Assembly (NCBI GenBank): GCA_013041765.1 | Contig: JABDRL010000217.1 | Coordinates: forward strand, 1 to 64,000 | DNA: 64,000 nt | Origin: Dactylosporangium sp. | Lineage (GTDB): Bacteria > Actinomycetota > Actinomycetes > Mycobacteriales > Micromonosporaceae | Reading direction: 5' to 3' | Shown: positions 1 through 64,000 of the stretch, in pieces | Position numbering within the stretch: the first letter of the stretch is position 1 | How the letters are laid out: each line of letters opens with the position of its first letter | Program-made: the position numbers and the translations under genes | Notes under the pieces: generated by a model | The model's database searches: none | What the model saw: the letters and a program-made list of their open reading frames with translations, nothing else | Told to the model about the DNA's origin: nothing

Positions 1-131
1 ACGACCGAGCCGGCGACCGCGACCAGACCGGCCAGCAGCCAGCGGCGGCGCAGCCGGGTCGGGCGGAGGACCCGCCCGGTGGGGGCGGCCGGGGGCGGGG
101 CCACGGCCGCACCCCCGACACGCTCACCCAT
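1..131 (-). CDS. btuC: ABC transporter permease, N-terminal fragment (BtuC/FecCD type)
   Basis: Only the first 43 codons are in the window; the gene runs off the left edge. The ATG at 131-129 lies two bases after the TGA of the upstream substrate-binding protein gene, so the two are translationally linked. The visible peptide has a short proline/alanine-rich head, an arginine-rich stretch (LRPTRLRRRW) and then the start of a hydrophobic helix (LLAGLVAVAGSVV), the usual beginning of FecCD-family permeases. Family identity is inferred from position: BtuF-type binding protein genes are followed by this permease and an ATPase. The cobalamin riboswitch upstream of the operon makes B12 the likely substrate. 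Confidence 0.6.
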   Translation of the reverse strand, partial: MGERVGGAAVAPPPAAPTGRVLRPTRLRRRWLLAGLVAVAGSV

Positions 132-133
132 GA

Positions 134-1093
134 TCACGCTGTGGGCACCTTGGCGACGGCGTCAGCCACCGCGCGAAGCAGGTCCACGACGCGCGGTCCC
201 CATCGGGACGCGATGTCGTCATCGAGTTCCACGATCTGGTTGTTCTTGACCGCCGTGACGTCCGCGAAGCCCGGACGTGCCTTGACCGTCGCCGCAGACT
301 GCTGGCAGCACTTGGTGTCGGCAAGGAAGATCATGTCCGGATTCGCCTTGATCAGGGCTTCTGACGACATCTGGGGATAGCCACCGCCGGCGGTGTCGGC
401 CGGATCGGCGACGTTGACCAGGCCGAGCATGGAGTACACCGACCCGATGAAGGTCCTGGAGGTCGCCGAGTACAACGTGGGGTCCAACTCGTGGAAGTAC
501 GTGAGTTTCCGGGTCCCCGGTTTGGCGCTCTGGACGATCGCCGCGATGCCGTCCTGCATGCTCTTGACGAGGCCCTCGGCCTCGTCGGCATGTCCCGTCA
601 GCTTTCCAAGATCGTTGATCTGTGTGTAGGTGTCATCCAGGGTCTTGGCCGAAGGGGCAAAATAGACCGGAATCTTCAGCGTGGCCAGCTGGTCGAGGAT
701 CTTGTTGGTATCCGAGCTGAGCACCACCAGATCGGGGTTCTTCGCCGCGATGGCCTCGGCGTTGGGCTTGAAGCCGGACAAGTCGGTCTTCGGGGCGCTC
801 GCTGGCTCGTTCGACAGCTTGTCGACGGCCGTGACCTGGGAACCGGCGCCGATGGCGAACAGCATCTCGGTCACGGTCGGGGACAGCGATACGATCTTGA
901 CAGGCTTCGTCTCCAGCGTCACCGAGCCGGCGGTTGCGGGAAACGCCGCGCTGGCCGCGCTGGCCCGCGCCGTGGTCTCCCCGTTGCCGCCACAGCCGGT
1001 GAGGGCGAGCGCCGCGATGGCCATCGCCGCGAACAGAGCTGGCATCACCCGCCGGGGCGATCCGGCGAGCGGCCGAAGGGGCGGTTGTCTCAT
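134..1093 (-). CDS. btuF: Cobalamin-type ABC transporter substrate-binding lipoprotein
   Basis: A 319-aa class III periplasmic-binding-type protein (PF01497 fold). It has a lipoprotein signal ending in the lipobox LTGC (Cys34), then a low-complexity linker, then the family N-lobe signature KIVSLSPTVTEMLFAIGAG and the NPDLVVL strand. The ATG at 1093 is chosen because AGGAGG sits about 5 bases upstream and the signal peptide starts there; the longer frame upstream reads through the riboswitch. The protein should capture a corrinoid or metal chelate outside the membrane and deliver it to the permease encoded next. The B12 riboswitch in the leader points to cobalamin rather than an Fe-siderophore. 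Confidence 0.88.
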   Translation of the reverse strand: MRQPPLRPLAGSPRRVMPALFAAMAIAALALTGCGGNGETTARASAASAAFPATAGSVTLETKPVKIVSLSPTVTEMLFAIGAGSQVTAVDKLSNEPASAPKTDLSGFKPNAEAIAAKNPDLVVLSSDTNKILDQLATLKIPVYFAPSAKTLDDTYTQINDLGKLTGHADEAEGLVKSMQDGIAAIVQSAKPGTRKLTYFHELDPTLYSATSRTFIGSVYSMLGLVNVADPADTAGGGYPQMSSEALIKANPDMIFLADTKCCQQSAATVKARPGFADVTAVKNNQIVELDDDIASRWGPRVVDLLRAVADAVAKVPTA

Positions 1094-1142
1094 CAGGTCC
1101 TCCTGTCGGTCGAGGCTCGGTGCTTCGCCGACAGGCCGCGCC

Positions 1143-1174
1143 GGAAGGGCGCCCCGCCTGCGAGGCGCCCTTCC
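1143..1174 (-). terminator. Hairpin in the btuF leader (riboswitch expression platform)
   Basis: A perfect 11-bp stem (GGAAGGGCGCC with GGCGCCCTTCC) and a 10-base loop lie between the cobalamin aptamer and the btuF ribosome binding site. No U-tract follows, which is common for GC-rich actinobacterial terminators. It is well placed to be the ligand-controlled off-switch, by termination or by folding with nearby sequence, but the alternative structure was not modelled. Confidence 0.6.
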
Positions 1175-1189
1175 TCGAGAGCGCAAATC

Positions 1190-1345
1190 GCGACCCGCTC
1201 CGCAGGCGGCCTGGCTCGCCCCCCGGCATCGCAAGATCCGGGAGAGCATCACAGTTGCGGGACAGCGCCGGGATCACACCGGCTTCGCTGCAAAGCGGTT
1301 CCCCAGACCGTAGTCCATCGACCAGGGCGGCTCCAGCCTCCCCTG
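1190..1345 (-). promoter_or_regulatory. Cobalamin (B12) riboswitch
   Basis: Read on the minus strand, the btuF leader holds the conserved aptamer core in order: GAAGCCGGTGTGATCCCGGC, then GCTGTCCCGCAACTGTGA (about 1266-1249), then the B12 box GAGCCAGGCCGCCTGCG (1217-1201). These match the cobalamin riboswitch consensus (GCCGGTG...CGCUGUCCCGCAACUGUGA...AGCCAGG..CCUGC). It lies 100-250 bases upstream of the start codon of btuF and should repress the transporter when adenosylcobalamin is plentiful. Exact ends are approximate. Confidence 0.9.
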
Positions 1346-1353
1346 ACGCGGTG

Positions 1354-1419
1354 TTATCCACACCGCTGTCCACAGTTATCCACAGGCTGGACGGCTAGTT
1401 GTCCACAGCCTGTGGATAC
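1354..1419. other. Cluster of DnaA boxes
   Basis: Two perfect TTATCCACA boxes (1354-1362, 1376-1384), one TTGTCCACA, the form preferred in actinobacteria (1399-1407), and two near-matches, CTGTCCACA (1366-1374) and TGTGGATAC on the other strand (1411-1419), lie within 66 bp of intergenic DNA between the btuF leader and the mqnE 3' end. There is no dnaA, dnaN or AT-rich unwinding region here, so this is not an obvious origin. A DnaA-titrating or regulatory locus, like the extra-oriC box clusters known in Streptomyces, is the likely role. Confidence 0.72.
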
Positions 1420-1436
1420 AACTCGGTGGAAACCGG

Positions 1437-2594
1437 TCAGTCCCAGACCCGCTGCGGCCGCATCCGGCGCAGGGCCAGCGGGACGGGCGGGTCGTACTCC
1501 CGAACGATCTCGTACCGGGTCGTGCGCTCGGCCGGCCGGAATCCGGCGTCTCTGATCAGTTCGAGCAGGTCGGCCCGGTGCATGGTCGACGGGGTACCGT
1601 ACCGGTCGGCATCATGGGTGATCTTGTATTCGACCACGGAGCCGTCCAGGTCATCCGCCCCGAAGTTGAGGGTGAGCTGGGCAAGCGACACCCCGTGCAT
1701 CACCCAGAAGCACTTGATGTGGGAAATGTTGTCCAGCAGCAGCCGCGAGACGGCGAAGACCTTCAGCGACTCCGCCGGGGTCGCCATCGTTGTCCGGGGT
1801 TGCAGCCGATTCCGGGGATCGCCGCTGGCGTCGTGCTGGTAGCGCAGCGGGATGAACACCACGAACCCGCCGGTCTCGTCCTGGAGTTGACGCAGCCTCA
1901 GCACGTGGTCGACCCGGTGCGCCGGGGCCTCGATATGGCCATACAGCATGGTCGCCGGCGTCCGCAACCCCTTGTCATGGGCGACCCGGTGAATCCTGGA
2001 CCAGTCCTCCCAATGCGTCTCGTGGTCGACGATATGCTGCCGAATCTCCCAGTCGAAGATCTCCGCGCCGCCGCCGGTCAGGGACTCCAGACCAGCATCG
2101 ATCAGCTCATCAAGCACCTCGGACGCGGAAAGCCCGGATATCCGTTCGAACCAGTGGATTTCCGTGGCGGTGAACGCCTTGAGGCTGACCCCGGGCAGCG
2201 CGGCCCGGAGTTCGCGCAGCACCCTCGGGTAGTACTGCCACGGCAAGGTCGGGTGCAGCCCGTTGACGATGTGCAGCTCCGTCAGCCCTTCGCCCTCCAT
2301 CTCCCTGGCCTTGGCCACCGCTTCGGGCACCCGCATGGTGTAGGCATCCCGCTCGCCAGGTTTGCGCTGAAAAGAGCAGTACGAGCAGGATGCCGCACAC
2401 ACATTGGTGAGATTGAGATGCCGGTTGACATTGAACAGAACGCGATCGCCGTGCAGGGCGGTCCGCTTGTCCTGGGCAAGCCGCCCGAGCCACGCCAGAT
2501 CATCACATTCATACAGGGCAATACCATCATCGCGATCCAGTCGCTCGCCCGCATACACCTTGGCTTCGAGTTCGCGCTTGCGCCCAGCATCCAC
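1437..2594 (-). CDS. mqnE: Aminodeoxyfutalosine synthase (radical SAM)
   Basis: This 385-aa enzyme joins 3-[(1-carboxyvinyl)oxy]benzoate to SAM to make 6-amino-6-deoxyfutalosine, an early step of the futalosine route to menaquinone. The radical SAM cluster motif CAASCSYC (Cys66, Cys70, Cys73) follows the typical lead-in FNVNRHLNLTNVC. Further family blocks are visible: LHIVNGLHP, FTATEIHWF, ESLTGGGAEIFD and ATMLYGHIE. Length is normal and the start is GTG. Later enzymes of the pathway (ubiX/ubiA/ubiD type) lie 5-9 kb downstream on the same strand. Confidence 0.95.
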   Translation of the reverse strand: MDAGRKRELEAKVYAGERLDRDDGIALYECDDLAWLGRLAQDKRTALHGDRVLFNVNRHLNLTNVCAASCSYCSFQRKPGERDAYTMRVPEAVAKAREMEGEGLTELHIVNGLHPTLPWQYYPRVLRELRAALPGVSLKAFTATEIHWFERISGLSASEVLDELIDAGLESLTGGGAEIFDWEIRQHIVDHETHWEDWSRIHRVAHDKGLRTPATMLYGHIEAPAHRVDHVLRLRQLQDETGGFVVFIPLRYQHDASGDPRNRLQPRTTMATPAESLKVFAVSRLLLDNISHIKCFWVMHGVSLAQLTLNFGADDLDGSVVEYKITHDADRYGTPSTMHRADLLELIRDAGFRPAERTTRYEIVREYDPPVPLALRRMRPQRVWD

Positions 2595-2791
2595 GATGCA
2601 AGCCTACGACCGGGGCCTCGACACCCCAGCCCCTGCCATCAACAACACCCCGCAAAACCTCGCATTGCCCGCAAGTCACGCTGAGAATCATGGCCCGGTG
2701 GTCGACATTTCGCACCGCACTGGGGTAAGACAGGTGGGGGTCTATGACCGGGGCGCGCGCTTCGGCGGCGATCTGATTCTGGGGGCGAGTT

Positions 2792-4318
2792 GTGACGGCC
2801 AAGCTGGTGGTGCGAAAGGCTGCCTTCGATGGCGGTTCGGCGCGCCAGGATCCGAGCGGCCGGACCCGCCCGCCCCGCCGGACCACGCCGCCGCGGGCCG
2901 GGCGGGCGACACTGCGCCAGCGGGCCGGCGGAGCCGGTCCGTCCGCGCTGTGTTGGGGCGGGCTGGTGGTCCTCGCGACAGCACTCGCCGTCCCGCTCGC
3001 CGGGCTGCCGGCAGGGGCGAATCCTGGCGGCTCGGTTCCAGACTCCGGTTCTCGGCCCGTCGCCGTCGGATCGATCACGTATCCCGGACAGTCCGGCGGC
3101 ACCTCGACGAATACGAGCCAGGTCGCCACGTCGACGCAACCTCCCGTCATCGGCCCGCTCGCAATGCAGATCATCGCAGAGTCACGGACCGTCGAGATGC
3201 TGGGAGAACAGGTCAAGCAGGCCAACGAGGACGTCACCGCGGCGAAGGAGGCCGCCCGATCCGCCGAGGCGCGGCTAGGCGAGGCCCAGCAAACCGAAAC
3301 CAGCCTTCGCGACAGGGCCGACTCCGTCGCCGCAGATGCCTTCAAGCGAGCGACCGCACTCGGACCGTTCGAATCGTACGCATCGCAGCTGCGGGACCTG
3401 TCCGTCATCGCTCCGGGCGTCGAGGACCAGCCCGGCAGCGAGGCACTCGCCCGCCGGCTCATCCGGGCCGAGGAGGAGACCTCGGCGGCCAGGGACGCCT
3501 ACAACACCATCTCTGCCAAGGCCAAGAACGCCATGGCCCGCCGAGACAGCCTCAAGTCCACGTTCGATCAGCGCGCCGCGTCGCTGGCGGCCCTGCGAGC
3601 GCGCAATGCCACAGAGCTTGCCAGGATCGAGGCCGAGCGCGAAGCGTACGAGCAGAGTCTGACCACCAGTGCCCTCGGCGAGGTCAATGCCGACGGCATG
3701 ACGGCCAGCCCGCAGGCGATGGCCGTGCTGCGGTTCGCCCTCGCCCAACTCGGGGATCCCTACGTGTGGGGCGCCGAAGGCCCTGACCAGTACGACTGTT
3801 CCGGGCTGGTGTGGGCTGCCCACCGATCGGTCGGCGTCACGCTGCCCCGAGTCGCCAGCGCCCAGTACGCCAATGGGCCGACCGTCACCTCGACCAGATC
3901 GGCCCGCGGTGATCTTCTGGTTCCCGGCGACCTGGTCTTCTTCTCGATAGACCGGTACGACTGGACCAAGATCCATCATGTCGGCATATACCTCGGTGCC
4001 GGCAAGATGGTGCACGCTCCGCACACCGGCGACGTGGTCAAGATCTCTACAGTCCTGTGGTCGGAATTCTTTGGCGCGGTCCGGATCTTCCCAGCGGTGC
4101 CGGCTGCCCCGCCGAGTCCACAGGCGCCCCAGACCAGCCCGGCGACCTCCGCCCCGGCACCGAGTGTGTCGAGTTCCGTTCCTCCCCAACCCGTGCCTTC
4201 CGAACCCGTGCCGTCTTCGGCGAGTGCCTCGCCGGTGCCGTCCTCGGAGGCGCCGGTCCCCAGTAGCGACCCGGACCAGTCCTCGGCAGCGTCCACATCG
4301 TCAAGTGCTGGTTCCTGA
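2792..4318 (+). CDS. Secreted NlpC/P60 peptidoglycan endopeptidase with coiled coil
   Basis: A 508-aa protein from a GTG start. A long basic N-terminal region precedes a membrane/signal helix (about residues 52-75, cleaved after a PAGANP-like site). A coiled-coil stretch follows (about 125-290, rich in E, K, A and R), then an NlpC/P60 domain. Catalytic residues are visible as Cys336 in YDCSG, His396 in IHHVGIYLG and a third polar residue in HAPHTG (His408/411). The C-terminus is a proline/serine-rich tail, likely disordered. It resembles RipA/RipC-type hydrolases that cleave stem peptides during septation. The coiled coil probably holds the enzyme inactive or docks it to the membrane. Confidence 0.85.
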   Translation: MTAKLVVRKAAFDGGSARQDPSGRTRPPRRTTPPRAGRATLRQRAGGAGPSALCWGGLVVLATALAVPLAGLPAGANPGGSVPDSGSRPVAVGSITYPGQSGGTSTNTSQVATSTQPPVIGPLAMQIIAESRTVEMLGEQVKQANEDVTAAKEAARSAEARLGEAQQTETSLRDRADSVAADAFKRATALGPFESYASQLRDLSVIAPGVEDQPGSEALARRLIRAEEETSAARDAYNTISAKAKNAMARRDSLKSTFDQRAASLAALRARNATELARIEAEREAYEQSLTTSALGEVNADGMTASPQAMAVLRFALAQLGDPYVWGAEGPDQYDCSGLVWAAHRSVGVTLPRVASAQYANGPTVTSTRSARGDLLVPGDLVFFSIDRYDWTKIHHVGIYLGAGKMVHAPHTGDVVKISTVLWSEFFGAVRIFPAVPAAPPSPQAPQTSPATSAPAPSVSSSVPPQPVPSEPVPSSASASPVPSSEAPVPSSDPDQSSAASTSSSAGS

Positions 4319-4486
4319 CGATCCATGACCGCACCGGCGGTCTGGGGCACCCCGGCCCGTATTTCGGTATTGACCTAGCGCCCACGCTGCCATGGCCGAA
4401 CGAGATATGGCACGGTTGACCACACCAGCGGTCTGCCGGGCGGGCGGGCACAGATGGGTGTGGGGTCATGGGTCATGGAGGCGGTC

Positions 4487-6259
4487 ATGGATGATCAAAG
4501 CATCGCGAAATGTGCTGCCTGCGGCCAATTCGTAGCGACAGCCGTAACGGTCTGTCCCAGTTGCGGCGCCCCGGCACCGAAGACGGCCACAGCCGCCCCC
4601 CAAGCGACCGGTTTCCCGTCTTCTACCGATTTTTCACCGTCCATGGGATTCGATCTGCCGCCGTTGCCGCAGCCACCGCCGCCCGGTAGCAGGCTGCCGG
4701 AATTCGGCGAGGAGCCAGAAAGCTCTGTGGAAGCGTATGAACCGCCACCGCCACCGCCCGACAACGGCGCGGTGTGGGCTGGTTCCATACCTTCCCCGCC
4801 CACCCCGTCCCCGGCTGGCGGGCAACCGGTCATGGCGGCTTCCTCGGACGCGCAGCCCCTCCCCACCCGCGTCCCCAGACCGGTGCCGGACTCGGACGCG
4901 CAGCCCCTCCCCACCCGCGTCCCCAAGCCGGTGCAGGATCAGCCGTCGCCTTGGGCGGCGTTCGCGCAGGCATGGAACGACGACCCGGCGTCGGCCGCCC
5001 CACCCGCGGCAACGCCCCCACCACCCGCAACGCCGACCCCACCACCCGCAACGCCGGCCCCGCCGCCCGCGGCAACGCCCCCATCGAAGCCCTCCCACGC
5101 GGCACAAACCCCGCCCAGCGCGCCAGCCCAGATGGCACCGATCGTGCCCGCGCCAGGGGCAGGTCCGCTGCCCCCGCCGATCGTTCCGGCTCCAGCGGTC
5201 CTCCCGATCCCGCCGTCCGCCCTGGTGCCGAAGCCGCCGAGGCCGCCACAGCCCCAAGCGCCGGCCGACCGGCCGCCACCGCCAGGGCCAGCGCCAGGGC
5301 CTTCCGGAGATCAGCCGGTCGTTGCCAAGGCCAGCGCTGCCGTACGCGGAGCGACGTTCGTCAGTGCGAAAGAGGCCACCGCGGCGGCCATCGAGCCCGG
5401 ATCGCAGGTGTACCGCAGAGGTGGCCCTCATTCGGCTCCCGAGGCGCAAGCGCCTCAGCCCGAACCGTTCGAACCGCCCAAGCGCCCGGAGCCGGTCGAC
5501 CCCTCGCCGTATCCGACCCCACCGACGCCCCCCGTTCCGCCGACGCCACCGGTCCCCCCGTCCCCGACCCCACCGACGCCCCCCGGACCACCGGTCCCCC
5601 CGACGCCACCGCCTCCGGTCCCCCCGCATCTGACGCCGTCGGCGGCCGCGCAGGTATCGGCCCCCGCCCCGCTGTGGCCGGTCGCGCCGTCGCAACCACC
5701 CGCACACCAGCAGTGGGCGCCTCCCCCGCCCCCCGGGCCCGCCGCCGCGACGCCTTCCCCGGTGTCGACGCCCCCCGCCGCCGCTGTTCCCGGCGCTTCA
5801 GCGCCGCCGGTGTCCGGTCCCCCCTCGTACACAACTCCACCGGTCTGGCAGCAGTCACCGGGTACCGGCACCCCGTATCCGTCGGAGCAGCCCGCGCCAG
5901 ACACGCCGTTCGGGACTCCGCAGCAGCGGCAGTACGGCCGGGTATACGGGGCTTCCCCGATGCCTGGACCGCCAGCGCCGAACGCCCCGGGCGCCCCTCC
6001 GAGCCAGGGGTATTTCCAGCACCCGGGACAGCTCGCAGCCGACGGCCGCGGTCCTGGGCGCAAGGATCCGGAATCCAGCGGTTCATTGTCCGGTCACCTT
6101 CTCGGCCGGGAGGGGGACAGTTCCGGGCCACGATCCGGCACGGCCAAAGCGATCGTGATCATGGCCATCATTCTCGGCCTGCTGATCATCGTGAGTCTCG
6201 GCGTCGCCTTCTTCGCCCAAGACTGGATCAGCAGCACCGTGGAGGGCGCGTTCGGCTAG
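4487..6259 (+). CDS. Zinc-ribbon, proline-rich single-pass membrane protein
   Basis: A 590-aa protein. The N-terminus holds a two-knuckle zinc ribbon (CAACG ... CPSCG, about residues 9-30). About 500 residues of Pro/Ala/Thr-rich low-complexity sequence follow, and one transmembrane helix lies near the C-terminus (AIVIMAIILGLLIIVSLGVAFF). ATG 4487 is preferred over the in-frame ATG at 4454 because GGAGG lies 5 bases before it. A 16-residue block (SDAQPLPTRVP...) occurs twice in tandem near residues 120-150. The tail anchor plus cytosolic ribbon suggests a membrane-tethered scaffold. The function is unknown and I do not recognise a named family. Confidence 0.7.
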   Translation: MDDQSIAKCAACGQFVATAVTVCPSCGAPAPKTATAAPQATGFPSSTDFSPSMGFDLPPLPQPPPPGSRLPEFGEEPESSVEAYEPPPPPPDNGAVWAGSIPSPPTPSPAGGQPVMAASSDAQPLPTRVPRPVPDSDAQPLPTRVPKPVQDQPSPWAAFAQAWNDDPASAAPPAATPPPPATPTPPPATPAPPPAATPPSKPSHAAQTPPSAPAQMAPIVPAPGAGPLPPPIVPAPAVLPIPPSALVPKPPRPPQPQAPADRPPPPGPAPGPSGDQPVVAKASAAVRGATFVSAKEATAAAIEPGSQVYRRGGPHSAPEAQAPQPEPFEPPKRPEPVDPSPYPTPPTPPVPPTPPVPPSPTPPTPPGPPVPPTPPPPVPPHLTPSAAAQVSAPAPLWPVAPSQPPAHQQWAPPPPPGPAAATPSPVSTPPAAAVPGASAPPVSGPPSYTTPPVWQQSPGTGTPYPSEQPAPDTPFGTPQQRQYGRVYGASPMPGPPAPNAPGAPPSQGYFQHPGQLAADGRGPGRKDPESSGSLSGHLLGREGDSSGPRSGTAKAIVIMAIILGLLIIVSLGVAFFAQDWISSTVEGAFG

Positions 6260-6300
6260 GCGCCCGAAGACCCTCGTTCGGCTAGGCGCCCGAAGACCCT
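6249..6300 (+). repeat. Perfect 26-bp tandem duplication over a stop codon
   Basis: The 26 bases at 6249-6274 are repeated exactly at 6275-6300. Each copy carries the terminal codons of the zinc-ribbon gene (TTC GGC TAG), so the second copy is a duplicated gene end just after the real stop. Each unit also contains GGCGCC, so the pair can fold and may serve as a weak 3' hairpin. It looks like a recent slippage event. Confidence 0.9.
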
Positions 6301-6329
6301 CGTCCCGGGGCGACAGTTCCCTGACCCGG

Positions 6330-7526
6330 TCAGGCGTGGCGGGCCTCGGCCATGCGGGAGACCGCCTCCGCCAGGATTCCCGGAGATGTCGCGAAGTTCA
6401 GCCGCACATGCCCTTTCCCCTGACGCCCGAACATCAGCCCCGCGTTGAGCGCCACCTTCCCCCGGCGGAGAAAGACCTCGGCGGGCTCCTCGCCCAGGTC
6501 CAGCCCCCGGCAGTCCAGCCACGCCAGGTAGGTTGCCTCGGGCCAGACATACCTGATCTCCGGCAACGACCGGGCCAGCAGGTCTCCGAGCAGCTTCCGG
6601 TTGGCGTCAAGATCACGCATCACGGTGTCCAGCCACGGCCCGCCGGATTCAAACGCGGCCTGTGTCGCGATCACCCCGAGCAGCCCCGTTCCGTGGCGGG
6701 CGGCCTTCGACACCCGTTCCAGATCGGCGGTCGCTCCAGGTCCAGCGATCAGCAGGCCGGTGACAAGCCCCGCCAGGTTCCACGCCTTGGTCGCGGCCGT
6801 CAGCACGAACGCTGACGACGCGGCCGAGGCCCGCTCCGCGAGAGACAGGAACGGCGTGAAGCGTGTCTCCGGAAACACCATCGGCGCGTGGATCTCGTCG
6901 ACGATGACCCTGACCCCGTGCCGGGCCGACAGTTCCGCGATCGCCAGCAGCTCGTTCTCGCTGAACACCGTTCCTGTCGGATTGTGCGGATTGCAGAGGA
7001 GGTACGCCGTGACGTCCGAACGGGCCAGGTCGTCGCCGAGCCGGTCGAGGTCCAGCACCCACCGCCCGTCCGGCCGCTCGACGAGCGGGCTGGAGACAAC
7101 ACGGCGTCCGGCGAACCGAATGAACGACGAGAACGGATAGTAGACCGGCGGATTAATGATCACCCCGTCACCGACCGCCGTGACCTGTTCCAACCCGGCC
7201 ACGATGCCCCGCAGCACGTCGGGCATCACGGCACCCGCCGCTGGATCGACCCGCCAGCCAAAGCGGGACTCCGCGAACGCCGCGAACGCCTCAACGGCCC
7301 TGCCAGGGTGGGCGTACCCGGTATCGCCGCGCTCAATCGCCGCGATCAGCGCCTCGCGGATCGGCGGAGCCAGGGACGTATCCATCTCGGCCACCCACAG
7401 CGGCAGCACATCCGGTGGATAGGCCCGCCACTTCACGCTGCGACGCTCCCGGAGCTGATCGAGCGTCAGCTGATCCAGAAGATTTCGCTGACCGGTTCCG
7501 TCCTGCCGTGCTACATGCATATGCAT
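6330..7526 (-). CDS. PLP-dependent C-S lyase / aminotransferase (MalY/PatB type)
   Basis: A 398-aa fold-type I PLP enzyme. Typical blocks are VKWRAYPPDVLPLWVAEMD at the N-terminus, NPPVYYPF, YLLCNPHNPTG, VIVDEIHAP and the cofactor lysine in TAATKAWNLAGL. The DEIHAP and WVAEMD motifs are those of the MalY/PatB cystathionine beta-lyase branch. The expected reaction is cleavage of cystathionine or cysteine conjugates to a thiol, pyruvate and ammonia. ATG 7526 has AAGGAC upstream and removes a 49-residue non-conserved extension. The gene is divergent from bldC with a 119-bp gap. Confidence 0.85.
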   Translation of the reverse strand: MHMHVARQDGTGQRNLLDQLTLDQLRERRSVKWRAYPPDVLPLWVAEMDTSLAPPIREALIAAIERGDTGYAHPGRAVEAFAAFAESRFGWRVDPAAGAVMPDVLRGIVAGLEQVTAVGDGVIINPPVYYPFSSFIRFAGRRVVSSPLVERPDGRWVLDLDRLGDDLARSDVTAYLLCNPHNPTGTVFSENELLAIAELSARHGVRVIVDEIHAPMVFPETRFTPFLSLAERASAASSAFVLTAATKAWNLAGLVTGLLIAGPGATADLERVSKAARHGTGLLGVIATQAAFESGGPWLDTVMRDLDANRKLLGDLLARSLPEIRYVWPEATYLAWLDCRGLDLGEEPAEVFLRRGKVALNAGLMFGRQGKGHVRLNFATSPGILAEAVSRMAEARHA

Positions 7527-7645
7527 GGACCTGTCCTTTTCGCCGTTTCTCAGACACCGTTCACGGGCAATGCTGTAATGATCCGGTACGCAGGCGAGGA
7601 ACACCTGGACCAGATACTTCAGGCCAGCGCGGAAAGGGAGGCGTC

Positions 7646-7852
7646 GTGGACACGGGAGATCGTCTACTGACACCAGGAGAGGTCGCCGCGCTGTTTCGCG
7701 TCGACCCGAAGACCGTCACACGGTGGGCAGCCGCAGGCCGGATCAGCAGCATCCGGACTCCGGGCGGCCACCGCCGATTCCGGGAGTCCGAGGTGCGGGC
7801 GCTGCTCGAAGGCGAGGGCAACCTTGACGACGGGCCCGGCGGCGCCGGCTGA
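7646..7852 (+). CDS. bldC: BldC-family MerR-like DNA-binding regulator
   Basis: A 68-aa protein, the same length as Streptomyces BldC, with the characteristic core LLTPGEVAALFRVDPKTVTR, WAAAGRISSIRTPGGHRR and FRESEVRALL. This is a single winged-helix domain that binds direct repeats cooperatively and controls the onset of development in Streptomyces. GTG 7646 is used: GGGAGG lies just before it and the protein then starts as in known BldC proteins. The longer upstream frame is not conserved-looking. Confidence 0.92.
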   Translation: MDTGDRLLTPGEVAALFRVDPKTVTRWAAAGRISSIRTPGGHRRFRESEVRALLEGEGNLDDGPGGAG

Positions 7853-7859
7853 CAGCAGG

Positions 7860-8546
7860 TCAGCGGGTGAGGCCACCGGCCCACCGGGTAAACAGCGTAT
7901 GGGTCACGCCGACGGCGTCGAGTATCTTTCCGGCTACAAAGTCGACAAGCTGCTCGGCCCGGGCGGCGGCCCCTGCGCCGTAGAAGCCTGGACTGGCGGG
8001 GAGTACCACCGCGCCAGCGTCGTGGAGCGCGATGAGGTGTTCCAGGTGGCTTCTGGTCACCGGAGTCTCTCGCGGAACGACCACGACGGACCGGCGTTCT
8101 TTGAGGTTGACCTGAGCAGCGCGCTGTAGCAGGTCCTTGGACAGGCCGAGGGCGATACCGGCACAGGCCGCGGCGCTCGCCGGCACCACGATCATGCCCC
8201 GGGCGGGATACGACCCGCTGCTGGGTCCGGCGGCCAGATCCCCGGCGGGCCAGCAGGCCAGGTCGGCCCCGGCGAGCTCGCGGCCCAACCAGATCGCAAG
8301 ATCAGACTCCCAATGTGCGTCGCGAAACGACAGGCCGGTCTCGTCCCGGATCGTCAGCCGAGCGGCCCGTGATACGACCAGGTCGATCGGCTGGTCGGCG
8401 GCCAGAAGCGCCCGCAGCACCGCAGCGGCGTAGGGCGTGCCCGAAGCGCCGCTGACCCCGATGATCCAGGGCCGGCGCTGGCCAGCGATCGGCCGAGGTT
8501 CCCGAGCCGCCGCGCCGTCCCCGGCCGGCGAGTCACGCGATGGCAA
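7860..8546 (-). CDS. ubiX: Flavin prenyltransferase (UbiX family)
   Basis: A 228-aa flavoprotein that attaches dimethylallyl phosphate to FMN, making the prenylated FMN cofactor needed by UbiD decarboxylases. The FMN-binding start IGVSGASGTPYAAAVLRAL is clear, as are the later VVPASAAACAGIALGLS and PRETP motifs. The start is a TTG inside the 3' end of ubiA (14-base overlap), so translation is coupled. It is the last gene of ubiD-ubiA-ubiX and should supply cofactor to the UbiD protein encoded at the head of the operon. In futalosine organisms this partner is called MqnM. Confidence 0.92.
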   Translation of the reverse strand: MPSRDSPAGDGAAAREPRPIAGQRRPWIIGVSGASGTPYAAAVLRALLAADQPIDLVVSRAARLTIRDETGLSFRDAHWESDLAIWLGRELAGADLACWPAGDLAAGPSSGSYPARGMIVVPASAAACAGIALGLSKDLLQRAAQVNLKERRSVVVVPRETPVTRSHLEHLIALHDAGAVVLPASPGFYGAGAAARAEQLVDFVAGKILDAVGVTHTLFTRWAGGLTR

Positions 8547-9417
8547 GGTCGAGTCCGGCGAAGAAGAACAGCGCGAGCCCGATGAACCCGTTGGCGGTGA
8601 AGAAGGCGCGGTTGACCTTGCTGAGGTCGTCCGGCCGCACGATGAGGTGTTCGTACACCAGAGCCGCCCCGGCCAGCATCAGTCCGATCCACCACAATCG
8701 GCCCAGCCCGGCCACCGCGCCGAACCAGACGAACAGCAGGAACGTCACAATATGCGACACGGTCGAGACATGCAGGGCGGTTGCCACCCCAAACCGCGCC
8801 GGAACGGAACGCACCCCGATCCGACGGTCGATCTCAGCGTCCTGGCAGGCATAGATGAGATCGAAGCCCCCGATCCACAGTCCGACCGCCACGCCGAGAA
8901 TCCATACCGGGCCGGAGCCCGCCAGCGTGCCGGTGACCGCCAGCCAGGCCCCCACGGGGCCGATGAGCTGGCCGACGGCCAGCACGACGTGCGGAAGATC
9001 TGTGAACCGCTTCGCGTACGGATACCCGATCAGCGGCACCACGGCGAACGGCGCCAGCAGGAGACACAGCGGGTTGAGCGCCGCCGCCGCCAGCAGAAAG
9101 ACCGCGAGCGCCACGCCGGCCCCGGTCCATGCCGCCCGCACGCTGACCGCCCCGGTCACGAGCTCCCGGCCGGCGGTCCGGGGATTCCGCGCGTCGATGT
9201 GCCGGTCAATGATCCTGTTCACGGCCATGGCGAAGGTTCTCGCCCCGACCATCGCGACGGTGATCAGAACCAGGCCCACCCAATCGACCTGCGGACGCAT
9301 GGCGACAAGCGCCGCGAGATAGGCAAACGGCAGCGCGAACACCGAGTGCTCGATCGTGACGAGACGCAGGAAGGCCGTTACGGGCCAGGGGCGCCGGGGC
9401 CCCAGAGCGATACTCAT
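8533..9417 (-). CDS. mqnP: UbiA-family prenyltransferase for menaquinone (MqnP type)
   Basis: A 294-aa membrane protein with about eight hydrophobic helices. The first Asp-rich motif NRIIDRHIDARNPRT and the second (YACQDAEIDRRIGVRSVPARFG) are the Mg-diphosphate binding sites of UbiA prenyltransferases. It should attach the polyprenyl chain to the dihydroxynaphthoate intermediate of the futalosine pathway. Its ATG overlaps the TGA of ubiD (ATGA at 9414-9417) and its end overlaps ubiX. The sequence does not tell MqnP from 4-hydroxybenzoate prenyltransferase; mqnE in the window favours MqnP. Confidence 0.85.
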   Translation of the reverse strand: MSIALGPRRPWPVTAFLRLVTIEHSVFALPFAYLAALVAMRPQVDWVGLVLITVAMVGARTFAMAVNRIIDRHIDARNPRTAGRELVTGAVSVRAAWTGAGVALAVFLLAAAALNPLCLLLAPFAVVPLIGYPYAKRFTDLPHVVLAVGQLIGPVGAWLAVTGTLAGSGPVWILGVAVGLWIGGFDLIYACQDAEIDRRIGVRSVPARFGVATALHVSTVSHIVTFLLFVWFGAVAGLGRLWWIGLMLAGAALVYEHLIVRPDDLSKVNRAFFTANGFIGLALFFFAGLDLAIA

Positions 9418-10877
9418 GCCAGCCCATACTCCTTCCAGCGCCGATCGACGGTCGCGACCACCTCCGGCGACATGATCATGCGCTCGGGCCAGCCTCGTCC
9501 GTATCCCTCGCTCGGCAGCTTTCGGGTCGCGTCAACCCCCGCCTTACCTCCCCAGAACTGCTGGTACGAGGCATGGTCCAGGTGGTCGACGGGACCTTCT
9601 GTCAGCAGTAGATCGCGGCTGTAGTCCACATTGCCGAATGCCCGGAACGCCACCTCCGGGTAGTCGTGCACGTCGCAGTCCTCGTCGACCACAACGATCA
9701 GTTTGGTCAGCGACAGCAGGTGGGCGCCCCAGATGGCGTGCATGACCTTCTGCGCGTGTTTGGGGTACCGCTTGCGGATCGAAACGATCAGGCAGTTGTG
9801 GAACACGCCAGGCTCCGGCAGGTCGTAGTCGACGATGTCCGGAATGAGCATCCTGGCCAGCGGAAGGAAGATCCGTTCGGTGGCCTTCCCCAGCGGCGCA
9901 TCCTCCTGGGGAGGCTGCGACGTGACGATCGAATGGTAGACCGGATCTCGCCGCATGGTCATGCACTCGACATGGAGCACCGGGAACGGTTCGACCGGGG
10001 TGTAGAACCCCGTGTGATCGCCAAAGGGACCTTCCGGCAGCCGCTCGCCGGGTTCGACATGGCCCTCCAGCACGATCTGCGCGTGTGCTGGAACCTGGAG
10101 CGGGACGGTCAGGCAGTTGACCATTTCGACCCGGTCTCCCCGCAGAAAGCCCGCGAAAAGGTATTCATCGATATCGGACGGCAGCGGGGCCGCCGCCGTG
10201 TAGCTCACCACCGGGTCGGCGCCGATCGCCACGGCGACCGGCAGTCGCTGACCGAGGCGCTCGGCGACGGCGTGGTGCGCGGTCGAATCCTTGTGGATCT
10301 GCCAGTGCATGCCGAGGGTGTTGGGCGAGTGCTGCTGAAGGCGGTAGAGCCCCAGGTTGCGCTTACCGGTTTCGGGATGTTTCGTGTGGGTCAGGCCAAA
10401 ATTGTGATAGATCCCGCCGTCGTCCGGCCATACTCGCAGGCCCGGCAGCAGGTTGAGGTCGACCTCGTCGCCGTGGAGCACCAGTTCCTGGCAGGGCGCG
10501 CCCCGCACCCGCTTCGGCGGAACCGACTTCAGCTGCATCAGCTTCCCGAGCCCTTCCCGGATGCCGCCCCAACCGACCGGGATCTCCGGTCTGACCAGCT
10601 CTCCGATTCGCTCGCCGATCTCATCGAGCCGCTCGACCCCCAGGGCCATCGCCATCCGGCGCTCGGTACCGAACACGTTCACCGCGATGGGCATCGCGCC
10701 CCTGGTGGGTCGTTCAAACAGCAGGGCTGGCCCACGGGCCCGGACCGTGCGGGTGACGATCTCGCTGATCTCCAGGGTCGGGTCCACCGGCGCCGAAACC
10801 CGGTGCAGTTCTCCGGCACGCTGGAGTGCCGCGAGGAAGCCACTGAGATCGGTATACGGAAACCCGCCTGGTGCCAT
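9414..10877 (-). CDS. mqnL: UbiD-family menaquinone biosynthesis decarboxylase (MqnL type)
   Basis: A 487-aa UbiD-type decarboxylase that removes the carboxyl from the naphthoate ring using prenyl-FMN made by UbiX. Blocks seen: FPYTDLSGFLAALQRAGELHRV at the N-terminus, ALLFERP, PDDGGIYHNFGLTHTKHP, EGPFGDHTGFY and the late IVVDEDCDVHDYPEV. These are the usual UbiD landmarks, including the Glu/Asp residues around the active site. First gene of the ubiD-ubiA-ubiX set, with a clear ATG start. Confidence 0.92.
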   Translation of the reverse strand: MAPGGFPYTDLSGFLAALQRAGELHRVSAPVDPTLEISEIVTRTVRARGPALLFERPTRGAMPIAVNVFGTERRMAMALGVERLDEIGERIGELVRPEIPVGWGGIREGLGKLMQLKSVPPKRVRGAPCQELVLHGDEVDLNLLPGLRVWPDDGGIYHNFGLTHTKHPETGKRNLGLYRLQQHSPNTLGMHWQIHKDSTAHHAVAERLGQRLPVAVAIGADPVVSYTAAAPLPSDIDEYLFAGFLRGDRVEMVNCLTVPLQVPAHAQIVLEGHVEPGERLPEGPFGDHTGFYTPVEPFPVLHVECMTMRRDPVYHSIVTSQPPQEDAPLGKATERIFLPLARMLIPDIVDYDLPEPGVFHNCLIVSIRKRYPKHAQKVMHAIWGAHLLSLTKLIVVVDEDCDVHDYPEVAFRAFGNVDYSRDLLLTEGPVDHLDHASYQQFWGGKAGVDATRKLPSEGYGRGWPERMIMSPEVVATVDRRWKEYGLA

Positions 10878-10925
10878 GCTGGCCAGTCTTCCACCCGCCC
10901 GCCGGCTGCGGCGCCCGCTGGCCCC

Positions 10926-12815
10926 TTACCAGTCGATTCGGGCCTTGACCTCCAGCGTTGCCAGATCGCGGGCCTCCAGACCCGTCGTGGAAACCGTCCA
11001 CAGCGTGCTGTCGATCACAAGCGAGCGACGGATCACACTGCCGTCGGCATGGTCGAGCCTGCCCCGCTCGGTGAGCTGGGCGTCGGACACCGACAGCACG
11101 GTGGCCGTGCGGGCACCGGACACGGTCAGGGGAACCACCAGCGTCGAGGTGCCGGGCCAGTACAGGAACGCGTGCGGATCGAATTCCGCCTCCGAACGGC
11201 CTCCCGGCACGTGGTAGGCCGCCAGCCGGTTCGGCGAGCGAAGGTTGCTGACGTCGAACAGCGACACCTGGGTACCGCGGGTACGACCCTGCGTGGTCGC
11301 CTCCTGACCGATGCCGATCAGACGATCACCGTCGATAGGATGCAGGTACGCGGAATACCCGGTGATCTTCAGTTCGCCCAGAACCTCGGGCCGGGCCGGG
11401 TCCCGAAGATCCAGCGTGTACAGCGGATCGGTCTGGCGGAACGTGACGACGTACCCGGTGCTTCCCGCGAACCGCACGGCGTAGACCCGCTCGCCCTTGC
11501 CCAGTCCCCCGATCTTGCCGGCGACCGACAGCAGCCCGGCGTCCCTACGCAGGACGTACACCCAGGATTCCGTTGGACGCTGCGACGGCCGGGGAATCGT
11601 GTCCTCCCGCAGCGGAACCGCCCCGCCGGTCGTCCCGGCCGTCGTCGTCGCCACCCGGAGATAGCCGTCCCACTCGGACAGGGAGTACTGGTTGAGCAAC
11701 CATCCGGGGACCGAACCCGCGGAGGTGAAGCGGGGCTTGCCAGTGCCGGTCACGTCGAAGCGGTACAGGTCGGTCTGGGGCTGGTTGTCCTCGCTGGTCA
11801 GCGTCCGCCACTGGTTACTGGCCGCGATGTAGAGGCTGCTCCCGGTCGAGTAGACGGTCTGGCCATCCCCGACGACGCTGACCGGGTCGCCATTGCCCAG
11901 TTCCGAACGTTCGAGGTCAAAGGTGAGGATCGTCAGCAGCGACGCCGCGGAGGTGTGCTCGGGGCGACTCACCGCCTGGCACGGCACGTGATCGGTCTGC
12001 TCTCCGTCCGGCGAGGTCACCGTGTACCGGGGAAGCCAGTCCTGGACGGAGCTGCTGTCGATGCCCGAACCAAAGACCTGCGGCGCCGACCGCACGACCA
12101 CCCGAACAACCGCCCCGACCTGCCGCGCGTCCAGGGTCCACCCATCGACCGTATAGGTGCCGAGCACCCGGGGCTGGCCGGCGAGGTCGACCAGGATCAG
12201 CCGGGAGCCACCGCCGTTGAGGGCCTCGCGGGTGGCCGGCCCGGGCTCGGCGAGGATGCCTCCGGCCGTCAGCACCAGCGCCCGGTCGCCGAACAGCATG
12301 AGGTTGGACGGCTGGGCGACGCGGGTCTGCGCCGCGGGAGCGTCGAGCCGCACGGTCCCGGTCTGCTGGGCACTCGCCGCGTCGACGACCCGCAGGCTGC
12401 CGCCCGAGACGGTGACGATCCGCCGACCGTCGGTCTTGACCAGGTCCGGCTCGTCAACGCCCGCCTCGTGGGTGTTGGTCCCGGAGTATTCCGAGGCTGC
12501 CCCGTCACCGGTCTGCCGCGTCGCCGCCGGTCCCCCGGCGGCGGCCGGGCCGTCCTGAGCCAGCTCGTTGGATTTCTCGGTACCGTATCGCCCGAGCACG
12601 TCGGCGTTGGCTTTCGCCGCCGATCGCAGCTCGCCCAGCAGCGTCTCGCAATCGTCGAAGGCGACGAGTTGTAGCGCTGCTGGGACGGAGTGATCCTGGT
12701 CAAGTGTTGTCAATCGCCCCGAGGTACATCCGGTCAGGGCGGCGAGGGCGAGGGCGAGGGTGGCGGAAATGGCGGCCCGAGACTTCATGCGACTTGGACG
12801 TCGGCATCCCGCCAC
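10926..12815 (-). CDS. Secreted beta-propeller lipoprotein (PF09826 type)
   Basis: A 629-aa protein with a lipoprotein signal (LALALAALTGC), then the signature YSGTNTHEAGVDEPDLVKTDGRRIVTV of the beta-propeller domain family PF09826. Blade-like repeats follow to the C-terminus (YVLRRDAGLLSVAGKIGGL..., ERVYAVRFAGSTGYVVTFRQTDPLYTLDL). It is predicted to sit on the outer face of the membrane; its ligand is unknown. GTG 12815 is nine bases after the preceding gene's stop; ATG 12788 is an equally good start by signal peptide. It follows a two-component system and another lipoprotein on the same strand and may be their target. Confidence 0.82.
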   Translation of the reverse strand: MAGCRRPSRMKSRAAISATLALALAALTGCTSGRLTTLDQDHSVPAALQLVAFDDCETLLGELRSAAKANADVLGRYGTEKSNELAQDGPAAAGGPAATRQTGDGAASEYSGTNTHEAGVDEPDLVKTDGRRIVTVSGGSLRVVDAASAQQTGTVRLDAPAAQTRVAQPSNLMLFGDRALVLTAGGILAEPGPATREALNGGGSRLILVDLAGQPRVLGTYTVDGWTLDARQVGAVVRVVVRSAPQVFGSGIDSSSVQDWLPRYTVTSPDGEQTDHVPCQAVSRPEHTSAASLLTILTFDLERSELGNGDPVSVVGDGQTVYSTGSSLYIAASNQWRTLTSEDNQPQTDLYRFDVTGTGKPRFTSAGSVPGWLLNQYSLSEWDGYLRVATTTAGTTGGAVPLREDTIPRPSQRPTESWVYVLRRDAGLLSVAGKIGGLGKGERVYAVRFAGSTGYVVTFRQTDPLYTLDLRDPARPEVLGELKITGYSAYLHPIDGDRLIGIGQEATTQGRTRGTQVSLFDVSNLRSPNRLAAYHVPGGRSEAEFDPHAFLYWPGTSTLVVPLTVSGARTATVLSVSDAQLTERGRLDHADGSVIRRSLVIDSTLWTVSTTGLEARDLATLEVKARIDW

Positions 12816-12824
12816 CGGTTCCGG

Positions 12825-13421
12825 TCACTTCACCGGGATCACGACCAGCCGCACCCGGTAGTCCTGCCCGTCCCGCACCCCGGAGATCCCGACCCGGGCA
12901 CCCGTCGTGATGTCGCCGGGAGCGGCCTTGACCCGGTTCTTGATCACCTTAAGATCGTCGCTGATCGCCCAGGTACGGACGAAGCCGTCGGTGGACTTGA
13001 CCGTGATGGCGTCCGCGTCGACCGCCTCGACCACACCGCGCTGGACGGCGACCGTCTTGTCGCCCTGAGGCGTTGTGATCGCGAATTCCCCATGCAGCAC
13101 GTTCCGGTGCATCGCCAGGCGACGCACCGCCCGCCGGCGGTTGGTCCCGCCCTTCGTACCGGCCTTCGTGCTGGGGTCGGGGCTGGCCTCCGCGTCTTCC
13201 ACCGCCAGTTCCAGGGGTTCGAACCCGATCGTCGCCAGAGCCTGCCCGTCGAGGGACAGCGATGCCGGCACCTCGACCACATCGCCGGTCGCGGCGGTGC
13301 CGGCGACTTCCGCTGCCTCGGGCGAGGCGGAAGCCGCCGGCATCTCCCGCTCGCAGCCGGTCAGGCCGAGCACGCCGATCAGCCCCGCCGTGACCGCAAC
13401 TCCAACTCGATGGGCACCCAT
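12825..13421 (-). CDS. Small exported lipoprotein, DUF5666-like
   Basis: A 198-aa lipoprotein with lipobox LTGC at Cys23. ATG 13421 is supported by GGAGG about 6 bases upstream. The C-terminal half (GVVEAVDADAITVKSTDGFVRTWAIS ... VGISGVRDGQDYRVRLVVIP) is a small beta-rich fold like DUF5666 domains. The central region is charged and holds a basic patch (NRRRAVRRLAMHR). It is encoded 110 bp after the sensor kinase gene and just before the beta-propeller lipoprotein, so a role in envelope sensing together with them is likely but inferred. Confidence 0.7.
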   Translation of the reverse strand: MGAHRVGVAVTAGLIGVLGLTGCEREMPAASASPEAAEVAGTAATGDVVEVPASLSLDGQALATIGFEPLELAVEDAEASPDPSTKAGTKGGTNRRRAVRRLAMHRNVLHGEFAITTPQGDKTVAVQRGVVEAVDADAITVKSTDGFVRTWAISDDLKVIKNRVKAAPGDITTGARVGISGVRDGQDYRVRLVVIPVK

Positions 13422-13531
13422 GGTTTCCTCCGTCGTCACTGGTCGCCGCCGAACGCCATGACTGTGCGCCACGGATGCTGGCCGGGGATCAGGACAGTGT
13501 TCGGAACTGGTAAGGCTCGGACATCGACCGG

Positions 13532-14965
13532 TCACGGGTCCCCGTGCCGGCGTCGCGGGCTCCCGGCGGCGTCGGCTGACGGCCGGGCTACCGGCAGCGA
13601 CACGACGAAGCGGGCACCGCCCTCCGCGGCATGGCCCGCTTCGATCTCGCCGGCCAGCCGCCGGGCGAGCCGAGCGGCCATGGCCAGGCCAAGACCGCTG
13701 CCGACCTTCCGGATACCCCGGTACCTGCGGTACAGCGCGCCCCGCTGGAACGCGACGGCCAGATCGTCATCGGTCAGTCCCGGCCCGCCGTCGCGGACCT
13801 CGACGGTAGCGAGGTCCCGCCGCCGCAGCCCGGCCGCCAGCACCACCGGGGCACCGGGAGGCACAACTCGCAGGGCGTTCTCCAGCAGACCGTCCAGGAT
13901 CTGGCGAACCCGGCCCGGATCTGTGACGGCCTGGACGGGGTCGGGTGGTACCTCCACCCGCAGCGGCACCCCCGCAGCGGCGTACCGACCACCCCAGGCC
14001 TCTCCGGCCGCCGTCACCAGCTGGGCCAGGTCCACGGCGAGGAACTCGACGGGCAGGTCCGCAGCCTCCAGCCGGGCCAGCACCAGCAGGTCCGCGATGA
14101 GTCTGTCGAGCCGCTCGGCCTCGCTGAGGACGGTCTGCCCGGCCCGCTGTGCGCCGTCCGGTCCGATGACTCCGTCGGCGAGCGCCTCCGCATATCCCTT
14201 GATGGTCGTCAGCGGCGTCCGTAGTTCGTGCGAGACCGACAGCAGGAAATCCCGCTGCCGGCCCTCGCTGGTCGTCAGGGCCTCCGCCAGGTTGTTGATC
14301 GCGTCCGCCAGGTCAGCGGCTTCGGCCGGACCGTTCGTGGCGAGGCGCACGGACCTGTCCCCCGCCGAGAGCCTCGATGCCGCATGCGCTGCCTGGCGAA
14401 TGGGCCGAACCAGCCGGCGAGCGAGCGAGGGCCCCGCGGCGAGTCCGGTCAGCAGCCCCGCCAGCAGAGCCAGCCACAGCCGGCTCCACACCGCGGCCGC
14501 CGTACCAGTGACGGGGGACGCGGTCAGCACGACGCCGTTGCCCGGGCGCCCTGGCACGGGTTTGCCTGAGATCAGGCGGGTACGGCCGGCGACCCGGGCG
14601 ATCCGCGGTTCCACGGACCCGCCCGAGGCCAGGGTACGAAGGACCGGATCGGGCAGGCCGCCGCGGCTGGCTCTGCCGGCGACCACCAGATAGATGTCGA
14701 AGCCCCTCTTCCGCATCCGTCGGACCAAGGCGTCGCCGTCTCCGGTCCTGGTCGCCAGCAGATCGGCGACGAGCGTCGCCTCCCGGCTCAGGGATTCCTT
14801 GACCTCACGGTTGGCCACACGCACGGCGACCGGCACCGCGACCAGAGCCGTGGCCAGGACGGACAGCACCGCGACCAGGGAGGTCACCGCGGCGGCCCGG
14901 GCGGTCAGCGTCCCCGTCACCCGGACGCCGGACCCGCGCGCCCGCCAGCGGGCGAAGCTAGGCAT
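13532..14965 (-). CDS. Sensor histidine kinase (two-helix membrane type)
   Basis: A 477-aa kinase. Two transmembrane helices (about 14-36 and 165-187) flank an extracellular region; then come HAMP (RRLVRPIRQAAHAASRLSAGD), HisKA with the phospho-acceptor His in SVSHELRTPLTTIKGYAE, and a HATPase domain with VRDGGPGLTDDDL and GSGLGLAMAARLARRLAG. The start ATG overlaps the last eight bases of the upstream response regulator gene, so the pair is co-translated. The signal is unknown; the two lipoprotein genes downstream are candidate targets or accessory sensors. Confidence 0.92.
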   Translation of the reverse strand: MPSFARWRARGSGVRVTGTLTARAAAVTSLVAVLSVLATALVAVPVAVRVANREVKESLSREATLVADLLATRTGDGDALVRRMRKRGFDIYLVVAGRASRGGLPDPVLRTLASGGSVEPRIARVAGRTRLISGKPVPGRPGNGVVLTASPVTGTAAAVWSRLWLALLAGLLTGLAAGPSLARRLVRPIRQAAHAASRLSAGDRSVRLATNGPAEAADLADAINNLAEALTTSEGRQRDFLLSVSHELRTPLTTIKGYAEALADGVIGPDGAQRAGQTVLSEAERLDRLIADLLVLARLEAADLPVEFLAVDLAQLVTAAGEAWGGRYAAAGVPLRVEVPPDPVQAVTDPGRVRQILDGLLENALRVVPPGAPVVLAAGLRRRDLATVEVRDGGPGLTDDDLAVAFQRGALYRRYRGIRKVGSGLGLAMAARLARRLAGEIEAGHAAEGGARFVVSLPVARPSADAAGSPRRRHGDP

Positions 14966-15653
14966 CGGCGGTGTAGCCCACGCCGCGCACCGTCCGGATA
15001 ACGCTGGCCGCAGCCCCGAGCTTCGCCCGGACCTGGGCAATGTGCACATCGACCGTCCGGGTGCCGGACTGGGCCGCATACCCCCACACCGAGGCCAGCA
15101 GCTCTTCCCTGGTGAACACCCGGCCCGGCCGCTGGGCCAGCCGCGCCAGCAGATCGAACTCCGTGGAGGTCAGAGCGACGACAGAGCCCTCGACGAGCAC
15201 GATCCTCCGGGAGGGGTCGATCCTGACCGAACCGACCCGCAGCGGTCGGGCCGCCTCGTCGGGCCGGGTGACCCGGCGCAGCACGGCTCGGACCCGAGCG
15301 ACGAGTTCGCGTGGACTGAACGGCTTCGTGATGTAGTCGTCCGCACCGAGTTCCAGGCCGACCACCCGGTCGACCTCGTCGTCCCTGGCCGTGAGGAACA
15401 GCACCGGCGTCCAGTCCCCCGACTGGCGCAGTCGCTGGCAGATCTCGGTCCCGCTGAGACCGGGCAGGGCGATGTCCAGCACGCAGGCCACCGGCCGCAG
15501 GCGGCGGGCCGCCGCGAGTCCCGCATCGCCGTCATCTGCCACGTGCACCCCGAAGCCTTCACGGACCAGGTACATCCGAACGAGATCGGCGATGGGCCGC
15601 TCGTCCTCGACCACCAGGACCAGCCCTTTGGAGCCTTCTGTCACGGTTCCCAT
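14958..15653 (-). CDS. OmpR/PhoB-family response regulator
   Basis: A 231-aa regulator with an N-terminal receiver domain (acidic pair EDE, phospho-acceptor Asp60 in CVLDIALPG, Lys in DDYITKPFSPREL) and a C-terminal winged helix (ALTSTEFDLLARLAQRPGRV, RTVDVHIAQVRAKLG, IRTVRGVGY). ATG 15653 gives the normal receiver N-terminus. It is first in a minus-strand operon with its cognate kinase. The upstream ribosome binding site is weak. Confidence 0.93.
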   Translation of the reverse strand: MGTVTEGSKGLVLVVEDERPIADLVRMYLVREGFGVHVADDGDAGLAAARRLRPVACVLDIALPGLSGTEICQRLRQSGDWTPVLFLTARDDEVDRVVGLELGADDYITKPFSPRELVARVRAVLRRVTRPDEAARPLRVGSVRIDPSRRIVLVEGSVVALTSTEFDLLARLAQRPGRVFTREELLASVWGYAAQSGTRTVDVHIAQVRAKLGAAASVIRTVRGVGYTADA

Positions 15654-15714
15654 TGTGCCGTCGCCCGATGACGAAACGATCAGATCGCGGTCAGCGGCAG
15701 GTACGGACCGCAGC

Positions 15715-16221
15715 TCAAGCGATGGCGGGATGGTAGCCGGCGTGGGGAAGAAAGGGTCCGGTCGCCATGATCGGGCGGGCGGCGAACGCGTCCCGCAGCA
15801 GGCTGTCGAGCCTCCAGACCCGGTCGATGGCACCGACCTTGATCCAGAGGTGTTCTCGAACGCCGTCGATCGCCGTCGCGGCCAGCTGGACGGCCCCCTG
15901 TTCCGGTTCCGGTGTCCAGGCGACCTCTGCCAGCTGGTTCAGATCGGCGTTGAGGTGCAGCCTCAGCCTCCGCAGCAACCTGCTCTCGCTGGTGATGACC
16001 AGCCGGAAGCGGGTGAGCAGCAGCAGGTTCCGGAGACCCGTACGCCGGCCGGGGCGACCGGACCTGGCACAGGGCGCGAGCAGAAGGGCACTGTCCCGGG
16101 GACCAAGGCAGGGACGCAGAATCGGCAGATGTCGATACAGCGTGTTGAACGGAACGCAGACGTCAAGCGCCTTGGACAGGAAGGCTCGTGGTGGTGTGGC
16201 GGACCCTCGCGTCTGTGGCAT
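15715..16221 (-). CDS. Conserved-looking hypothetical protein
   Basis: A 168-aa soluble protein. The middle and C-terminus look like a real folded domain with alternating charged helices (LVITSESRLLRRLRLHLNADLNQLAEV; AATAIDGVREHLWIKVGAIDRVWRLDSLL). ATG 16221 has GGATGGGG upstream. No named family is recognised. It lies between the two-component operon and a PH-domain gene with no operonic partner. The gene call is moderate because overlapping plus-strand frames are also open. Confidence 0.5.
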   Translation of the reverse strand: MPQTRGSATPPRAFLSKALDVCVPFNTLYRHLPILRPCLGPRDSALLLAPCARSGRPGRRTGLRNLLLLTRFRLVITSESRLLRRLRLHLNADLNQLAEVAWTPEPEQGAVQLAATAIDGVREHLWIKVGAIDRVWRLDSLLRDAFAARPIMATGPFLPHAGYHPAIA

Positions 16222-16363
16222 ACCCCATCCAACGATGCACCCAGCGGACCGACACGCTGTCAACCCCGTTCGCCGTCGGTAACTCCGTTCGGGTGACGGC
16301 GGGGACGTCGGACCCGCCTGGCTGGCGTTGGCCTTGGGCCCGGCAGGCGGCATCCTGGTCGTT

Positions 16364-16834
16364 ATGCGGATTCGCGATGGCTCGTACGAGCCGAATGACC
16401 CGGCGGCGCCCCGCGACCCGGCGGGGGCCTGCCACTGGCGTGTTCCACCAGGCACGATGGCATTCAAGATCCTCGTGGCCGGGGTGTTCGCCGGGGTCGC
16501 CGTCTGGTCCCTCGGCAACGCGCTCCAGGCACTGTTCGCGCTGCTCGGGGCGGTGGCCCTCGGGATCCACGCGGCACGCGACCTGCTCGCCCCGGTCCGG
16601 CTGGCCGCCGACGCCGACGGCATCGTGGTCGTTCGGGGATTCGCCAGAACCGAGCGGATTCCCTGGAGCGCCGTCGAACGGATCCGCGTGGACGAGCGTG
16701 CGCGGCTGGGCGGGCGTTCCCGACTCGTCGAGATCGACACGGGCGAGACCCTGCATCTGTTCGGCGCCGGCGAGTTGGGAGCCCCGGTCGACGAGGTCGT
16801 GGCGGCCCTGCACCGGCTGTCCCCCGCCCGGTAG
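16364..16834 (+). CDS. PH-domain membrane protein (bPH6 type)
   Basis: A 156-aa protein with one or two hydrophobic helices (MAFKILVAGVFAGVAVWSLG, ALFALLGAVALGIHA) and then a bacterial PH-like domain (LAADADGIVVVRGFARTERIPWSAVERIRVDERARLGGRSRLVEID). The IPWSAVERI core is typical of bPH6 proteins, common and uncharacterised in actinobacteria. ATG 16364 is preferred to a TTG at 16328, though neither has a strong ribosome binding site. Confidence 0.72.
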   Translation: MRIRDGSYEPNDPAAPRDPAGACHWRVPPGTMAFKILVAGVFAGVAVWSLGNALQALFALLGAVALGIHAARDLLAPVRLAADADGIVVVRGFARTERIPWSAVERIRVDERARLGGRSRLVEIDTGETLHLFGAGELGAPVDEVVAALHRLSPAR

Positions 16835-16850
16835 CGGCCCCGAACCGGCG

Positions 16851-18572
16851 CTAGGCAGATCCGTCGTTGCGGAGCACCAGGATGGCGATGTCGTCCACCG
16901 GGGACTCCGGAGAGAAGCCGAGGGCCGCCGCCCGGAGCCGAGCGGCCACCACCTCCGCGGGGAACCCGGCGAGGGTTGCGGCCTCCTGCCGCAGCCGCTC
17001 CTGGCCGAGCAGTTCCTCGCCCCGACGACGCTCGGTAACACCGTCGGTGTAGAACACGAGGGTCTCACCAGGATGCAGCGAGATGAGCACCCGCGGCGAC
17101 TTGACGGTGTCGAACAGGCCCAAGGCTGTCCCGCACCGGCCGACGAGCCTCGCCGAGCCATCGGCTTGGATGTGGATCGGCTGATCATGTCCGGCGAGGT
17201 GCAGACCGACCTCCAGCAGCCCACCGGGTCGCCGCAGCGTCGAGGCCAGGGCCAGGGTGCAGAACCGGCCGCCGCCACGCTCCACAAGTGTCTCGTTGAG
17301 CCGCGACAGCACATCCGTCAGCGGACGCCCGTCGTGCACCAGAGCCCTCGTCACATCGCGCACCAGGCCGGTGATAGTCGCGACCTGCACGCCCTTGCCG
17401 GACACATCGCCGACGACGACCAGCCAGCGGTCCTCCGGAAGCGCCATGACGTCGTAGAAGTCCCCGCCGACGTCCACGGTCTCGCCGACCGGCACGTACT
17501 CCGCGCCGAAGTCCAGGCCCAGGACCTTCGGCAGCTGGGGCGGTAGCAGCGACCGTTGCAGTTCCCGGGCCACGGTCCGGAGATCGGCGTGGATCCGCGC
17601 GTTGTCAACGGCCAGCGCCGCTCGCCGGGCGATATCCTCGACCACGGCGATCTCGTCGTTGTGGGGCCAGGTCGCACCGGCCCGGCCAACGGTCAGCGCC
17701 CCCAGCAGCTGCCCCCGGGCGACCAGCGGCACGGCGTAGCCGTCAACGGGTGCCCCGAGCGCCGCGACGCCTTCCCCGCGAAGCGTGCCCCGAAGCGCCG
17801 TACCAGCCGCGCGGAGCCGGTCGAGCAGACCACCCAGCAGGTCCTCGTCGGAATGCGTCGCCGAGGCCAGGTGGAGATCGCCCGAGGCGTCCGTGGTGTG
17901 CACGGTGCACCAGTACCCGAGTCTCGGGACGACCAGCCGAGGAATCAACGCAAGCGTCAGTTCGACGTCCAGCGACTGCGCGAGCAGCTCGCCCGCCTCG
18001 GCGAGAAAGGTCAGCCACGCCCGCCGCTCGGTATCGGCCAGCCGCAGCCGGCTGTTCTCCGCCAGCAGCGCCACCCGCTCGGCCGAGGGTTCCTCGGCGC
18101 CGATCGTTCCGGGGACGTGGGCGAGCCCCGGAGGCTCGGCGCATCCGGGCCGAGTTGTGGGACGGTCGAGGCGGAACCACACCCCCTTGCCATCGCCGTG
18201 GTGCACCGTTCCCCAACGGTCGGCGAGCCGGTCGACCAGGAACAGCCCCCTGCCGCGGTCCTGAAGCTGCCCGAACGGGCCGCCTCCCGGAGCGGAGGTC
18301 TTGGCACTCCACGCGGTCAGCGACAGCGGGCCGCAGCGGTGGTCCAGCACCATGACCGAGACGCCCTGCGGGGTGGCGAGGATCTCGATCTCCAGCTCCG
18401 TCCGAGCGTGCACGACGCCATTGGTCACCAGCTCGGTGGTCAGAAGCAGAGCCTCGTCCAGAACGGCAACGAGATCCACTTCGACGAGGGCCTCGCTGAC
18501 AGCGGCACGAGCCGCCGCCGGGGAACTCTGGGCAGCAGGAAGCCGCAACCGGCGCACGACAGGTGCGGTCAC
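16851..18572 (-). CDS. RsbW-like kinase / GAF / SpoIIE phosphatase fusion (OsaC-like)
   Basis: A 573-aa cytosolic protein with three parts. An N-terminal anti-sigma-type HATPase (residues 1-150: ELVTNGVVHA, DRGRGLFLVDRLADRWG) is followed by a GAF domain (about 180-340) and a C-terminal SpoIIE/PP2C phosphatase. The last shows the metal-binding acidic residues in VGGDFYDV, VVVGDVSGKG and YTDGVTE. Such proteins can phosphorylate and dephosphorylate a STAS antagonist to control a sigma factor. It is divergent from a multi-HAMP hybrid kinase and response regulator, the arrangement of osaC beside osaAB in Streptomyces. The STAS gene at 22.1-22.4 kb is a candidate substrate. Confidence 0.88.
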   Translation of the reverse strand: MTAPVVRRLRLPAAQSSPAAARAAVSEALVEVDLVAVLDEALLLTTELVTNGVVHARTELEIEILATPQGVSVMVLDHRCGPLSLTAWSAKTSAPGGGPFGQLQDRGRGLFLVDRLADRWGTVHHGDGKGVWFRLDRPTTRPGCAEPPGLAHVPGTIGAEEPSAERVALLAENSRLRLADTERRAWLTFLAEAGELLAQSLDVELTLALIPRLVVPRLGYWCTVHTTDASGDLHLASATHSDEDLLGGLLDRLRAAGTALRGTLRGEGVAALGAPVDGYAVPLVARGQLLGALTVGRAGATWPHNDEIAVVEDIARRAALAVDNARIHADLRTVARELQRSLLPPQLPKVLGLDFGAEYVPVGETVDVGGDFYDVMALPEDRWLVVVGDVSGKGVQVATITGLVRDVTRALVHDGRPLTDVLSRLNETLVERGGGRFCTLALASTLRRPGGLLEVGLHLAGHDQPIHIQADGSARLVGRCGTALGLFDTVKSPRVLISLHPGETLVFYTDGVTERRRGEELLGQERLRQEAATLAGFPAEVVAARLRAAALGFSPESPVDDIAILVLRNDGSA

Positions 18573-18683
18573 GTTTCGTAGTCTGCTCTCAACCGCCGTA
18601 ACAATCCACCCTGAGTGCTCGCCTGCCAGGTCGAATCAGACGACGATGGGGAAACGGCCTGTAACCAATTGGGCGAGGACACC

Positions 18684-21395
<2,712 letters not shown>

Positions 21396-21454
21396 CCAGT
21401 GAAATCAGGGAGAAAAGGCAACGATCGGGGGAAGAAGGGACTGGTGAGTACGGC

Positions 21455-22099
21455 ATGACGCTGGACGCGACACCGAGACGCGGAGGCGGTCCGGTCGGCG
21501 GAGACCACCACACGGCGAAGGTACTCATCGTTGATGACCGGTATGACAACGTCCTGGCTCTGGAAGCCAGCCTGCAGGGCATGCCGGTGCTACCGGTGCG
21601 CGCGCTCAGTGGCGAGGAGACGCTCAAGCGCCTGCTGGTCGACGATTTCGCCCTGATTCTCCTTGACGTCCAAATGCCCGAAATGGACGGTTTTGAAACG
21701 GCCCAGCACATCAAACGCAGGGAACGCACCCGGCATGTGCCGATCATCTTCCTGACGGCGGCCGACCGGGAGGCCCAGCTCGCCCTGCGCGGTTACGCCG
21801 CCGGAGCCGTGGACTACATCACCAAGCCCTTCGATCCCTGGATCCTGCGGGCCAAGGTGGCCGTCTTCATCGAACTCTGGGCCAAGAACCAGCAGCTGCG
21901 CGCCCATGCCGCGACCGACAAGGTGTGCAGCTCGGAGGTGAAGACCGCCGTGACAGCGCTCGCCGAGATCACCGGGCTCGTCGAGAGCCTGCGGCCGAGC
22001 GGGGAGGGAACCACGACCGAGCAGTTCGACCGCATCACCAGCCTGCTGGACGAAACCCGGGCCCGGCTCCTGGCCATCGCGGGGCCCGAGGCCGGGTAG
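21455..22099 (+). CDS. Response regulator without DNA-binding domain (OsaB-like)
   Basis: A 214-aa protein. The receiver domain (about 20-145) is complete, with phospho-acceptor Asp71 in LILLDVQMPEMDG, the Thr in FLTAAD and Lys in DYITKPFDP. The C-terminus is only a helical stretch (AVFIELWAKNQQLRAH ... ITSLLDETRARLLAI), without a winged helix. This matches OsaB-type regulators that act through protein contacts. ATG 21455 is used; a TTG at 21392, overlapping the kinase stop, would add 21 residues. It is in the same transcription unit as the hybrid kinase. Confidence 0.88.
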   Translation: MTLDATPRRGGGPVGGDHHTAKVLIVDDRYDNVLALEASLQGMPVLPVRALSGEETLKRLLVDDFALILLDVQMPEMDGFETAQHIKRRERTRHVPIIFLTAADREAQLALRGYAAGAVDYITKPFDPWILRAKVAVFIELWAKNQQLRAHAATDKVCSSEVKTAVTALAEITGLVESLRPSGEGTTTEQFDRITSLLDETRARLLAIAGPEAG

Positions 22100-22111
22100 G
22101 CCAGCCCGAGC

Positions 22112-22435
22112 CTAGTTCTTGATCGTGAGCGCACCGCGCAGGCCGGTGATGTCGAACACCCGAAGCAGGAAATCCCCGGCGTTGACGAGGATGAAGCAGC
22201 TGTGCGCCATGGCGACCCGGCGGGTCAGCACGACCAGGGTCCCGAGGCCCTGGGAATCACAGAACGTCACACCGCTCAGGTCCACGACGATGCGGGGAGG
22301 AACCTCCGCCCCCAGGATCTCGTCGATCGCCCTCGCCAGGACCTGGACGGTCGACATCTCGATCTCGCCGGCGAGCGTGACTACCGCTTCCGCTGAGCCG
22401 TGGCTGGTCACCACAGAAAGATCCGAACGTTCCAC
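22112..22435 (-). CDS. STAS-domain anti-sigma factor antagonist
   Basis: A 107-aa single STAS domain. The phosphorylatable Ser61 lies in the classic loop VTFCDSQGLGTLVVL, preceded by RIVVDLSG. RsbV/SpoIIAA-type proteins bind and neutralise an RsbW-type kinase when unphosphorylated. The gene is convergent with the response regulator and 3.5 kb from the RsbW-GAF-SpoIIE gene, so it is a likely partner of that protein. Confidence 0.9.
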   Translation of the reverse strand: MERSDLSVVTSHGSAEAVVTLAGEIEMSTVQVLARAIDEILGAEVPPRIVVDLSGVTFCDSQGLGTLVVLTRRVAMAHSCFILVNAGDFLLRVFDITGLRGALTIKN

Positions 22436-22626
22436 CAGAGCAGTCTAGTTTGCGGAATGCCCTGGACGTATCGTCCGTCACACCCCCGTGGCTGTTCTTA
22501 CCGCGACTGAACGGCGTGGCGGGCCACGGCATGCGTCAGAATGGGCGAGCTGTGATCGATGACGCGGCTGAACCAGACGTCGCGGTGACGCTGCCGCGTG
22601 CCGCCCAAGCTATCGGGGATTGTTTG

Positions 22627-23277
22627 ATGAGCACCACAACGGTCGTGCACGTGCTACGGCACGGCGAGGTGTACAACCCCGACAAGATCCTGTACGGACG
22701 GCTGCCCGGGTTCCGGCTCTCCGAGCTGGGTGTGCAGATGGCCAAGGCCGCCGCGGAGGCGCTCGTCGACCAAGACCTCGTCCACGTGGTGGCCAGCCCG
22801 CTCAAGCGCGCCCAGCAGACCGCCGAGCCCATCGCCGCACAGTTCGAGCTGCCGATCACGACCGACGATCGGCTCCTGGAGACGGTCAATCTCTTCGAGG
22901 GAAAGAAGTTCGCGGTCGGCGAGGGGACGCTGCGACATCCGGGACACTGGTGGCTGCTGCGCAATCCCTTTCGCCCGTCCTGGGGCGAGCCGTACAAGGA
23001 CGTCGCCAGCCGGATGTTCGAGGCACTGGTGGCGACTCGCCAGGCGGCCGAGGGCCACGAAGCGGTGATCGTGTCACATCAGCTGCCCATCGAGACCCTG
23101 CGCCGGCACGTGGAGCGCCGGACCCTGTGGCACGACCCGCGACGCCGCCAGTGCGGGCTGGCCAGCCTGACGAGTTTCCACTTCTCCGGCACGGAGATTG
23201 TGGACATCGCCTACAGCGAACCAGCCGCGCACCTGATCGCCATGTCCCCGACGGCGCGGACGGCCAAGGGCGCCTGA
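22627..23277 (+). CDS. Histidine phosphatase family protein
   Basis: A 216-aa member of the phosphoglycerate mutase-like superfamily. The catalytic RHG is at residues 11-13 (VVHVLRHGEVYNPDKILYGRLPG), the second His lies in EAVIVSHQLPIETLRR and SPLKRAQQTAEPIA is typical. The GR-LPGF-LSELG pattern is common in actinobacterial members whose substrates are unknown. ATG 22627 starts exactly at the first strand. It is convergent with the YbjN gene. Confidence 0.88.
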   Translation: MSTTTVVHVLRHGEVYNPDKILYGRLPGFRLSELGVQMAKAAAEALVDQDLVHVVASPLKRAQQTAEPIAAQFELPITTDDRLLETVNLFEGKKFAVGEGTLRHPGHWWLLRNPFRPSWGEPYKDVASRMFEALVATRQAAEGHEAVIVSHQLPIETLRRHVERRTLWHDPRRRQCGLASLTSFHFSGTEIVDIAYSEPAAHLIAMSPTARTAKGA

Positions 23278-23309
23278 GCGGCCCCCGCCCGGGCGTTGCG
23301 GGCTCGGCG

Positions 23310-24410
23310 TTACAGGTACATTCCGGTGCGCTCGGTGCTCTCCGGCTCCGCCGGCCGGTCCGCCTCGCCGAAGAACCTTCGTCCGCCGAACTCGCCCGCC
23401 AGCCGGTCGTCGAGTTCGTCGGCCAGTCCCGTCATGACCTGCACGGCCAGCATGAGATGGCTGGCCTGAAAATTCCGGCCGAACACCGGCACCGAGGCCC
23501 ACACCGTGTCTTCGGTGCAGTACAGCCGGCCGATGGGCATGCGGTTGGTCAACTCCGACAGCTTGGCGTACAGCTTCTGGGTTGGCTGGATCTCGGTCAG
23601 TACCGGGGAGAACACGTCGATCAGCGGCGGATTCTCCCGAACCCGCACGAAGACCATGGCGGATCCGGCCCGGATGCCGATATCGCCGTCCTGGTCGATG
23701 GTCAGCGCTACGGGATCGATGCGCAGCAGCCGGGCCACCACGGTCACCACCCGATCGGCGAGCGGAAGGCTGTCGGCATCCGCCGCGAGGTCCTCGCCGT
23801 CCAGATCCTCGGCCTCGTCATCGGTGGGTGTTCGTTCCGCCCCCGTCCCGTCGTCGCTGACGGTCAGTGGCCGCGCCGCGCCCAGCGACGGCGTGCAGAC
23901 GGAGGTGTGCGAGTCGTGGCCACGCGCGACGTACGTCAGGAAGGCCGGGTGGGGAACCGCGTAGACGTCCCGCAAGGTGCGCGACACGATGGCCGCCACC
24001 TCGATGGCGTCGGACAGATCCCGGTGGACGCCAAAGGCCTCCCCGGACCCGGCTACGACCCCGGGCGGCGACCAGCCGAGCGCCACCAGGCCGGCCACGG
24101 CCGCCCGGTCGAGGCGATAGGCCGGAGGCAGGTCCGCGTTGCCGACCGCGGTACCCATGACGGCATCGGCGGACAGCCGCAGTTGCACGCCGTAGACGGC
24201 CTCGCCAGTTCCGGAGGCCGTCGGATCCAGTGTGATATCGAGAGTGGTATCGGTGGGAAGTTCGGGAATGACCTCGCCCAGTTGCCGGGCGAACTCACCC
24301 CAGGCTTCTCCGACCTTGGCTCTGAGATCAGCGATACTCGAGTCGTCGCTGAAAAGGCCGGACTCCGATTGCGCCCGGCGTGGCTCTCCCGCCTTCGCAA
24401 CATCGCTCAC
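23310..24410 (-). CDS. YbjN / type III chaperone-like domain protein
   Basis: A 366-aa acidic soluble protein. The C-terminal half carries the YbjN-like fold (LTIDQDGDIGIRAGSAMVFVRVRENPPLIDVFSPVLTEI, SELTNRMPIGRLYCTEDTVWASVPVFG). The N-terminal half is a second, more divergent alpha/beta domain with ITLDPTASG and LRLSADA. GTG 24410 is chosen because GGAAGGGG stands 8 bases before it; the frame stays open far upstream into adenosine deaminase DNA. Such proteins are thought to help assemble other proteins. No target is evident here. Confidence 0.78.
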   Translation of the reverse strand: MSDVAKAGEPRRAQSESGLFSDDSSIADLRAKVGEAWGEFARQLGEVIPELPTDTTLDITLDPTASGTGEAVYGVQLRLSADAVMGTAVGNADLPPAYRLDRAAVAGLVALGWSPPGVVAGSGEAFGVHRDLSDAIEVAAIVSRTLRDVYAVPHPAFLTYVARGHDSHTSVCTPSLGAARPLTVSDDGTGAERTPTDDEAEDLDGEDLAADADSLPLADRVVTVVARLLRIDPVALTIDQDGDIGIRAGSAMVFVRVRENPPLIDVFSPVLTEIQPTQKLYAKLSELTNRMPIGRLYCTEDTVWASVPVFGRNFQASHLMLAVQVMTGLADELDDRLAGEFGGRRFFGEADRPAEPESTERTGMYL

Positions 24411-24446
24411 GATGGTTCCCCTTCCCCTGGAGTTCACCCTAGCCGT

Positions 24447-24452
24447 TAGGCT
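24447..24452 (+). promoter_or_regulatory. Putative -10 element for leaderless add transcript
   Basis: TAGGCT lies so that transcription would start at or next to the GTG at 24459, and no ribosome binding site precedes that codon. This fits the leaderless mRNA pattern common in actinobacteria. The -35 region is not recognisable. Confidence 0.5.
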
Positions 24453-24458
24453 CGGTTT

Positions 24459-25457
24459 GTGGGGACACCAAAGATCGAGCTGCACGTCCATCTTGAGGGG
24501 ACCATTCGACCCGCAACGCTGCTGGACATCGCTCGACGCAATGACGAGCCCCTGCCTTCGGACACCATCGAGGGTCTGACCGAGCTGTACGAATTTCGCG
24601 ATTTCGCGCGGTTCATCGAGGTCTGGATTCTCACCACCAACTGCCTGCGGACCGCCGACGACTTCCGGCAGGTCGTCGTGGACTACGCGGCCCAGGCCGC
24701 CGCCTTCGGTGCGGTATATCTTGAGGCCATATTCTCTCCGAACGAGCGCGTCGCGCGCGGGGTGAGCTGGGATGAAATCTTTTCGGGCTACGCTGACGGC
24801 GGAATCGAGGCGCATGAACGCCACGGTGTCATCGTCCGACTCACCCCCGACCTCTACCGGGGCCTGGCCCCGGAAATAGCAGAGCAGTGCGCCACCGTCG
24901 CGGTTCGCTACCGCGATCGCGGCGTGGTCGGGCTCGGCCTCGGGGGCATGGAGACCGGGCACCCCGCGGCGCCGTACGGCAGGGCGTTCGACATCGCCAG
25001 AGACGGTGGGCTCGGCATCGTTCCGCACGGTGGCGAGGCCGACGGTGCCCAGGCCATCCGGGAACTTCTGGCATTCGCCCCGGCCCGCCTCCGGCACGGC
25101 ATCCGGGCGGTGGACGACGCCGAGGTCCTCGCGGAGATCGTGGACAGCGGCATCGTGCTGGACGTGTGTCCCACCTCCAACCTGCGGACCGGGGTGGTGC
25201 CGTCCCTGGCGGAGCACCCGCTGCCGGCCCTGCGCCAGGCCGGGGCGCTGTGCACGATCAACACGGACGACCCGGCCATGTTCGGCACAGATCTGGCACG
25301 GGAGTTCGCCATTGCCGCACAACTCGGGGTGTCGGCGGAGCAGGCCTACGCCGCCGGGCTCGTCGGCGCGCTGTGCGACGACACCACCCGAGCCGCCCTC
25401 GGGGCGCTCTGGCCAGCCGCCGCGATCTCGGCTGGTGCCATCGGCGAGGGCCTCTGA
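24459..25457 (+). CDS. add: Adenosine deaminase
   Basis: A 332-aa zinc hydrolase converting adenosine to inosine. Metal ligands His9 and His11 are in ELHVHLEGT, the substrate loop is GLGLGGMETG, a later His lies in HGGEA, and the Asp pair in CTINTDDPAMFGT completes the site. CPTSNLRTG is the typical penultimate block. The GTG start is apparently leaderless. Its stop codon lies inside a strong hairpin shared with the converging tRNA-Leu. Confidence 0.93.
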   Translation: MGTPKIELHVHLEGTIRPATLLDIARRNDEPLPSDTIEGLTELYEFRDFARFIEVWILTTNCLRTADDFRQVVVDYAAQAAAFGAVYLEAIFSPNERVARGVSWDEIFSGYADGGIEAHERHGVIVRLTPDLYRGLAPEIAEQCATVAVRYRDRGVVGLGLGGMETGHPAAPYGRAFDIARDGGLGIVPHGGEADGAQAIRELLAFAPARLRHGIRAVDDAEVLAEIVDSGIVLDVCPTSNLRTGVVPSLAEHPLPALRQAGALCTINTDDPAMFGTDLAREFAIAAQLGVSAEQAYAAGLVGALCDDTTRAALGALWPAAAISAGAIGEGL

Positions 25458-25473
25458 CTATAGTCAGAGGCCC
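25448..25473. terminator. Bidirectional terminator between add and tRNA-Leu
   Basis: A perfect 11-bp stem (GGGCCTCTGAC / GTCAGAGGCCC) around TATA, with the loop itself also self-complementary. A short T run (CCCTTT) follows on the plus strand. The add TGA stop (25455-25457) is within the left arm. It serves add on the plus strand and tRNA-Leu on the minus strand. Confidence 0.85.
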
Positions 25474-25480
25474 TTTGCTG

Positions 25481-25563
25481 TGGGGAAGAAGGGAGTTGAA
25501 CCCTCACGCCCTTTCGGGCACACGGACCTGAACCGTGCGCGTCTGCCATTCCGCCACTCCCCC
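25481..25563 (-). tRNA. tRNA-Leu (anticodon CAG)
   Basis: An 83-nt class II tRNA on the minus strand. The acceptor stem GGGGGAG pairs with CTTCCCC. The anticodon arm CACGG-TTCAGGT-CCGTG gives CAG, reading CUG, the main Leu codon in this genome. A long variable arm (GCCCGAAAGGGC) and GGGTTCAACTCCC T-arm follow. CCA is not encoded. Confidence 0.95.
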
Positions 25564-25665
25564 GGAGTGGATCGCGTGGGAAAGGTTATCACCCCGACCA
25601 ACGGGATTTCACACGGGATAACCACCCTGGCGCACAATGGTACCGGGCCTGACCACTCCCCCCGC

Positions 25666-25695
25666 CTGACAGTTTGGCGGAGAAGCGACTAATCT
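25666..25695 (+). promoter_or_regulatory. Putative housekeeping promoter of the fhaA-pknB operon
   Basis: CTGACA (25666-25671) and TAATCT (25690-25695) are separated by 18 bp, close to the -35/-10 consensus of the main actinobacterial sigma factor. A start near 25702 would leave a leader of about 100 bases before fhaA. Predicted by eye. Confidence 0.5.
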
Positions 25696-25798
25696 GCCCT
25701 AAGTGCTCCGCAAGCGTAACACGCACTGGTCAGCCGGCATGCATCCAGCGGAGCCCGGGCCGGATACCATCATGACCTCGGAACCCGAGGAGGAGCCG

Positions 25799-26548
25799 GT
25801 GAGTGTGCTACAGCGCTTCGAGAAGCGCCTTGAAGGTCTCGTCGAGGGTGCCTTCGCCAAGGTCTTCAAGGGGGTCGTTCACCCCGTGGAGATCCTCAAC
25901 GCCATGCAGCGGGAAGCCGAGGCGCACAAGGCGATCCTCGCTGGCGGGCGGACCCTCGTCCCGAACCGGTACGTTATCGATCTTTCCCCCTACGATCACA
26001 GCCGTCTGGCGCCCTATGCCGCGGCATTGGCTCAGGAGTTGGCGCAGTCCCAGGCCGAGTTCATCGGCGAGCAGGGCTGGACGGTCTACGGCGACGTCAT
26101 CGTCGAGATCGAGCGAGGCGAAGGCCTCGACACCGGCATGTTCCGGGTGACCGCCGAGGTGTACACGGGCGGCGACGTCGCACCGCAGCCGGCGTACGAC
26201 GCGCCGCAGTCGTACCAGCAGCCGTACGAGGCGGACGGGTACGCCGCCCCCCGGGGAGGCCCCGGTCGCAACATCCGACTTGTCGGCAACGACGGGCGCA
26301 ACTACCCTCTGCCGATCGGCTCAATGGTGATCGGCAGAGGTGACCAGGCGAACCTGCGGCTACCCGACGTCGGCATCTCGCGTCGACACGCCAGACTGGA
26401 CCACGATGGCAATCAGGTGGTGCTAACTGATCTTGGTTCAACCAATGGGACGCTGGTCAACGGACAGCGGGTCTCCGCCGTCGCGTTGAACCCTGGTGAC
26501 ATGATCCAGCTTGGCACCACAACACTCACCTTCCGGATTGACGGCTAA
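25799..26548 (+). CDS. fhaA: FHA-domain protein FhaA (DUF3662-FHA)
   Basis: A 249-aa protein. The N-terminal DUF3662 domain (1-115: SVLQRFEKRLEGLVEGAFAKVFKG, LVPNRYVIDLSP) is followed by a Tyr/Pro/Gln linker and a C-terminal FHA domain (MVIGRGDQANLRLPDVGISR, RHARLDHDG, DLGSTNGTLVNG). In mycobacteria FhaA binds phosphorylated MviN/MurJ and PknB products, restraining peptidoglycan synthesis. GTG 25799 is chosen because GAGGAGGAG precedes it and the protein then starts like known FhaA. First gene of the operon ending at pknB. Confidence 0.93.
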   Translation: MSVLQRFEKRLEGLVEGAFAKVFKGVVHPVEILNAMQREAEAHKAILAGGRTLVPNRYVIDLSPYDHSRLAPYAAALAQELAQSQAEFIGEQGWTVYGDVIVEIERGEGLDTGMFRVTAEVYTGGDVAPQPAYDAPQSYQQPYEADGYAAPRGGPGRNIRLVGNDGRNYPLPIGSMVIGRGDQANLRLPDVGISRRHARLDHDGNQVVLTDLGSTNGTLVNGQRVSAVALNPGDMIQLGTTTLTFRIDG

Positions 26549-26622
26549 AATTAGACATCCCGGACTAAACGTGAGGCGGGTTCGCATGACTACATCCGAT
26601 TTCGACGACGGATAGGCGCCCC

Positions 26623-27105
26623 ATGCCGGCAATCGTTCTCACCGTCGCCAGGTTCGGGTTCCTCGTCCTACTGTGGATCTTCGTGTTCACCGTGGTCGGG
26701 GTCATTCGTCGGGACATGTTTGCTGGCGCGCGGTCCAGCAGGCTGGTCGCCGCGCCCCGCGGTATCGGCCCCTTGATGGGCCAGGAACGCCCCGCAAAGG
26801 TCAAGCGCGGCCGCGTCGCCCATCAGTTAATCGTCACTGCCGGCTCACTCGCCGGCACCCGGATCACCCTCGGGGAAATACCGATCACGATTGGACGGGC
26901 CGAAGACTCGACACTGGTCATCACCGATGACTACGCTTCGGCTCGTCACGCAAGGCTGGTGTCCCGATCCGGGCAGTGGTATCTCGAAGATCTTGGCTCC
27001 ACCAACGGAACATACCTCGATCGCGCTAAGGTCACCGCACCAACACCCGTCCCCCTCGGCGTGCCGATTCGCATCGGCCGCACGTCTCTCGAGTTACGGC
27101 CATGA
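26623..27105 (+). CDS. fhaB: FHA-domain protein FhaB/FipA, membrane-anchored
   Basis: A 160-aa protein with an N-terminal transmembrane helix (LTVARFGFLVLLWIFVFTVVGVI) and a C-terminal FHA domain (ITIGRAEDSTLVITDDYASARHARL, LEDLGSTNGTYLDRAKV). It reads phosphothreonine marks made by PknA/PknB and links them to the division machinery. Its TGA overlaps the ATG of pstP (ATGA). Confidence 0.93.
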   Translation: MPAIVLTVARFGFLVLLWIFVFTVVGVIRRDMFAGARSSRLVAAPRGIGPLMGQERPAKVKRGRVAHQLIVTAGSLAGTRITLGEIPITIGRAEDSTLVITDDYASARHARLVSRSGQWYLEDLGSTNGTYLDRAKVTAPTPVPLGVPIRIGRTSLELRP

Positions 27106-28535
27106 CCCTGACGTTGCGATATGCGGCCCGAAGCGACCGCGGTCTGATCAGAGGCGGAAACCAGGATTCCGTCTACGCCGGTCCGCGGCTCCTTGCCGTG
27201 GCCGATGGTATGGGCGGCATGGCTGCGGGTGATGTGGCGAGCAACATCGTCATCGCCTGCATGGCCCCGCTCGACGAGGATGTCTCCGACGGCGCCATGA
27301 TCGATGCGCTGCGCAATGCTGTCGATCTGGCAAACCAGCAGATCCGGTACACCGTCGACGCCAATCCCGCCATGGAAGGCATGGGCACGACGCTCACCGG
27401 CATGCTGTTCTCCGGCGCGAGAATCGGCATGGTTCACATCGGCGATTCCCGGGCATACATCCTACGAAGCGACAAATTTGCGCAAGTCACCAAGGACGAC
27501 ACCTACGTCCAGATGTTGGTGGACGAGGGACGGATCACCCCGGAGGAGGCCGGGAGCCATCCACAACGGTCACTGCTGACCCGGGCGCTCGACGGTCGCG
27601 ACGTCGATCCGGAGTACTCCATGCGGTCGGCGGAACCGGGCGACCGCTATCTCCTGTGCAGTGACGGCCTGTCCTCCGTCGTCAGCGCCGACACCATCGC
27701 GGCGACGCTGCGGGAATACGCCGATCCGAAAGAGAGCGCCGAGCGACTGGTCCAGCTCGCCCTTCGTGGCGGCGGACCGGACAACATCACCGTCATCGTC
27801 GCCGATGTCACCGATCAGGACATTGTCGAGGAAACCCCCATCGTTGGCGGTGCGGCCTCCCGCGATCGGGGCATGGCGACCTCCGCCGACCAGTCCATGT
27901 CCTCCGCGAGGGGAGCCGCGTTCTCCAGTCCGAGAGGGCCGGCTCCGACAGAGGCGGACCAGGCAACGGACGGCGAGGATGGCGAGCGGTCGGACGCCGC
28001 CCGGGCCAAGCGCCATCCCGTACGCACGGCGCTGGTGTTTCTCGCTCTGCTCGGCACCCTCGCTGGGGGATTGTGGTACGGCTGGCGCTACACCCAGTCG
28101 CAGTACTACGTCGGCGCGGCGCCGGACGGAGCTGTGGTCATCTACCAGGGGGTGCCGGGCCGCATCGCCTGGCTCGATCTCTCAACGGTCTACGAACGAA
28201 GCGATCTCCAGCTTTCCGATCTGACCCCGGTGGCGCAGAACAACGTCAAACGCGGCATTCCGGCCGAGGACCGGGCCGACGCGCAACGCACCCTGGCTGA
28301 TCTCAGCGACCCCGACAACCCCGCCAACCGCCAGCACGCGCAGACCTGCCCGAGCGGCTCGGCGTCCCCGGGTGCCGCAGAGGGTTCCGTCGATCCGACC
28401 GCCGATCCCGGAACGACCACGGTTCCCGGTCCCGGCGGATCTGGTTCCCTGCCGGCTCCGGATGCCGGAGTCGAGACGCCCGGAACGGAGCCAGGTTCCG
28501 CGATAACTGACGCATCAAGTACGAAGCCGTGCTAA
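27102..28535 (+). CDS. pstP: PP2C Ser/Thr phosphatase PstP
   Basis: A 477-aa phosphatase. The catalytic domain (1-240) shows the PP2C metal motifs RGGNQDSVYAG, VADGMGGMAAGD, IGDSRAY, SDGLSSVV and GGPDNITVIV. A linker, one transmembrane helix (TALVFLALLGTLAGGLWYGWRY) and an extracytoplasmic domain of about 140 residues, ending in a Pro/Gly/Thr tail, follow. It removes phosphate from PknA, PknB and their targets. Confidence 0.95.
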   Translation: MTLTLRYAARSDRGLIRGGNQDSVYAGPRLLAVADGMGGMAAGDVASNIVIACMAPLDEDVSDGAMIDALRNAVDLANQQIRYTVDANPAMEGMGTTLTGMLFSGARIGMVHIGDSRAYILRSDKFAQVTKDDTYVQMLVDEGRITPEEAGSHPQRSLLTRALDGRDVDPEYSMRSAEPGDRYLLCSDGLSSVVSADTIAATLREYADPKESAERLVQLALRGGGPDNITVIVADVTDQDIVEETPIVGGAASRDRGMATSADQSMSSARGAAFSSPRGPAPTEADQATDGEDGERSDAARAKRHPVRTALVFLALLGTLAGGLWYGWRYTQSQYYVGAAPDGAVVIYQGVPGRIAWLDLSTVYERSDLQLSDLTPVAQNNVKRGIPAEDRADAQRTLADLSDPDNPANRQHAQTCPSGSASPGAAEGSVDPTADPGTTTVPGPGGSGSLPAPDAGVETPGTEPGSAITDASSTKPC

Positions 28536-28596
28536 CCGCCCTCGTCCACCGCGCCCGATACTGATCTGACGATCCCCGAGAGACCGCCCAGAGGAC

Positions 28597-30108
28597 GTGC
28601 CGTTCGTGACCGCCGCCGCCGTATCCACCCCGCAGCCGCCCGACGCTGGCTCCGGGGCGGTCCCGTCGGTGCCCCCTGCCCGGCCGAGCGGGCTTCGCAA
28701 CATCGAACTGGGGCTGCTCGCGTTCACCCTGGTCGTGGTCGGCACATATAGCGTGGCGATGGAGGCCGGCGCCCTCGACCAGATCACGGCGCACTTCTGG
28801 ATTCCCATCGCGACGCTGGCCATCGTCTTCCTCGGCATCCACATCGCGATCCGGTTTCTCGCTCCGTACGCGGATCCGGTGTTCCTGCCGGCGGTCACCC
28901 TGATCAATGGTATGGGTGTGGCCTTCCTGCGCCGCATCGATCTCGCCGACGCGATCCGGCACAAGAGCACCGACTACTCGGCCTTCAGCGGCCTCGGCTT
29001 CCGGCAGTTGCTGTGGACGGCCCTCTCGGTGGGGTTCGCGATCATCGTGCTCGCGATCGTCCGCGACCACAAGTCGCTGTCCCGCTACGCGTTCACGCTC
29101 GGCTTTGCCGGCATCGTCCTGGTGATGATCCCCGCAGTGCTCCCGGCCCGGTTGTCGATGGTCAACGGGGCCAAGCTGTGGATCAACTTCGGCTTCTTCT
29201 CGATCCAGCCCGGCGAGTTTGCCAAGATCGCGCTACTGGTGTTCTTCGCGTACTACCTCGTCCGCAAGCGTGAGGTGCTATCGCTGGCCAGCCGCAGGGT
29301 TCTCGGGGTCGACTTCCCCAGAGGACGCGACCTGGGGCCGGTCATCGCCGTGTGGTTGATGAGTCTGCTGGTCCTGATCTTCGAGAAGGACCTCGGCACC
29401 TCGCTGATGTACTTCGGGATGTTCATCGTCACGCTCTACATCGCGACGGAACGGGTCAGCTGGCTGATCATCGGCCTCATGCTGTTCAGCGGTGGCGTCT
29501 TCACCGCCTATGTGCTCGGCGGAACCATCGGGGGCCCCTTCGCCAACTTCCGGCTGCGGGCCGACATCTGGCTCGACCCGTTCTCCGACCCCGACAACCG
29601 GGGATACCAACTCGTCCAGTCGCTGCTCGGGCTCGGCACCGGGGGGCTGTTCGGAGCCGGCCCCGGAGAGGGCTACCCGCGCAAGATCCCCGAGGTACAG
29701 AACGACTTCATCTCCGCGGGGCTCGGCGAGGAGATCGGCCTCTTCGGCCTGACGGCGCTCCTCATCGTCTATCTCGTCATCGTTGTCCGGGGCCTTCGGG
29801 CGGCGCTCGGAGTGCACGACTCGTTCGGCAAGCTCTTCGCCGGAGGTCTGGCCTTCACCCTGGGGTTGCAGGTGTTCGTCATCGTGGGTGGCGTGAGCAA
29901 GCTCATCCCGCTCACGGGACAGACCACCCCATTCCTCTCCGCAGGTGGATCGTCACTCATGGCCAACTGGATTCTCATCACGCTGCTCATTCGGATCTCC
30001 GATGCCGCTAGACGGCCGGCCGAGGGCCAGCCGGCCAAGGGCGGCAACGGTCCGGCGGCCGGGGGGCCGGCGAAACTCCAGGAGATGCCGACGGAGGTCA
30101 TGCGGTGA
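28597..30108 (+). CDS. rodA: SEDS peptidoglycan glycosyltransferase RodA/FtsW family
   Basis: A 503-aa polytopic protein with about ten to twelve helices. SEDS landmarks are NGAKLWINFGFFSIQPGEFAKIALL, the loop EKDLGTSLMYFGMF and the C-terminal GLTALLIVYLVIVVRG and TPFLSAGGSSLMANW. It polymerises lipid II with its partner PbpA, encoded next. GTG 28597 is the assigned start, with a second GTG nine bases on. The 3' end overlaps pbpA by GTGA. Confidence 0.94.
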   Translation: MPFVTAAAVSTPQPPDAGSGAVPSVPPARPSGLRNIELGLLAFTLVVVGTYSVAMEAGALDQITAHFWIPIATLAIVFLGIHIAIRFLAPYADPVFLPAVTLINGMGVAFLRRIDLADAIRHKSTDYSAFSGLGFRQLLWTALSVGFAIIVLAIVRDHKSLSRYAFTLGFAGIVLVMIPAVLPARLSMVNGAKLWINFGFFSIQPGEFAKIALLVFFAYYLVRKREVLSLASRRVLGVDFPRGRDLGPVIAVWLMSLLVLIFEKDLGTSLMYFGMFIVTLYIATERVSWLIIGLMLFSGGVFTAYVLGGTIGGPFANFRLRADIWLDPFSDPDNRGYQLVQSLLGLGTGGLFGAGPGEGYPRKIPEVQNDFISAGLGEEIGLFGLTALLIVYLVIVVRGLRAALGVHDSFGKLFAGGLAFTLGLQVFVIVGGVSKLIPLTGQTTPFLSAGGSSLMANWILITLLIRISDAARRPAEGQPAKGGNGPAAGGPAKLQEMPTEVMR

Positions 30109-31610
30109 ACGCTCCCTTACGCCGCGTCGGAGTCGTTGCGCTCGTACTGTTCGCGATGCTGTTCGTGAACCTCAACTACCAGCAGTGGTACAAGGCCGAT
30201 GATTACCGGACCAATCCCCGCAACACTCGGGTCCAGGCCGAGGAGTACTCCCGCCCGCGCGGAACGATCTCTCTGTCCAACGGCGAAGTGGTCGCGCAGA
30301 GCCAGGAGACCACCGACACGTTCAAGTACCTGCGGGTCTATCCCTTCGATACCAAGTACGCCCACGTCGTGGGCTACAAGCCGGTCTACGGCACAGCCAC
30401 CTACGTCGAACGGCTGAACAACGAATTCCTCGCGGGGAACGCCCCGGAGCAGCTCGGTGACCGCCTCGCCGCCATGTTCACCGGCAACGAATCGCCCGGG
30501 GGTATCGTCCAGCTGACCCTGTCCAAGGCCGCCCAGGACACCGCGCACAAGGAACTGACCAGCAACAGGTTGAACACCCAGAAGGGTGCGGTCATCGCGC
30601 TCGATCCCAAGACCGGAGCGTTGCTCGCCGAGGTTTCCCTGCCAAGCTACGATCCCAACCTGCTCACAACGCACAACGCCGACGAGGCCAGCAAGGCGTA
30701 CCAGACCCTGGATGCCGACCCCACCCACCCGCTGTCCAACCGGGCGACCTCCGAGATCCTCGCCCCGGGCTCGACGATGAAGGTGGTCGTCTCCGCCGCC
30801 GCGCTGAAAGAGGGCATGAAGCCCGACACCGTCATCCCGGCCGGCCCGTACTATCAGCCGCCCCAATCCGGCAGCTTCCAGATCAAGAATGCCTCCCCCA
30901 GCACCTGCCCGGAAGCCCAGATCACGCTCCAGCGGGCGCTCACGGTCTCCTGCAACACGGCGTTCGCCAAGCTCGGGGTCGAGCAGTTGGGCCTAGACAA
31001 GGTCAAGTCCATGGCAGAGTCATTCGGATTTGAGGAGACCCCCGAGTTCATCGACGACGACAAGAACATCATGAACGTCACGGCCAGTCATACCGGATCC
31101 ATGACCGGGTCGAACGGCAAGGTCGACCCGGCGGCCCTCGCCCAGTCCTCGATCGGCCAGAAGGACGTCCGGATGACGCCCCTTCAGGGCGCGCTCATCG
31201 CCGCGACGGTCGCCAACGAGGGCAAGCAGATGCGGCCGTATCTCGTTGACACCCTGCAGAGTTCTGGGCTGTCCGTTGTCAACAAGACCCAACCGACGAC
31301 CCTGCGTCGCGTGGTCAGCGACGGCGTCGCCGAGGATCTTCAGGACATGATGATCAGTGTCGTCGACAGCGGAACGGGCAAACCGGCTAAGGTCAAGGGC
31401 CTCCAGGTCGGGGGCAAGACGGGTACCGCCGAAAACGGCGAGGACGCAAATGATCATGGCTGGTTCATCGGCTTCGCCATGAAGAACAACCAACCGGTTG
31501 TTGCGGTCGCGGTGGTGCTGGAGGGCGCGGGCAAGGGCGGCAGCCACGAAGCCGCCAGAATCGCCGGCCAGGTTATGAAGGCGTATGCCGACGAACGGGG
31601 CACTGAGTGA
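30105..31610 (+). CDS. pbpA: Class B penicillin-binding protein PbpA
   Basis: A 501-aa transpeptidase with an N-terminal membrane helix (VGVVALVLFAMLFVNLNYQQ), a dimerisation region and a penicilloyl-binding domain. The active-site motifs are S223-TMK (LAPGSTMKVV), S282-C-N284 (TVSCNTAFAK) and K438-TG (GGKTGTAENG). It cross-links glycan made by the RodA protein encoded just before. The GTG start overlaps the rodA stop. Confidence 0.94.
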   Translation: MNAPLRRVGVVALVLFAMLFVNLNYQQWYKADDYRTNPRNTRVQAEEYSRPRGTISLSNGEVVAQSQETTDTFKYLRVYPFDTKYAHVVGYKPVYGTATYVERLNNEFLAGNAPEQLGDRLAAMFTGNESPGGIVQLTLSKAAQDTAHKELTSNRLNTQKGAVIALDPKTGALLAEVSLPSYDPNLLTTHNADEASKAYQTLDADPTHPLSNRATSEILAPGSTMKVVVSAAALKEGMKPDTVIPAGPYYQPPQSGSFQIKNASPSTCPEAQITLQRALTVSCNTAFAKLGVEQLGLDKVKSMAESFGFEETPEFIDDDKNIMNVTASHTGSMTGSNGKVDPAALAQSSIGQKDVRMTPLQGALIAATVANEGKQMRPYLVDTLQSSGLSVVNKTQPTTLRRVVSDGVAEDLQDMMISVVDSGTGKPAKVKGLQVGGKTGTAENGEDANDHGWFIGFAMKNNQPVVAVAVVLEGAGKGGSHEAARIAGQVMKAYADERGTE

Positions 31611-31644
31611 GTCGGGACGCGGACGGCCGGAAAAGGGAGGCGCG

Positions 31645-33270
31645 ATGCTGAGCCCCGGAACCATGCTCGGCGGTCGCTATCGGCTCGATGAACGCATCGC
31701 TGGCGGCGGCATGGGAGATGTCTGGCGGGGCACCGACGAGGTGCTCGGCCGGACCGTCGCCATCAAGGTGCTACTGCCAGCGCTGATGGAGGAGCAGGGC
31801 TTCGCGGAGCGGTTCCGCGGCGAGGCCAGAACGATGGCGACCATCAACCATCCCGGTGTCGTCGACGTCTACGACTATGGCAGCGAGCAGGGCACCGCCT
31901 TCTTGATCATGGAGTACATCGAGGGAGACGCCCTTGCCCGGACCCTCAGTCGCGTCGGTCGGCTGACGCCGGCACGCGCGATGGCGCTCATCGCGCAGGC
32001 CGCGGACGCGCTGGAGGCCGCCCACGTGCGGGGCATCGTCCACCGCGACGTCAAGCCGGGGAACCTGCTGGTGCGGCCCAACGGCACACTGGTACTCACC
32101 GACTTCGGCATTGCCCGGTCGGCCCAGGCCGCGCAGCTGACCGCCGTCGGCTCGGTGCTCGGCACGGCCTCGTACATCTCGCCGGAGCAGGCCTCAGGGC
32201 AGCAGGCGACGCCGCTGTCGGACGTCTACGCCCTGGGCGTCGTCGCCTACCAGTGTCTGGCCGGCAAGCGGCCGTTCGAGGGCGACAACCCGCTCGACAT
32301 CGCGCTGCGGCACGTGCGCGAGATGCCTCCGCCCCTGCCACCAGACATCCCACCGGCCGTTCGTCAGATCGTCGAGCGGGCGTTGTCCAAGGATCCAGCG
32401 GCTCGCTGGCCATCGGCCGAGGCCCTCGCCGCGGCGGCCCGCAACGTCTCCGGCCAGCTGTCGTCCGGCGGCACCGGAACGATGGTCCCACCGTCCCAGG
32501 CAATCAATCAGCCCGCGCCGTTCTCCGGGCCCCCGATGTCACCCGCCGCCGGTTCGCCTCCGGGTCCACCGGATCCGGTCGCGCAGGGTGGCACCCGGAT
32601 GTTCACCAGCCCGCACCAGGCCAGTGGCCCTCCCGGAGCGGGGGGATTCGCCAGGGGAACGGCCGGTGTGGCCCCGCCGCCCAAGGCGCAGGACACCGGC
32701 TACGCCTTCGCGGCCCCGCGAAGTCCGGCAGGCCCCGGACGGGCTACCACCAGCCCCGACGGCTCCCGGCGGACGCTGATAATTCTGATCGGAGTATTGA
32801 CGGCGCTAGTCGTGCTTCTCGCGTGCGGCGTGGGGGTCTATGTTCTCACAAGCAGAGAAAGCAACGACGACAGTGATCCGGGAGGTGGGGCGCCGGAGAC
32901 GCCTGCGACGACGCAGACCCGCCTTCCAGACACCACGCAGACCGAAAAGACCACCGCACCGAGCCGCTCAGCGGCTGGTGACCTGATCACTCTCAACTGC
33001 GAGCAGTACAAGGGTCAGCAACGGCTCGTCGTTGAAACCAAGATCAGGCAGAAGGGCTTCAAGGTCCGCATCGAAATGGTCGACGCTGGCGGTCGCATCA
33101 ACGAGGTCGTTGATGTCACGCCCTGCCAGGCATATGTCGGGGACACGATCACGATCAAGGTGAGCACGGGGAATAGCGATGCGCAGAGCAGCGAACCGGC
33201 CGACGAGTCGGCATGCGACGGACTGCCGCTCGACCCTAACGGCTCCTGTCCAGCCAGCTCGCAGCCCTGA
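31645..33270 (+). CDS. pknA: Ser/Thr protein kinase PknA
   Basis: A 541-aa receptor kinase. The kinase domain (11-270) has the glycine loop GGGMGDVW, Lys41 in VAIKVL, the catalytic HRDVKPGN (Asp135) and DFG at 153. A Pro/Gly-rich linker and a transmembrane helix (about 377-400) lead to an extracytoplasmic region. Its last 60 residues (LNCEQYKGQQRLVVETKIRQ ... VVDVTPCQAYVGDTITIKVSTG) resemble one degenerate PASTA repeat with two Cys. ATG 31645 follows GGGAGG; an in-frame ATG at 31585 overlaps pbpA and is less likely. PknA and PknB phosphorylate division and wall-synthesis proteins. Confidence 0.93.
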   Translation: MLSPGTMLGGRYRLDERIAGGGMGDVWRGTDEVLGRTVAIKVLLPALMEEQGFAERFRGEARTMATINHPGVVDVYDYGSEQGTAFLIMEYIEGDALARTLSRVGRLTPARAMALIAQAADALEAAHVRGIVHRDVKPGNLLVRPNGTLVLTDFGIARSAQAAQLTAVGSVLGTASYISPEQASGQQATPLSDVYALGVVAYQCLAGKRPFEGDNPLDIALRHVREMPPPLPPDIPPAVRQIVERALSKDPAARWPSAEALAAAARNVSGQLSSGGTGTMVPPSQAINQPAPFSGPPMSPAAGSPPGPPDPVAQGGTRMFTSPHQASGPPGAGGFARGTAGVAPPPKAQDTGYAFAAPRSPAGPGRATTSPDGSRRTLIILIGVLTALVVLLACGVGVYVLTSRESNDDSDPGGGAPETPATTQTRLPDTTQTEKTTAPSRSAAGDLITLNCEQYKGQQRLVVETKIRQKGFKVRIEMVDAGGRINEVVDVTPCQAYVGDTITIKVSTGNSDAQSSEPADESACDGLPLDPNGSCPASSQP

Positions 33271-33327
33271 GCGGTCTGCCGATGGATGGAACTCGGTGTA
33301 CACGATGATCGAAGGACGAGAGACGAG

Positions 33328-35052
33328 ATGAGCCAGGGCCGCCTCCTTGGCGGGAGGTACCAGGTCGGTGAACTGCTCGGGTATGGCGGCATGGCTGAGG
33401 TTCACCGGGGTCGCGATCTACGTCTTGGCCGCGACGTCGCGATCAAGACCCTCCGTACCGACCTTGCCCGCGACGCAACGTTTCAGATGCGATTTCGGCG
33501 GGAAGCACAGAACGCGGCGGCGCTCAACCACCCCGCGATCGTGGCCGTCTACGACACGGGCGAGGAGCACGGCCAGCACGGCGAAGAACTGCCGCACATC
33601 ATCATGGAGTACGTCAATGGCCGCACGCTCAAGGAAATCCTGAGCGGCGAAGGACGGCTCCTGCCCCGACGGGCACTGGAACTCACCGCCGACATCTGCT
33701 CCGCACTGGAGTTCAGCCACCGCCACGGCATCATTCACCGGGACATCAAGCCCGGCAACGTGATGCTGACCCAGACCGGCCAGGTCAAGGTCATGGACTT
33801 CGGCATCGCGAGGGCGCTCGCCAGCGGCGCCACGACGATGACCCAGACGAGCGCCGTCATCGGCACCGCCCAGTACCTTTCCCCCGAGCAGGCCCGGGGC
33901 GAGCCGGTCGACGCCCGCAGCGACGTCTACGCCACCGGATGCGTTCTGTTCGAGTTGCTCTGCGGGCATCCGCCGTTCGTCGGCGACAATCCCGTCTCCG
34001 TCGCGTACCAGCACGTGCGGGAAGAGGCCAAGCCCCCGAGCACCAGCAATCGGGACGTCACCCCGGACATCGACGCGGTTGTCCTCAAGGCCCTGGCCAA
34101 GAACCCGCTGAACCGCTATCAGAGTGCGGGCGAGATGCGGGGAGACCTCATGCGGGCCGTCGCCGGCCGCCCGGTCGCGGCGCCGCCGGTGCTCACCGAG
34201 GACCAGATGACGGCGATGATCACGCCGCAGTCCACGGGCCGGACCGCGCGGCAGTCGTCCCTGCAGGCCAGGGAATCGACCAGGGCGGCCCAGCGCTCGA
34301 AGCGACGCGGCTCGCCCGCTGTGGTGATCGCGCTCAGCATGCTCGGGGTGCTCGCCGTGGTCGCGTTGGGTCTCGGGTTGTACCTGGAAACCCGCAAGAT
34401 TGTGGAGGTCCCGAACATCATCGGGCTGACCCAGCAGGAAGCCGATGCGACGCTGAGTAACAAAAAGTTAACCGGCGAGACCCGGGAAAACATCAAGACC
34501 ACAGACTGCCCGATCGGCCAGATCATGGCACAGGCCCCGGACGAGGGCACCGAACTGCGTGAGGGCGGCAAGGTCAGTTACGACGTCTGCACCGGGCCGG
34601 ACAAGACCCAGGTACCCCAGATGGTCGGCCTGAGTCAAAACGACGCGGACAAGGCGCTGAAGGACGCCCACCTGATCGGCGATTTCCGGCAGACGAACAG
34701 TGCCAAGGAATCCGGCGAGGTCCTGAGCAGCGACCCGCCAGCGGGCCAGGAGGTGGACGAGGGCACCACCGTCATCGTCCAAGTCTCCAAGGGCAATCAG
34801 AAGATCATCCCAGACGTCAGTGGCCAGACCGCCAACGGCGCCGAAAACACCCTGCGGAATGCGGGTTTCTCGAACATCGTCAAGGTCACCAGACCGGTCA
34901 CCGATTCCTCTGAGGTCGGCCGAGTGGTCGGTCAGGATCCGTCCCCCGACAAGGCGGTTCCGAGCACCCAGAAGATCACCATCTACATCGGCAAGTCGAA
35001 CCAGCCGTCTCCCTCGCCGTCCCCCTCGCCGTCCCCTCCGGAAGAGCCGTAG
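33328..35052 (+). CDS. pknB: Ser/Thr protein kinase PknB with three PASTA domains
   Basis: A 574-aa kinase. Kinase domain 1-275: GYGGMAEVH, Lys40 in VAIKTL, HRDIKPGN with Asp139, DFG at 157 and the activation loop ATTMTQTSAVIGTAQYLSPE. A basic juxtamembrane region and one helix (331-354) follow, then three PASTA repeats beginning near residues 359, 427 and 492, and a Pro/Ser tail. PASTA repeats bind muropeptides or lipid II, linking wall status to signalling. Mycobacterial PknB usually has four repeats; three are visible here. Confidence 0.95.
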   Translation: MSQGRLLGGRYQVGELLGYGGMAEVHRGRDLRLGRDVAIKTLRTDLARDATFQMRFRREAQNAAALNHPAIVAVYDTGEEHGQHGEELPHIIMEYVNGRTLKEILSGEGRLLPRRALELTADICSALEFSHRHGIIHRDIKPGNVMLTQTGQVKVMDFGIARALASGATTMTQTSAVIGTAQYLSPEQARGEPVDARSDVYATGCVLFELLCGHPPFVGDNPVSVAYQHVREEAKPPSTSNRDVTPDIDAVVLKALAKNPLNRYQSAGEMRGDLMRAVAGRPVAAPPVLTEDQMTAMITPQSTGRTARQSSLQARESTRAAQRSKRRGSPAVVIALSMLGVLAVVALGLGLYLETRKIVEVPNIIGLTQQEADATLSNKKLTGETRENIKTTDCPIGQIMAQAPDEGTELREGGKVSYDVCTGPDKTQVPQMVGLSQNDADKALKDAHLIGDFRQTNSAKESGEVLSSDPPAGQEVDEGTTVIVQVSKGNQKIIPDVSGQTANGAENTLRNAGFSNIVKVTRPVTDSSEVGRVVGQDPSPDKAVPSTQKITIYIGKSNQPSPSPSPSPSPPEEP

Positions 35053-35072
35053 CGGCATCGTCTTCGACGAGA

Positions 35073-35113
35073 GCCGAGGGCCTGTTTCGCGTTGCGCGAA
35101 ACAGGCCCTCGGC
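35073..35113. terminator. Strong bidirectional terminator between pknB and trpG
   Basis: A perfect 19-bp stem with a 3-base loop (arms 35073-35091 and 35095-35113, containing GAGGGCCTGTTTCGCG). It lies 20 bases after the pknB stop and 18 bases after the trpG stop on the other strand, so it can end both transcripts. Confidence 0.9.
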
Positions 35114-35131
35114 CGTTGTTCAGCCGGACGA

Positions 35132-35785
35132 TCAACGAACCGACGGGGCAAAGGCAGCCAACCGACGGTCAAGATCCGCAGACAGGCCCAGTGCCAGTTC
35201 GAGGGCCTCCCGGTGCCCGCAGACCGCCAGCCAGTTCGCCAGCATCAGGTGCCCGCTCTGGGTCAGCACGGACTCCGGATGGAACTGCACCCCCTCGATC
35301 GGCAGCTGCCGGTGACGCATCGCCATCACAATGCCCGTTTCGGTGCGCCCGGTGACCTCGATCTCCGCGGGAAGCGTTGATTCAAGCACGGTCAGCGAGT
35401 GATAGCGGGTCGCGGTGAACGGATTCGGCAGCCCGGCCAGCGCCCCGACCCCGGTATGCACGATCTCCGAGGTCTTGCCGTGCAGGAGTTCCGGAGCCCG
35501 GGTGACGGTGGCCCCGAACGCCTCACCGATGGCCTGGTGCCCGAGGCAGACCCCGAACATCGGGAACTCTCCGGCGTACCGGCGGATCAGGTCCAGGCAG
35601 ATCCCCGCCCGGTCAGGCGTACCCGGGCCGGGGGACAGCAGCACCCCGTCGGGACGGAGGGCGCCAGCCTCCGCCACGGAGATCTCATCATTGCGACGCA
35701 CGTCACAGGCCACGCCCAGCTGACCCAGATACTGCACGAGGTTGAAGACGAACGAGTCGTAGTTGTCGATGACTAGCACGCGCAC
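35132..35785 (-). CDS. trpG: Glutamine amidotransferase, anthranilate/aminodeoxychorismate synthase component II
   Basis: A 217-aa class I amidotransferase. It shows the NYDSFVFNLVQYLGQLG start, LSPGPGTPD oxyanion region, nucleophile Cys80 in GVCLGHQAIGE and the His-Glu pair in VQFHPESVLT. It supplies ammonia to a TrpE or PabB partner not in the window. The position next to pknB and DUF881/crgA matches mycobacteria (annotated trpG) and Streptomyces (pabA), so the acceptor pathway is uncertain. It starts with GTG, seven bases after the small membrane protein gene. Confidence 0.93.
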   Translation of the reverse strand: MRVLVIDNYDSFVFNLVQYLGQLGVACDVRRNDEISVAEAGALRPDGVLLSPGPGTPDRAGICLDLIRRYAGEFPMFGVCLGHQAIGEAFGATVTRAPELLHGKTSEIVHTGVGALAGLPNPFTATRYHSLTVLESTLPAEIEVTGRTETGIVMAMRHRQLPIEGVQFHPESVLTQSGHLMLANWLAVCGHREALELALGLSADLDRRLAAFAPSVR

Positions 35786-35792
35786 GAAAAAC

Positions 35793-36074
35793 TCACCTGC
35801 TCGGACGTACGGTCAAGGGGGACATCGAGACACCGCTGCCCGAAGGCTGACCGTCGGGTCCCTGCTGGGACGAGTCCGGACCGGACGCGGGCTGTTGCTG
35901 GGTCGGCGCCGACCCGCCGTCATCGAGCTGACCGTTGTTGAACGGCATGATTGGCTCGATAATGGGAAAAACCACAAACCAGAGCAGCGCACCGATACTG
36001 ATCACAATCAGCATCGATCCAGCGATCTTCCCCCGAAGACCGAACGGCAGGTTTCTCCAGATCCAGGCGTACAT
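35793..36074 (-). CDS. Small single-pass membrane protein between sortase and trpG
   Basis: A 93-aa protein with one N-terminal transmembrane helix (GSMLIVISIGALLWFVVFPII) after a basic start, then a Pro/Gln/Ser/Gly-rich external tail. ATG 36074 is one base after the sortase stop, so it is co-translated. No family is recognised. Position suggests a small envelope partner of the class E sortase; this is inference only. Confidence 0.75.
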   Translation of the reverse strand: MYAWIWRNLPFGLRGKIAGSMLIVISIGALLWFVVFPIIEPIMPFNNGQLDDGGSAPTQQQPASGPDSSQQGPDGQPSGSGVSMSPLTVRPSR

Positions 36075-36075
36075 C

Positions 36076-37281
36076 TCAGCCCGTCACCCCTGTCGGTGGC
36101 CCCATCTCGTGGGAGAGCTGCTCGGTGAGCACCCCGTGGACGATCAGCCGCTGGTAGTTCTGCCCCTTCGGGTTGCACGTCGTCAGCGTCACCATGGCCT
36201 GCGTCGGGGTCTCCCCGGGTTTGTTCGGCACCGGCGCGATCACCGACCTGGCTGTCGGCGAGACCACCTGGGAATCGGTCGTTTCGTACACGAACCAATG
36301 GTCCCGCGTTTCAACGACGATCTGATCCCCGGCCTGGAGCTTGTCCAGATTCCAGAAAATTTTCAGGGTCCGGTGCCCGGCGACCGAGAAGTTCCCAATA
36401 TCGCCCGGCATCGCCGTTTCCGGATAGTGGCCCGGCGCGTAGCGGATGTCGTCAAGGCCGGTCCCCTCCACAACGACCCACGACGACTCTGGCTTGATCT
36501 TCGGAATGTACAGCTTGGCGATGGGCGACCCGGCTGTTGGCGGCTCGGTCGGGACCGGCGACGCCGACGGCGCCACGGCACTCGGCGGTGGGCTCCAGGC
36601 TTGGTCCAGCTGGTTGCTGAGATCGTTCTGGTGCGCGCTGACCTGGGCGCCGACGCCCCACACCTCGTAGGCGGCGAACAGCAGCACAATCATGCCGAAC
36701 GCAATCATCAGCTCACCGCTCGTTCGCGTCGCGGTACGCAACACGGTCCACACGGTTCGCCGAGTCATATCCGAATACACGCTGCGGTAGCCCTCATCGG
36801 TCCGAACGGGCCGCAGTGGCACGACCAGCTCGCCCTCGGACGAGCCAGACGACCCGCTGGAACCGTTGTTCGTTTCGGTGTTCGTAGCGGCGGGCGTTCC
36901 CGCCTTCCCCGCGCTGTGCCGCGCCCGCCGGGCGCGGGATCTGCGATGGGTACGCAACTCCCGTTTCGCGTTGTCCGCGAACTCAAGATCGATATCGAGG
37001 GGGACGGCGTTGCTCGCCGGTTCGTTGCTCGCCGAGCGGAATACCCGGCCTTCACCGGTAGAGCCCCGACCAACCGGCGTTACGATCTTGGTGGTTTCAT
37101 CGAATGCCGGTTCACGTGGAATCTTGGTAATGACGGCTGTCTCGTCGGAGCTACCCGTCGGGGCGGCGGGGCGCAGGAACAGATCGGACGGGTCGTCCTG
37201 TTCCCGCTCCGGGGGGCGTTCCGCGGGCTGGTCGCCCTCCGAACGTCGATGTTCCTCGAAGGACGTCCCCACGGAACTCAC
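36076..37281 (-). CDS. Class E sortase
   Basis: A 401-aa protein with a long charged cytosolic N-terminus (about 195 residues), one transmembrane helix (GELMIAFGMIVLLFAAYEVWGVG) and a C-terminal sortase fold. Catalytic residues are His303 in SVAGHRT, Cys369 in TLTTCNP and Arg378 in YQRLIV. Class E sortases attach proteins with LAXTG-type signals to the wall and support aerial growth in Streptomyces. The GTG start overlaps the DUF881 stop (GTGA). Its unusually long N-terminal region is rich in Glu, Arg and Ser. Confidence 0.92.
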   Translation of the reverse strand: MSSVGTSFEEHRRSEGDQPAERPPEREQDDPSDLFLRPAAPTGSSDETAVITKIPREPAFDETTKIVTPVGRGSTGEGRVFRSASNEPASNAVPLDIDLEFADNAKRELRTHRRSRARRARHSAGKAGTPAATNTETNNGSSGSSGSSEGELVVPLRPVRTDEGYRSVYSDMTRRTVWTVLRTATRTSGELMIAFGMIVLLFAAYEVWGVGAQVSAHQNDLSNQLDQAWSPPPSAVAPSASPVPTEPPTAGSPIAKLYIPKIKPESSWVVVEGTGLDDIRYAPGHYPETAMPGDIGNFSVAGHRTLKIFWNLDKLQAGDQIVVETRDHWFVYETTDSQVVSPTARSVIAPVPNKPGETPTQAMVTLTTCNPKGQNYQRLIVHGVLTEQLSHEMGPPTGVTG

Positions 37282-38087
37282 TCCGAAACATGGGCGTATC
37301 GCAGGGCGATCGACCCGTCATAGGCTGAAACACTCACGTCCGTCTCCACCTTGCTCTGATAGCCAAGCCCGAAGGCAGCGGCAGCCGCACGAAAGAGCCG
37401 GACGCCCTCGGCGGCGTCCAGTGCTCGCTGCATTCGGACGGGGTCGCCGACCGCCGTCATCACGAACGGCGGCGAGTAGACCCTGCCGTCAAGCAGGAGG
37501 GTGTTCCCAACGCATCGTACCGCGCTGGTGGAGATGACCCGGACCTCCATGATCGAAATTCCCTCCGCTCCACCAGCCCAAAGGGCGTTCACCACAGCCT
37601 GAACATCCTGCTGGTGCACCACCAGGTCATCGGCTGTCGCCCCGACCGGGCGGGTACCGTCGCGGCGGCGCGGAGCATCGTCAAGTCGAACTGTCAGTCC
37701 TGGCCCGCGCAGTGCGATGAGGCCAGCGGCCGTCTCTTCGGCCGCGGCCCGACCGCGCTGCTGTTCGACCCGATCATCCGAACCCGCCTGGCTGGTCGTA
37801 TGCTCCTCGATCTGCCGACGCAGCGCCGAGGCCCGAGCTTCCGTGTCCGAAACATCCGACTTACGCTCAACGATCAGGTTGGTCAGCTCCGGTCGCCGAT
37901 CGTTGCGCAGTTCGGTCCCATTGGCCGTCATGGCCGCCGTCATCAGGAGAAAACCGGCGGATCCGGCCACCACCGGCACCAGCAGAGACCAGCCCTCGCG
38001 CCGCTGCGCGCCGCGACGGGGCAGAATGACACTTCCCGCTCGGCGGAGGGCACGACCCCAGGACGAAGGGCCTGCGGTGTACTCCAC
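37278..38087 (-). CDS. DUF881 membrane protein
   Basis: A 269-aa protein. A basic N-terminus and one transmembrane helix (LLVPVVAGSAGFLLMTAAMTANG) lead to a coiled segment (LIVERKSDVSDTEARASALRRQIEEH) and the DUF881 domain (LRGPGLTVRLDDAP, DLVVHQQDVQAVVNALWAGGAEGISIMEVRV, VGNTLLLDGRVYSPPFVMTAVG). DUF881 genes sit beside crgA and trpG across actinobacteria and resemble division-associated proteins of firmicutes. It is divergent from crgA with a 124-bp gap. Confidence 0.92.
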   Translation of the reverse strand: MEYTAGPSSWGRALRRAGSVILPRRGAQRREGWSLLVPVVAGSAGFLLMTAAMTANGTELRNDRRPELTNLIVERKSDVSDTEARASALRRQIEEHTTSQAGSDDRVEQQRGRAAAEETAAGLIALRGPGLTVRLDDAPRRRDGTRPVGATADDLVVHQQDVQAVVNALWAGGAEGISIMEVRVISTSAVRCVGNTLLLDGRVYSPPFVMTAVGDPVRMQRALDAAEGVRLFRAAAAAFGLGYQSKVETDVSVSAYDGSIALRYAHVSE

Positions 38088-38211
38088 TCGCTCCCCCTCC
38101 CCCCAATTCTGCCGTTCGCTAGCTACGCTATCCCGGGAACATTATTCAGGCTCTTCACCGCGGTCGCCCGCGGATGACGACAACCTGACCACCCCTGAGC
38201 AGGAGCCCGCC

Positions 38212-38493
38212 GTGCCGAAGTCGCAAGTCCGCAAGAAGAAGGTGTACACCCCGCCGGCTGAGTTGCAGCCGCGAGCAGCCTCAAGCAGTCGGAAGCCCAG
38301 CCCTGTCTGGATCCCGGCGACGGCTCTCGCCCTGATCTTCCTCGGCATTCTCTGGCTCGTGGTCTACTACCTCACCCAGGGGTTTGCTGACGTTCCGGCG
38401 TTCAGCGCTCTCGCCTCTCTCAGCTACTGGAACCTGGCCATTGGTTTCGGCGCGCTGGTCGGTGCGCTTCTTCTACTCTCGAAGTGGCACTAG
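38212..38493 (+). CDS. crgA: Cell division protein CrgA
   Basis: A 93-aa protein from GTG 38212, which follows AGGAG by 6 bases. The start VPKSQVRKKKVYTPP is the CrgA signature; two transmembrane helices follow (WIPATALALIFLGILWLVVYY and YWNLAIGFGALVGALLLLSKWH). CrgA tethers FtsZ/PBP complexes at the septum and in Streptomyces times septation of aerial hyphae. The frame is open far upstream, but the conserved start is clear. Confidence 0.95.
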   Translation: MPKSQVRKKKVYTPPAELQPRAASSSRKPSPVWIPATALALIFLGILWLVVYYLTQGFADVPAFSALASLSYWNLAIGFGALVGALLLLSKWH

Positions 38494-38608
38494 GACAACC
38501 CGAAAGCTTCACGATACCGACCAGTAGCCAACAGGCCCGGGGAGGCCGGGGGATGAAGGCTGGGCCAGTCGAGGTGATCAAGCCATAGGCACCGGCATTC
38601 TGACCACG

Positions 38609-39922
38609 TTGGTCCCGATTCTTGCGTTCGTGGCCCTCACCGCCGCGAATGCGGGTTTCGTCGCCGCAGAGTTCTCACTCGTCACCGTCGACCGTGCCCA
38701 GATCGACCAGCAGGCCGCCGCCGGTGACGGGGTGGCGCGTGGGGTCCAGCGGGCCCTGCACGAACTGTCCTTCCAGCTGTCGGGCGCGCAACTCGGTATC
38801 ACGATCAGCACGCTGCTCTCGGGATACCTGGCCCAGCCGGCGCTCTCCCGGCTGTTCTCCGCGCCGCTCCGGCCCATCGTCGGTGACGCCAGCCCAGCGA
38901 TCGCCGGGATCTTCGCGCTGGCCCTGGCAACGTTGCTGTCCATGCTTTTCGGAGAGCTGGTCCCGAAAAACGCCGCCCTGGCCCGGCCGATGGGCATCGT
39001 CCGGGCGACCGCCCGGCCGCAGCGGGCATTCTCGCGCGTCTTCGCCTGGCTCATCCTCGCTCTCAACGGCACGGCCAACTGGCTCGTCCGCGGGCTCGGC
39101 TTCGAGCCCCAGGAGGAGCTGGCCAGCGCCCGCTCCCCGGAGGAACTCGGCCTGCTCGCCGTGATCTCCGCGCGGGCGGGGGCGCTGTCCAGCGAGACGG
39201 CCGTGCTGCTCCAGCGGACGATTCGTTTCGGGGACAAGCATGCCGCAGAGGCCATGACGCCCAGAATCGACGTCTTCGGGCTGCGGGCGGACGCGACGGT
39301 CGCCGATCTCATCACCACGGCCCGGGAGACGGGACACAGCCGGTTCCCGGTGTACCAGCACACCCTCGACCAGGTCACCGGCATCGCCATGCTGATCGAC
39401 GCGCTCGGCGTTCCCCCTATCCACCGGCCCACCACGCCCGTGTCGTCGATATCCCGAGAGCCCGTGTACGTCCCGGAGAGCCTGGATCTGGACAATGTCC
39501 TCGACGCGCTGCGGGAAGCCAGCTGCGACCTGGCCATCGTGGTCGACGAGTACGGCGGCACCGACGGCGTGGTCACGGTCGAAGACCTCATCGAAGAGGT
39601 CGTCGGGGAGATCGCCGACGAGCACGACGCCGACGAGCAGCCCTTCGTCGAAAGTGTTCCGGTGAATCTGACAGCGCCGGCCGGCGAGTCGACCATGCTG
39701 GTCGACGGGGTGCTCCGCGAGGACGAACTCGCCGAGCAGACGGGCTTCCGCATGCCACCGGGTCCGTACGAGACGCTCGCCGGCTTTCTCATGGCCCGGC
39801 TCGGGCACATCCCCCTGGCCGGTGAAACCGTCGCGGAAGACGGGTGGGCCTTCACCATCATCGACGTGGAACGCCACCGGGTCGAGCAGGTCCGAGTTGT
39901 CCGCCCCGGGGGGCAACCGTGA
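38609..39922 (+). CDS. CNNM/CBS transporter family protein (HlyC/CorC-type), copy 1
   Basis: A 437-aa protein with an N-terminal DUF21/CNNM membrane domain (VPILAFVALTAANAGFVAAEFSLVTVDR, SGAQLGITISTLLSGYLAQP, FGELVPKNAALARP), a CBS pair (AMTPRIDVFGL, SRFPVYQHTLDQVTGI) and a C-terminal CorC_HlyC domain (DEYGGTDGVVTVEDLIEEVVGEI). The family moves Mg or Co ions. The start is uncertain: TTG 38609 is the first usual start codon, but reading could begin up to eight codons earlier at a rare codon. The stop overlaps copy 2 by GTGA. Confidence 0.9.
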   Translation: MVPILAFVALTAANAGFVAAEFSLVTVDRAQIDQQAAAGDGVARGVQRALHELSFQLSGAQLGITISTLLSGYLAQPALSRLFSAPLRPIVGDASPAIAGIFALALATLLSMLFGELVPKNAALARPMGIVRATARPQRAFSRVFAWLILALNGTANWLVRGLGFEPQEELASARSPEELGLLAVISARAGALSSETAVLLQRTIRFGDKHAAEAMTPRIDVFGLRADATVADLITTARETGHSRFPVYQHTLDQVTGIAMLIDALGVPPIHRPTTPVSSISREPVYVPESLDLDNVLDALREASCDLAIVVDEYGGTDGVVTVEDLIEEVVGEIADEHDADEQPFVESVPVNLTAPAGESTMLVDGVLREDELAEQTGFRMPPGPYETLAGFLMARLGHIPLAGETVAEDGWAFTIIDVERHRVEQVRVVRPGGQP

Positions 39923-40959
39923 TAGGTCTGCTCAGCGCCGTAGCGCTCCTGCTCGGCAACGCCTTCTTCGTCGGAGCGGAGTTCGCGTTGATCGCGGCTC
40001 GGGCCACGGCGCTCCAGCCGCTGACGGCCACGTCGCGGCGGGCTCGGGCCGCGCTTCGGGCCATGCGGGAGCTTCCCCTGATGGTCGCCGGGGCGCAGCT
40101 CGGGATCACCGTATGTTCGCTGGGCCTGGGAGCCATCGCCGAGCCAGCCGTCGCGCACCTGCTCGTCGGGCCGTTCGCGGCTACGGGGCTACCGCACGCC
40201 GCCGTCCACCCGGCCGCGTTTGTGCTGGCGCTGGGCATCGTGGTGTTCGCGCACACCGTCATCGGGGAAATGGTGCCCAAAAACCTGACCCTGGCCGGAC
40301 CAGAGCAGGCCGTGATGTGGCTCGGTCCTCCGATGTACGCGTTCTGCCGCGCGACCAAGCCGCTTCTCGTGGCGATGCGGTGGTCCGCGAAAGCCATTCT
40401 CGCTTTCTGGGGGATCGAGACGAGCGACGCGATCAAGACGGTCTTCACGGCGGAGGAGCTGGCCGGGCTGGTTTCGCAGGCCCGGACAGAGGGCCTGCTC
40501 GAGCCCGAGGAAGAGGCGAGGATCACCGGAGCCTTGGCGTTGAGCCGCCGCACCGCGCGGGAGGCGCTTCGGCCCTGGTCGTCCGTTACGACTGTGACAT
40601 CAGACATATCTCCGGCCGCGCTGGAGGTCCTGGCGGCGCAGGTCCGACGGTCCCGCTTTCCGGTTATTGAGCGGGAGACTCGACGAGTCCTGGGTTTTGT
40701 CCACGTCAAGGACATTCTCGGCATCACCGGACAGCAGCGCCGCATGCACATACCTTCCGAACTGATTCGTCCCCTTCCGGCGGTGCCTCCCGACCGAACA
40801 TTGGCGGATCTACTACTGGCAATTCGCCGGAACCGCAGACACATGGTTCTCGTCAGTGACGGACTGACCCCTCTGGGTATAGTGACCCTTGACGATGTTC
40901 TGGCTGCCATCGTCAACAATGGATCCCACACAGAGCGTATTCAAGATAACGCATTGTGA
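39919..40959 (+). CDS. CNNM/CBS transporter family protein, copy 2
   Basis: A 346-aa paralogue translationally coupled to copy 1. CNNM domain: VIGLLSAVALLLGNAFFVGAEFALIAAR, AGAQLGITVCSLGLGAIAEP and IGEMVPKNLTLAGP. A CBS pair follows (REALRPWSSVTTV, VRRSRFPVIERETRRVLGFVHVKDIL, LVSDGLTPLGIVTLDDVLAAI). It lacks the C-terminal CorC_HlyC domain of copy 1, so the two probably form a heteromer in which only copy 1 carries it. The last 100 bases are AT-richer than the rest. Confidence 0.9.
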   Translation: MIGLLSAVALLLGNAFFVGAEFALIAARATALQPLTATSRRARAALRAMRELPLMVAGAQLGITVCSLGLGAIAEPAVAHLLVGPFAATGLPHAAVHPAAFVLALGIVVFAHTVIGEMVPKNLTLAGPEQAVMWLGPPMYAFCRATKPLLVAMRWSAKAILAFWGIETSDAIKTVFTAEELAGLVSQARTEGLLEPEEEARITGALALSRRTAREALRPWSSVTTVTSDISPAALEVLAAQVRRSRFPVIERETRRVLGFVHVKDILGITGQQRRMHIPSELIRPLPAVPPDRTLADLLLAIRRNRRHMVLVSDGLTPLGIVTLDDVLAAIVNNGSHTERIQDNAL

Positions 40960-41079
40960 AGTAGACGTTCCGGCAACTTGCCGATAGCAAAAACCTTCAC
41001 TACTGTCAGGCAACGTTCAGTCCATAGCCAGTTCGCGATCTTTCCGTGACCATAATCGGAGAGGGAGTGTGGGGCGCCC

Positions 41080-42075
41080 ATGCGTGGCATACGCGTGTTC
41101 GGTCGGTCAATGCGCATTTCAACCCTGAGGTTCGCCGTGGTGGCCGCCACGGCGGTGGCGGTTCTCGCCCCGGGCGGAGTCGCCTCGGCCGATCCGTCGA
41201 TCGCCGAAATCGAAGCGCAAATCGACACGGCCTGGAACTCGCTGGAACCCACCATTGAGGAGTACAACAAAGTCCACTCGGCACTGAAGGCAAATCAGGC
41301 TAAATACGACGAGCTGCAAAAAACACTTGAACCGCTCGAACTTCAGGTCGACCTGGCGCTCTCCAGGGTCGGAGCGATCGCCGCTCGGACCTACAAGAAC
41401 GGCGCGATGTCCACGCTCACCGTATTGCTGGACAGCGGTTCGCCGGAGGCACTCCTCGGACAGCTGTCGATCATCAACCAGCTGTCACGCAACGAGATGC
41501 TGGAAATCAGCGCGGTCAAGGACATGCGGGACAAGTACCTCGCGGACAAGGCGGCCCTGGACGCCCTCCTCGCCGAGCTGGGCACCCAGGACGCCGACCT
41601 GGCCGCCAAGAAGAAGACGATCCAGGCTGACATCACCAGCCTGCAGAAGCTGCGCCAGCAGGTGTACGGAACCGCCGCGGCGATCGGCGAGCTGCGTCCC
41701 GTCGCCTGCCCCTACGTGTACATCAGCGGAGCCGCCGGTACCGCCGCGTCGAGGGCCTGCGCCCAGATCGGTAAGAAGTACGTCTACGGTTCGGCCGGCC
41801 CGAGCACGTTCGACTGTTCGGGGTTGACCCAGTACGCCTGGTCCGGGGGCGCCTCGCTGCCGCACAACGCCGCCGGCCAGTATGCGGGCATTACCCATGT
41901 ATCGCGGGCAGACCTGCGGACCGGTGACCTTGTCTTCTACTACAGCCCGATACACCACGTAGGGATATATGTCGGCGGTGGGTGGATAGTCCATGCCCCG
42001 CAGACTGGTGACTATGTGCGAATGGCGAAAGTCGACCGCTCGGGAGTTTCCCAGTACTACGGACGCCCGGCCTGA
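41080..42075 (+). CDS. Secreted coiled-coil NlpC/P60 hydrolase, paralogue A
   Basis: A 331-aa exported protein: signal peptide (STLRFAVVAATAVAVLAPGGVASA), long coiled coil (SIAEIEAQIDTAWNSLEPTIEEYNKV... to about residue 205) and NlpC/P60 domain with Cys246 in FDCSG, His in IHHVGIYVG and HAPQTG. It should cleave D-Glu-meso-DAP bonds in wall peptides, with the coiled coil as regulatory handle. It is a close paralogue of the next gene, but no riboswitch precedes it. Confidence 0.9.
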   Translation: MRGIRVFGRSMRISTLRFAVVAATAVAVLAPGGVASADPSIAEIEAQIDTAWNSLEPTIEEYNKVHSALKANQAKYDELQKTLEPLELQVDLALSRVGAIAARTYKNGAMSTLTVLLDSGSPEALLGQLSIINQLSRNEMLEISAVKDMRDKYLADKAALDALLAELGTQDADLAAKKKTIQADITSLQKLRQQVYGTAAAIGELRPVACPYVYISGAAGTAASRACAQIGKKYVYGSAGPSTFDCSGLTQYAWSGGASLPHNAAGQYAGITHVSRADLRTGDLVFYYSPIHHVGIYVGGGWIVHAPQTGDYVRMAKVDRSGVSQYYGRPA

Positions 42076-42261
42076 CGCCAGCGCAACGCCGTACATACCC
42101 GATCGTGAAATCGTCACAAGGCAAACACGCCGAGTGCAGTGGAATTCACCTCGAAACATTACTCTCAGTAATCGTAATCATGCTATTGGCTCATGGTTCA
42201 AACGCGAAAAGGCCGGAACGGATGATGCCGCTCACTTGCATGTGAACAGCGACCGTTCTAG

Positions 42262-42437
42262 CGTTCTCAGTCGCCGGTGGATGTCGGCACCCGAACCGGG
42301 TGCCCCTCCGGCAGCGCCGAATCGTCACAGACGAACCGAGGACCCAGCAGCATTAACCGGGGTGAATCCGCCGTCAATCCGCGGTAGGGCGATCTTCCCG
42401 CCCGAACCCGTCAGCTAACTCGGTAGGCGATAACGGA
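42262..42437 (+). promoter_or_regulatory. c-di-AMP riboswitch (ydaO-yuaA class)
   Basis: The leader of the second NlpC/P60 gene carries the class signatures in order: TCGCCGGTGGATGTCGGCAC, AACCGGGGTGAATCCGCCG, GCGGTAGGGCGATCTTCCCG, CCCGAACCCGTCAGCTAAC and TCGGTAGGCG. This is the ydaO core (GGGGUUAAUCC ... AUAGGGCUAUCUCC ... CCCGAAUCCGUUAGCUAAC ... CGUAAGCG). In Streptomyces this RNA represses cell-wall hydrolase genes when c-di-AMP is high. The last conserved block ends about 25 bases before the start codon. Confidence 0.92.
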
Positions 42438-42455
42438 AGAAGGAGTCTCTCTTCG

Positions 42456-43496
42456 GTGGCACTCCACACGAAGCGGCTGGTTCGGCCGCAGCTGATACCT
42501 GTCCGGCAGAATTCATGGCGGATCGCGCTGAAGACGGTGACGGCGGCCGCGGTCGGCGTTGTCCTCGCCTTCACCCAGGCCGGGACAGGTCACGCCGAAC
42601 CGACGCAGGCCGAGCTTGAGGCACAAATCGATACCCAGTGGAACCAGCTTGAGCCCACCATTGAGCAGCACAACAAGCTCAAGGCGGAGCTCGCCGCAAA
42701 TCAGGCGAAAGTGCAGGAACTCACCGACAAGCTCCGGCCGCTGGAACTCCAGGTCGACTTGGCGCTGACCCGCGTCAGCGGCATCTCTGCCCGCTACTAC
42801 AAGGGCGGCAACGCGTCGGTCTTCAACGCGATCCTGACGACCGGCTCGCCGACGACCCTCGCCGACCAGCTGTCGCTCCTTGATCACATCGCCCGGGCCG
42901 AGCTGACCCAGATCAAGGACGCCATCGAGCTCAAGCAGCAGTACGACAAGGAGAAGGCACCCCTCGACGTGCTCCTGGAGGAGCAGACGAAGCAGGAGGC
43001 CGAGCTGGCGGCCAAGGAAAAGAGCATCAGAGCTGAGGTCCAGCGGCTGAACGATCTGCGGATCAAGGCCTTCGGCACGACGGAGTCCGCCGGAAGCACC
43101 CAGCCCGTTCCCTGTCCATACGAGTACATCCCCAGCGCCGGCGGGCGTGCCGCAAAGGTCGCATGTCAGCAAATCGGCAAATCGTATGTATTCGGATCAT
43201 CGGGCCCCAAAACGTTCGACTGCTCCGGCCTCACCATGTATGCCTGGGCGCATGCCAACGCAGGGGTCACGCTTCGCCACTACACCCAGTGGCAATACCA
43301 GGACACCAAGCGCGTTACCAAGAGCCAGCTCCAGCCCGGTGATCTGATCTTCTACTACTCCGACCGGCACCATGTCGGGATGTATGTAGGCGGCGGATGG
43401 ATCGTCCACGCCCCCCATTCCGGGGACGTCGTCCGGATGAAACGCTTTGACTCGGCACCGATCTCCGGCTACGGACGGCCGGTCTCCTCGGCCTGA
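42456..43496 (+). CDS. Secreted coiled-coil NlpC/P60 hydrolase, paralogue B (c-di-AMP controlled)
   Basis: A 346-aa exported protein from GTG 42456, after AAGAAGGAG. Signal peptide ([25 protein letters not shown]), coiled coil ([26 protein letters not shown]...) and NlpC/P60 domain with Cys256 in [22 protein letters not shown] and HAPHSG. Most of the coiled coil is alignable with paralogue A. The riboswitch in its leader ties this copy alone to c-di-AMP, hence to turgor or potassium status. Its last 28 bases overlap the end of dcd on the other strand. Confidence 0.92.
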
Positions 43497-44113
43497 TCGG
43501 AGTGATCCGGTCCCGAAGAAACGCGGCGATCGGGGACCTGCGTCGGCCACGTGCGCCAGTTGTGCCACGACCGGCTGGCCGTGGGTCCCCGCTGCCCCTG
43601 GTAGCGCGACTCGCAGATCGTTGACCCGTAGGGGTGCTCTGCTGGCGACGACAGGCGGAACACGCACACCTGCCCAATCTTCATCCCCGGCCAGAGGGTG
43701 GTCGGAAGGTTCGCCATGTTGGACAGTTCCAGCGTGACGTGCCCGGAGAAGCCGGGATCGATGAATCCAGCGGTCGAGTGAGTCAGGAGACCGAGCCGGC
43801 CAAGGCTCGATTTGCCCTCCAGCCGCGCCGCCAGCGACACCCCCAGGGTCACCACCTCCAGGGTCGAGGCCAGCACGAATTCCCCCGGATGCAGAACAAA
43901 CGACTGCCCCTCCGGGATCTCCACCACGGAGGTCAGATCGTCCTGCCGCAACGCGGGATCGATGTGGGTGTACAGATGGTTGTTGAACACCCGAAACCAC
44001 CGGTCGAGCCGCACATCGACGCTGGACGGCTGGACCAGGGACGGCTCGAACGGCTCAAGCCGGAGTTGACCAGACTTCAACTCCGCCTTGATGTCCTGGT
44101 CGGATAGCAGCAT
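43469..44113 (-). CDS. dcd: dCTP deaminase
   Basis: A 214-aa enzyme making dUTP (or dUMP, in bifunctional forms) from dCTP. Family blocks: [44 protein letters not shown], the active-site [26 protein letters not shown] and [15 protein letters not shown]. Usual actinobacterial length is about 190; here an extra tail of about 25 residues runs past the normal end and overlaps the NlpC gene. ATG 44113 gives the normal N-terminus. A LexA-type box lies in the divergent upstream region. Confidence 0.94.
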
Positions 44114-44168
44114 TGCGACAGGGTACTGCCTCGTGGCTGCCACACCCGTTCGGACCACAGCACGCATG

Positions 44169-44184
44169 TCGAACACATGTTCGA
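44169..44184. promoter_or_regulatory. LexA-type SOS box
   Basis: TCGAACACATGTTCGA fits the actinobacterial/Bacillus SOS operator (TCGAAC-N4-GTTCGA) exactly. It lies between divergent dcd and a PNPOx-like gene: 12 bases before the ATG at 44197 and 55 bases before the dcd start. Position makes DNA-damage control of either or both genes plausible. Confidence 0.75.
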
Positions 44185-44196
44185 TAACATGCTGAC

Positions 44197-44649
44197 ATGG
44201 GAACATGGTCCGACTTTCTCGCCGCAGACCACGAGCTGGCCGCTGCGGCCCACACGCTGCTCTTCCAGTACGGACCAGGGCTGGGATACCTCGCGACGGT
44301 GCGGGCGGACGGCGGGCCCCGGATACACCCGGTCTCGCCGGTCATCGTGGACGGCGGCCTGTTCTGTTTCCTGCTGGACTCGCCGAAGCGGCGCGACCTC
44401 GAGCGAGACGGCCGGTACGCCCTGCATTCCTACCCTCCGGAGCACTCCGATGACGAGGTGTGCCTCACCGGCATCGCCGCGCCCGTCGCCGACTCCGGTC
44501 GCACCACGCGCATCGCCGGGGCGGCCAGAGCGGCCCCGGAAGTCGACTGGCGGCTGTTCGAACTGAAGATCGGGGTCGCGGTGGTGGTGCACCGCCCGTA
44601 CTCCACGACCACGACAGCCCCCGTTTCACGGCAAATCTGGCGCGGGTGA
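44197..44649 (+). CDS. Pyridoxamine 5'-phosphate oxidase-like flavin/F420 protein
   Basis: A 150-aa split-barrel protein. The N-terminal strand pair [32 protein letters not shown] is typical of PNPOx-like proteins that bind FMN or F420; [21 protein letters not shown] follows. The substrate is unknown. It begins 12 bases after a LexA-type box with no clear ribosome binding site, so the transcript may be leaderless and SOS-controlled. Confidence 0.82.
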
Positions 44650-44697
44650 TACTTGGTGTGCATCGGGTTGGAAGATTCGGTACAGTGATCCTCGCCT

Positions 44698-44771
44698 GCG
44701 GGTGTAGTTCAATGGCAGAACATCAGCTTCCCAAGCTGACAGTGAGGGTTCGATTCCCTTCACCCGCTCCA
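44698..44771 (+). tRNA. tRNA-Gly (anticodon CCC)
   Basis: A 74-nt tRNA including encoded CCA. The acceptor stem GCGGGTG pairs with CACCCGC; the anticodon arm TCAGC-TTCCCAA-GCTGA gives CCC (Gly GGG); the T-arm is AGGGTTCGATTCCCT. Its 3' part is duplicated at 45850, marking it as an integration site. A 13-bp stem terminator follows directly. Confidence 0.96.
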
Positions 44772-44789
44772 CCACGAAGGCCCTGGTCA
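44728..44789 (+). repeat. Attachment-site repeat, copy 1 (tRNA-Gly 3' end)
   Basis: This 62-bp segment, from the anticodon loop of tRNA-Gly through its terminator arm, recurs at 45850-45911 with a single mismatch (44774 A versus 45896 G). The first 46 bases are identical. This is the att pattern left by a tyrosine integrase that uses a tRNA 3' end. Confidence 0.9.
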
Positions 44790-44816
44790 GGACACAGATC
44801 CCAACCAGGGCCTTCG
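44775..44816 (+). terminator. tRNA-Gly terminator
   Basis: A perfect 13-bp stem (CGAAGGCCCTGGT / ACCAGGGCCTTCG) with a 16-base loop starts four bases after the tRNA CCA. Its left arm is part of the duplicated attachment sequence. Confidence 0.85.
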
Positions 44817-44865
44817 CTTGTCTTGATCCGCTGATCATGCTTTGGGCCATTAGCGGGCCATTAGC

Positions 44866-45050
44866 TCACCCAACAGACCTGAACTCAACTGTCTCGTTTG
44901 ACTTGACGGATACCGCCGCGATCTCCTGATCCCGATCGCTGGTCGCGTGCTGGTAAGTCAACGTGGTTGCCGAAACATCTCCGCACCGTCTGAGCGAAAC
45001 CGTCCGCCGCAGCCGCTTGGCCCCCGAATAGCCGGACAATTGACCGACTG
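44866..45050 (-). pseudogene. Tyrosine integrase remnant A (C-terminal tail)
   Basis: On the minus strand the frame ends VSATTLTYQHATSDRDQEIA, then VSVKSNETVEFRSVG and a TGA at 44868-44866. YQHAT(S)DRD is the catalytic tyrosine block of actinobacterial tRNA-site integrases. No start or earlier catalytic residues remain in this frame; the readable part begins with LSGYSGAKRLRR near 45030. It sits just after tRNA-Gly in the orientation expected for an integrase beside its att site. Confidence 0.75.
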
Positions 45051-45066
45051 CGGAGGTACGCCCGGG

Positions 45067-45432
45067 TCAGAGCACGAGGACCGGGACGGCAGCGCCAGCG
45101 TACAAATGGGGACGCGAGGTGAGCACGATCCCGCGCACCGCCCTGGTCTCCCGAATCACGTGCGTGGTGGCCAGGTCATGCTCCGCATGCTTGCCCACCT
45201 CGATCGCCGTGCCCGCATCCAGCGGGGCCACACCGATGCTTGGCGGCCACAACAGCACCGACCAGGCCGAGTACGACGCCCGCAGGGGCAGGTTGGCGTC
45301 GGCGATGGCCAGAGCCGGGAAGACAAGCGTGATCTTCCCGATGTCCGCGCGCTTCCAATAGTCGTACGCCAGCGGGTGAGCATCGAAGAGCGCGATCAGA
45401 GCCGACGAGTCGTAGACCAGCGGCTGGCTCAC
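45067..45432 (-). CDS. PIN-domain toxin (VapC-like)
   Basis: A 121-aa PIN protein. Acidic residues expected at the Mg site are seen in YDSSALIALFD, in the AIADANLPLRASY segment and near AEHDLATTHV; the C-terminal RGIVLTSRPHLY suits the last strand. PIN toxins cut RNA. The GTG start overlaps the stop of the upstream small gene (GTGA), the usual toxin-antitoxin coupling. It lies between the two att repeats, so it probably came with the element. Confidence 0.78.
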   Translation of the reverse strand: MSQPLVYDSSALIALFDAHPLAYDYWKRADIGKITLVFPALAIADANLPLRASYSAWSVLLWPPSIGVAPLDAGTAIEVGKHAEHDLATTHVIRETRAVRGIVLTSRPHLYAGAAVPVLVL

Positions 45433-45647
45433 GCGGCATCCTGCGCTAGGCCGTAAAGCCGAGTCGCCTCGTCCTGCGCGGCAGCCAGCTTCTCGTCAGC
45501 CCGCCGCTGCTCCTCGCCATCCAACTCTGGAACCCGCTCCCAGCCGAGAACTTCGGCGAGTCGGGCCGAACCGGCGCCCGGGACGTGGGGCTCAGCGGGC
45601 GTGATCACGCCACCAATTGCCTCTGGGGAGCGTCCGTCGCTAGCCAT
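45429..45647 (-). CDS. Putative antitoxin partner of the PIN toxin
   Basis: A 72-aa acidic protein just upstream of and overlapping the PIN gene. The C-terminal half is helical and Glu/Ala-rich (LDGEEQRRADEKLAAAQDEATRLYG), suitable for wrapping the toxin. No classical ribbon-helix-helix or AbrB domain is obvious at the N-terminus. The antitoxin role is inferred from size, overlap and position. Confidence 0.65.
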   Translation of the reverse strand: MASDGRSPEAIGGVITPAEPHVPGAGSARLAEVLGWERVPELDGEEQRRADEKLAAAQDEATRLYGLAQDAA

Positions 45648-45849
45648 GGCACCACGGTACCGCCCAGCGCCGCCACGAGCAGCCCCGCTGTCAGCTGGTC
45701 AGCCGGCGCAAGCGCCATCCAACGTGCCAGGCGCGTGCCATTCGCGTGCCGCCCCCCATGCCCCAACCGGTCATGGGGGGGCGGCAGCGGTCACCTGGAC
45801 CAACACCGCGACCAGGCATTCCAGGCATAGCACGTTCAAGATCCCCGAT

Positions 45850-45911
45850 TTCCCAAGCTGACAGTGAGGGTTCGATTCCCTTCACCCGCTCCACCGCGAA
45901 GGCCCTGGTCA
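45850..45911 (+). repeat. Attachment-site repeat, copy 2 (partial tRNA-Gly)
   Basis: Copy of the tRNA-Gly 3' part including the CCA region, without the 5' half, so it is not a functional tRNA. It is followed, as is copy 1, by a GAAGGCCC...GGGCCTTC hairpin (45897-45940) and an integrase remnant. Identity with copy 1 is 61 of 62 bases. Confidence 0.9.
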
Positions 45912-45971
45912 ACGACATGATCGTTGGTTCTGGGCCTTCGTCGTTTCCGGCCTTTTGGATCTTGCGTACTA

Positions 45972-46345
45972 TTAACGTGCCGTTGGCCGCTTCCGGACCG
46001 CGTTCTCGATCCGCCGGTCCGTTCCCGCCGTGATCTCCTGATCCCGCTCGCTGGTCGCGTGCTGGTACATCAACGCCGCCCGCATACCAGCGTGCCCCAT
46101 CCGGTGCATGAGTTCCCGGGTACTCGCGCCCGAGGACGCCGCCGGGGTGTTGCCCGTATGGCGAAAATCGTAAAAGTGGGAACCGGGGGAAGCCCGATCG
46201 CCTTGATCGTCGCATCCCACCGCGCAGCCTGCGCGGCCGCCCAGTCGCTGCGCCGGTCGCCCGCCAGGCGGGCCGATTGCCGGCGGGGCTGCCCGCCATC
46301 GTGGTCGGGGCAATCGCTGCCGCGCCGCTTCCGGCCGTAGCACCG
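45972..46345 (-). pseudogene. Tyrosine integrase remnant B, frameshifted
   Basis: The last 70 residues (46184-45972) read HFYDFRHTGNTPAASSGAS, TRELMHRMGHAGMRAALMYQ and HATSERDQEITAGTD: the Arg, His and Tyr catalytic boxes of a phage-type integrase. Just upstream the match continues in another frame (DWAAAQAARWDATIKAIGLPPV), so a frameshift lies near 46185. Beyond about 46345 the similarity stops. The N-terminal SAM-like domain is missing. Confidence 0.8.
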
Positions 46346-46498
46346 TGACCGGCACTGCGGTCCGGGTCAACCCACTCGTGCCGGGCAAGCTGCGCTTCGA
46401 CAGGCCACGCGGGCATCTACGGAACGGGACGCGGCGGGCCCCTGGCCGAGGACCGGCTTCGCCCCTGAACGATCGCCGGAGGCTCGCGCTACGGACGA

Positions 46499-46678
46499 TC
46501 AGCGCCAGTCGGAGAATCGAGACCGTTGGGCCTCGCGCCGCAGGATGGCCCGTTGACGCCGCTCGCGATGCGGGTCGTGCCGGCGAACAGGCACCCGGCT
46601 CACCGAAGCGATGCCAAACGCCACAACGATGACGGTCATCACAACGAGCGCGATTTCAAGACTCCCTATGAACATCAT
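46499..46678 (-). CDS. Small basic single-pass membrane protein
   Basis: A 59-aa protein. One transmembrane helix at the N-terminus (IGSLEIALVVMTVIVVAFGIASV) is followed by a strongly basic tail (RRHDPHRERRQRAILRREAQRSR). GGGGAGG lies about 6 bases before ATG 46678. Such helix-plus-basic-tail miniproteins are common in actinobacteria. No function is known, and it stands alone beside the integration scar. Confidence 0.5.
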   Translation of the reverse strand: MMFIGSLEIALVVMTVIVVAFGIASVSRVPVRRHDPHRERRQRAILRREAQRSRFSDWR

Positions 46679-46992
46679 CGCCACCTCCCCGGTTGATATG
46701 AGCTACTGCCCGATGGACGGACGAGGCTTCCCGACAGCGCACCCGGAGACTCCAAATGCTGGAAGAGCCGAAGGTCCCATCTTCTCACCGAAACGGCCCC
46801 CATCGCCAGCACCGACAGCACATCTAGCCCCCCGTAATTGCGACAATACAATACGCATCTCCACCAAACAGCTCTGCCCTCGGACTGATCGGATGCATCT
46901 ATCGGCCCATATCTCACTAACACGACATACCCGCTTCGCCAAGCACTTGACTCAGTAGCTACCGTCGTCGTTGGCGTATTGCCGAGGAAAGG
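46679..46992. other. Intergenic region without recognised features
   Basis: About 310 bp, AT-richer than its surroundings. It contains TTGACT near 46949, possibly a -35 for the RlpA-like gene, but I see no convincing -10, repeat or coding frame. Confidence 0.4.
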
Positions 46993-47613
46993 ATGCGGGC
47001 CTTGGCCGGTAGACACTCAGCACAGCCATCACCCGACGAGGACCACGGGCCCAAGCCGTCTCGTCGATTGTTCCCCGTCCTAGCGGGCGCGGCTGTCGCG
47101 GCCGTGCTGGTTGGCGGTGCCGTGGCGGCGCTCCGCTTCGAAGGCGGCGGAGACGACACGGGCGGGGTGGCCGCTCCGGCCTCGACCCGCACGGTCGACC
47201 TCGACGAGGACGCCACCCGCAGCCCCGACCGAGCCGACCGGAATGAGCTTCGCGAGGCCATCCAGCTGCCCCCAAGTTTGGCGCCCTCGCCCTCCGCGAA
47301 GCCTTCAGCGTCGCCGTCCAGCACTGTCAAGAGTTCCGGTACCTGCAAGGCTTCCTACTACGCCACGGGGACCACAACGGCAAATGGCGAGGCGTTTGAT
47401 CCGGATGGCCTGACCGCGGCGCACAAGACGCTGCCGTTCAACACCCGGGTCCGAGTGACGAATCTCGCCAACAGCACATCCGTAACCGCTCGGATCAACG
47501 ACCGGGGACCGTTCGTCGAAGGCCGGTGCATCGACCTGTCCAGGGGCGCCTTCAAAGCAATCGCTTCACTGGGTGCCGGCGTGATTACCGTCAAGTATGA
47601 GGTGCTCGCCTGA
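46993..47613 (+). CDS. RlpA-like double-psi beta-barrel protein
   Basis: A 206-aa protein with a cytosolic start, a transmembrane or signal-anchor helix (LFPVLAGAAVAAVLVGGAVAAL), a Pro/Ser linker and a C-terminal RlpA domain (ASYYATGTTTANGEAFDPDGLTAAHKTLPFNT, RVRVTNLAN, ARINDRGPFVEGRCIDLSRGAFKAI). The conserved Asp and His of lytic-transglycosylase-like RlpA are present (NDRGP; AAHKTLP). GAGGAAAGG precedes the ATG closely. The role is probably glycan cleavage or binding in the wall. Confidence 0.88.
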   Translation: MRALAGRHSAQPSPDEDHGPKPSRRLFPVLAGAAVAAVLVGGAVAALRFEGGGDDTGGVAAPASTRTVDLDEDATRSPDRADRNELREAIQLPPSLAPSPSAKPSASPSSTVKSSGTCKASYYATGTTTANGEAFDPDGLTAAHKTLPFNTRVRVTNLANSTSVTARINDRGPFVEGRCIDLSRGAFKAIASLGAGVITVKYEVLA

Positions 47614-47713
47614 TCGATCCGCCAGGGTCGACTCGGTCACACGCTGTCCACCGCAGACCTGAATCAGGCAGACCCGCCCGAACGTTGGAGCGGTTCGGCG
47701 CCCTATCAGTGGC

Positions 47714-48850
47714 ATGCTGTTCGGCGTAGCTATGAACCGCTCCCTGAATTCGGAAGCCCGTGCCGGTGTCGGCGCGGCTTTTGTGCTGCTCAGCCTCGTC
47801 GCCGCTATTGAACTCGCCGACGGCTCGGAGGCCAACTACCTTGGCCTGACCGCCGCCGCACCGTTTCTCGCCGCTGCGTTCGCCTCCTGGCGGGAAGTCC
47901 TGGCCATCGGAGTCGTCGCGACGGTCTTCGGGATCCTGTTCGGGTCAATCGACCTGTCGCGGGCAGAGGTGGACAGTGGCCGCGTGCTCACGGTCGTTCT
48001 CAACATGGCTGGCGTGCTGCTCGCGACCGGCATCGCCGCGGCCGTTGGGGTTATCCGGCAGCGCCAGACCACACGTTTCGCGGAACTGTCCCGGCTGGCC
48101 TCGGTCGCGCAGGGTGCGGTGCTGCGGCCCATCGGCCCGCAACTCGGGCCGCTCTCGATCGCCGGACGCTACATTTCCGCCAGCGCCGCCGCCGACATCG
48201 GTGGCGACCTGTACGAGGCGCTCGACACTCCCTACGGCGTCCGGATGATTATCGGCGATGTGCGTGGCAAGGGACTCGACGCGGTCCGTTTGGCAAGCAT
48301 TGTTCTTGGGTCGTACCGCCATGTCGTCTATGAGCGGGCCGATCTGCGGGCCATCGTGACAGACCTCGATCGGGCGGTTGCCCGGTCGGTCGGCGACGAG
48401 GACTTCGTGACCGCGGCGCTCGTTGAGGAACGGGGCGGAACGCTCACGATCGTCAACTGCGGTCATCCCGCCCCGCTGCTCCTGCGCCGGGGCCGGGTCA
48501 TCGCCCTCGACCCACCGTCCAGCGCACCGCCGTTGGGGTTCCGGCCCGTGGTCCGGCCTCGGGTCGAACGGTTGGAGCCCGGAGATCGTCTGCTCTTCTT
48601 CACAGATGGACTGGCGGAGGCCCGCAGGGACGGCGAGTTCTTCCCGACCACCGACCGGGCATGGCGGCTGGTGGGACACGGCACCGTGGCCGATGGCCTC
48701 GCTTCGCTCGAAAGCGCCCTGGTGGAATGGGTGCGCGGACAGCTCGATGACGACATCGCCCTCGTACTGATGGAGTACATCGGCCCGATGAGTCCGGCTG
48801 TGGCGGTGCCCAGCTGGGAAATCGGCGGCACGAACGCGGCTATCGGCTAG
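47714..48850 (+). CDS. Membrane-bound SpoIIE/PP2C phosphatase
   Basis: A 378-aa protein. Three to four N-terminal helices (ARAGVGAAFVLLSLVAAIEL, APFLAAAFASWREVLAIGVVAT, VLTVVLNMAGVLLATGIAAAVG) act as membrane input. A PP2C/SpoIIE domain follows (ISASAAADIGGDLYEAL, RMIIGDVRGKGLDAV, FFTDGLAEARRDGEFF, DDDIALVL). Metal-binding Asp residues are intact. Such proteins dephosphorylate STAS antagonists; the substrate here is unknown. Start at 47714 or Met7 (47732). Confidence 0.88.
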   Translation: MLFGVAMNRSLNSEARAGVGAAFVLLSLVAAIELADGSEANYLGLTAAAPFLAAAFASWREVLAIGVVATVFGILFGSIDLSRAEVDSGRVLTVVLNMAGVLLATGIAAAVGVIRQRQTTRFAELSRLASVAQGAVLRPIGPQLGPLSIAGRYISASAAADIGGDLYEALDTPYGVRMIIGDVRGKGLDAVRLASIVLGSYRHVVYERADLRAIVTDLDRAVARSVGDEDFVTAALVEERGGTLTIVNCGHPAPLLLRRGRVIALDPPSSAPPLGFRPVVRPRVERLEPGDRLLFFTDGLAEARRDGEFFPTTDRAWRLVGHGTVADGLASLESALVEWVRGQLDDDIALVLMEYIGPMSPAVAVPSWEIGGTNAAIG

Positions 48851-48927
48851 CCCCGCCAGCCTTGCGGCGCCAGGAAGCACCGGCCGCGACCGGGCCTCTC
48901 CCGAGGCGGGGGCGGCAAAATTTGGAG

Positions 48928-48959
48928 TGTGTAGCCGATCTGCCCTGACCGGCTACGCA
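48928..48959. terminator. Hairpin after the SpoIIE phosphatase gene
   Basis: GTAGCCG and CGGCTAC arms, extended by GU-capable pairs to about 10 bp, enclose a 12-base loop, 80 bases after the phosphatase stop. It also lies just past the end of the small minus-strand frame, so it could serve either side. Confidence 0.5.
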
Positions 48960-48966
48960 CTGTCGC

Positions 48967-49101
48967 TCAGGCCAGTTCCGCCGTCTGCTGGGAGCGAAGT
49001 CTGATGGCCGGCGTCCTGAGTCGCATGGGAGCCCGGTGCCTGCCCGTATAGAACCTCGGATACTTGGGGGCAAAGAGCGTGCCCATCAGCCGAATGATCA
49101 T
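48967..49101 (-). CDS. Possible small protein (44 aa)
   Basis: ATG 49101 is preceded by a strong GGGGGG ribosome site. The short protein begins MIIRLMGTLFAPKYPRFYTG and is basic and aromatic-rich. An alternative longer minus-strand frame (from ATG 49327, also after GGGAGG, to 48953) covers the same DNA in another frame, so at most one is real. No family is recognised. The rest of the 48851-49372 gap holds nothing else I can support. Confidence 0.3.
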   Translation of the reverse strand: MIIRLMGTLFAPKYPRFYTGRHRAPMRLRTPAIRLRSQQTAELA

Positions 49102-49372
49102 ATGGGTCCCCCCTTCGGACGGGGCCTCCCCGCCCACCTGATCCGCCACCTGATCGGCGCGGATACCTTGCTAACGACAATGCTCGAACGATGGTTACGG
49201 GTTGCGCCCACACGCAATACGGCCAGTTGCTTGCAGCATGCAAGATCACATCACCTGGGATAGCTAACGCTCCACAATGATGGTTGCCCGACCGGCGGTC
49301 AGCATGGCGCCGCCGGCCCTCTTTCATCTGGTGTCCTCCCGGTGGAATGGGTCGGACCTCCACGCAACCCCA

Positions 49373-49939
49373 TCAGGCCTCTGCGGACGGCCGTTCCGGC
49401 GAAGAACGGCACGACCTGGTGATACTCCGCGCCGTATGCAATGTGGCCACGGGCATGGCCCCCCGGCCACACCGCGACCAGGTGGTCGCTACATCGTGGA
49501 CGGCAAGACCGGCGGTTTTCAGACCCGTTCCATAGGCACCGGTCGGATCGAGAACCGCCGACACCACGGATATCGTTGGATTATGACCTATCACTAGCAC
49601 TGTCGTGATTTCTTCTGGCATGCTGCCTATCATGGCGATCAGCGCGTCGACGCCTTCGGAGTACAGCGCGGGCACCAGCGTCACCGCAGTGTCGACCACA
49701 GTGGCCTCCGGCGCCGCCTCCCGCATCCCCTGCCGCACGCCGTCCCAGGTCTGCCGGGCACGTAGCGCCGGAGAGACGAAGGCCAGGTCCGGCGAGAGAT
49801 CGTTGGCCACGAGCCACGAGCCCGCGGCGATGGCGTCGGCCCTGCCGCGATCGGCCAATGGACGTTGCGCATCCGGCAAGCCCCCGGTTGGCGGCTCGGC
49901 CTTCGCGTGCCGGAGCAGAACAAGCGTGTGAGAACCCAT
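49373..49939 (-). CDS. SixA-like histidine phosphatase
   Basis: A 188-aa protein. The catalytic RHA is at residues 10-12 (TLVLLRHAKAEPP), followed by RPLADRGRADAIAAGSWL, SPALRARQTWDGV and the second His in VLVIGHNPTI. SixA-type enzymes dephosphorylate protein phosphohistidine. The natural target is unknown; several histidine kinases lie in the window. ATG 49939 is chosen at the conserved N-terminus. Confidence 0.88.
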   Translation of the reverse strand: MGSHTLVLLRHAKAEPPTGGLPDAQRPLADRGRADAIAAGSWLVANDLSPDLAFVSPALRARQTWDGVRQGMREAAPEATVVDTAVTLVPALYSEGVDALIAMIGSMPEEITTVLVIGHNPTISVVSAVLDPTGAYGTGLKTAGLAVHDVATTWSRCGRGAMPVATLHTARSITRSCRSSPERPSAEA

Positions 49940-50015
49940 ACCGCCAGCCTGCCCGATGAAGCCCAGGAACGGCTGGCCCATTCCGGAGCTCACACGTCTG
50001 AGAGCATCCAGCTCC

Positions 50016-50693
50016 TCACGCGTACAGTGCGAAATAGACAGCAATGTGGTGGCAGATGGCCGCGACCAGCGTGAAGGCGTGGAAGAACTCGTGGTGGCCG
50101 AAGACCCTGGGCCACGGATTCGGCCGCCGCAGGGCGTAGAACACGGCGCCGACGCTGTACGCCACGCCACCGACGATCAATAGCACCAGCGTGGTCACGC
50201 CGCCGCCGCGCATGATCTGCGGCAGCACAGCGAGGGCGACCCAGCCGAGCGCGATGTACAACGGTGCAGACAGCCACCGGGGAGCGTGGGGCCAGACCAG
50301 CTTGAGGGCGACTCCGCCAACCGCGCCTCCCCAGACGACAGACAGGATGACCAGTGCCTGGTTCCCGGTCAGCAGCAGGGTGCAGAAGGGCGTGTACGTT
50401 CCAGCGATGAACACAAAGATCATGGAGTGATCGAGCCGCTTCATCGTCTTGTAGCCGAGTGGCGACCAGACCCGGCGGTGGTACAGGGCACTGGTGCCGA
50501 ACAGGGCGCACACCGTCACGCTGTAGATGGCGCAGCTGATCAGCGACGCCCGGCCAGGCCTCGCCGCGGCCAGCGAAGAAAGCACGATTCCACACACGAC
50601 CGCGACGCCAAACGCGTAGACGTGCAGCCATCCGCGCATGCGCGGCTTTCCAAGATCAATCGGACGAAGTCGGGGTGCCGTCTTCAGACTCAC
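50016..50693 (-). CDS. Hemolysin III / PAQR-like membrane protein
   Basis: A 225-aa protein with seven predicted helices. PAQR-family metal-site motifs are present: TSALYHRRVW with Ser/His, LDHSMIFVFIAGTYTPF and FGHHEFFHAFTLVAAICHHIAVYF. These His/Asp/Ser residues form the zinc site of ceramidase-like PAQR enzymes. The start is GTG. It lies 76 bp upstream of the SixA-like gene on the same strand. Confidence 0.9.
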   Translation of the reverse strand: MSLKTAPRLRPIDLGKPRMRGWLHVYAFGVAVVCGIVLSSLAAARPGRASLISCAIYSVTVCALFGTSALYHRRVWSPLGYKTMKRLDHSMIFVFIAGTYTPFCTLLLTGNQALVILSVVWGGAVGGVALKLVWPHAPRWLSAPLYIALGWVALAVLPQIMRGGGVTTLVLLIVGGVAYSVGAVFYALRRPNPWPRVFGHHEFFHAFTLVAAICHHIAVYFALYA

Positions 50694-50766
50694 ACGCCAT
50701 AGGTTACGACACCGTAGGTTACTAGTCAGTAAAAGTCAGGTGGTCTGTGTCCAACAACGCTCGGGG

Positions 50767-51663
50767 TCACTCGTTCGCTGGACGCAGGCAGAATACTTCG
50801 GTCTTGCCGCCGTCGCGCTCGATGAACACGGATGGCTGTTCCTGATCAGGGCAATTCGCCTGAGCCGTGGTCTTGGTGACGACCTTGTAGGAGCCCTCTT
50901 CCGAGCATTTGGCGGACACTGCGGTATCGCCGGACTTCTTGACGCAGGAGTTGATGGCGAACGTGACGTCGCTCTTGCCGTTGAGATACAGCATGACGCC
51001 GGCCCCACCAGCCGCGAGCACGACCAGCACCGCCGCGACGACAAGCCCGATCATGACGCCACGACGCTTCCTCGGGGGCTCGGGCTCGGGGGCCGCGGCG
51101 CCCTGGGCGCCGTACAGCCCGCCCGGGCGGTCCGGGACACTCGGCGGAGCGCTGAAGGGCTGGTTCCCGAATGCCGGTTGCCGTTCGGGCTCGCCCGCCG
51201 GCCCAACCGATCCAGCCGGCGGGCCGCTCTGCGGTCCCCCGGGAGGGCCAGCGGCTGGCCCCGACCACATCGCGCCCGGCGGGACCGCCCCAGGCTGCGG
51301 CACCGAAGCCGTCGCTCTGATCGGACCGATCGGCTGCGCACCAGCGGGCATGGGAGGCACGGCAGGGGCCGGCACCGCGGGCGGGGCTCCGTACACCTCC
51401 GGCGGGGGAGCGAATCCTCCCTGGGGCGGGAAGCCACCAGGCGGGCCTTGCGGGACTGGGGCACCTTGCGGATCCTGATTGCCCGGCGGGTAGGGGGCCG
51501 GGGGCTGCCCCGGCGGGGGCGGATAGCTGCCCATCTGCGGATCCTGGCTGCCCGGCGGGTAGGGGGCCGGGGGCTGCCCCGGCGGGGGCGGATAGCTGCC
51601 CGCCGGAGGATACGGCGACTCATGACGCTCGGACATGGGTGGTTGATGCTCCTCAGACGTCAT
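50767..51663 (-). CDS. Proline-rich membrane protein with LppU-like domain
   Basis: A 298-aa protein: a Pro/Gly/Tyr-rich cytosolic N-terminus of about 200 residues, one transmembrane helix (GVMIGLVVAAVLVVLAAGGAGVMLYL) and a small external C-terminal domain with four Cys (INSCVKKSGDTAVSAKCSEEGS, TAQANCPDQEQPSVFIE, FCLRPANE) like the LppU family. The N-terminus holds a near-perfect tandem 23-residue repeat. Function unknown. Confidence 0.78.
   Translation of the reverse strand: MTSEEHQPPMSERHESPYPPAGSYPPPPGQPPAPYPPGSQDPQMGSYPPPPGQPPAPYPPGNQDPQGAPVPQGPPGGFPPQGGFAPPPEVYGAPPAVPAPAVPPMPAGAQPIGPIRATASVPQPGAVPPGAMWSGPAAGPPGGPQSGPPAGSVGPAGEPERQPAFGNQPFSAPPSVPDRPGGLYGAQGAAAPEPEPPRKRRGVMIGLVVAAVLVVLAAGGAGVMLYLNGKSDVTFAINSCVKKSGDTAVSAKCSEEGSYKVVTKTTAQANCPDQEQPSVFIERDGGKTEVFCLRPANE
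51481..51601 (-). repeat. Tandem 69-bp coding repeat
   Basis: The 52 bases at 51481-51532 recur exactly at 51550-51601, a 69-base (23-codon) period in frame. The unit encodes GSYPPPPGQPPAPYPPG plus a linker QDPQ. Such identical units mark a recent duplication and may vary in number among strains. Confidence 0.9.
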
Positions 51664-51744
51664 CGCGCCTCCTCGAGTCCACCGCTGCGCACAGCGGCCG
51701 TTGACACCATTGTCGCGGTGGCTTCGCCCACCGTACCCCGTGCC

Positions 51745-53091
51745 TCATCGTCCCCACGCAAGCAAGGCAGTCTCGGGGTCGGTAAGGAAGCGGCCGACGT
51801 CCGACAAGAACCCGGATGCCAGATCTCCATCGACAATCCGATGGTCAAACGACAGGCCGAGCGTGGCGACCTGCCGCACCTTGATCTTGCCTCGGTGCAC
51901 CCAGGGCGCCTCCCGGACGACGCCCAGAGCCAGGATGGCCGTCTCGCCCCGGGGCAGGAGGGGAACGCCGGTATCGATCCCGAACACACCAACATTGGTA
52001 ATCGTCATCGTCCCAGAGGTCAGGTCCTGCAGCGACGTACGTCCGGCCCGGGCCGTATCGGCCAGGGTCGTCAGGGCCTCGGCCAGTTCCCGGGTTGTCA
52101 GTCGCTGGGCGTCCCCGATGCTGGGCACCACCAGGCCACGCTCCGTGGCGACGGCGATCCCGAGGTTGACGTAATCGCGAACAATAATCTCATCTCCCGC
52201 CCAAGAAGCGTTGATCATCGGGTACCGCCGAACGGCCAGAAGTACCGCCCTAACGACCATCAACAGCACGGACGCCTGGACACCTTGCCACTCCCGCAGC
52301 GCGAGCAGGCGTTTGAGCGCCCGCATCGACCGGGTCACGTCGACGGTGTGGAAGACGGTCGCGTGCGGCACGGTCGACGCCACGGCCGTCGTGTTTTCCG
52401 CGATGGCCTTGCGCACGCCGCGAACCGGAACGCGCCACTCTCGGGCTGGTGGCGAGCCGCTGGCGTCCGAGCCGCTGCCGTCCGAGCCGCTGGCGCCCGG
52501 AGTGGAGCGGCCCGCTGCCGGCGGCGCCACCGGATCCGCGATGGCGGACAGCACGTCCTGCCTGGTGATGGTTCCCTGGCGGCCGGTGCCGCGCAGTTCG
52601 GACAGGTCGACGTCGAGATCCTTCGCGAGCCTGCGAACCGGGGGTTTGGCGAGGACCGGCGGTCGCTCACCGCGGTCCGGACGGTCCCGCCCCGTCCCCT
52701 GGGGCCGGCGTCTCCTGCCCTTCGTCGTGCGAGGTCCGTAGCCGACCAGCACGGGCTGCCGGACCTCCCCGGTCTCGGCGCCATCGTGGTTCCGGCCACC
52801 GTCCCGCGGTGCCGGCGGCTGGTCCTGCCGGCGTACCGTCCGATCGGGATCGGTATCGATCCTGATGATGGGCGTGCCGATCTGGACGGTCGCGCCCTCG
52901 CCGTGCAGCAGGGTTTCAACGCGACCGGGCCACATCGCCGGAATTTCTACAATGGCCTTGGCGGTCTCGATCTCCACGATCGGCTGGTTGAGTTCGATGG
53001 TTTCGCCCTCCCGGACCAGCCACGCAACGATGTCGCCCGCGGTCAGCCCCTCGCCGAGATCAGGTAGCGAGAACTCTCTAATACGTGACAT
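51745..53091 (-). CDS. bkdC: Branched-chain 2-oxoacid dehydrogenase E2 (dihydrolipoyl acyltransferase)
   Basis: A 448-aa E2. It has a single lipoyl domain with Lys45 in EIETAKAIVEIP, an E1/E3-binding domain (PPVRRLAKDLDVDLSELRGT, ITRQDVLSAI) and a C-terminal acyltransferase with His417 in DHRIVDG. It transfers the branched acyl group to CoA. ATG 53091 is chosen (GGATGG about 6 bases upstream); an ATG nine bases earlier overlaps the E1-beta stop. Last gene of bkdABC; no E3 gene is in the window. Confidence 0.93.
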   Translation of the reverse strand: MSRIREFSLPDLGEGLTAGDIVAWLVREGETIELNQPIVEIETAKAIVEIPAMWPGRVETLLHGEGATVQIGTPIIRIDTDPDRTVRRQDQPPAPRDGGRNHDGAETGEVRQPVLVGYGPRTTKGRRRRPQGTGRDRPDRGERPPVLAKPPVRRLAKDLDVDLSELRGTGRQGTITRQDVLSAIADPVAPPAAGRSTPGASGSDGSGSDASGSPPAREWRVPVRGVRKAIAENTTAVASTVPHATVFHTVDVTRSMRALKRLLALREWQGVQASVLLMVVRAVLLAVRRYPMINASWAGDEIIVRDYVNLGIAVATERGLVVPSIGDAQRLTTRELAEALTTLADTARAGRTSLQDLTSGTMTITNVGVFGIDTGVPLLPRGETAILALGVVREAPWVHRGKIKVRQVATLGLSFDHRIVDGDLASGFLSDVGRFLTDPETALLAWGR

Positions 53092-53093
53092 GA

Positions 53094-54080
53094 TCACCAT
53101 CCGAAAGTGCTGTCCACCGCCGCAAGGATTCGGTCAACGTCGGGAAGGTAGGCGCCTTCGAGCCGCGAGGGAGGGTATGGGGTGTCATACCCGGTAACCC
53201 GCGTTACGGGCGCTTCCAACGAGTAGAAGCATTCCGCGGTCGCCCTGGCCGCGATCTCCGCGCCGAGTCCACAGGTCTGCTGGGCTTCATGAACAACGAT
53301 GAGCCGACCGGTTCGGCGCACCGACGTGACGACCGGCCGCAGGTCCAGCGGAGACAGTGACCGCAGGTCGATGACTTCGAGCGACCGGTCCTCCGCTGCC
53401 GCCGTTTCCGCCGCGTCGAGGGCGGTTGACACCATCGGGCCGTAGGCGACAAGGGTCGCGTCCTCGCCTCGCCTCGCGATCCGCGCGGCATGCAAGGGAT
53501 ATGCCTCTTCAAGATCGCCAAACAGATCCACTTCGGCCTTGTCCCAGTACCGGCGTTTCGGCTCGAAGAAGATGATCGGATCGTCGGAGACGACGGCCTG
53601 CTGGATCATCCAGTACGCGTCGGAAGGGTTGGCGCATGTGACGACTTTAAGCCCCGGAGTGTGGGCAAAATACGCCTCCGGGGACTCGGAATGGTGTTCG
53701 ACGGCCCCGATGCCTCCGCCGAATGGCACCCGAATCACCACCGGCAGTCGCAGCCTGCCCTGGGATCGGTAGCGCATCTTCGCGAGTTGCGACACGATCT
53801 GGTTGCACGCGGGGAAGATGAAGCCGTCGAACTGGATCTCGCAGACCGGCCGGTACCCGCGAAGGGCCAGGCCGATCGCCGTACCGACGATGCCCGATTC
53901 CGCCAGGGGCGTATCGACAATCCGATCCTCGCCGAAGTCTTCCATCAGCCCATCGGTGATTCGGAAGACGCCCCCGAGCCGCCCGATGTCCTCGCCCATG
54001 ATCATGACCTTGGAGTCACGCTCCAGCGCGCGTCGCAGACCGGTGTTGAGGGCCTTCGCGAAGGTCAGTGTTTCGCCCAT
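53094..54080 (-). CDS. bkdB: 2-oxoacid dehydrogenase E1 beta subunit
   Basis: A 328-aa transketolase-type E1-beta protein: LTFAKALNTGLRRALERDSKVMIMGEDIG, FRITDGL, DTPLAESGIVGTAIGLALRG, QFDGFIFPACNQIVSQLAKMRYRS and the C-terminal DLRSLSPLD, VVHEAQQTCGLGAEI. With E1-alpha it decarboxylates branched-chain oxoacids to feed branched fatty-acid primers. The ATG overlaps the end of bkdA by 16 bases. Confidence 0.94.
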   Translation of the reverse strand: MGETLTFAKALNTGLRRALERDSKVMIMGEDIGRLGGVFRITDGLMEDFGEDRIVDTPLAESGIVGTAIGLALRGYRPVCEIQFDGFIFPACNQIVSQLAKMRYRSQGRLRLPVVIRVPFGGGIGAVEHHSESPEAYFAHTPGLKVVTCANPSDAYWMIQQAVVSDDPIIFFEPKRRYWDKAEVDLFGDLEEAYPLHAARIARRGEDATLVAYGPMVSTALDAAETAAAEDRSLEVIDLRSLSPLDLRPVVTSVRRTGRLIVVHEAQQTCGLGAEIAARATAECFYSLEAPVTRVTGYDTPYPPSRLEGAYLPDVDRILAAVDSTFGW

Positions 54081-55219
54081 CGGGGCTCCCCCTCACCGAA
54101 CGCGTCGGCCTCGAAGGATGCGTGGTACCTGACGAACTCCGCCCGCTGGGCCTCGAGCGCCGGGGAGGCCTCGGCGTACACGTGGTCGAACAGCGACGAC
54201 GGCGCCGGGTCCGGCAGGGCCAGCACCCGCTCCCGGAGCTGGGTCGCCCGGTGCTGGGCATCGGCGTCCACCTCGGCGAAGTACCCCGCGTCGCCGAGCT
54301 GGTGTTGTTCGAGCAGCCGCCGCAGCCGGACGACCGGGTCCTTCTCGCGCCAGGCCTCGACCTCGCCGGAGGGGCGGTAGCGGGTCGGATCGTCCGACGT
54401 GGTGTGCGCCCCCAGGCGATAGGTGTACGCCTCGATGAGGCTGGGCCCCTGGCCTCGGCGGGCGTCGTCCAGGGCGCTGCGGGTGACGGCCAGCACTGCC
54501 AGCACATCGTTGCCGTCGACCCTGATCCCGGCCATGCCGAATCCCGCCGCCCGGTTGACCAGCGGAGTCTTGCTCTGGCGCGCGGCCGGTTGCGAGATCG
54601 CGTACTGATTGTTCTGGCAGAAGAACACGACGGGTGCATTGAACACGCTGGCCCACCCCAGCGACTCGTTGACATCGCCCTGCGATGTCGCCCCGTCGCC
54701 GAAGAAGGCCAGGACGGCCTGCCCGTCGTCGTCGCCGACCGCGCCGTCCCTGAGGACGCCCATCGCGTACCCGGTCGCGTGCAGCGTCTGCGCCCCGATG
54801 ACCAGGGTGTACAGGTGAACGCCCGTCTCCGCCGGGTTCCATGTTCCATAGTCGACGCCGCGGAACAGGCCCATGAGCTGGATAGCGTCGAGCCCTCTAC
54901 AGTAGAGAACCCCGTGCTCTCGGTAGGTCGGAAAGATCATGTCCTGGGGTCGCACGGCGCGACCCGATCCGATCTGGGCCGCTTCCTGCCCGAGAGCGCT
55001 GGCCCACAGCCCAAGTTCGCCCTGGCGTTGGAGCGCTGTGGCCTCGGTATCGAGTCTGCGGACAATGACCAGGTCTTGGTACAGCCCACGCAGTTCGTGA
55101 TCCGTCAGGCTGATGTCGTACTCGGGATGGTCCAGACGGGTGCCGTCGGGCGTCAAGAGTTGGACGAACTCGGGTTCCGCTCGCTGTGCCCACTGCATTG
55201 GTATCCGGCTACGCGACAT
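54065..55219 (-). CDS. bkdA: 2-oxoacid dehydrogenase E1 alpha subunit
   Basis: A 384-aa E1-alpha with the thiamine diphosphate motif starting GDGATSQGDVNESLGWASVF and ending in CQNN (about 170-200), preceded by SALGQEAAQIGSGRAV and PTYREHGVL. YRLGAHTTSDDPTRYR is the phosphorylation-loop region of the family. First gene of the operon. An operator-like palindrome lies 150 bases upstream. Confidence 0.94.
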   Translation of the reverse strand: MSRSRIPMQWAQRAEPEFVQLLTPDGTRLDHPEYDISLTDHELRGLYQDLVIVRRLDTEATALQRQGELGLWASALGQEAAQIGSGRAVRPQDMIFPTYREHGVLYCRGLDAIQLMGLFRGVDYGTWNPAETGVHLYTLVIGAQTLHATGYAMGVLRDGAVGDDDGQAVLAFFGDGATSQGDVNESLGWASVFNAPVVFFCQNNQYAISQPAARQSKTPLVNRAAGFGMAGIRVDGNDVLAVLAVTRSALDDARRGQGPSLIEAYTYRLGAHTTSDDPTRYRPSGEVEAWREKDPVVRLRRLLEQHQLGDAGYFAEVDADAQHRATQLRERVLALPDPAPSSLFDHVYAEASPALEAQRAEFVRYHASFEADAFGEGEPRWAKH

Positions 55220-55365
55220 ACCACCAAGCTTTCAGCGCGCCGTCACATCTGACATCACGGGCAGAGTGATGGTCGACACAACAAGAGGACCTCCGGCCGC
55301 ACAATCGGGCGAACCGGTCGCGACATCCCGGCTCCGGGAGCCTTCCTGTGATCCACAAACCACTT

Positions 55366-55387
55366 TAAGCAATTGTTCAATTACTTA
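55366..55387. promoter_or_regulatory. Operator-like palindrome upstream of bkdABC
   Basis: TAAGCAATTG-TT-CAATTACTTA is an inverted repeat with one mismatch in ten, in an AT-rich patch within the 313-bp gap between bkdA and the gene at 55533. Form and size suit a dimeric regulator of the Lrp, MarR or TetR type; no such gene is in the window. The rest of the gap shows only a short GGCTCCCGGAGCC-like hairpin near 55331 and nothing coding. Confidence 0.5.
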
Positions 55388-55532
55388 GCGTACATGGCAC
55401 TCAACAAAGTCGTCATTCCGCCACCAATACGGCCAATTCTCGACCGCACGTCACTCGTTGATTGAGTGATGCTTACTAACGGCGACTTTTCGTGAGCATC
55501 AAGGAGCTAGGCCGACGTCTCTGGAGCACCGG

Positions 55533-56168
55533 GTGTCCCATCTGCCATCTGCCGCACCCTCGCCCTCGACCGCGGACCGGATCCGCCGGCTGCGGACCGA
55601 CTACCGGTCGCTGCCGTTCGGGGTGCTGATCGCGGCCGCATTCGTCCCCATGCTCGCCGCGATCTCCTTCGGCACGGCCTCGCTCGGCCAGAGCCACCCC
55701 TCGCGCCCCCCGGACCTCGCCGGCCGGCAACGCCATCGCGTGGTCCTCGACCTGCCCACCACCGATCCGGGTGTCCCCATCACCAGCGGCGCGTCACCGA
55801 CCTGGGCGAACACGCCCACGCAGCCGCAGCAGCGGACCGCACCGGGCCGGCGTGCCCGCGCCCGCCTGGCCAACGCGGCCCCGGCGGCCAATTACGGCCG
55901 GGCGAAGCAGAGCGACCCGCGCCCGGGTCCGACGCCTCCCCCGACGACCACCGCGCCCGGCACGCCGGCACCCACGCCCGCCGCGTCCAGCACGCCGATG
56001 CCCAGCGCGACTGCGACGAGCCCGCACCCCAACCCCCACGTTGGACCCGCGGAAGGCGGTGCCGATTCGAGCCCACGCTCCCAGCTGGCTCCCGCTCCCG
56101 GCACGACTCCCGGCACGACAGGCTCGGCCACGCCATCGCCGTCCACCGAGGCGTCTCCCAGTGCCTGA
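55533..56168 (+). CDS. Proline/alanine-rich single-pass membrane protein
   Basis: A 211-aa protein with a short basic start (RIRRLRTDYRS), one transmembrane or signal helix (LPFGVLIAAAFVPMLAAISFGTASLG) and a long Pro/Thr/Ala/Ser-rich external tail. The GTG start follows GGAG by 7 bases. No domain is recognised. The low-complexity tail may span the wall. Confidence 0.6.
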   Translation: MSHLPSAAPSPSTADRIRRLRTDYRSLPFGVLIAAAFVPMLAAISFGTASLGQSHPSRPPDLAGRQRHRVVLDLPTTDPGVPITSGASPTWANTPTQPQQRTAPGRRARARLANAAPAANYGRAKQSDPRPGPTPPPTTTAPGTPAPTPAASSTPMPSATATSPHPNPHVGPAEGGADSSPRSQLAPAPGTTPGTTGSATPSPSTEASPSA

Positions 56169-56416
56169 TACCACGCGGCCCCGGTGCGGCGGGGAGTGGC
56201 GGTAGAACCCGCCACCACCCGTCGTCTCCCGGCAACGCAGCCGACCCGGCAGGTGCGCGACCGGGGATTCCCTAAGCACCATCCTGCACATGCAACATGC
56301 CGCTGGCAAGAATTGACTTCAAGCTTGAGTAGCGCAGCCTGATCCCACAGCCGCATCGGCTTGCTCATCCCCGTGCTGGCAGGAAGACTCATTGGCACAA
56401 ACGTCGGAGGTGGTCT

Positions 56417-57262
56417 GTGGGTACGGGACAGAGCCCCACCTTTCCCCGCTTTCAGCTGGGAAAACAATTGCGTGACCTGCGCGAACGAGCCGGATTGACC
56501 ACAGAGGACGTCGCCGCCCATGTCGACTGTTCCTCGAGTACGATCAGCCGGATCGAGGGCGGCAAGGTAGGCGTCCGGCGAGGAGCGCTCCTCCAGTTGC
56601 TTGAGCTCTATCAGGTGATTGACGAGGCCCACCGCGAAACGTTGCTCGCGCTGGCGAAGCAGGGCAAGCAGCGAGGATGGTTCGCCCGTTTCGGGGACCT
56701 GCCGGCGACGTACTCCCGCTTCATCGGGCTCGAATCGGCAGCCGTCGAGATGCGCGACTACGAGGCGCTGGTTGTGCCCGGGCTGTTGCAGACCGAGGAT
56801 TACGCGCGAGCGTTGATTATCGCCGATCCGTCGTTTGATGCCGGGTCTGTCGAGACCCGGGTCAGGGTCAGGATGGAGCGGCAGGCACTCCTGACTCGCT
56901 CCGACCCGCTCAAGTTCTTCGCGATTCTCGATGAAAGCGTCATCCGCCGGCAGATCGGTGGGTCGGACGTCATGTGTGCGCAGCGCAAACATCTCGCGGA
57001 GATCGGCCAGCTGCCGAACATCACCATCCAGGTTCTCCCCTTCTCCGGTGGAGCTTATCCCGGTATGGCCGGTTCGTTCGCAATTCTGGATTTTCGCGAC
57101 ACACCGAGCGTCGTCTATGCAGAGGCTCTTACGGGCGACATTTACCAGGAAGCAGACGACGTCAGGCGCTACAGCGTGGTATTTGAGAATCTGCGAGCCG
57201 CCGCGCTGAGCCCGTCCGAGTCAGCCCGACTTATCGATACGACGGAGAGCAGCGCGGCCTGA
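56417..57262 (+). CDS. XRE-family regulator with DUF5753 (cassette 1)
   Basis: A 281-aa protein. The N-terminal helix-turn-helix (LGKQLRDLRERAGLTTEDVA, HVDCSSSTISRIEGGKVGV) is followed by a DUF5753 sensor region (YEALVVPGLLQTEDYARALI, LPNITIQVLPFSGGAYPGMAGSFAILDF, VYAEALTGDIYQEADDV). It pairs with the DUF397 protein encoded 17 bases downstream. Dozens of such pairs exist in mycelial actinomycetes; some control development or antibiotic genes. Confidence 0.92.
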   Translation: MGTGQSPTFPRFQLGKQLRDLRERAGLTTEDVAAHVDCSSSTISRIEGGKVGVRRGALLQLLELYQVIDEAHRETLLALAKQGKQRGWFARFGDLPATYSRFIGLESAAVEMRDYEALVVPGLLQTEDYARALIIADPSFDAGSVETRVRVRMERQALLTRSDPLKFFAILDESVIRRQIGGSDVMCAQRKHLAEIGQLPNITIQVLPFSGGAYPGMAGSFAILDFRDTPSVVYAEALTGDIYQEADDVRRYSVVFENLRAAALSPSESARLIDTTESSAA

Positions 57263-57279
57263 CCCAGAGGAGTGCGCAC

Positions 57280-57480
57280 ATGGCTGCGCTCAACGAGCGG
57301 TGGCACAAAGCCACCCGAAGCGGTAGCAACGGGCAGTGCGTGGAGGCCCGGTACTTGGACGGCACAGTCGAGATCCGCAACTCCAGCAACCCGCAGGCCG
57401 GAAGCGTCCGGTTCAGCAGACTGGAATGGGAAACCTTCATCGCCGCAGTCCACGAGGATGGAGAGTTCCGACTGCCGTAG
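57280..57480 (+). CDS. DUF397 protein (cassette 1)
   Basis: A 66-aa protein with the family pattern WHKATRSGSNGQCVEARYLDGTVEIRNS and VRFSRLEWETFIAAVHEDGEF. DUF397 proteins act with the upstream XRE regulator, in some studied cases like a toxin/antitoxin or anti-repressor partner. ATG 57280; a strong terminator follows. Confidence 0.92.
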   Translation: MAALNERWHKATRSGSNGQCVEARYLDGTVEIRNSSNPQAGSVRFSRLEWETFIAAVHEDGEFRLP

Positions 57481-57499
57481 GCGGCGGCACACCCACGCT

Positions 57500-57535
57500 G
57501 TGAAGGGGGCGGCCCCGACCGACCGCCCCCTTCAC
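57500..57535. terminator. Terminator after XRE/DUF397 cassette 1
   Basis: A perfect 13-bp stem (GTGAAGGGGGCGG / CCGCCCCCTTCAC) with a 10-base loop, 20 bases after the DUF397 stop. Confidence 0.85.
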
Positions 57536-57798
57536 CATTCCCTGCGAGCCGGTTTCACCCTAACGGGTGATCATTATCAGCACACACTCCCGTTATCACT
57601 ATCAGCAATTGCCGACATCATTCATATGGGCGATTGCCCTTTGCGATCACATCATGTATAGGGCGAGAATCGTCCTATATAGCGCCTCTCCCGCCGGCCG
57701 TCAATAGACAGAGCCGCCGCTGTGGACAACTGCGGCGCTCTATCCACAGCGCAACGTTTGGCCTTCACCTGGGTGTGCTGGCCGTGCAGGCTCAAGGC
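57536..57798. promoter_or_regulatory. Repeat-rich control region before the DUF4192 gene
   Basis: An AT-rich gap with several elements: a small hairpin (TCACCC-TAAC-GGGTGA, 57555-57570), two direct repeats ATTATCAGCA (57573-57582) and ACTATCAGCA (57598-57607), an inverted repeat TATAGG...CCTATA (57657-57679), and DnaA-box-like sites TGTGGACAA (57721-57729, perfect on the minus strand) and CTATCCACA (57740-57748, one mismatch). The density of symmetry suggests protein binding; which factor is unknown. Confidence 0.45.
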
Positions 57799-58860
57799 AT
57801 GACTCGTCCGCCCGGCCTACCTCGGCTACAGCTCCGCACTCCCGCCGACGTCCTCGCCGCCGTTCCCTACCTGTTCGGCTTCCACCCGATCGACAGCGTG
57901 GTGCTGCTCGGCCTGCGTGACACCGCGCTGGTCTTCCACGCCCGGTGCGATCTCCCTGCGGCGAAGGCCCCGTCCGGCGAGGTTCTGGCACTTGGGGAGT
58001 ACCTCACGCAGGTGTTGCTGGCGCAGACCGCCAATGCCGTGCTGCTCGTCGCTTTCGGTCCGGCCGAGCGGGCGACCCCGGTGCTCCTGGCCACGGCTCA
58101 GACGATGGAGGCGGCCGGCCTCGCGGTCCTGGACCAGCTTCGGGCCACGGACGGGCGGTACTGGTCGCACCTCTGCCCCGATCCGTCCTGTTGTCCCGCG
58201 GACGGCGTGGCCTACGACGTGGAGGGCACTGTGGTCGCCGCAGAGGCGACGCTCGCGGGATGCGTCGCCCTGCCGGATCGCGAGACGCTGGTCCGCACGC
58301 TCGGGCCGCCGGAGGGGAACGCCCTCGCGGCCATCCTGCGCGAAACGCGAGCCGCCACGGCAAGACTCGGCGAACGCCCAGCCGGGGAGTCCCGGCACAC
58401 CGGGCAGGCGACCCTGGACACGGCCGTCAACCGTTACCTGTCCGGCGGCCGGCTGGCTGACGACGAGCTGGCATGGCTCACCGTGCTGTTCCAGGACGGC
58501 CAGCAGCTGCGCGATGACGGGCTCCTGGCCATCGAGGCCGCGCCGGTCCAGTCCGCGCTCGCGGCAGCCCACCTTGCGCTCTGGACCGACGTCGTCCGCC
58601 GGTGCGATCCCGCCGTGGTGGTCGGACCGGCCGTGCTGCTGGCATACGCCTGCTGGCGCGTCGGTGACGGTGTCCGGTCCGGCGTCGCCGTCGAGCGCGC
58701 GCTGGCCACCGATCCGCACTGCCCAGCAGCGACGCTGATGGCAGAGTTGCTGCGCAGAGGCGTTCCCCCAGTCGTTGCCGACCGGCCAGGTGGTGACCCG
58801 AAGCCGCGTCCACGTCGGCGGCGACGCCGGGAGCGACGCCGGACCAGGACGACACGATGA
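57799..58860 (+). CDS. DUF4192 domain protein
   Basis: A 353-aa protein matching the actinobacterial DUF4192 pattern from its start (LQLRTPADVLAAVPYLFGFHPIDSVVLLGLRD) to the C-terminal helical repeats (LWTDVVRRCDPAVVVGPAVLLAYACWRVGDGVRSGVAVERALATDP). The end is a very basic tail (RPRRRRRRERRRTRTTR). Biochemical function is not known. ATG 57799 begins at the conserved region. Confidence 0.9.
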   Translation: MTRPPGLPRLQLRTPADVLAAVPYLFGFHPIDSVVLLGLRDTALVFHARCDLPAAKAPSGEVLALGEYLTQVLLAQTANAVLLVAFGPAERATPVLLATAQTMEAAGLAVLDQLRATDGRYWSHLCPDPSCCPADGVAYDVEGTVVAAEATLAGCVALPDRETLVRTLGPPEGNALAAILRETRAATARLGERPAGESRHTGQATLDTAVNRYLSGGRLADDELAWLTVLFQDGQQLRDDGLLAIEAAPVQSALAAAHLALWTDVVRRCDPAVVVGPAVLLAYACWRVGDGVRSGVAVERALATDPHCPAATLMAELLRRGVPPVVADRPGGDPKPRPRRRRRRERRRTRTTR

Positions 58861-58916
58861 CCGCCGCCGTTCCCGGCGTCCCCGCTCGGCCTGCCGGCGG
58901 GGCCCGTGATGCGTGC

Positions 58917-59420
58917 CTACGGCTTGGCGTTCATGGTGTAGAGCAGGTCGAGGATCGACCGGGTGGCCTCGAACCACCGGTCCAGGTACTCGGGCGACGG
59001 CACGGCTCCCTTGGGCGGGAGTTCCATCAGCAGACCTCGCAGCAACGGGTGGTTGACGAGAGCATCGACGGGCTGGTCGCTCCACGGCTCGCCACCGAAC
59101 GCCGAAGAATCATCCATGTCGCCCGTCTCCCGCATCGCCGGTTCCCCACGTTTGGCTGCCATGATCGAGGAAGCGATCGGGGCCGCGGCGTCCATCGCCG
59201 CACTCCGCGAGTCGTGTGCTCCGCTGCGGGTGTCCAGGGTTCCGTTACGTGCGTCGAGCATGCTCGTTCCATTCCTCAGGGACAGGTCAACGCCGGCCTC
59301 TGAAGCCACAGCCCGGGTGACATCCCGACGCCCGCCCGGTCGGTACTGGCCAAGTTGCGCCGCGAACCGGTCTTCGCCCTTGGATGCGCCGTTGCTGAAG
59401 TTCTCGGGGCCAATCGTCAT
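58917..59420 (-). CDS. Hypothetical protein
   Basis: A 167-aa protein. The N-terminal two-thirds look disordered with DARNGTLDTRSGAHDSRS-type repeats; the last 45 residues are more ordered (NHPLLRGLLMELPPKGAVPS, EYLDRWFEATRSILDLLYTM). ATG 59420 is used; the frame could extend 39 codons upstream. No family is recognised. Confidence 0.5.
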   Translation of the reverse strand: MTIGPENFSNGASKGEDRFAAQLGQYRPGGRRDVTRAVASEAGVDLSLRNGTSMLDARNGTLDTRSGAHDSRSAAMDAAAPIASSIMAAKRGEPAMRETGDMDDSSAFGGEPWSDQPVDALVNHPLLRGLLMELPPKGAVPSPEYLDRWFEATRSILDLLYTMNAKP

Positions 59421-59546
59421 CGCCTGCCGCCTATCTCTTCGGTCGATCTCGTGGTCGCCGTGCCGGTCTGACCAGTCGCACGCCCAGGTCCACCGGTCGT
59501 CACCTACAACGACCGGGGCCGGTGGAGGCGACGGCACTGGGCGACG

Positions 59547-59771
59547 TCAGGGTAGGTCAAACCTACCCAACCGGGCGTCTCGGACAAAAACCCGCCACCG
59601 ATCGGGCGAAAAAATCAACACAGGTCCGGCCGGATCCGTGGAATCGCGGACTCCGATCACCTCCGGGCAGGCCGCCACCTCCACGCAGTTGTCGGAGTAC
59701 GGACCGCTTCGGGTGCTCTTGCGCCATGCGGTGGCCATCACATCAGCTGGCAGGTTCGCGTCGCCACTCAT
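59547..59771 (-). CDS. DUF397 protein (cassette 2)
   Basis: A 74-aa DUF397 protein (WRKSTRSGPYSDNCVEVAAC, VIGVRDSTDPAGPVLIFSPD, RWRVFVRDARLGRFDL). Its ATG lies inside the end of the upstream XRE gene (29-base overlap), showing tight coupling. Confidence 0.92.
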   Translation of the reverse strand: MSGDANLPADVMATAWRKSTRSGPYSDNCVEVAACPEVIGVRDSTDPAGPVLIFSPDRWRVFVRDARLGRFDLP

Positions 59772-60624
59772 CCTGGGATCCCCTTTCCAGCAACGATGCG
59801 ATCATCGCGATCGACTCGTCCGGGGTAAGGGAACATGCCTGAATCAGACCGAAAACGAACGCGTATCGCTGCAGCTCTTCGTCCTTTTCGAGGAGCGTCC
59901 CGCCGACAGCATTGTCCGTGAACACCACGCTTTGGCCGGTCGACTCCTCGTACCGCAGTATCGTGAACGTTCCGTCCATTCCGGGATGAGCCCCGCAGGC
60001 AAAGGGCAGGACCTGAAGCACCACATTCGGTCGACGCGCCATCAAGATCAAATATCTGAGCTGCTGATGCATGACCGCGGCCCCCCCGACCGGACGGCGC
60101 AGCGCCGCCTCGTCGAGTACCACCCTGAAATCGATCGGTTCGTCCTGAGTCAATAACGACTGACGCCAGCTTCGGACATGCACCCGCCGATGGACTTCAC
60201 CCTCGGAGAGGTCGGATCTGACCGCCATCAGCATCGCCCGCGCATAGTCCGACGTCTGCAACAGCCCCGGAATGACCTGGGCCTCGTAGGAACAGATCTG
60301 ATCAGCACCAGCCTCAAGACCAACATACGTGCTGGTCAGCACATCACCGAAGCGGTGCCACCATCCCTTTTCCCGGGCCTCCCGCGCGATCCCCACCAGT
60401 TCGTCGATCTCGGCGGTACTGATGCCGTACATCGTCAGAATGACGTATACATCACGTGGGGTCACGCTCGTGTGCCCGGTCTCAATGCGAGAAATCTTCG
60501 ACGCTGAGCATTCCAGGTGGGCAGCAACTTGATCAATTGTTACGCCCATGTCTTCGCGCAGGCGACGCAGCTGCGCGCCGAGCTGCCTTCTCCGCAGCGT
60601 CGGCCCCCTTCTCCGGCGACTCAC
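59743..60624 (-). CDS. XRE-family regulator with DUF5753 (cassette 2)
   Basis: A 293-aa paralogue of the regulator at 56417. Helix-turn-helix: LGAQLRRLREDMGVTIDQVA and HLECSASKISRIETGHTSV. Sensor region: YEAQVIPGLLQTSDYARAML, RPNVVLQVLPFACGAHPGMDG and VFTDNAVGGTLLEKDEELQRY. GTG 60624 is chosen because GGAGGTGGGG lies directly before it. It faces cassette 1 across the DUF4192 gene. Confidence 0.92.
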   Translation of the reverse strand: MSRRRRGPTLRRRQLGAQLRRLREDMGVTIDQVAAHLECSASKISRIETGHTSVTPRDVYVILTMYGISTAEIDELVGIAREAREKGWWHRFGDVLTSTYVGLEAGADQICSYEAQVIPGLLQTSDYARAMLMAVRSDLSEGEVHRRVHVRSWRQSLLTQDEPIDFRVVLDEAALRRPVGGAAVMHQQLRYLILMARRPNVVLQVLPFACGAHPGMDGTFTILRYEESTGQSVVFTDNAVGGTLLEKDEELQRYAFVFGLIQACSLTPDESIAMIASLLERGSQDEWRREPAS

Positions 60625-61152
60625 GCCCCCACCTCCGCACTCCAGCCAGCGCGACAGAACGATCAACTACCTCAACCGCCAGCCGCTGCGGTCTGGCCCT
60701 TTCCACCAACGCGATCATTTGATCGACTTGTCCCGTCAGCCACCCGATGGAATTCTCACGGTGCAACTTGCAATGACCATAGAACCCGTGACATCGTTCC
60801 GTATAGAGCGGGTGACTCGTAGCTCATCCGGAGATCAAAAATAACCGCGTTGTGTAGTCGACCATGCGAGCGCATAGATACGTCTGCCTAGCGCCATCGA
60901 CCCCCACCGAACGGGGCAGCCGGATGGCAATTGATGCTCGCGCCTAGCGAGCCATGGCGACGCCATACCGAAAACAAACCAATACACATAACGTTGATCG
61001 GCCAAGAAACATGATATTGGCTGCTCAACAAGCAGGATCGTATCAGGCCGGATCTCATTACCGCCGCCTTCTTCCGCGCTATCGGACGATGGCGAACCAC
61101 TCCTCCAGACCTGACAGTCACCTGCGCAACTGAATACTTGACAGGAGTCGCG
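60625..61152. other. Long intergenic region between XRE cassette 2 and a small gene
   Basis: About 530 bp, AT-richer than average. I see no convincing gene, tRNA or strong repeat. Short TATAGA-like elements near 60805 could belong to divergent promoters. An open 100-codon minus-strand frame inside it looks unlike protein. Confidence 0.4.
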
Positions 61153-61410
61153 GTGTTGCCGAAATCCGGTGATGTGCTGCGCGTGACCAAAGCGGCGAGC
61201 GTGCAGTTCGCGCAGCCAATGCTATTTCGGGTTATCCGAGTTCATGAATGGTCAACCTATGACGGATGGGCCTGGCTAGACGGATATCAGCTGAACGTCA
61301 CGGGCGATGCGGTCGAACGACGGTCCATTTTCGTCCAGCTCAGGGGTCTTCAACCAGCGCGGATCGGGCACGGAGTCCCCGCGCCTCGACCGAGGGCCGC
61401 CGTTGGATAG
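61153..61410 (+). CDS. Small conserved-looking protein next to XRE/DUF397 cassette
   Basis: An 85-aa protein from GTG 61153 after AGGAG. The compact core reads LPKSGDVLRVTKAASVQFAQ, PMLFRVIRVHEWSTYDGWAW and LDGYQLNVTGDAVERRSIFV, a probable small beta barrel rich in Val, Arg and Trp. From memory, similar small proteins accompany XRE/DUF397 pairs in Micromonospora-type genomes; I know of no function. It is divergent from cassette 2 across a 528-bp gap. A long hairpin follows. Confidence 0.72.
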   Translation: MLPKSGDVLRVTKAASVQFAQPMLFRVIRVHEWSTYDGWAWLDGYQLNVTGDAVERRSIFVQLRGLQPARIGHGVPAPRPRAAVG

Positions 61411-61430
61411 CGGCTCAGCCCTCAGGACGA

Positions 61431-61490
61431 AATCCTGCTGGCGAGTCATCGGCCGGGTCCGAACACCCGGCACGACTCGCCAGCAGGATT
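61431..61490. terminator. 60-nt long hairpin between convergent genes
   Basis: Perfect 17-bp outer arms (AATCCTGCTGGCGAGTC / GACTCGCCAGCAGGATT) enclose an inner CCGGGT/ACCCGG stem. It lies 20 bases after one stop (61410) and 16 bases past the stop of the converging PASTA gene (61507). Probably a bidirectional terminator. Confidence 0.8.
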
Positions 61491-61506
61491 GTCAGAAACG
61501 GGATTC

Positions 61507-62508
61507 TCAGGAAGTCGCGTCCGGAGAGCCGGATGGCAACGGAGAGGCGCTCGGGGAGGGCGACCGGGACGGCGACGGCGACGGCCCCCGGGCGACGAGC
61601 AGTGTCACGGTCGAGCCAGGAGCCACCGGCAGCCCAGCCGCGGGCTCCGTTCCCAGCACCGTCCCGGCCGCGGCCTCTCCGTCCCGATAGGACACAAACA
61701 CCCGCAGGCCAGCGGCATCCAGTATCTGGGTGGCCGCGGTCTGCGTCTTGCCCTCCACATCCGGTATGACGACCTGGTCCGCGGTCTGGGTCACGGACAC
61801 GCCGGGCTGGGAGGCCTTCATCGTCGGCGTCTCGTCCGCCACGGCCTCCACGCTGCTGACAGCGGCGGTTGGGGAGAGCGGTACCGCTGGCGCGGACCCG
61901 GATCCCAGGGCGTGCAGAATCAGCCAGATCCCGACACCGAGCACGGCGAACAGGACCAGCGCCGCCACTCCCGCAGTCGTCGGCATCACCCACGGCTGGT
62001 CGGCGACGTGGCCGGTTTCCTCGCCGTCGGACGGCGGTGGCGGCGGAGCCATCGGGTCCGGGGAGGGCTGCGTCGACGGCGTCGAGGTCCGCAGGGGCGC
62101 CCCGACGGTGGGCATGCCGCCCGTCCGGCCCGTCCACCGGGCCATGTCCGCACCGGTTGGAAGGCGGGTGGTCCGGGACTGGCCCGGCGGCAGCAGTCGG
62201 GTGGTCCGGGCGGCGTCCGGCTGGCTCGGCGCGTCCACGACCGTGGTCGCCCCCGCGTCGTCACTCGTGGTCGGCACCGGGTCGGGGTGTTCCGACTGAT
62301 CTAGCGCTTTGTCGGGCTCATCAGGTTCGGGGGGCTCTGCGACTGCTGTGTCCTCGGCCGCCCGGGCACACGCCGACGCCGCCGAGTCGTCATCGGTGTC
62401 CGCTGACGCCACAGTGTCACCGTCCACCGCCCCCCGAGGCTCGGCTGCCTGCGTCGGCGGGATCGCCTCGGACGGCGGTTGTTCTTCCTGCCCGCACGGG
62501 TCCGCCAT
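61507..62508 (-). CDS. PASTA-domain membrane protein without kinase domain
   Basis: A 333-aa protein: acidic, disordered cytosolic N-terminus (about 175 residues, with TTRLLPPGQSRTTRLPTG repeats), one transmembrane helix (AGVAALVLFAVLGVGIWLIL), a linker and a single PASTA repeat (VVIPDVEGKTQTAATQILDA, AGLRVFVSYRDGEAAAGTVL, PGSTVTLLVARG), ending in a Ser/Pro tail. Threonine-containing TTRL repeats in the cytosolic part could be Ser/Thr-kinase targets. Function unknown. Confidence 0.82.
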   Translation of the reverse strand: MADPCGQEEQPPSEAIPPTQAAEPRGAVDGDTVASADTDDDSAASACARAAEDTAVAEPPEPDEPDKALDQSEHPDPVPTTSDDAGATTVVDAPSQPDAARTTRLLPPGQSRTTRLPTGADMARWTGRTGGMPTVGAPLRTSTPSTQPSPDPMAPPPPPSDGEETGHVADQPWVMPTTAGVAALVLFAVLGVGIWLILHALGSGSAPAVPLSPTAAVSSVEAVADETPTMKASQPGVSVTQTADQVVIPDVEGKTQTAATQILDAAGLRVFVSYRDGEAAAGTVLGTEPAAGLPVAPGSTVTLLVARGPSPSPSRSPSPSASPLPSGSPDATS

Positions 62509-62771
62509 GGGTCTATCTCATCATGAGGAGTCGGCGGCTATGGCGACACCCGCCGCACCCGCTCCCGTACCGTATCCAAGCCATAGAAGCAATTATTCGG
62601 CCAGGCAAGAATACTCAGAACAATTCCCCACAAATATGTACGTAAAACCGGCACCGCCACATAAATCAACACTCCCCACCACATTGGACCACCAGTCCCG
62701 GACGGACGGTCACAGAGAGATCGACCACGGTAGGTTCGCCTGGCTGGTCGCCGGGGCGTACGCTGCGCGGC

Positions 62772-64000
62772 ATGGCGCCACGAAGCTGGGTGACCTCCAT
62801 ATGCACGGCAATCGGCGTGGCCGTTGGTGCCGGCGCCGCGCAGCTCGGTGTCGGCTACGGCCTGAGTGTTGTCGCATGGGTACCGGACACCGAAGATATA
62901 TCCCGTTCAGTGTGGTTAGGAAGCCTTGCCTGGGTTGCATGGCTTTCAGCTAATTCAACGATTATCGGCGCGCTTTGTGCCGATCGGCTCGCACAACGTG
63001 ATCCTGACATCGAACGCCCCCGAAGCATCGAACTCGCCTGGCGCGGCGTCATCACCTTGGCTGCCGGTATCGGTGCCCTGGTGACGGTCCCGCTGGTCGC
63101 CGTGCCCGCGAGAGTCGCCCAGCAGGCCAACAACTCCGCTCCGCAGTTCACCGCTGGGGGATACGCGGCGGTTGGTGTCGTCATTGGGCTAATTGTCGCG
63201 TTCGGCGTGATCAATGTTCGAGCGGTTGCGGCCAATGTCGTCGCCACCGCGGCCTGGCTGTGGGTTCTGGCCGCCGTAGCGGTGACCCACGGCCTGCAAC
63301 TCGGCACCCACACCGGCACCGCCCAGCTCGCCACCTGGCAGTTCTCCGACGCTCGCTGGCTGCGGGGCATGGTGAACCTGCCGGGAGCCCTGCTCATGCT
63401 CGGTATGGCAACGCTGATCGGCGTCGCCGCGGCCTGGCGAGCCGGCCGGCAAGGTGATCACCGTGTCGGTGTGGCCATTTCCGGAGCCGTCGGCCCGTTA
63501 CTGGTCGCTGTGGCCTATTTTCTCGCCGTGCCGGGGATTGACGGGAAAAATCAGCAACTGTCTGCCTATGTGACGGCGCCGTATGCCGTCATCGCCGGAC
63601 TCGCTGGGTCGGTCCTCGTCTCCGCCCTCGGATCGAAGGGCTCTCGGGAACGGGCCCGGCTGGCCAAGGAAGACCGGGAAGCCGAAGAGCACGCCGAGTG
63701 GCAGCGGGCCATGACCGCCGAGGACACCCCGTCCGGCGGTACCGAGGACACGGCGAAGAGCGGCTCGGGACGATGGTCGGCATTGAAACCGCGCCGGGGG
63801 CGGGCCAAGACCGCCAAGACGACGGACCCCGACGACGACGATGCCTATGCCCCGGCCCGGGCGTACGGGGCGGACACCGCCAGCACGGGAAAGTCGGGAT
63901 CCACCACGTCGACCGGCGGCTCGAAATCCGGCAGAACGAAATCGACAGCGTCCAGTTCGCCGTCAACGGCGACGCCGGTGTGGCCGGAGGAGGCCAAGCC
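62772..64000 (+). CDS. Multi-pass membrane protein with long charged tail (partial)
   Basis: Starts at ATG 62772 (MAPRSWVTSICTAIGVAVGA) and is open to the window end, 409 codons so far. About seven to eight hydrophobic helices fill residues 8-300 (AWLSANSTIIGALCADRL, RGVITLAAGIGALVTVPLVAV, GGYAAVGVVIGLIVAFGVI, VVATAAWLWVLAAVAVTHGL, and others). A hydrophilic tail follows, rich in Lys, Asp, Ser and Thr. I recall conserved uncharacterised proteins of this type in Micromonosporaceae. No catalytic motif is seen. Confidence 0.8.
   Translation, partial: MAPRSWVTSICTAIGVAVGAGAAQLGVGYGLSVVAWVPDTEDISRSVWLGSLAWVAWLSANSTIIGALCADRLAQRDPDIERPRSIELAWRGVITLAAGIGALVTVPLVAVPARVAQQANNSAPQFTAGGYAAVGVVIGLIVAFGVINVRAVAANVVATAAWLWVLAAVAVTHGLQLGTHTGTAQLATWQFSDARWLRGMVNLPGALLMLGMATLIGVAAAWRAGRQGDHRVGVAISGAVGPLLVAVAYFLAVPGIDGKNQQLSAYVTAPYAVIAGLAGSVLVSALGSKGSRERARLAKEDREAEEHAEWQRAMTAEDTPSGGTEDTAKSGSGRWSALKPRRGRAKTAKTTDPDDDDAYAPARAYGADTASTGKSGSTTSTGGSKSGRTKSTASSSPSTATPVWPEEAK

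Follow-up and report, generated by a model that had tools for sequence, protein, structure and literature searches.

A putative extra-oriC DnaA-box cluster with nested inverted repeats between mqnE and the btuF leader of a Dactylosporangium genome

Clusters of DnaA boxes located outside oriC are described as repressing untimely initiation of replication in Bacillus subtilis and Streptomyces coelicolor, in the passages of PMC5742627, PMC4585315, and PMC13220808 that deal with them. For B. subtilis, several clusters are described that neighbour the origin without being part of oriC (Okumura et al. 2012, cited in PMC13220808 and PMC5742627); as far as the citing passages describe it, this arrangement resembles the one reported here, whereas our cluster is known from sequence and appears to be lineage-specific in position. 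The S. coelicolor cluster (Smulczyk-Krawczyszyn et al. 2006, cited in PMC5742627 and PMC4585315) can be likened to ours by the description given in those citations: it is actinobacterial, lies outside oriC, and is said to repress untimely initiation. The datA and DARS loci of Escherichia coli are likewise non-coding box clusters outside oriC, but they act on the nucleotide state of DnaA together with IHF or Fis, whereas the present cluster is described here by its DnaA boxes. E. coli DnaA also prefers pairs of boxes placed 2–3 bp apart (PMC11317965). Extra-oriC control of initiation by DnaA has been tested in few actinobacteria, and the family-wide set of clusters described below gives concrete candidate sites for it.

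The DNA analysed here (the window) is a 64,000-nucleotide stretch of one contig of a Dactylosporangium sp. genome. A scan of the window sequence identified five DnaA-type 9-mers at 1354–1419, i.e. three perfect matches to TTRTCCACA and two sites with one mismatch, all on the plus strand apart from the last, which is on the minus strand, with start-to-start spacings of 12, 10, 23, and 12 bp. They are TTATCCACA (1354–1362, perfect), CTGTCCACA (1366–1374, one mismatch, 3 bp from the preceding box), TTATCCACA (1376–1384, perfect), TTGTCCACA (1399–1407, perfect, the actinobacterial form), and GTATCCACA (1411–1419, one mismatch), which converges with the box at 1399 across a 3-bp gap. The 3-bp gaps in the tandem pair 1354/1366 and the convergent pair 1399/1411 recall the E. 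coli double DnaA box (PMC11317965), but the window cluster contains more boxes, in mixed spacing and orientation. These five sites in 66 bp, three of them perfect, are those named in the original prediction, which also pointed to a second pair upstream of a DUF4192 gene (57721–57748). This pair is present, though weaker, and consists of one perfect and one one-mismatch site on opposite strands (TTGTCCACA, minus; CTATCCACA, plus).

The whole window contains 21 sites with up to one mismatch, against 10.25 expected, and 5 of the 21 fall within 1354–1419. Genome-wide, 44 perfect sites were found versus 23 for the reversed pattern, and 724 sites with up to one mismatch versus 649. At a rate of 724 such sites across the 5.19-Mb genome, the Poisson expectation is about 1.2e-7 clusters of five sites (up to one mismatch) in 66 bp, and the corresponding genome estimate for three perfect sites within 54 bp is about 3e-6. 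The cluster is real, and a chance origin is very unlikely. That the position of the cluster is not conserved might suggest an array that arose neutrally or by chance, or else a short dispersed repeat with a resemblance to DnaA boxes; we consider such an origin extremely doubtful, given the chance expectation of about 1e-7 and a DNA search that found the element only once in the genome, apart from its own palindrome, the matches in the congener being box-sized. The dispersed-repeat version was rejected on the absence of a second copy from the genome in that search.

The replication origin itself was located on another contig (C276:15285–15655), between dnaN and dnaA, where ten boxes with up to one mismatch occupy about 370 bp. 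The window cluster, which does not adjoin dnaA or dnaN, was accordingly rejected as oriC, and it represents a dense group of consensus boxes outside oriC beyond chance. Further clusters of the same genome were found upstream of dnaA, downstream of parB, and at C276:53085, C210:77777, C282:18530, and C202:4376. The genome scan, which yields this handful of similar clusters, agrees with the original proposal of a cluster outside oriC that is among few dense sites in the genome. Tandem pairs of perfect boxes number seven in this genome versus none in the reversed control. In the parB-downstream cluster on C276 (L036:14048–14149), an extended parS-like palindrome, GACGTCATGTTTCACGTGAAACATGACGTC, has DnaA boxes on either side.

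Tandem perfect pairs with a gap of up to 30 bp are present in all 121 family genomes sampled, each of which holds between 1 and 32 of them; the reversed pattern matched once in the whole sample. In six complete relatives, 43 of the 44 extra-oriC clusters are located in the half of the chromosome nearer the origin (binomial p of about 3e-12, which is indicative only because the null is a uniform distribution). The origins of five of these relatives were placed by dnaA/dnaN matches and that of G130, without a dnaA match, by a dense box array, together with parAB homologues found at the opposite end of that contig record; G113 was excluded from the distance test. The clusters that G113 and G130 carry at C1:8958803 and C1:9249067, respectively, were rejected as oriC, as dnaA and dnaN were unmatched there. 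In four relatives (G004, G011, G014, and G015), mqnE, the gene next to our cluster, and oriC are 361, 496, 363, and 468 kb apart, respectively (relative distance 0.10–0.24), from which the contig carrying the cluster is predicted to lie near oriC in our own, fragmented assembly as well.

These data bear on the titration of DnaA, the function that the original prediction assigned to the cluster. The family-wide distribution and origin-proximal location of the clusters are what makes this reading fit, and the Streptomyces and Bacillus precedents also speak for it; on the other side, the position is not conserved, the genome holds further clusters comparable to this one, and the inverted repeats described below, at a terminator position, suggest a local role that the original prediction did not include. 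We take the window cluster to be most likely a putative site of DnaA binding and titration, of a kind already known, and we consider it reasonably probable that it is an extra-oriC cluster predicted to bind DnaA and contributing, with other origin-proximal clusters, to limiting re-initiation. DnaA would most likely bind the five boxes cooperatively, as predicted from the two neighbouring pairs with 3-bp gaps. Together with the other origin-proximal clusters, the bound boxes may, shortly after replication of the region, sequester DnaA or alter its nucleotide state, and this sequestration or change of state would then help to prevent premature re-initiation. For the window cluster, we infer both the binding of DnaA and the effect on initiation. 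Under titration, any single cluster would be redundant.

The position of the cluster was compared among relatives. Of the 80 named mqnE loci compared, that of Virgisporangium ochraceum is the only one with a cluster directly behind mqnE; three perfect boxes, accompanied by a hairpin (L064:4179–4229), lie there within about 60 bp of the mqnE stop codon, apparently as either an independent or a diverged parallel of the window cluster. In Planosporangium thailandense, a cluster is located about 0.9 kb from mqnE. No cluster was found after mqnE in 42 loci obtained from whole-genome searches, a set that overlaps the 80 and includes the closest mqnE (86 % identity, G038), and neither an mqnE ortholog nor a btuF match was found in the incomplete genome of the only congener, G001. 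Conservation in relatives, which had been proposed as a check of the cluster, does not hold for its exact position, shared with one other mqnE locus only; this position is most likely lineage-specific, judging from the loci compared.

The genes around the cluster are as originally described, with a B12 riboswitch leader on one side and mqnE on the other. The mqnE-like radical SAM gene (CofH/MqnC C-terminal region; 1437–2594) and the gene for a BtuF-like ABC transporter substrate-binding protein (Peripla_BP_2; 134–1093) are both encoded on the minus strand, and the latter is preceded by a cobalamin riboswitch on the same strand (1210–1283, a partial match to RF00174). The first box begins 18 bp past the mqnE stop codon. 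Along the direction of transcription, the order is the mqnE stop (1437), the cluster (1419–1354), a predicted −10 element (1312–1307), the riboswitch (1283–1210), and btuF, and the gap between the two genes holds nothing except the cluster, the promoter, and the leader; in many relatives, mqnE is near btuF with room for genes in between. The −10 element (TACGGT, 1307–1312, minus strand) is assigned to a putative btuF-leader promoter, given that 23 of 26 anchored relatives have TACSGT at the matching position ahead of the btuF leader, a set from which row L310, anchored at the wrong place, was excluded. Transcription of the leader probably starts near 1300, which would place the boxes at about −54 to −119. 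A second type of riboswitch, a c-di-AMP (ydaO/yuaA leader) element scoring 98.9 bits, occurs elsewhere in the window at 42305–42444.

The location of the boxes upstream of a conserved −10 element, about −54 to −119 from the presumed start, would be compatible with a cell-cycle-linked regulation of btuF, and hence of B12 uptake, by DnaA. In E. coli, ribonucleotide reductase is among the genes under DnaA control. Some ribonucleotide reductases need B12. Such a role is nonetheless quite improbable, as no comparable cluster occurs at the btuF leader in 29 relatives and perfect boxes are absent from C269, the contig with the second cobalamin riboswitch. An apparently conserved box upstream of btuF in Micromonospora-like genomes, a single TTGTCCACA, was rejected, as it encodes AVDNV within a carboxypeptidase-like gene. 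A sister cluster near cbiM also argues against regulation of B12 genes, since it is untied to cbiM in the congener. This cluster (C210:77777–77874; L038:13777–13874) keeps its box offsets (0/12/34) and orientation (++−) in G001 (L275:1167–1209), and the same racemase gene adjoins it in both genomes, but cbiMQO is found at that place in our genome only and is replaced in G001 by a universal-stress-protein-like gene. The retention of spacing while a neighbouring gene differs argues against gene-specific control, and a B12 or cobalt regulatory theme, suggested by two clusters beside B12 or cobalt genes, is weakened by the G001 sister cluster, which has no cbiMQO neighbour.

In one respect the window cluster is unusual: its spacers form nested inverted repeats to an extent that the boxes do not account for. 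One has 13-nt perfect arms (1377–1389 and 1406–1418; whole repeat 1377–1418) that reach past the boxes, and a second, identified by sequence and RNA folding, surrounds the box at 1354 (GCGGTGT/ACACCGC, 1347–1365). When the boxes were held fixed and the spacers shuffled, the real cluster folded better than the shuffled ones (z of −3.8 and −4.6), with 1 of 1000 and 0 of 1000 shuffles, respectively, folding as well. This excess is the strongest among 60 clusters tested, and the median for the 52 clusters of relatives is about −0.4. Titration leaves these strong inverted repeats unexplained.

A hairpin of this kind could act mainly as an I-shaped transcription terminator, i.e. one without a U-tract, behind mqnE, where it would block read-through into the B12-riboswitch leader of btuF, and DnaA on the boxes may add a roadblock. 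Hairpin ends lacking a U-tract have been described in Streptomyces clavuligerus and likened to I-shaped terminators, and the stable hairpin that follows the mqnE stop codon, beyond what composition explains, resembles the I-shaped terminators of GC-rich bacteria (PMC8269248), from which it differs in that its arms are built largely from DnaA boxes. The 13-nt perfect arms and the shuffled-spacer folding test favour this function, as do the GC-rich, long hairpins without a U-tract found just upstream of the conserved btuF promoter in about 20 of the 26 anchored relatives. On the other hand, a terminator could do without the DnaA consensus, to which three of the boxes conform perfectly, and a simple terminator scan, which needs a T-run, gave no terminator-like site here. 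Termination as the main function is thereby judged unlikely; a terminator role, alone or alongside DnaA titration, is plausible because the hairpin folds beyond its boxes, other clusters rarely do so, and relatives hold U-free hairpins at this place. It is very improbable that the two roles are coupled, with the box array also forming the terminator arms and DnaA occupancy deciding on mqnE read-through into the B12-riboswitch leader, which would link the replication state to B12 uptake.

Among the origin-proximal clusters on which the titration reading draws, the C282 locus belongs to the family-wide set as a member kept in place and spacing across genera. Three boxes with 32- and 21-bp spacing are found there in several genera (L222–L226, L228–L231, and L246), flanked by a gene for a YgjP-like metallopeptidase and by the gene that precedes an ABC1-kinase gene, and two of the three boxes are kept in the copy of our genome (C282:18509–18570; L039:8510–8571). 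This tri-box is a candidate conserved regulatory DnaA locus. Recurrent box arrangements, e.g. three boxes 20 bp apart, were also observed within genus g42 (L227, L232, and other g42 genomes).
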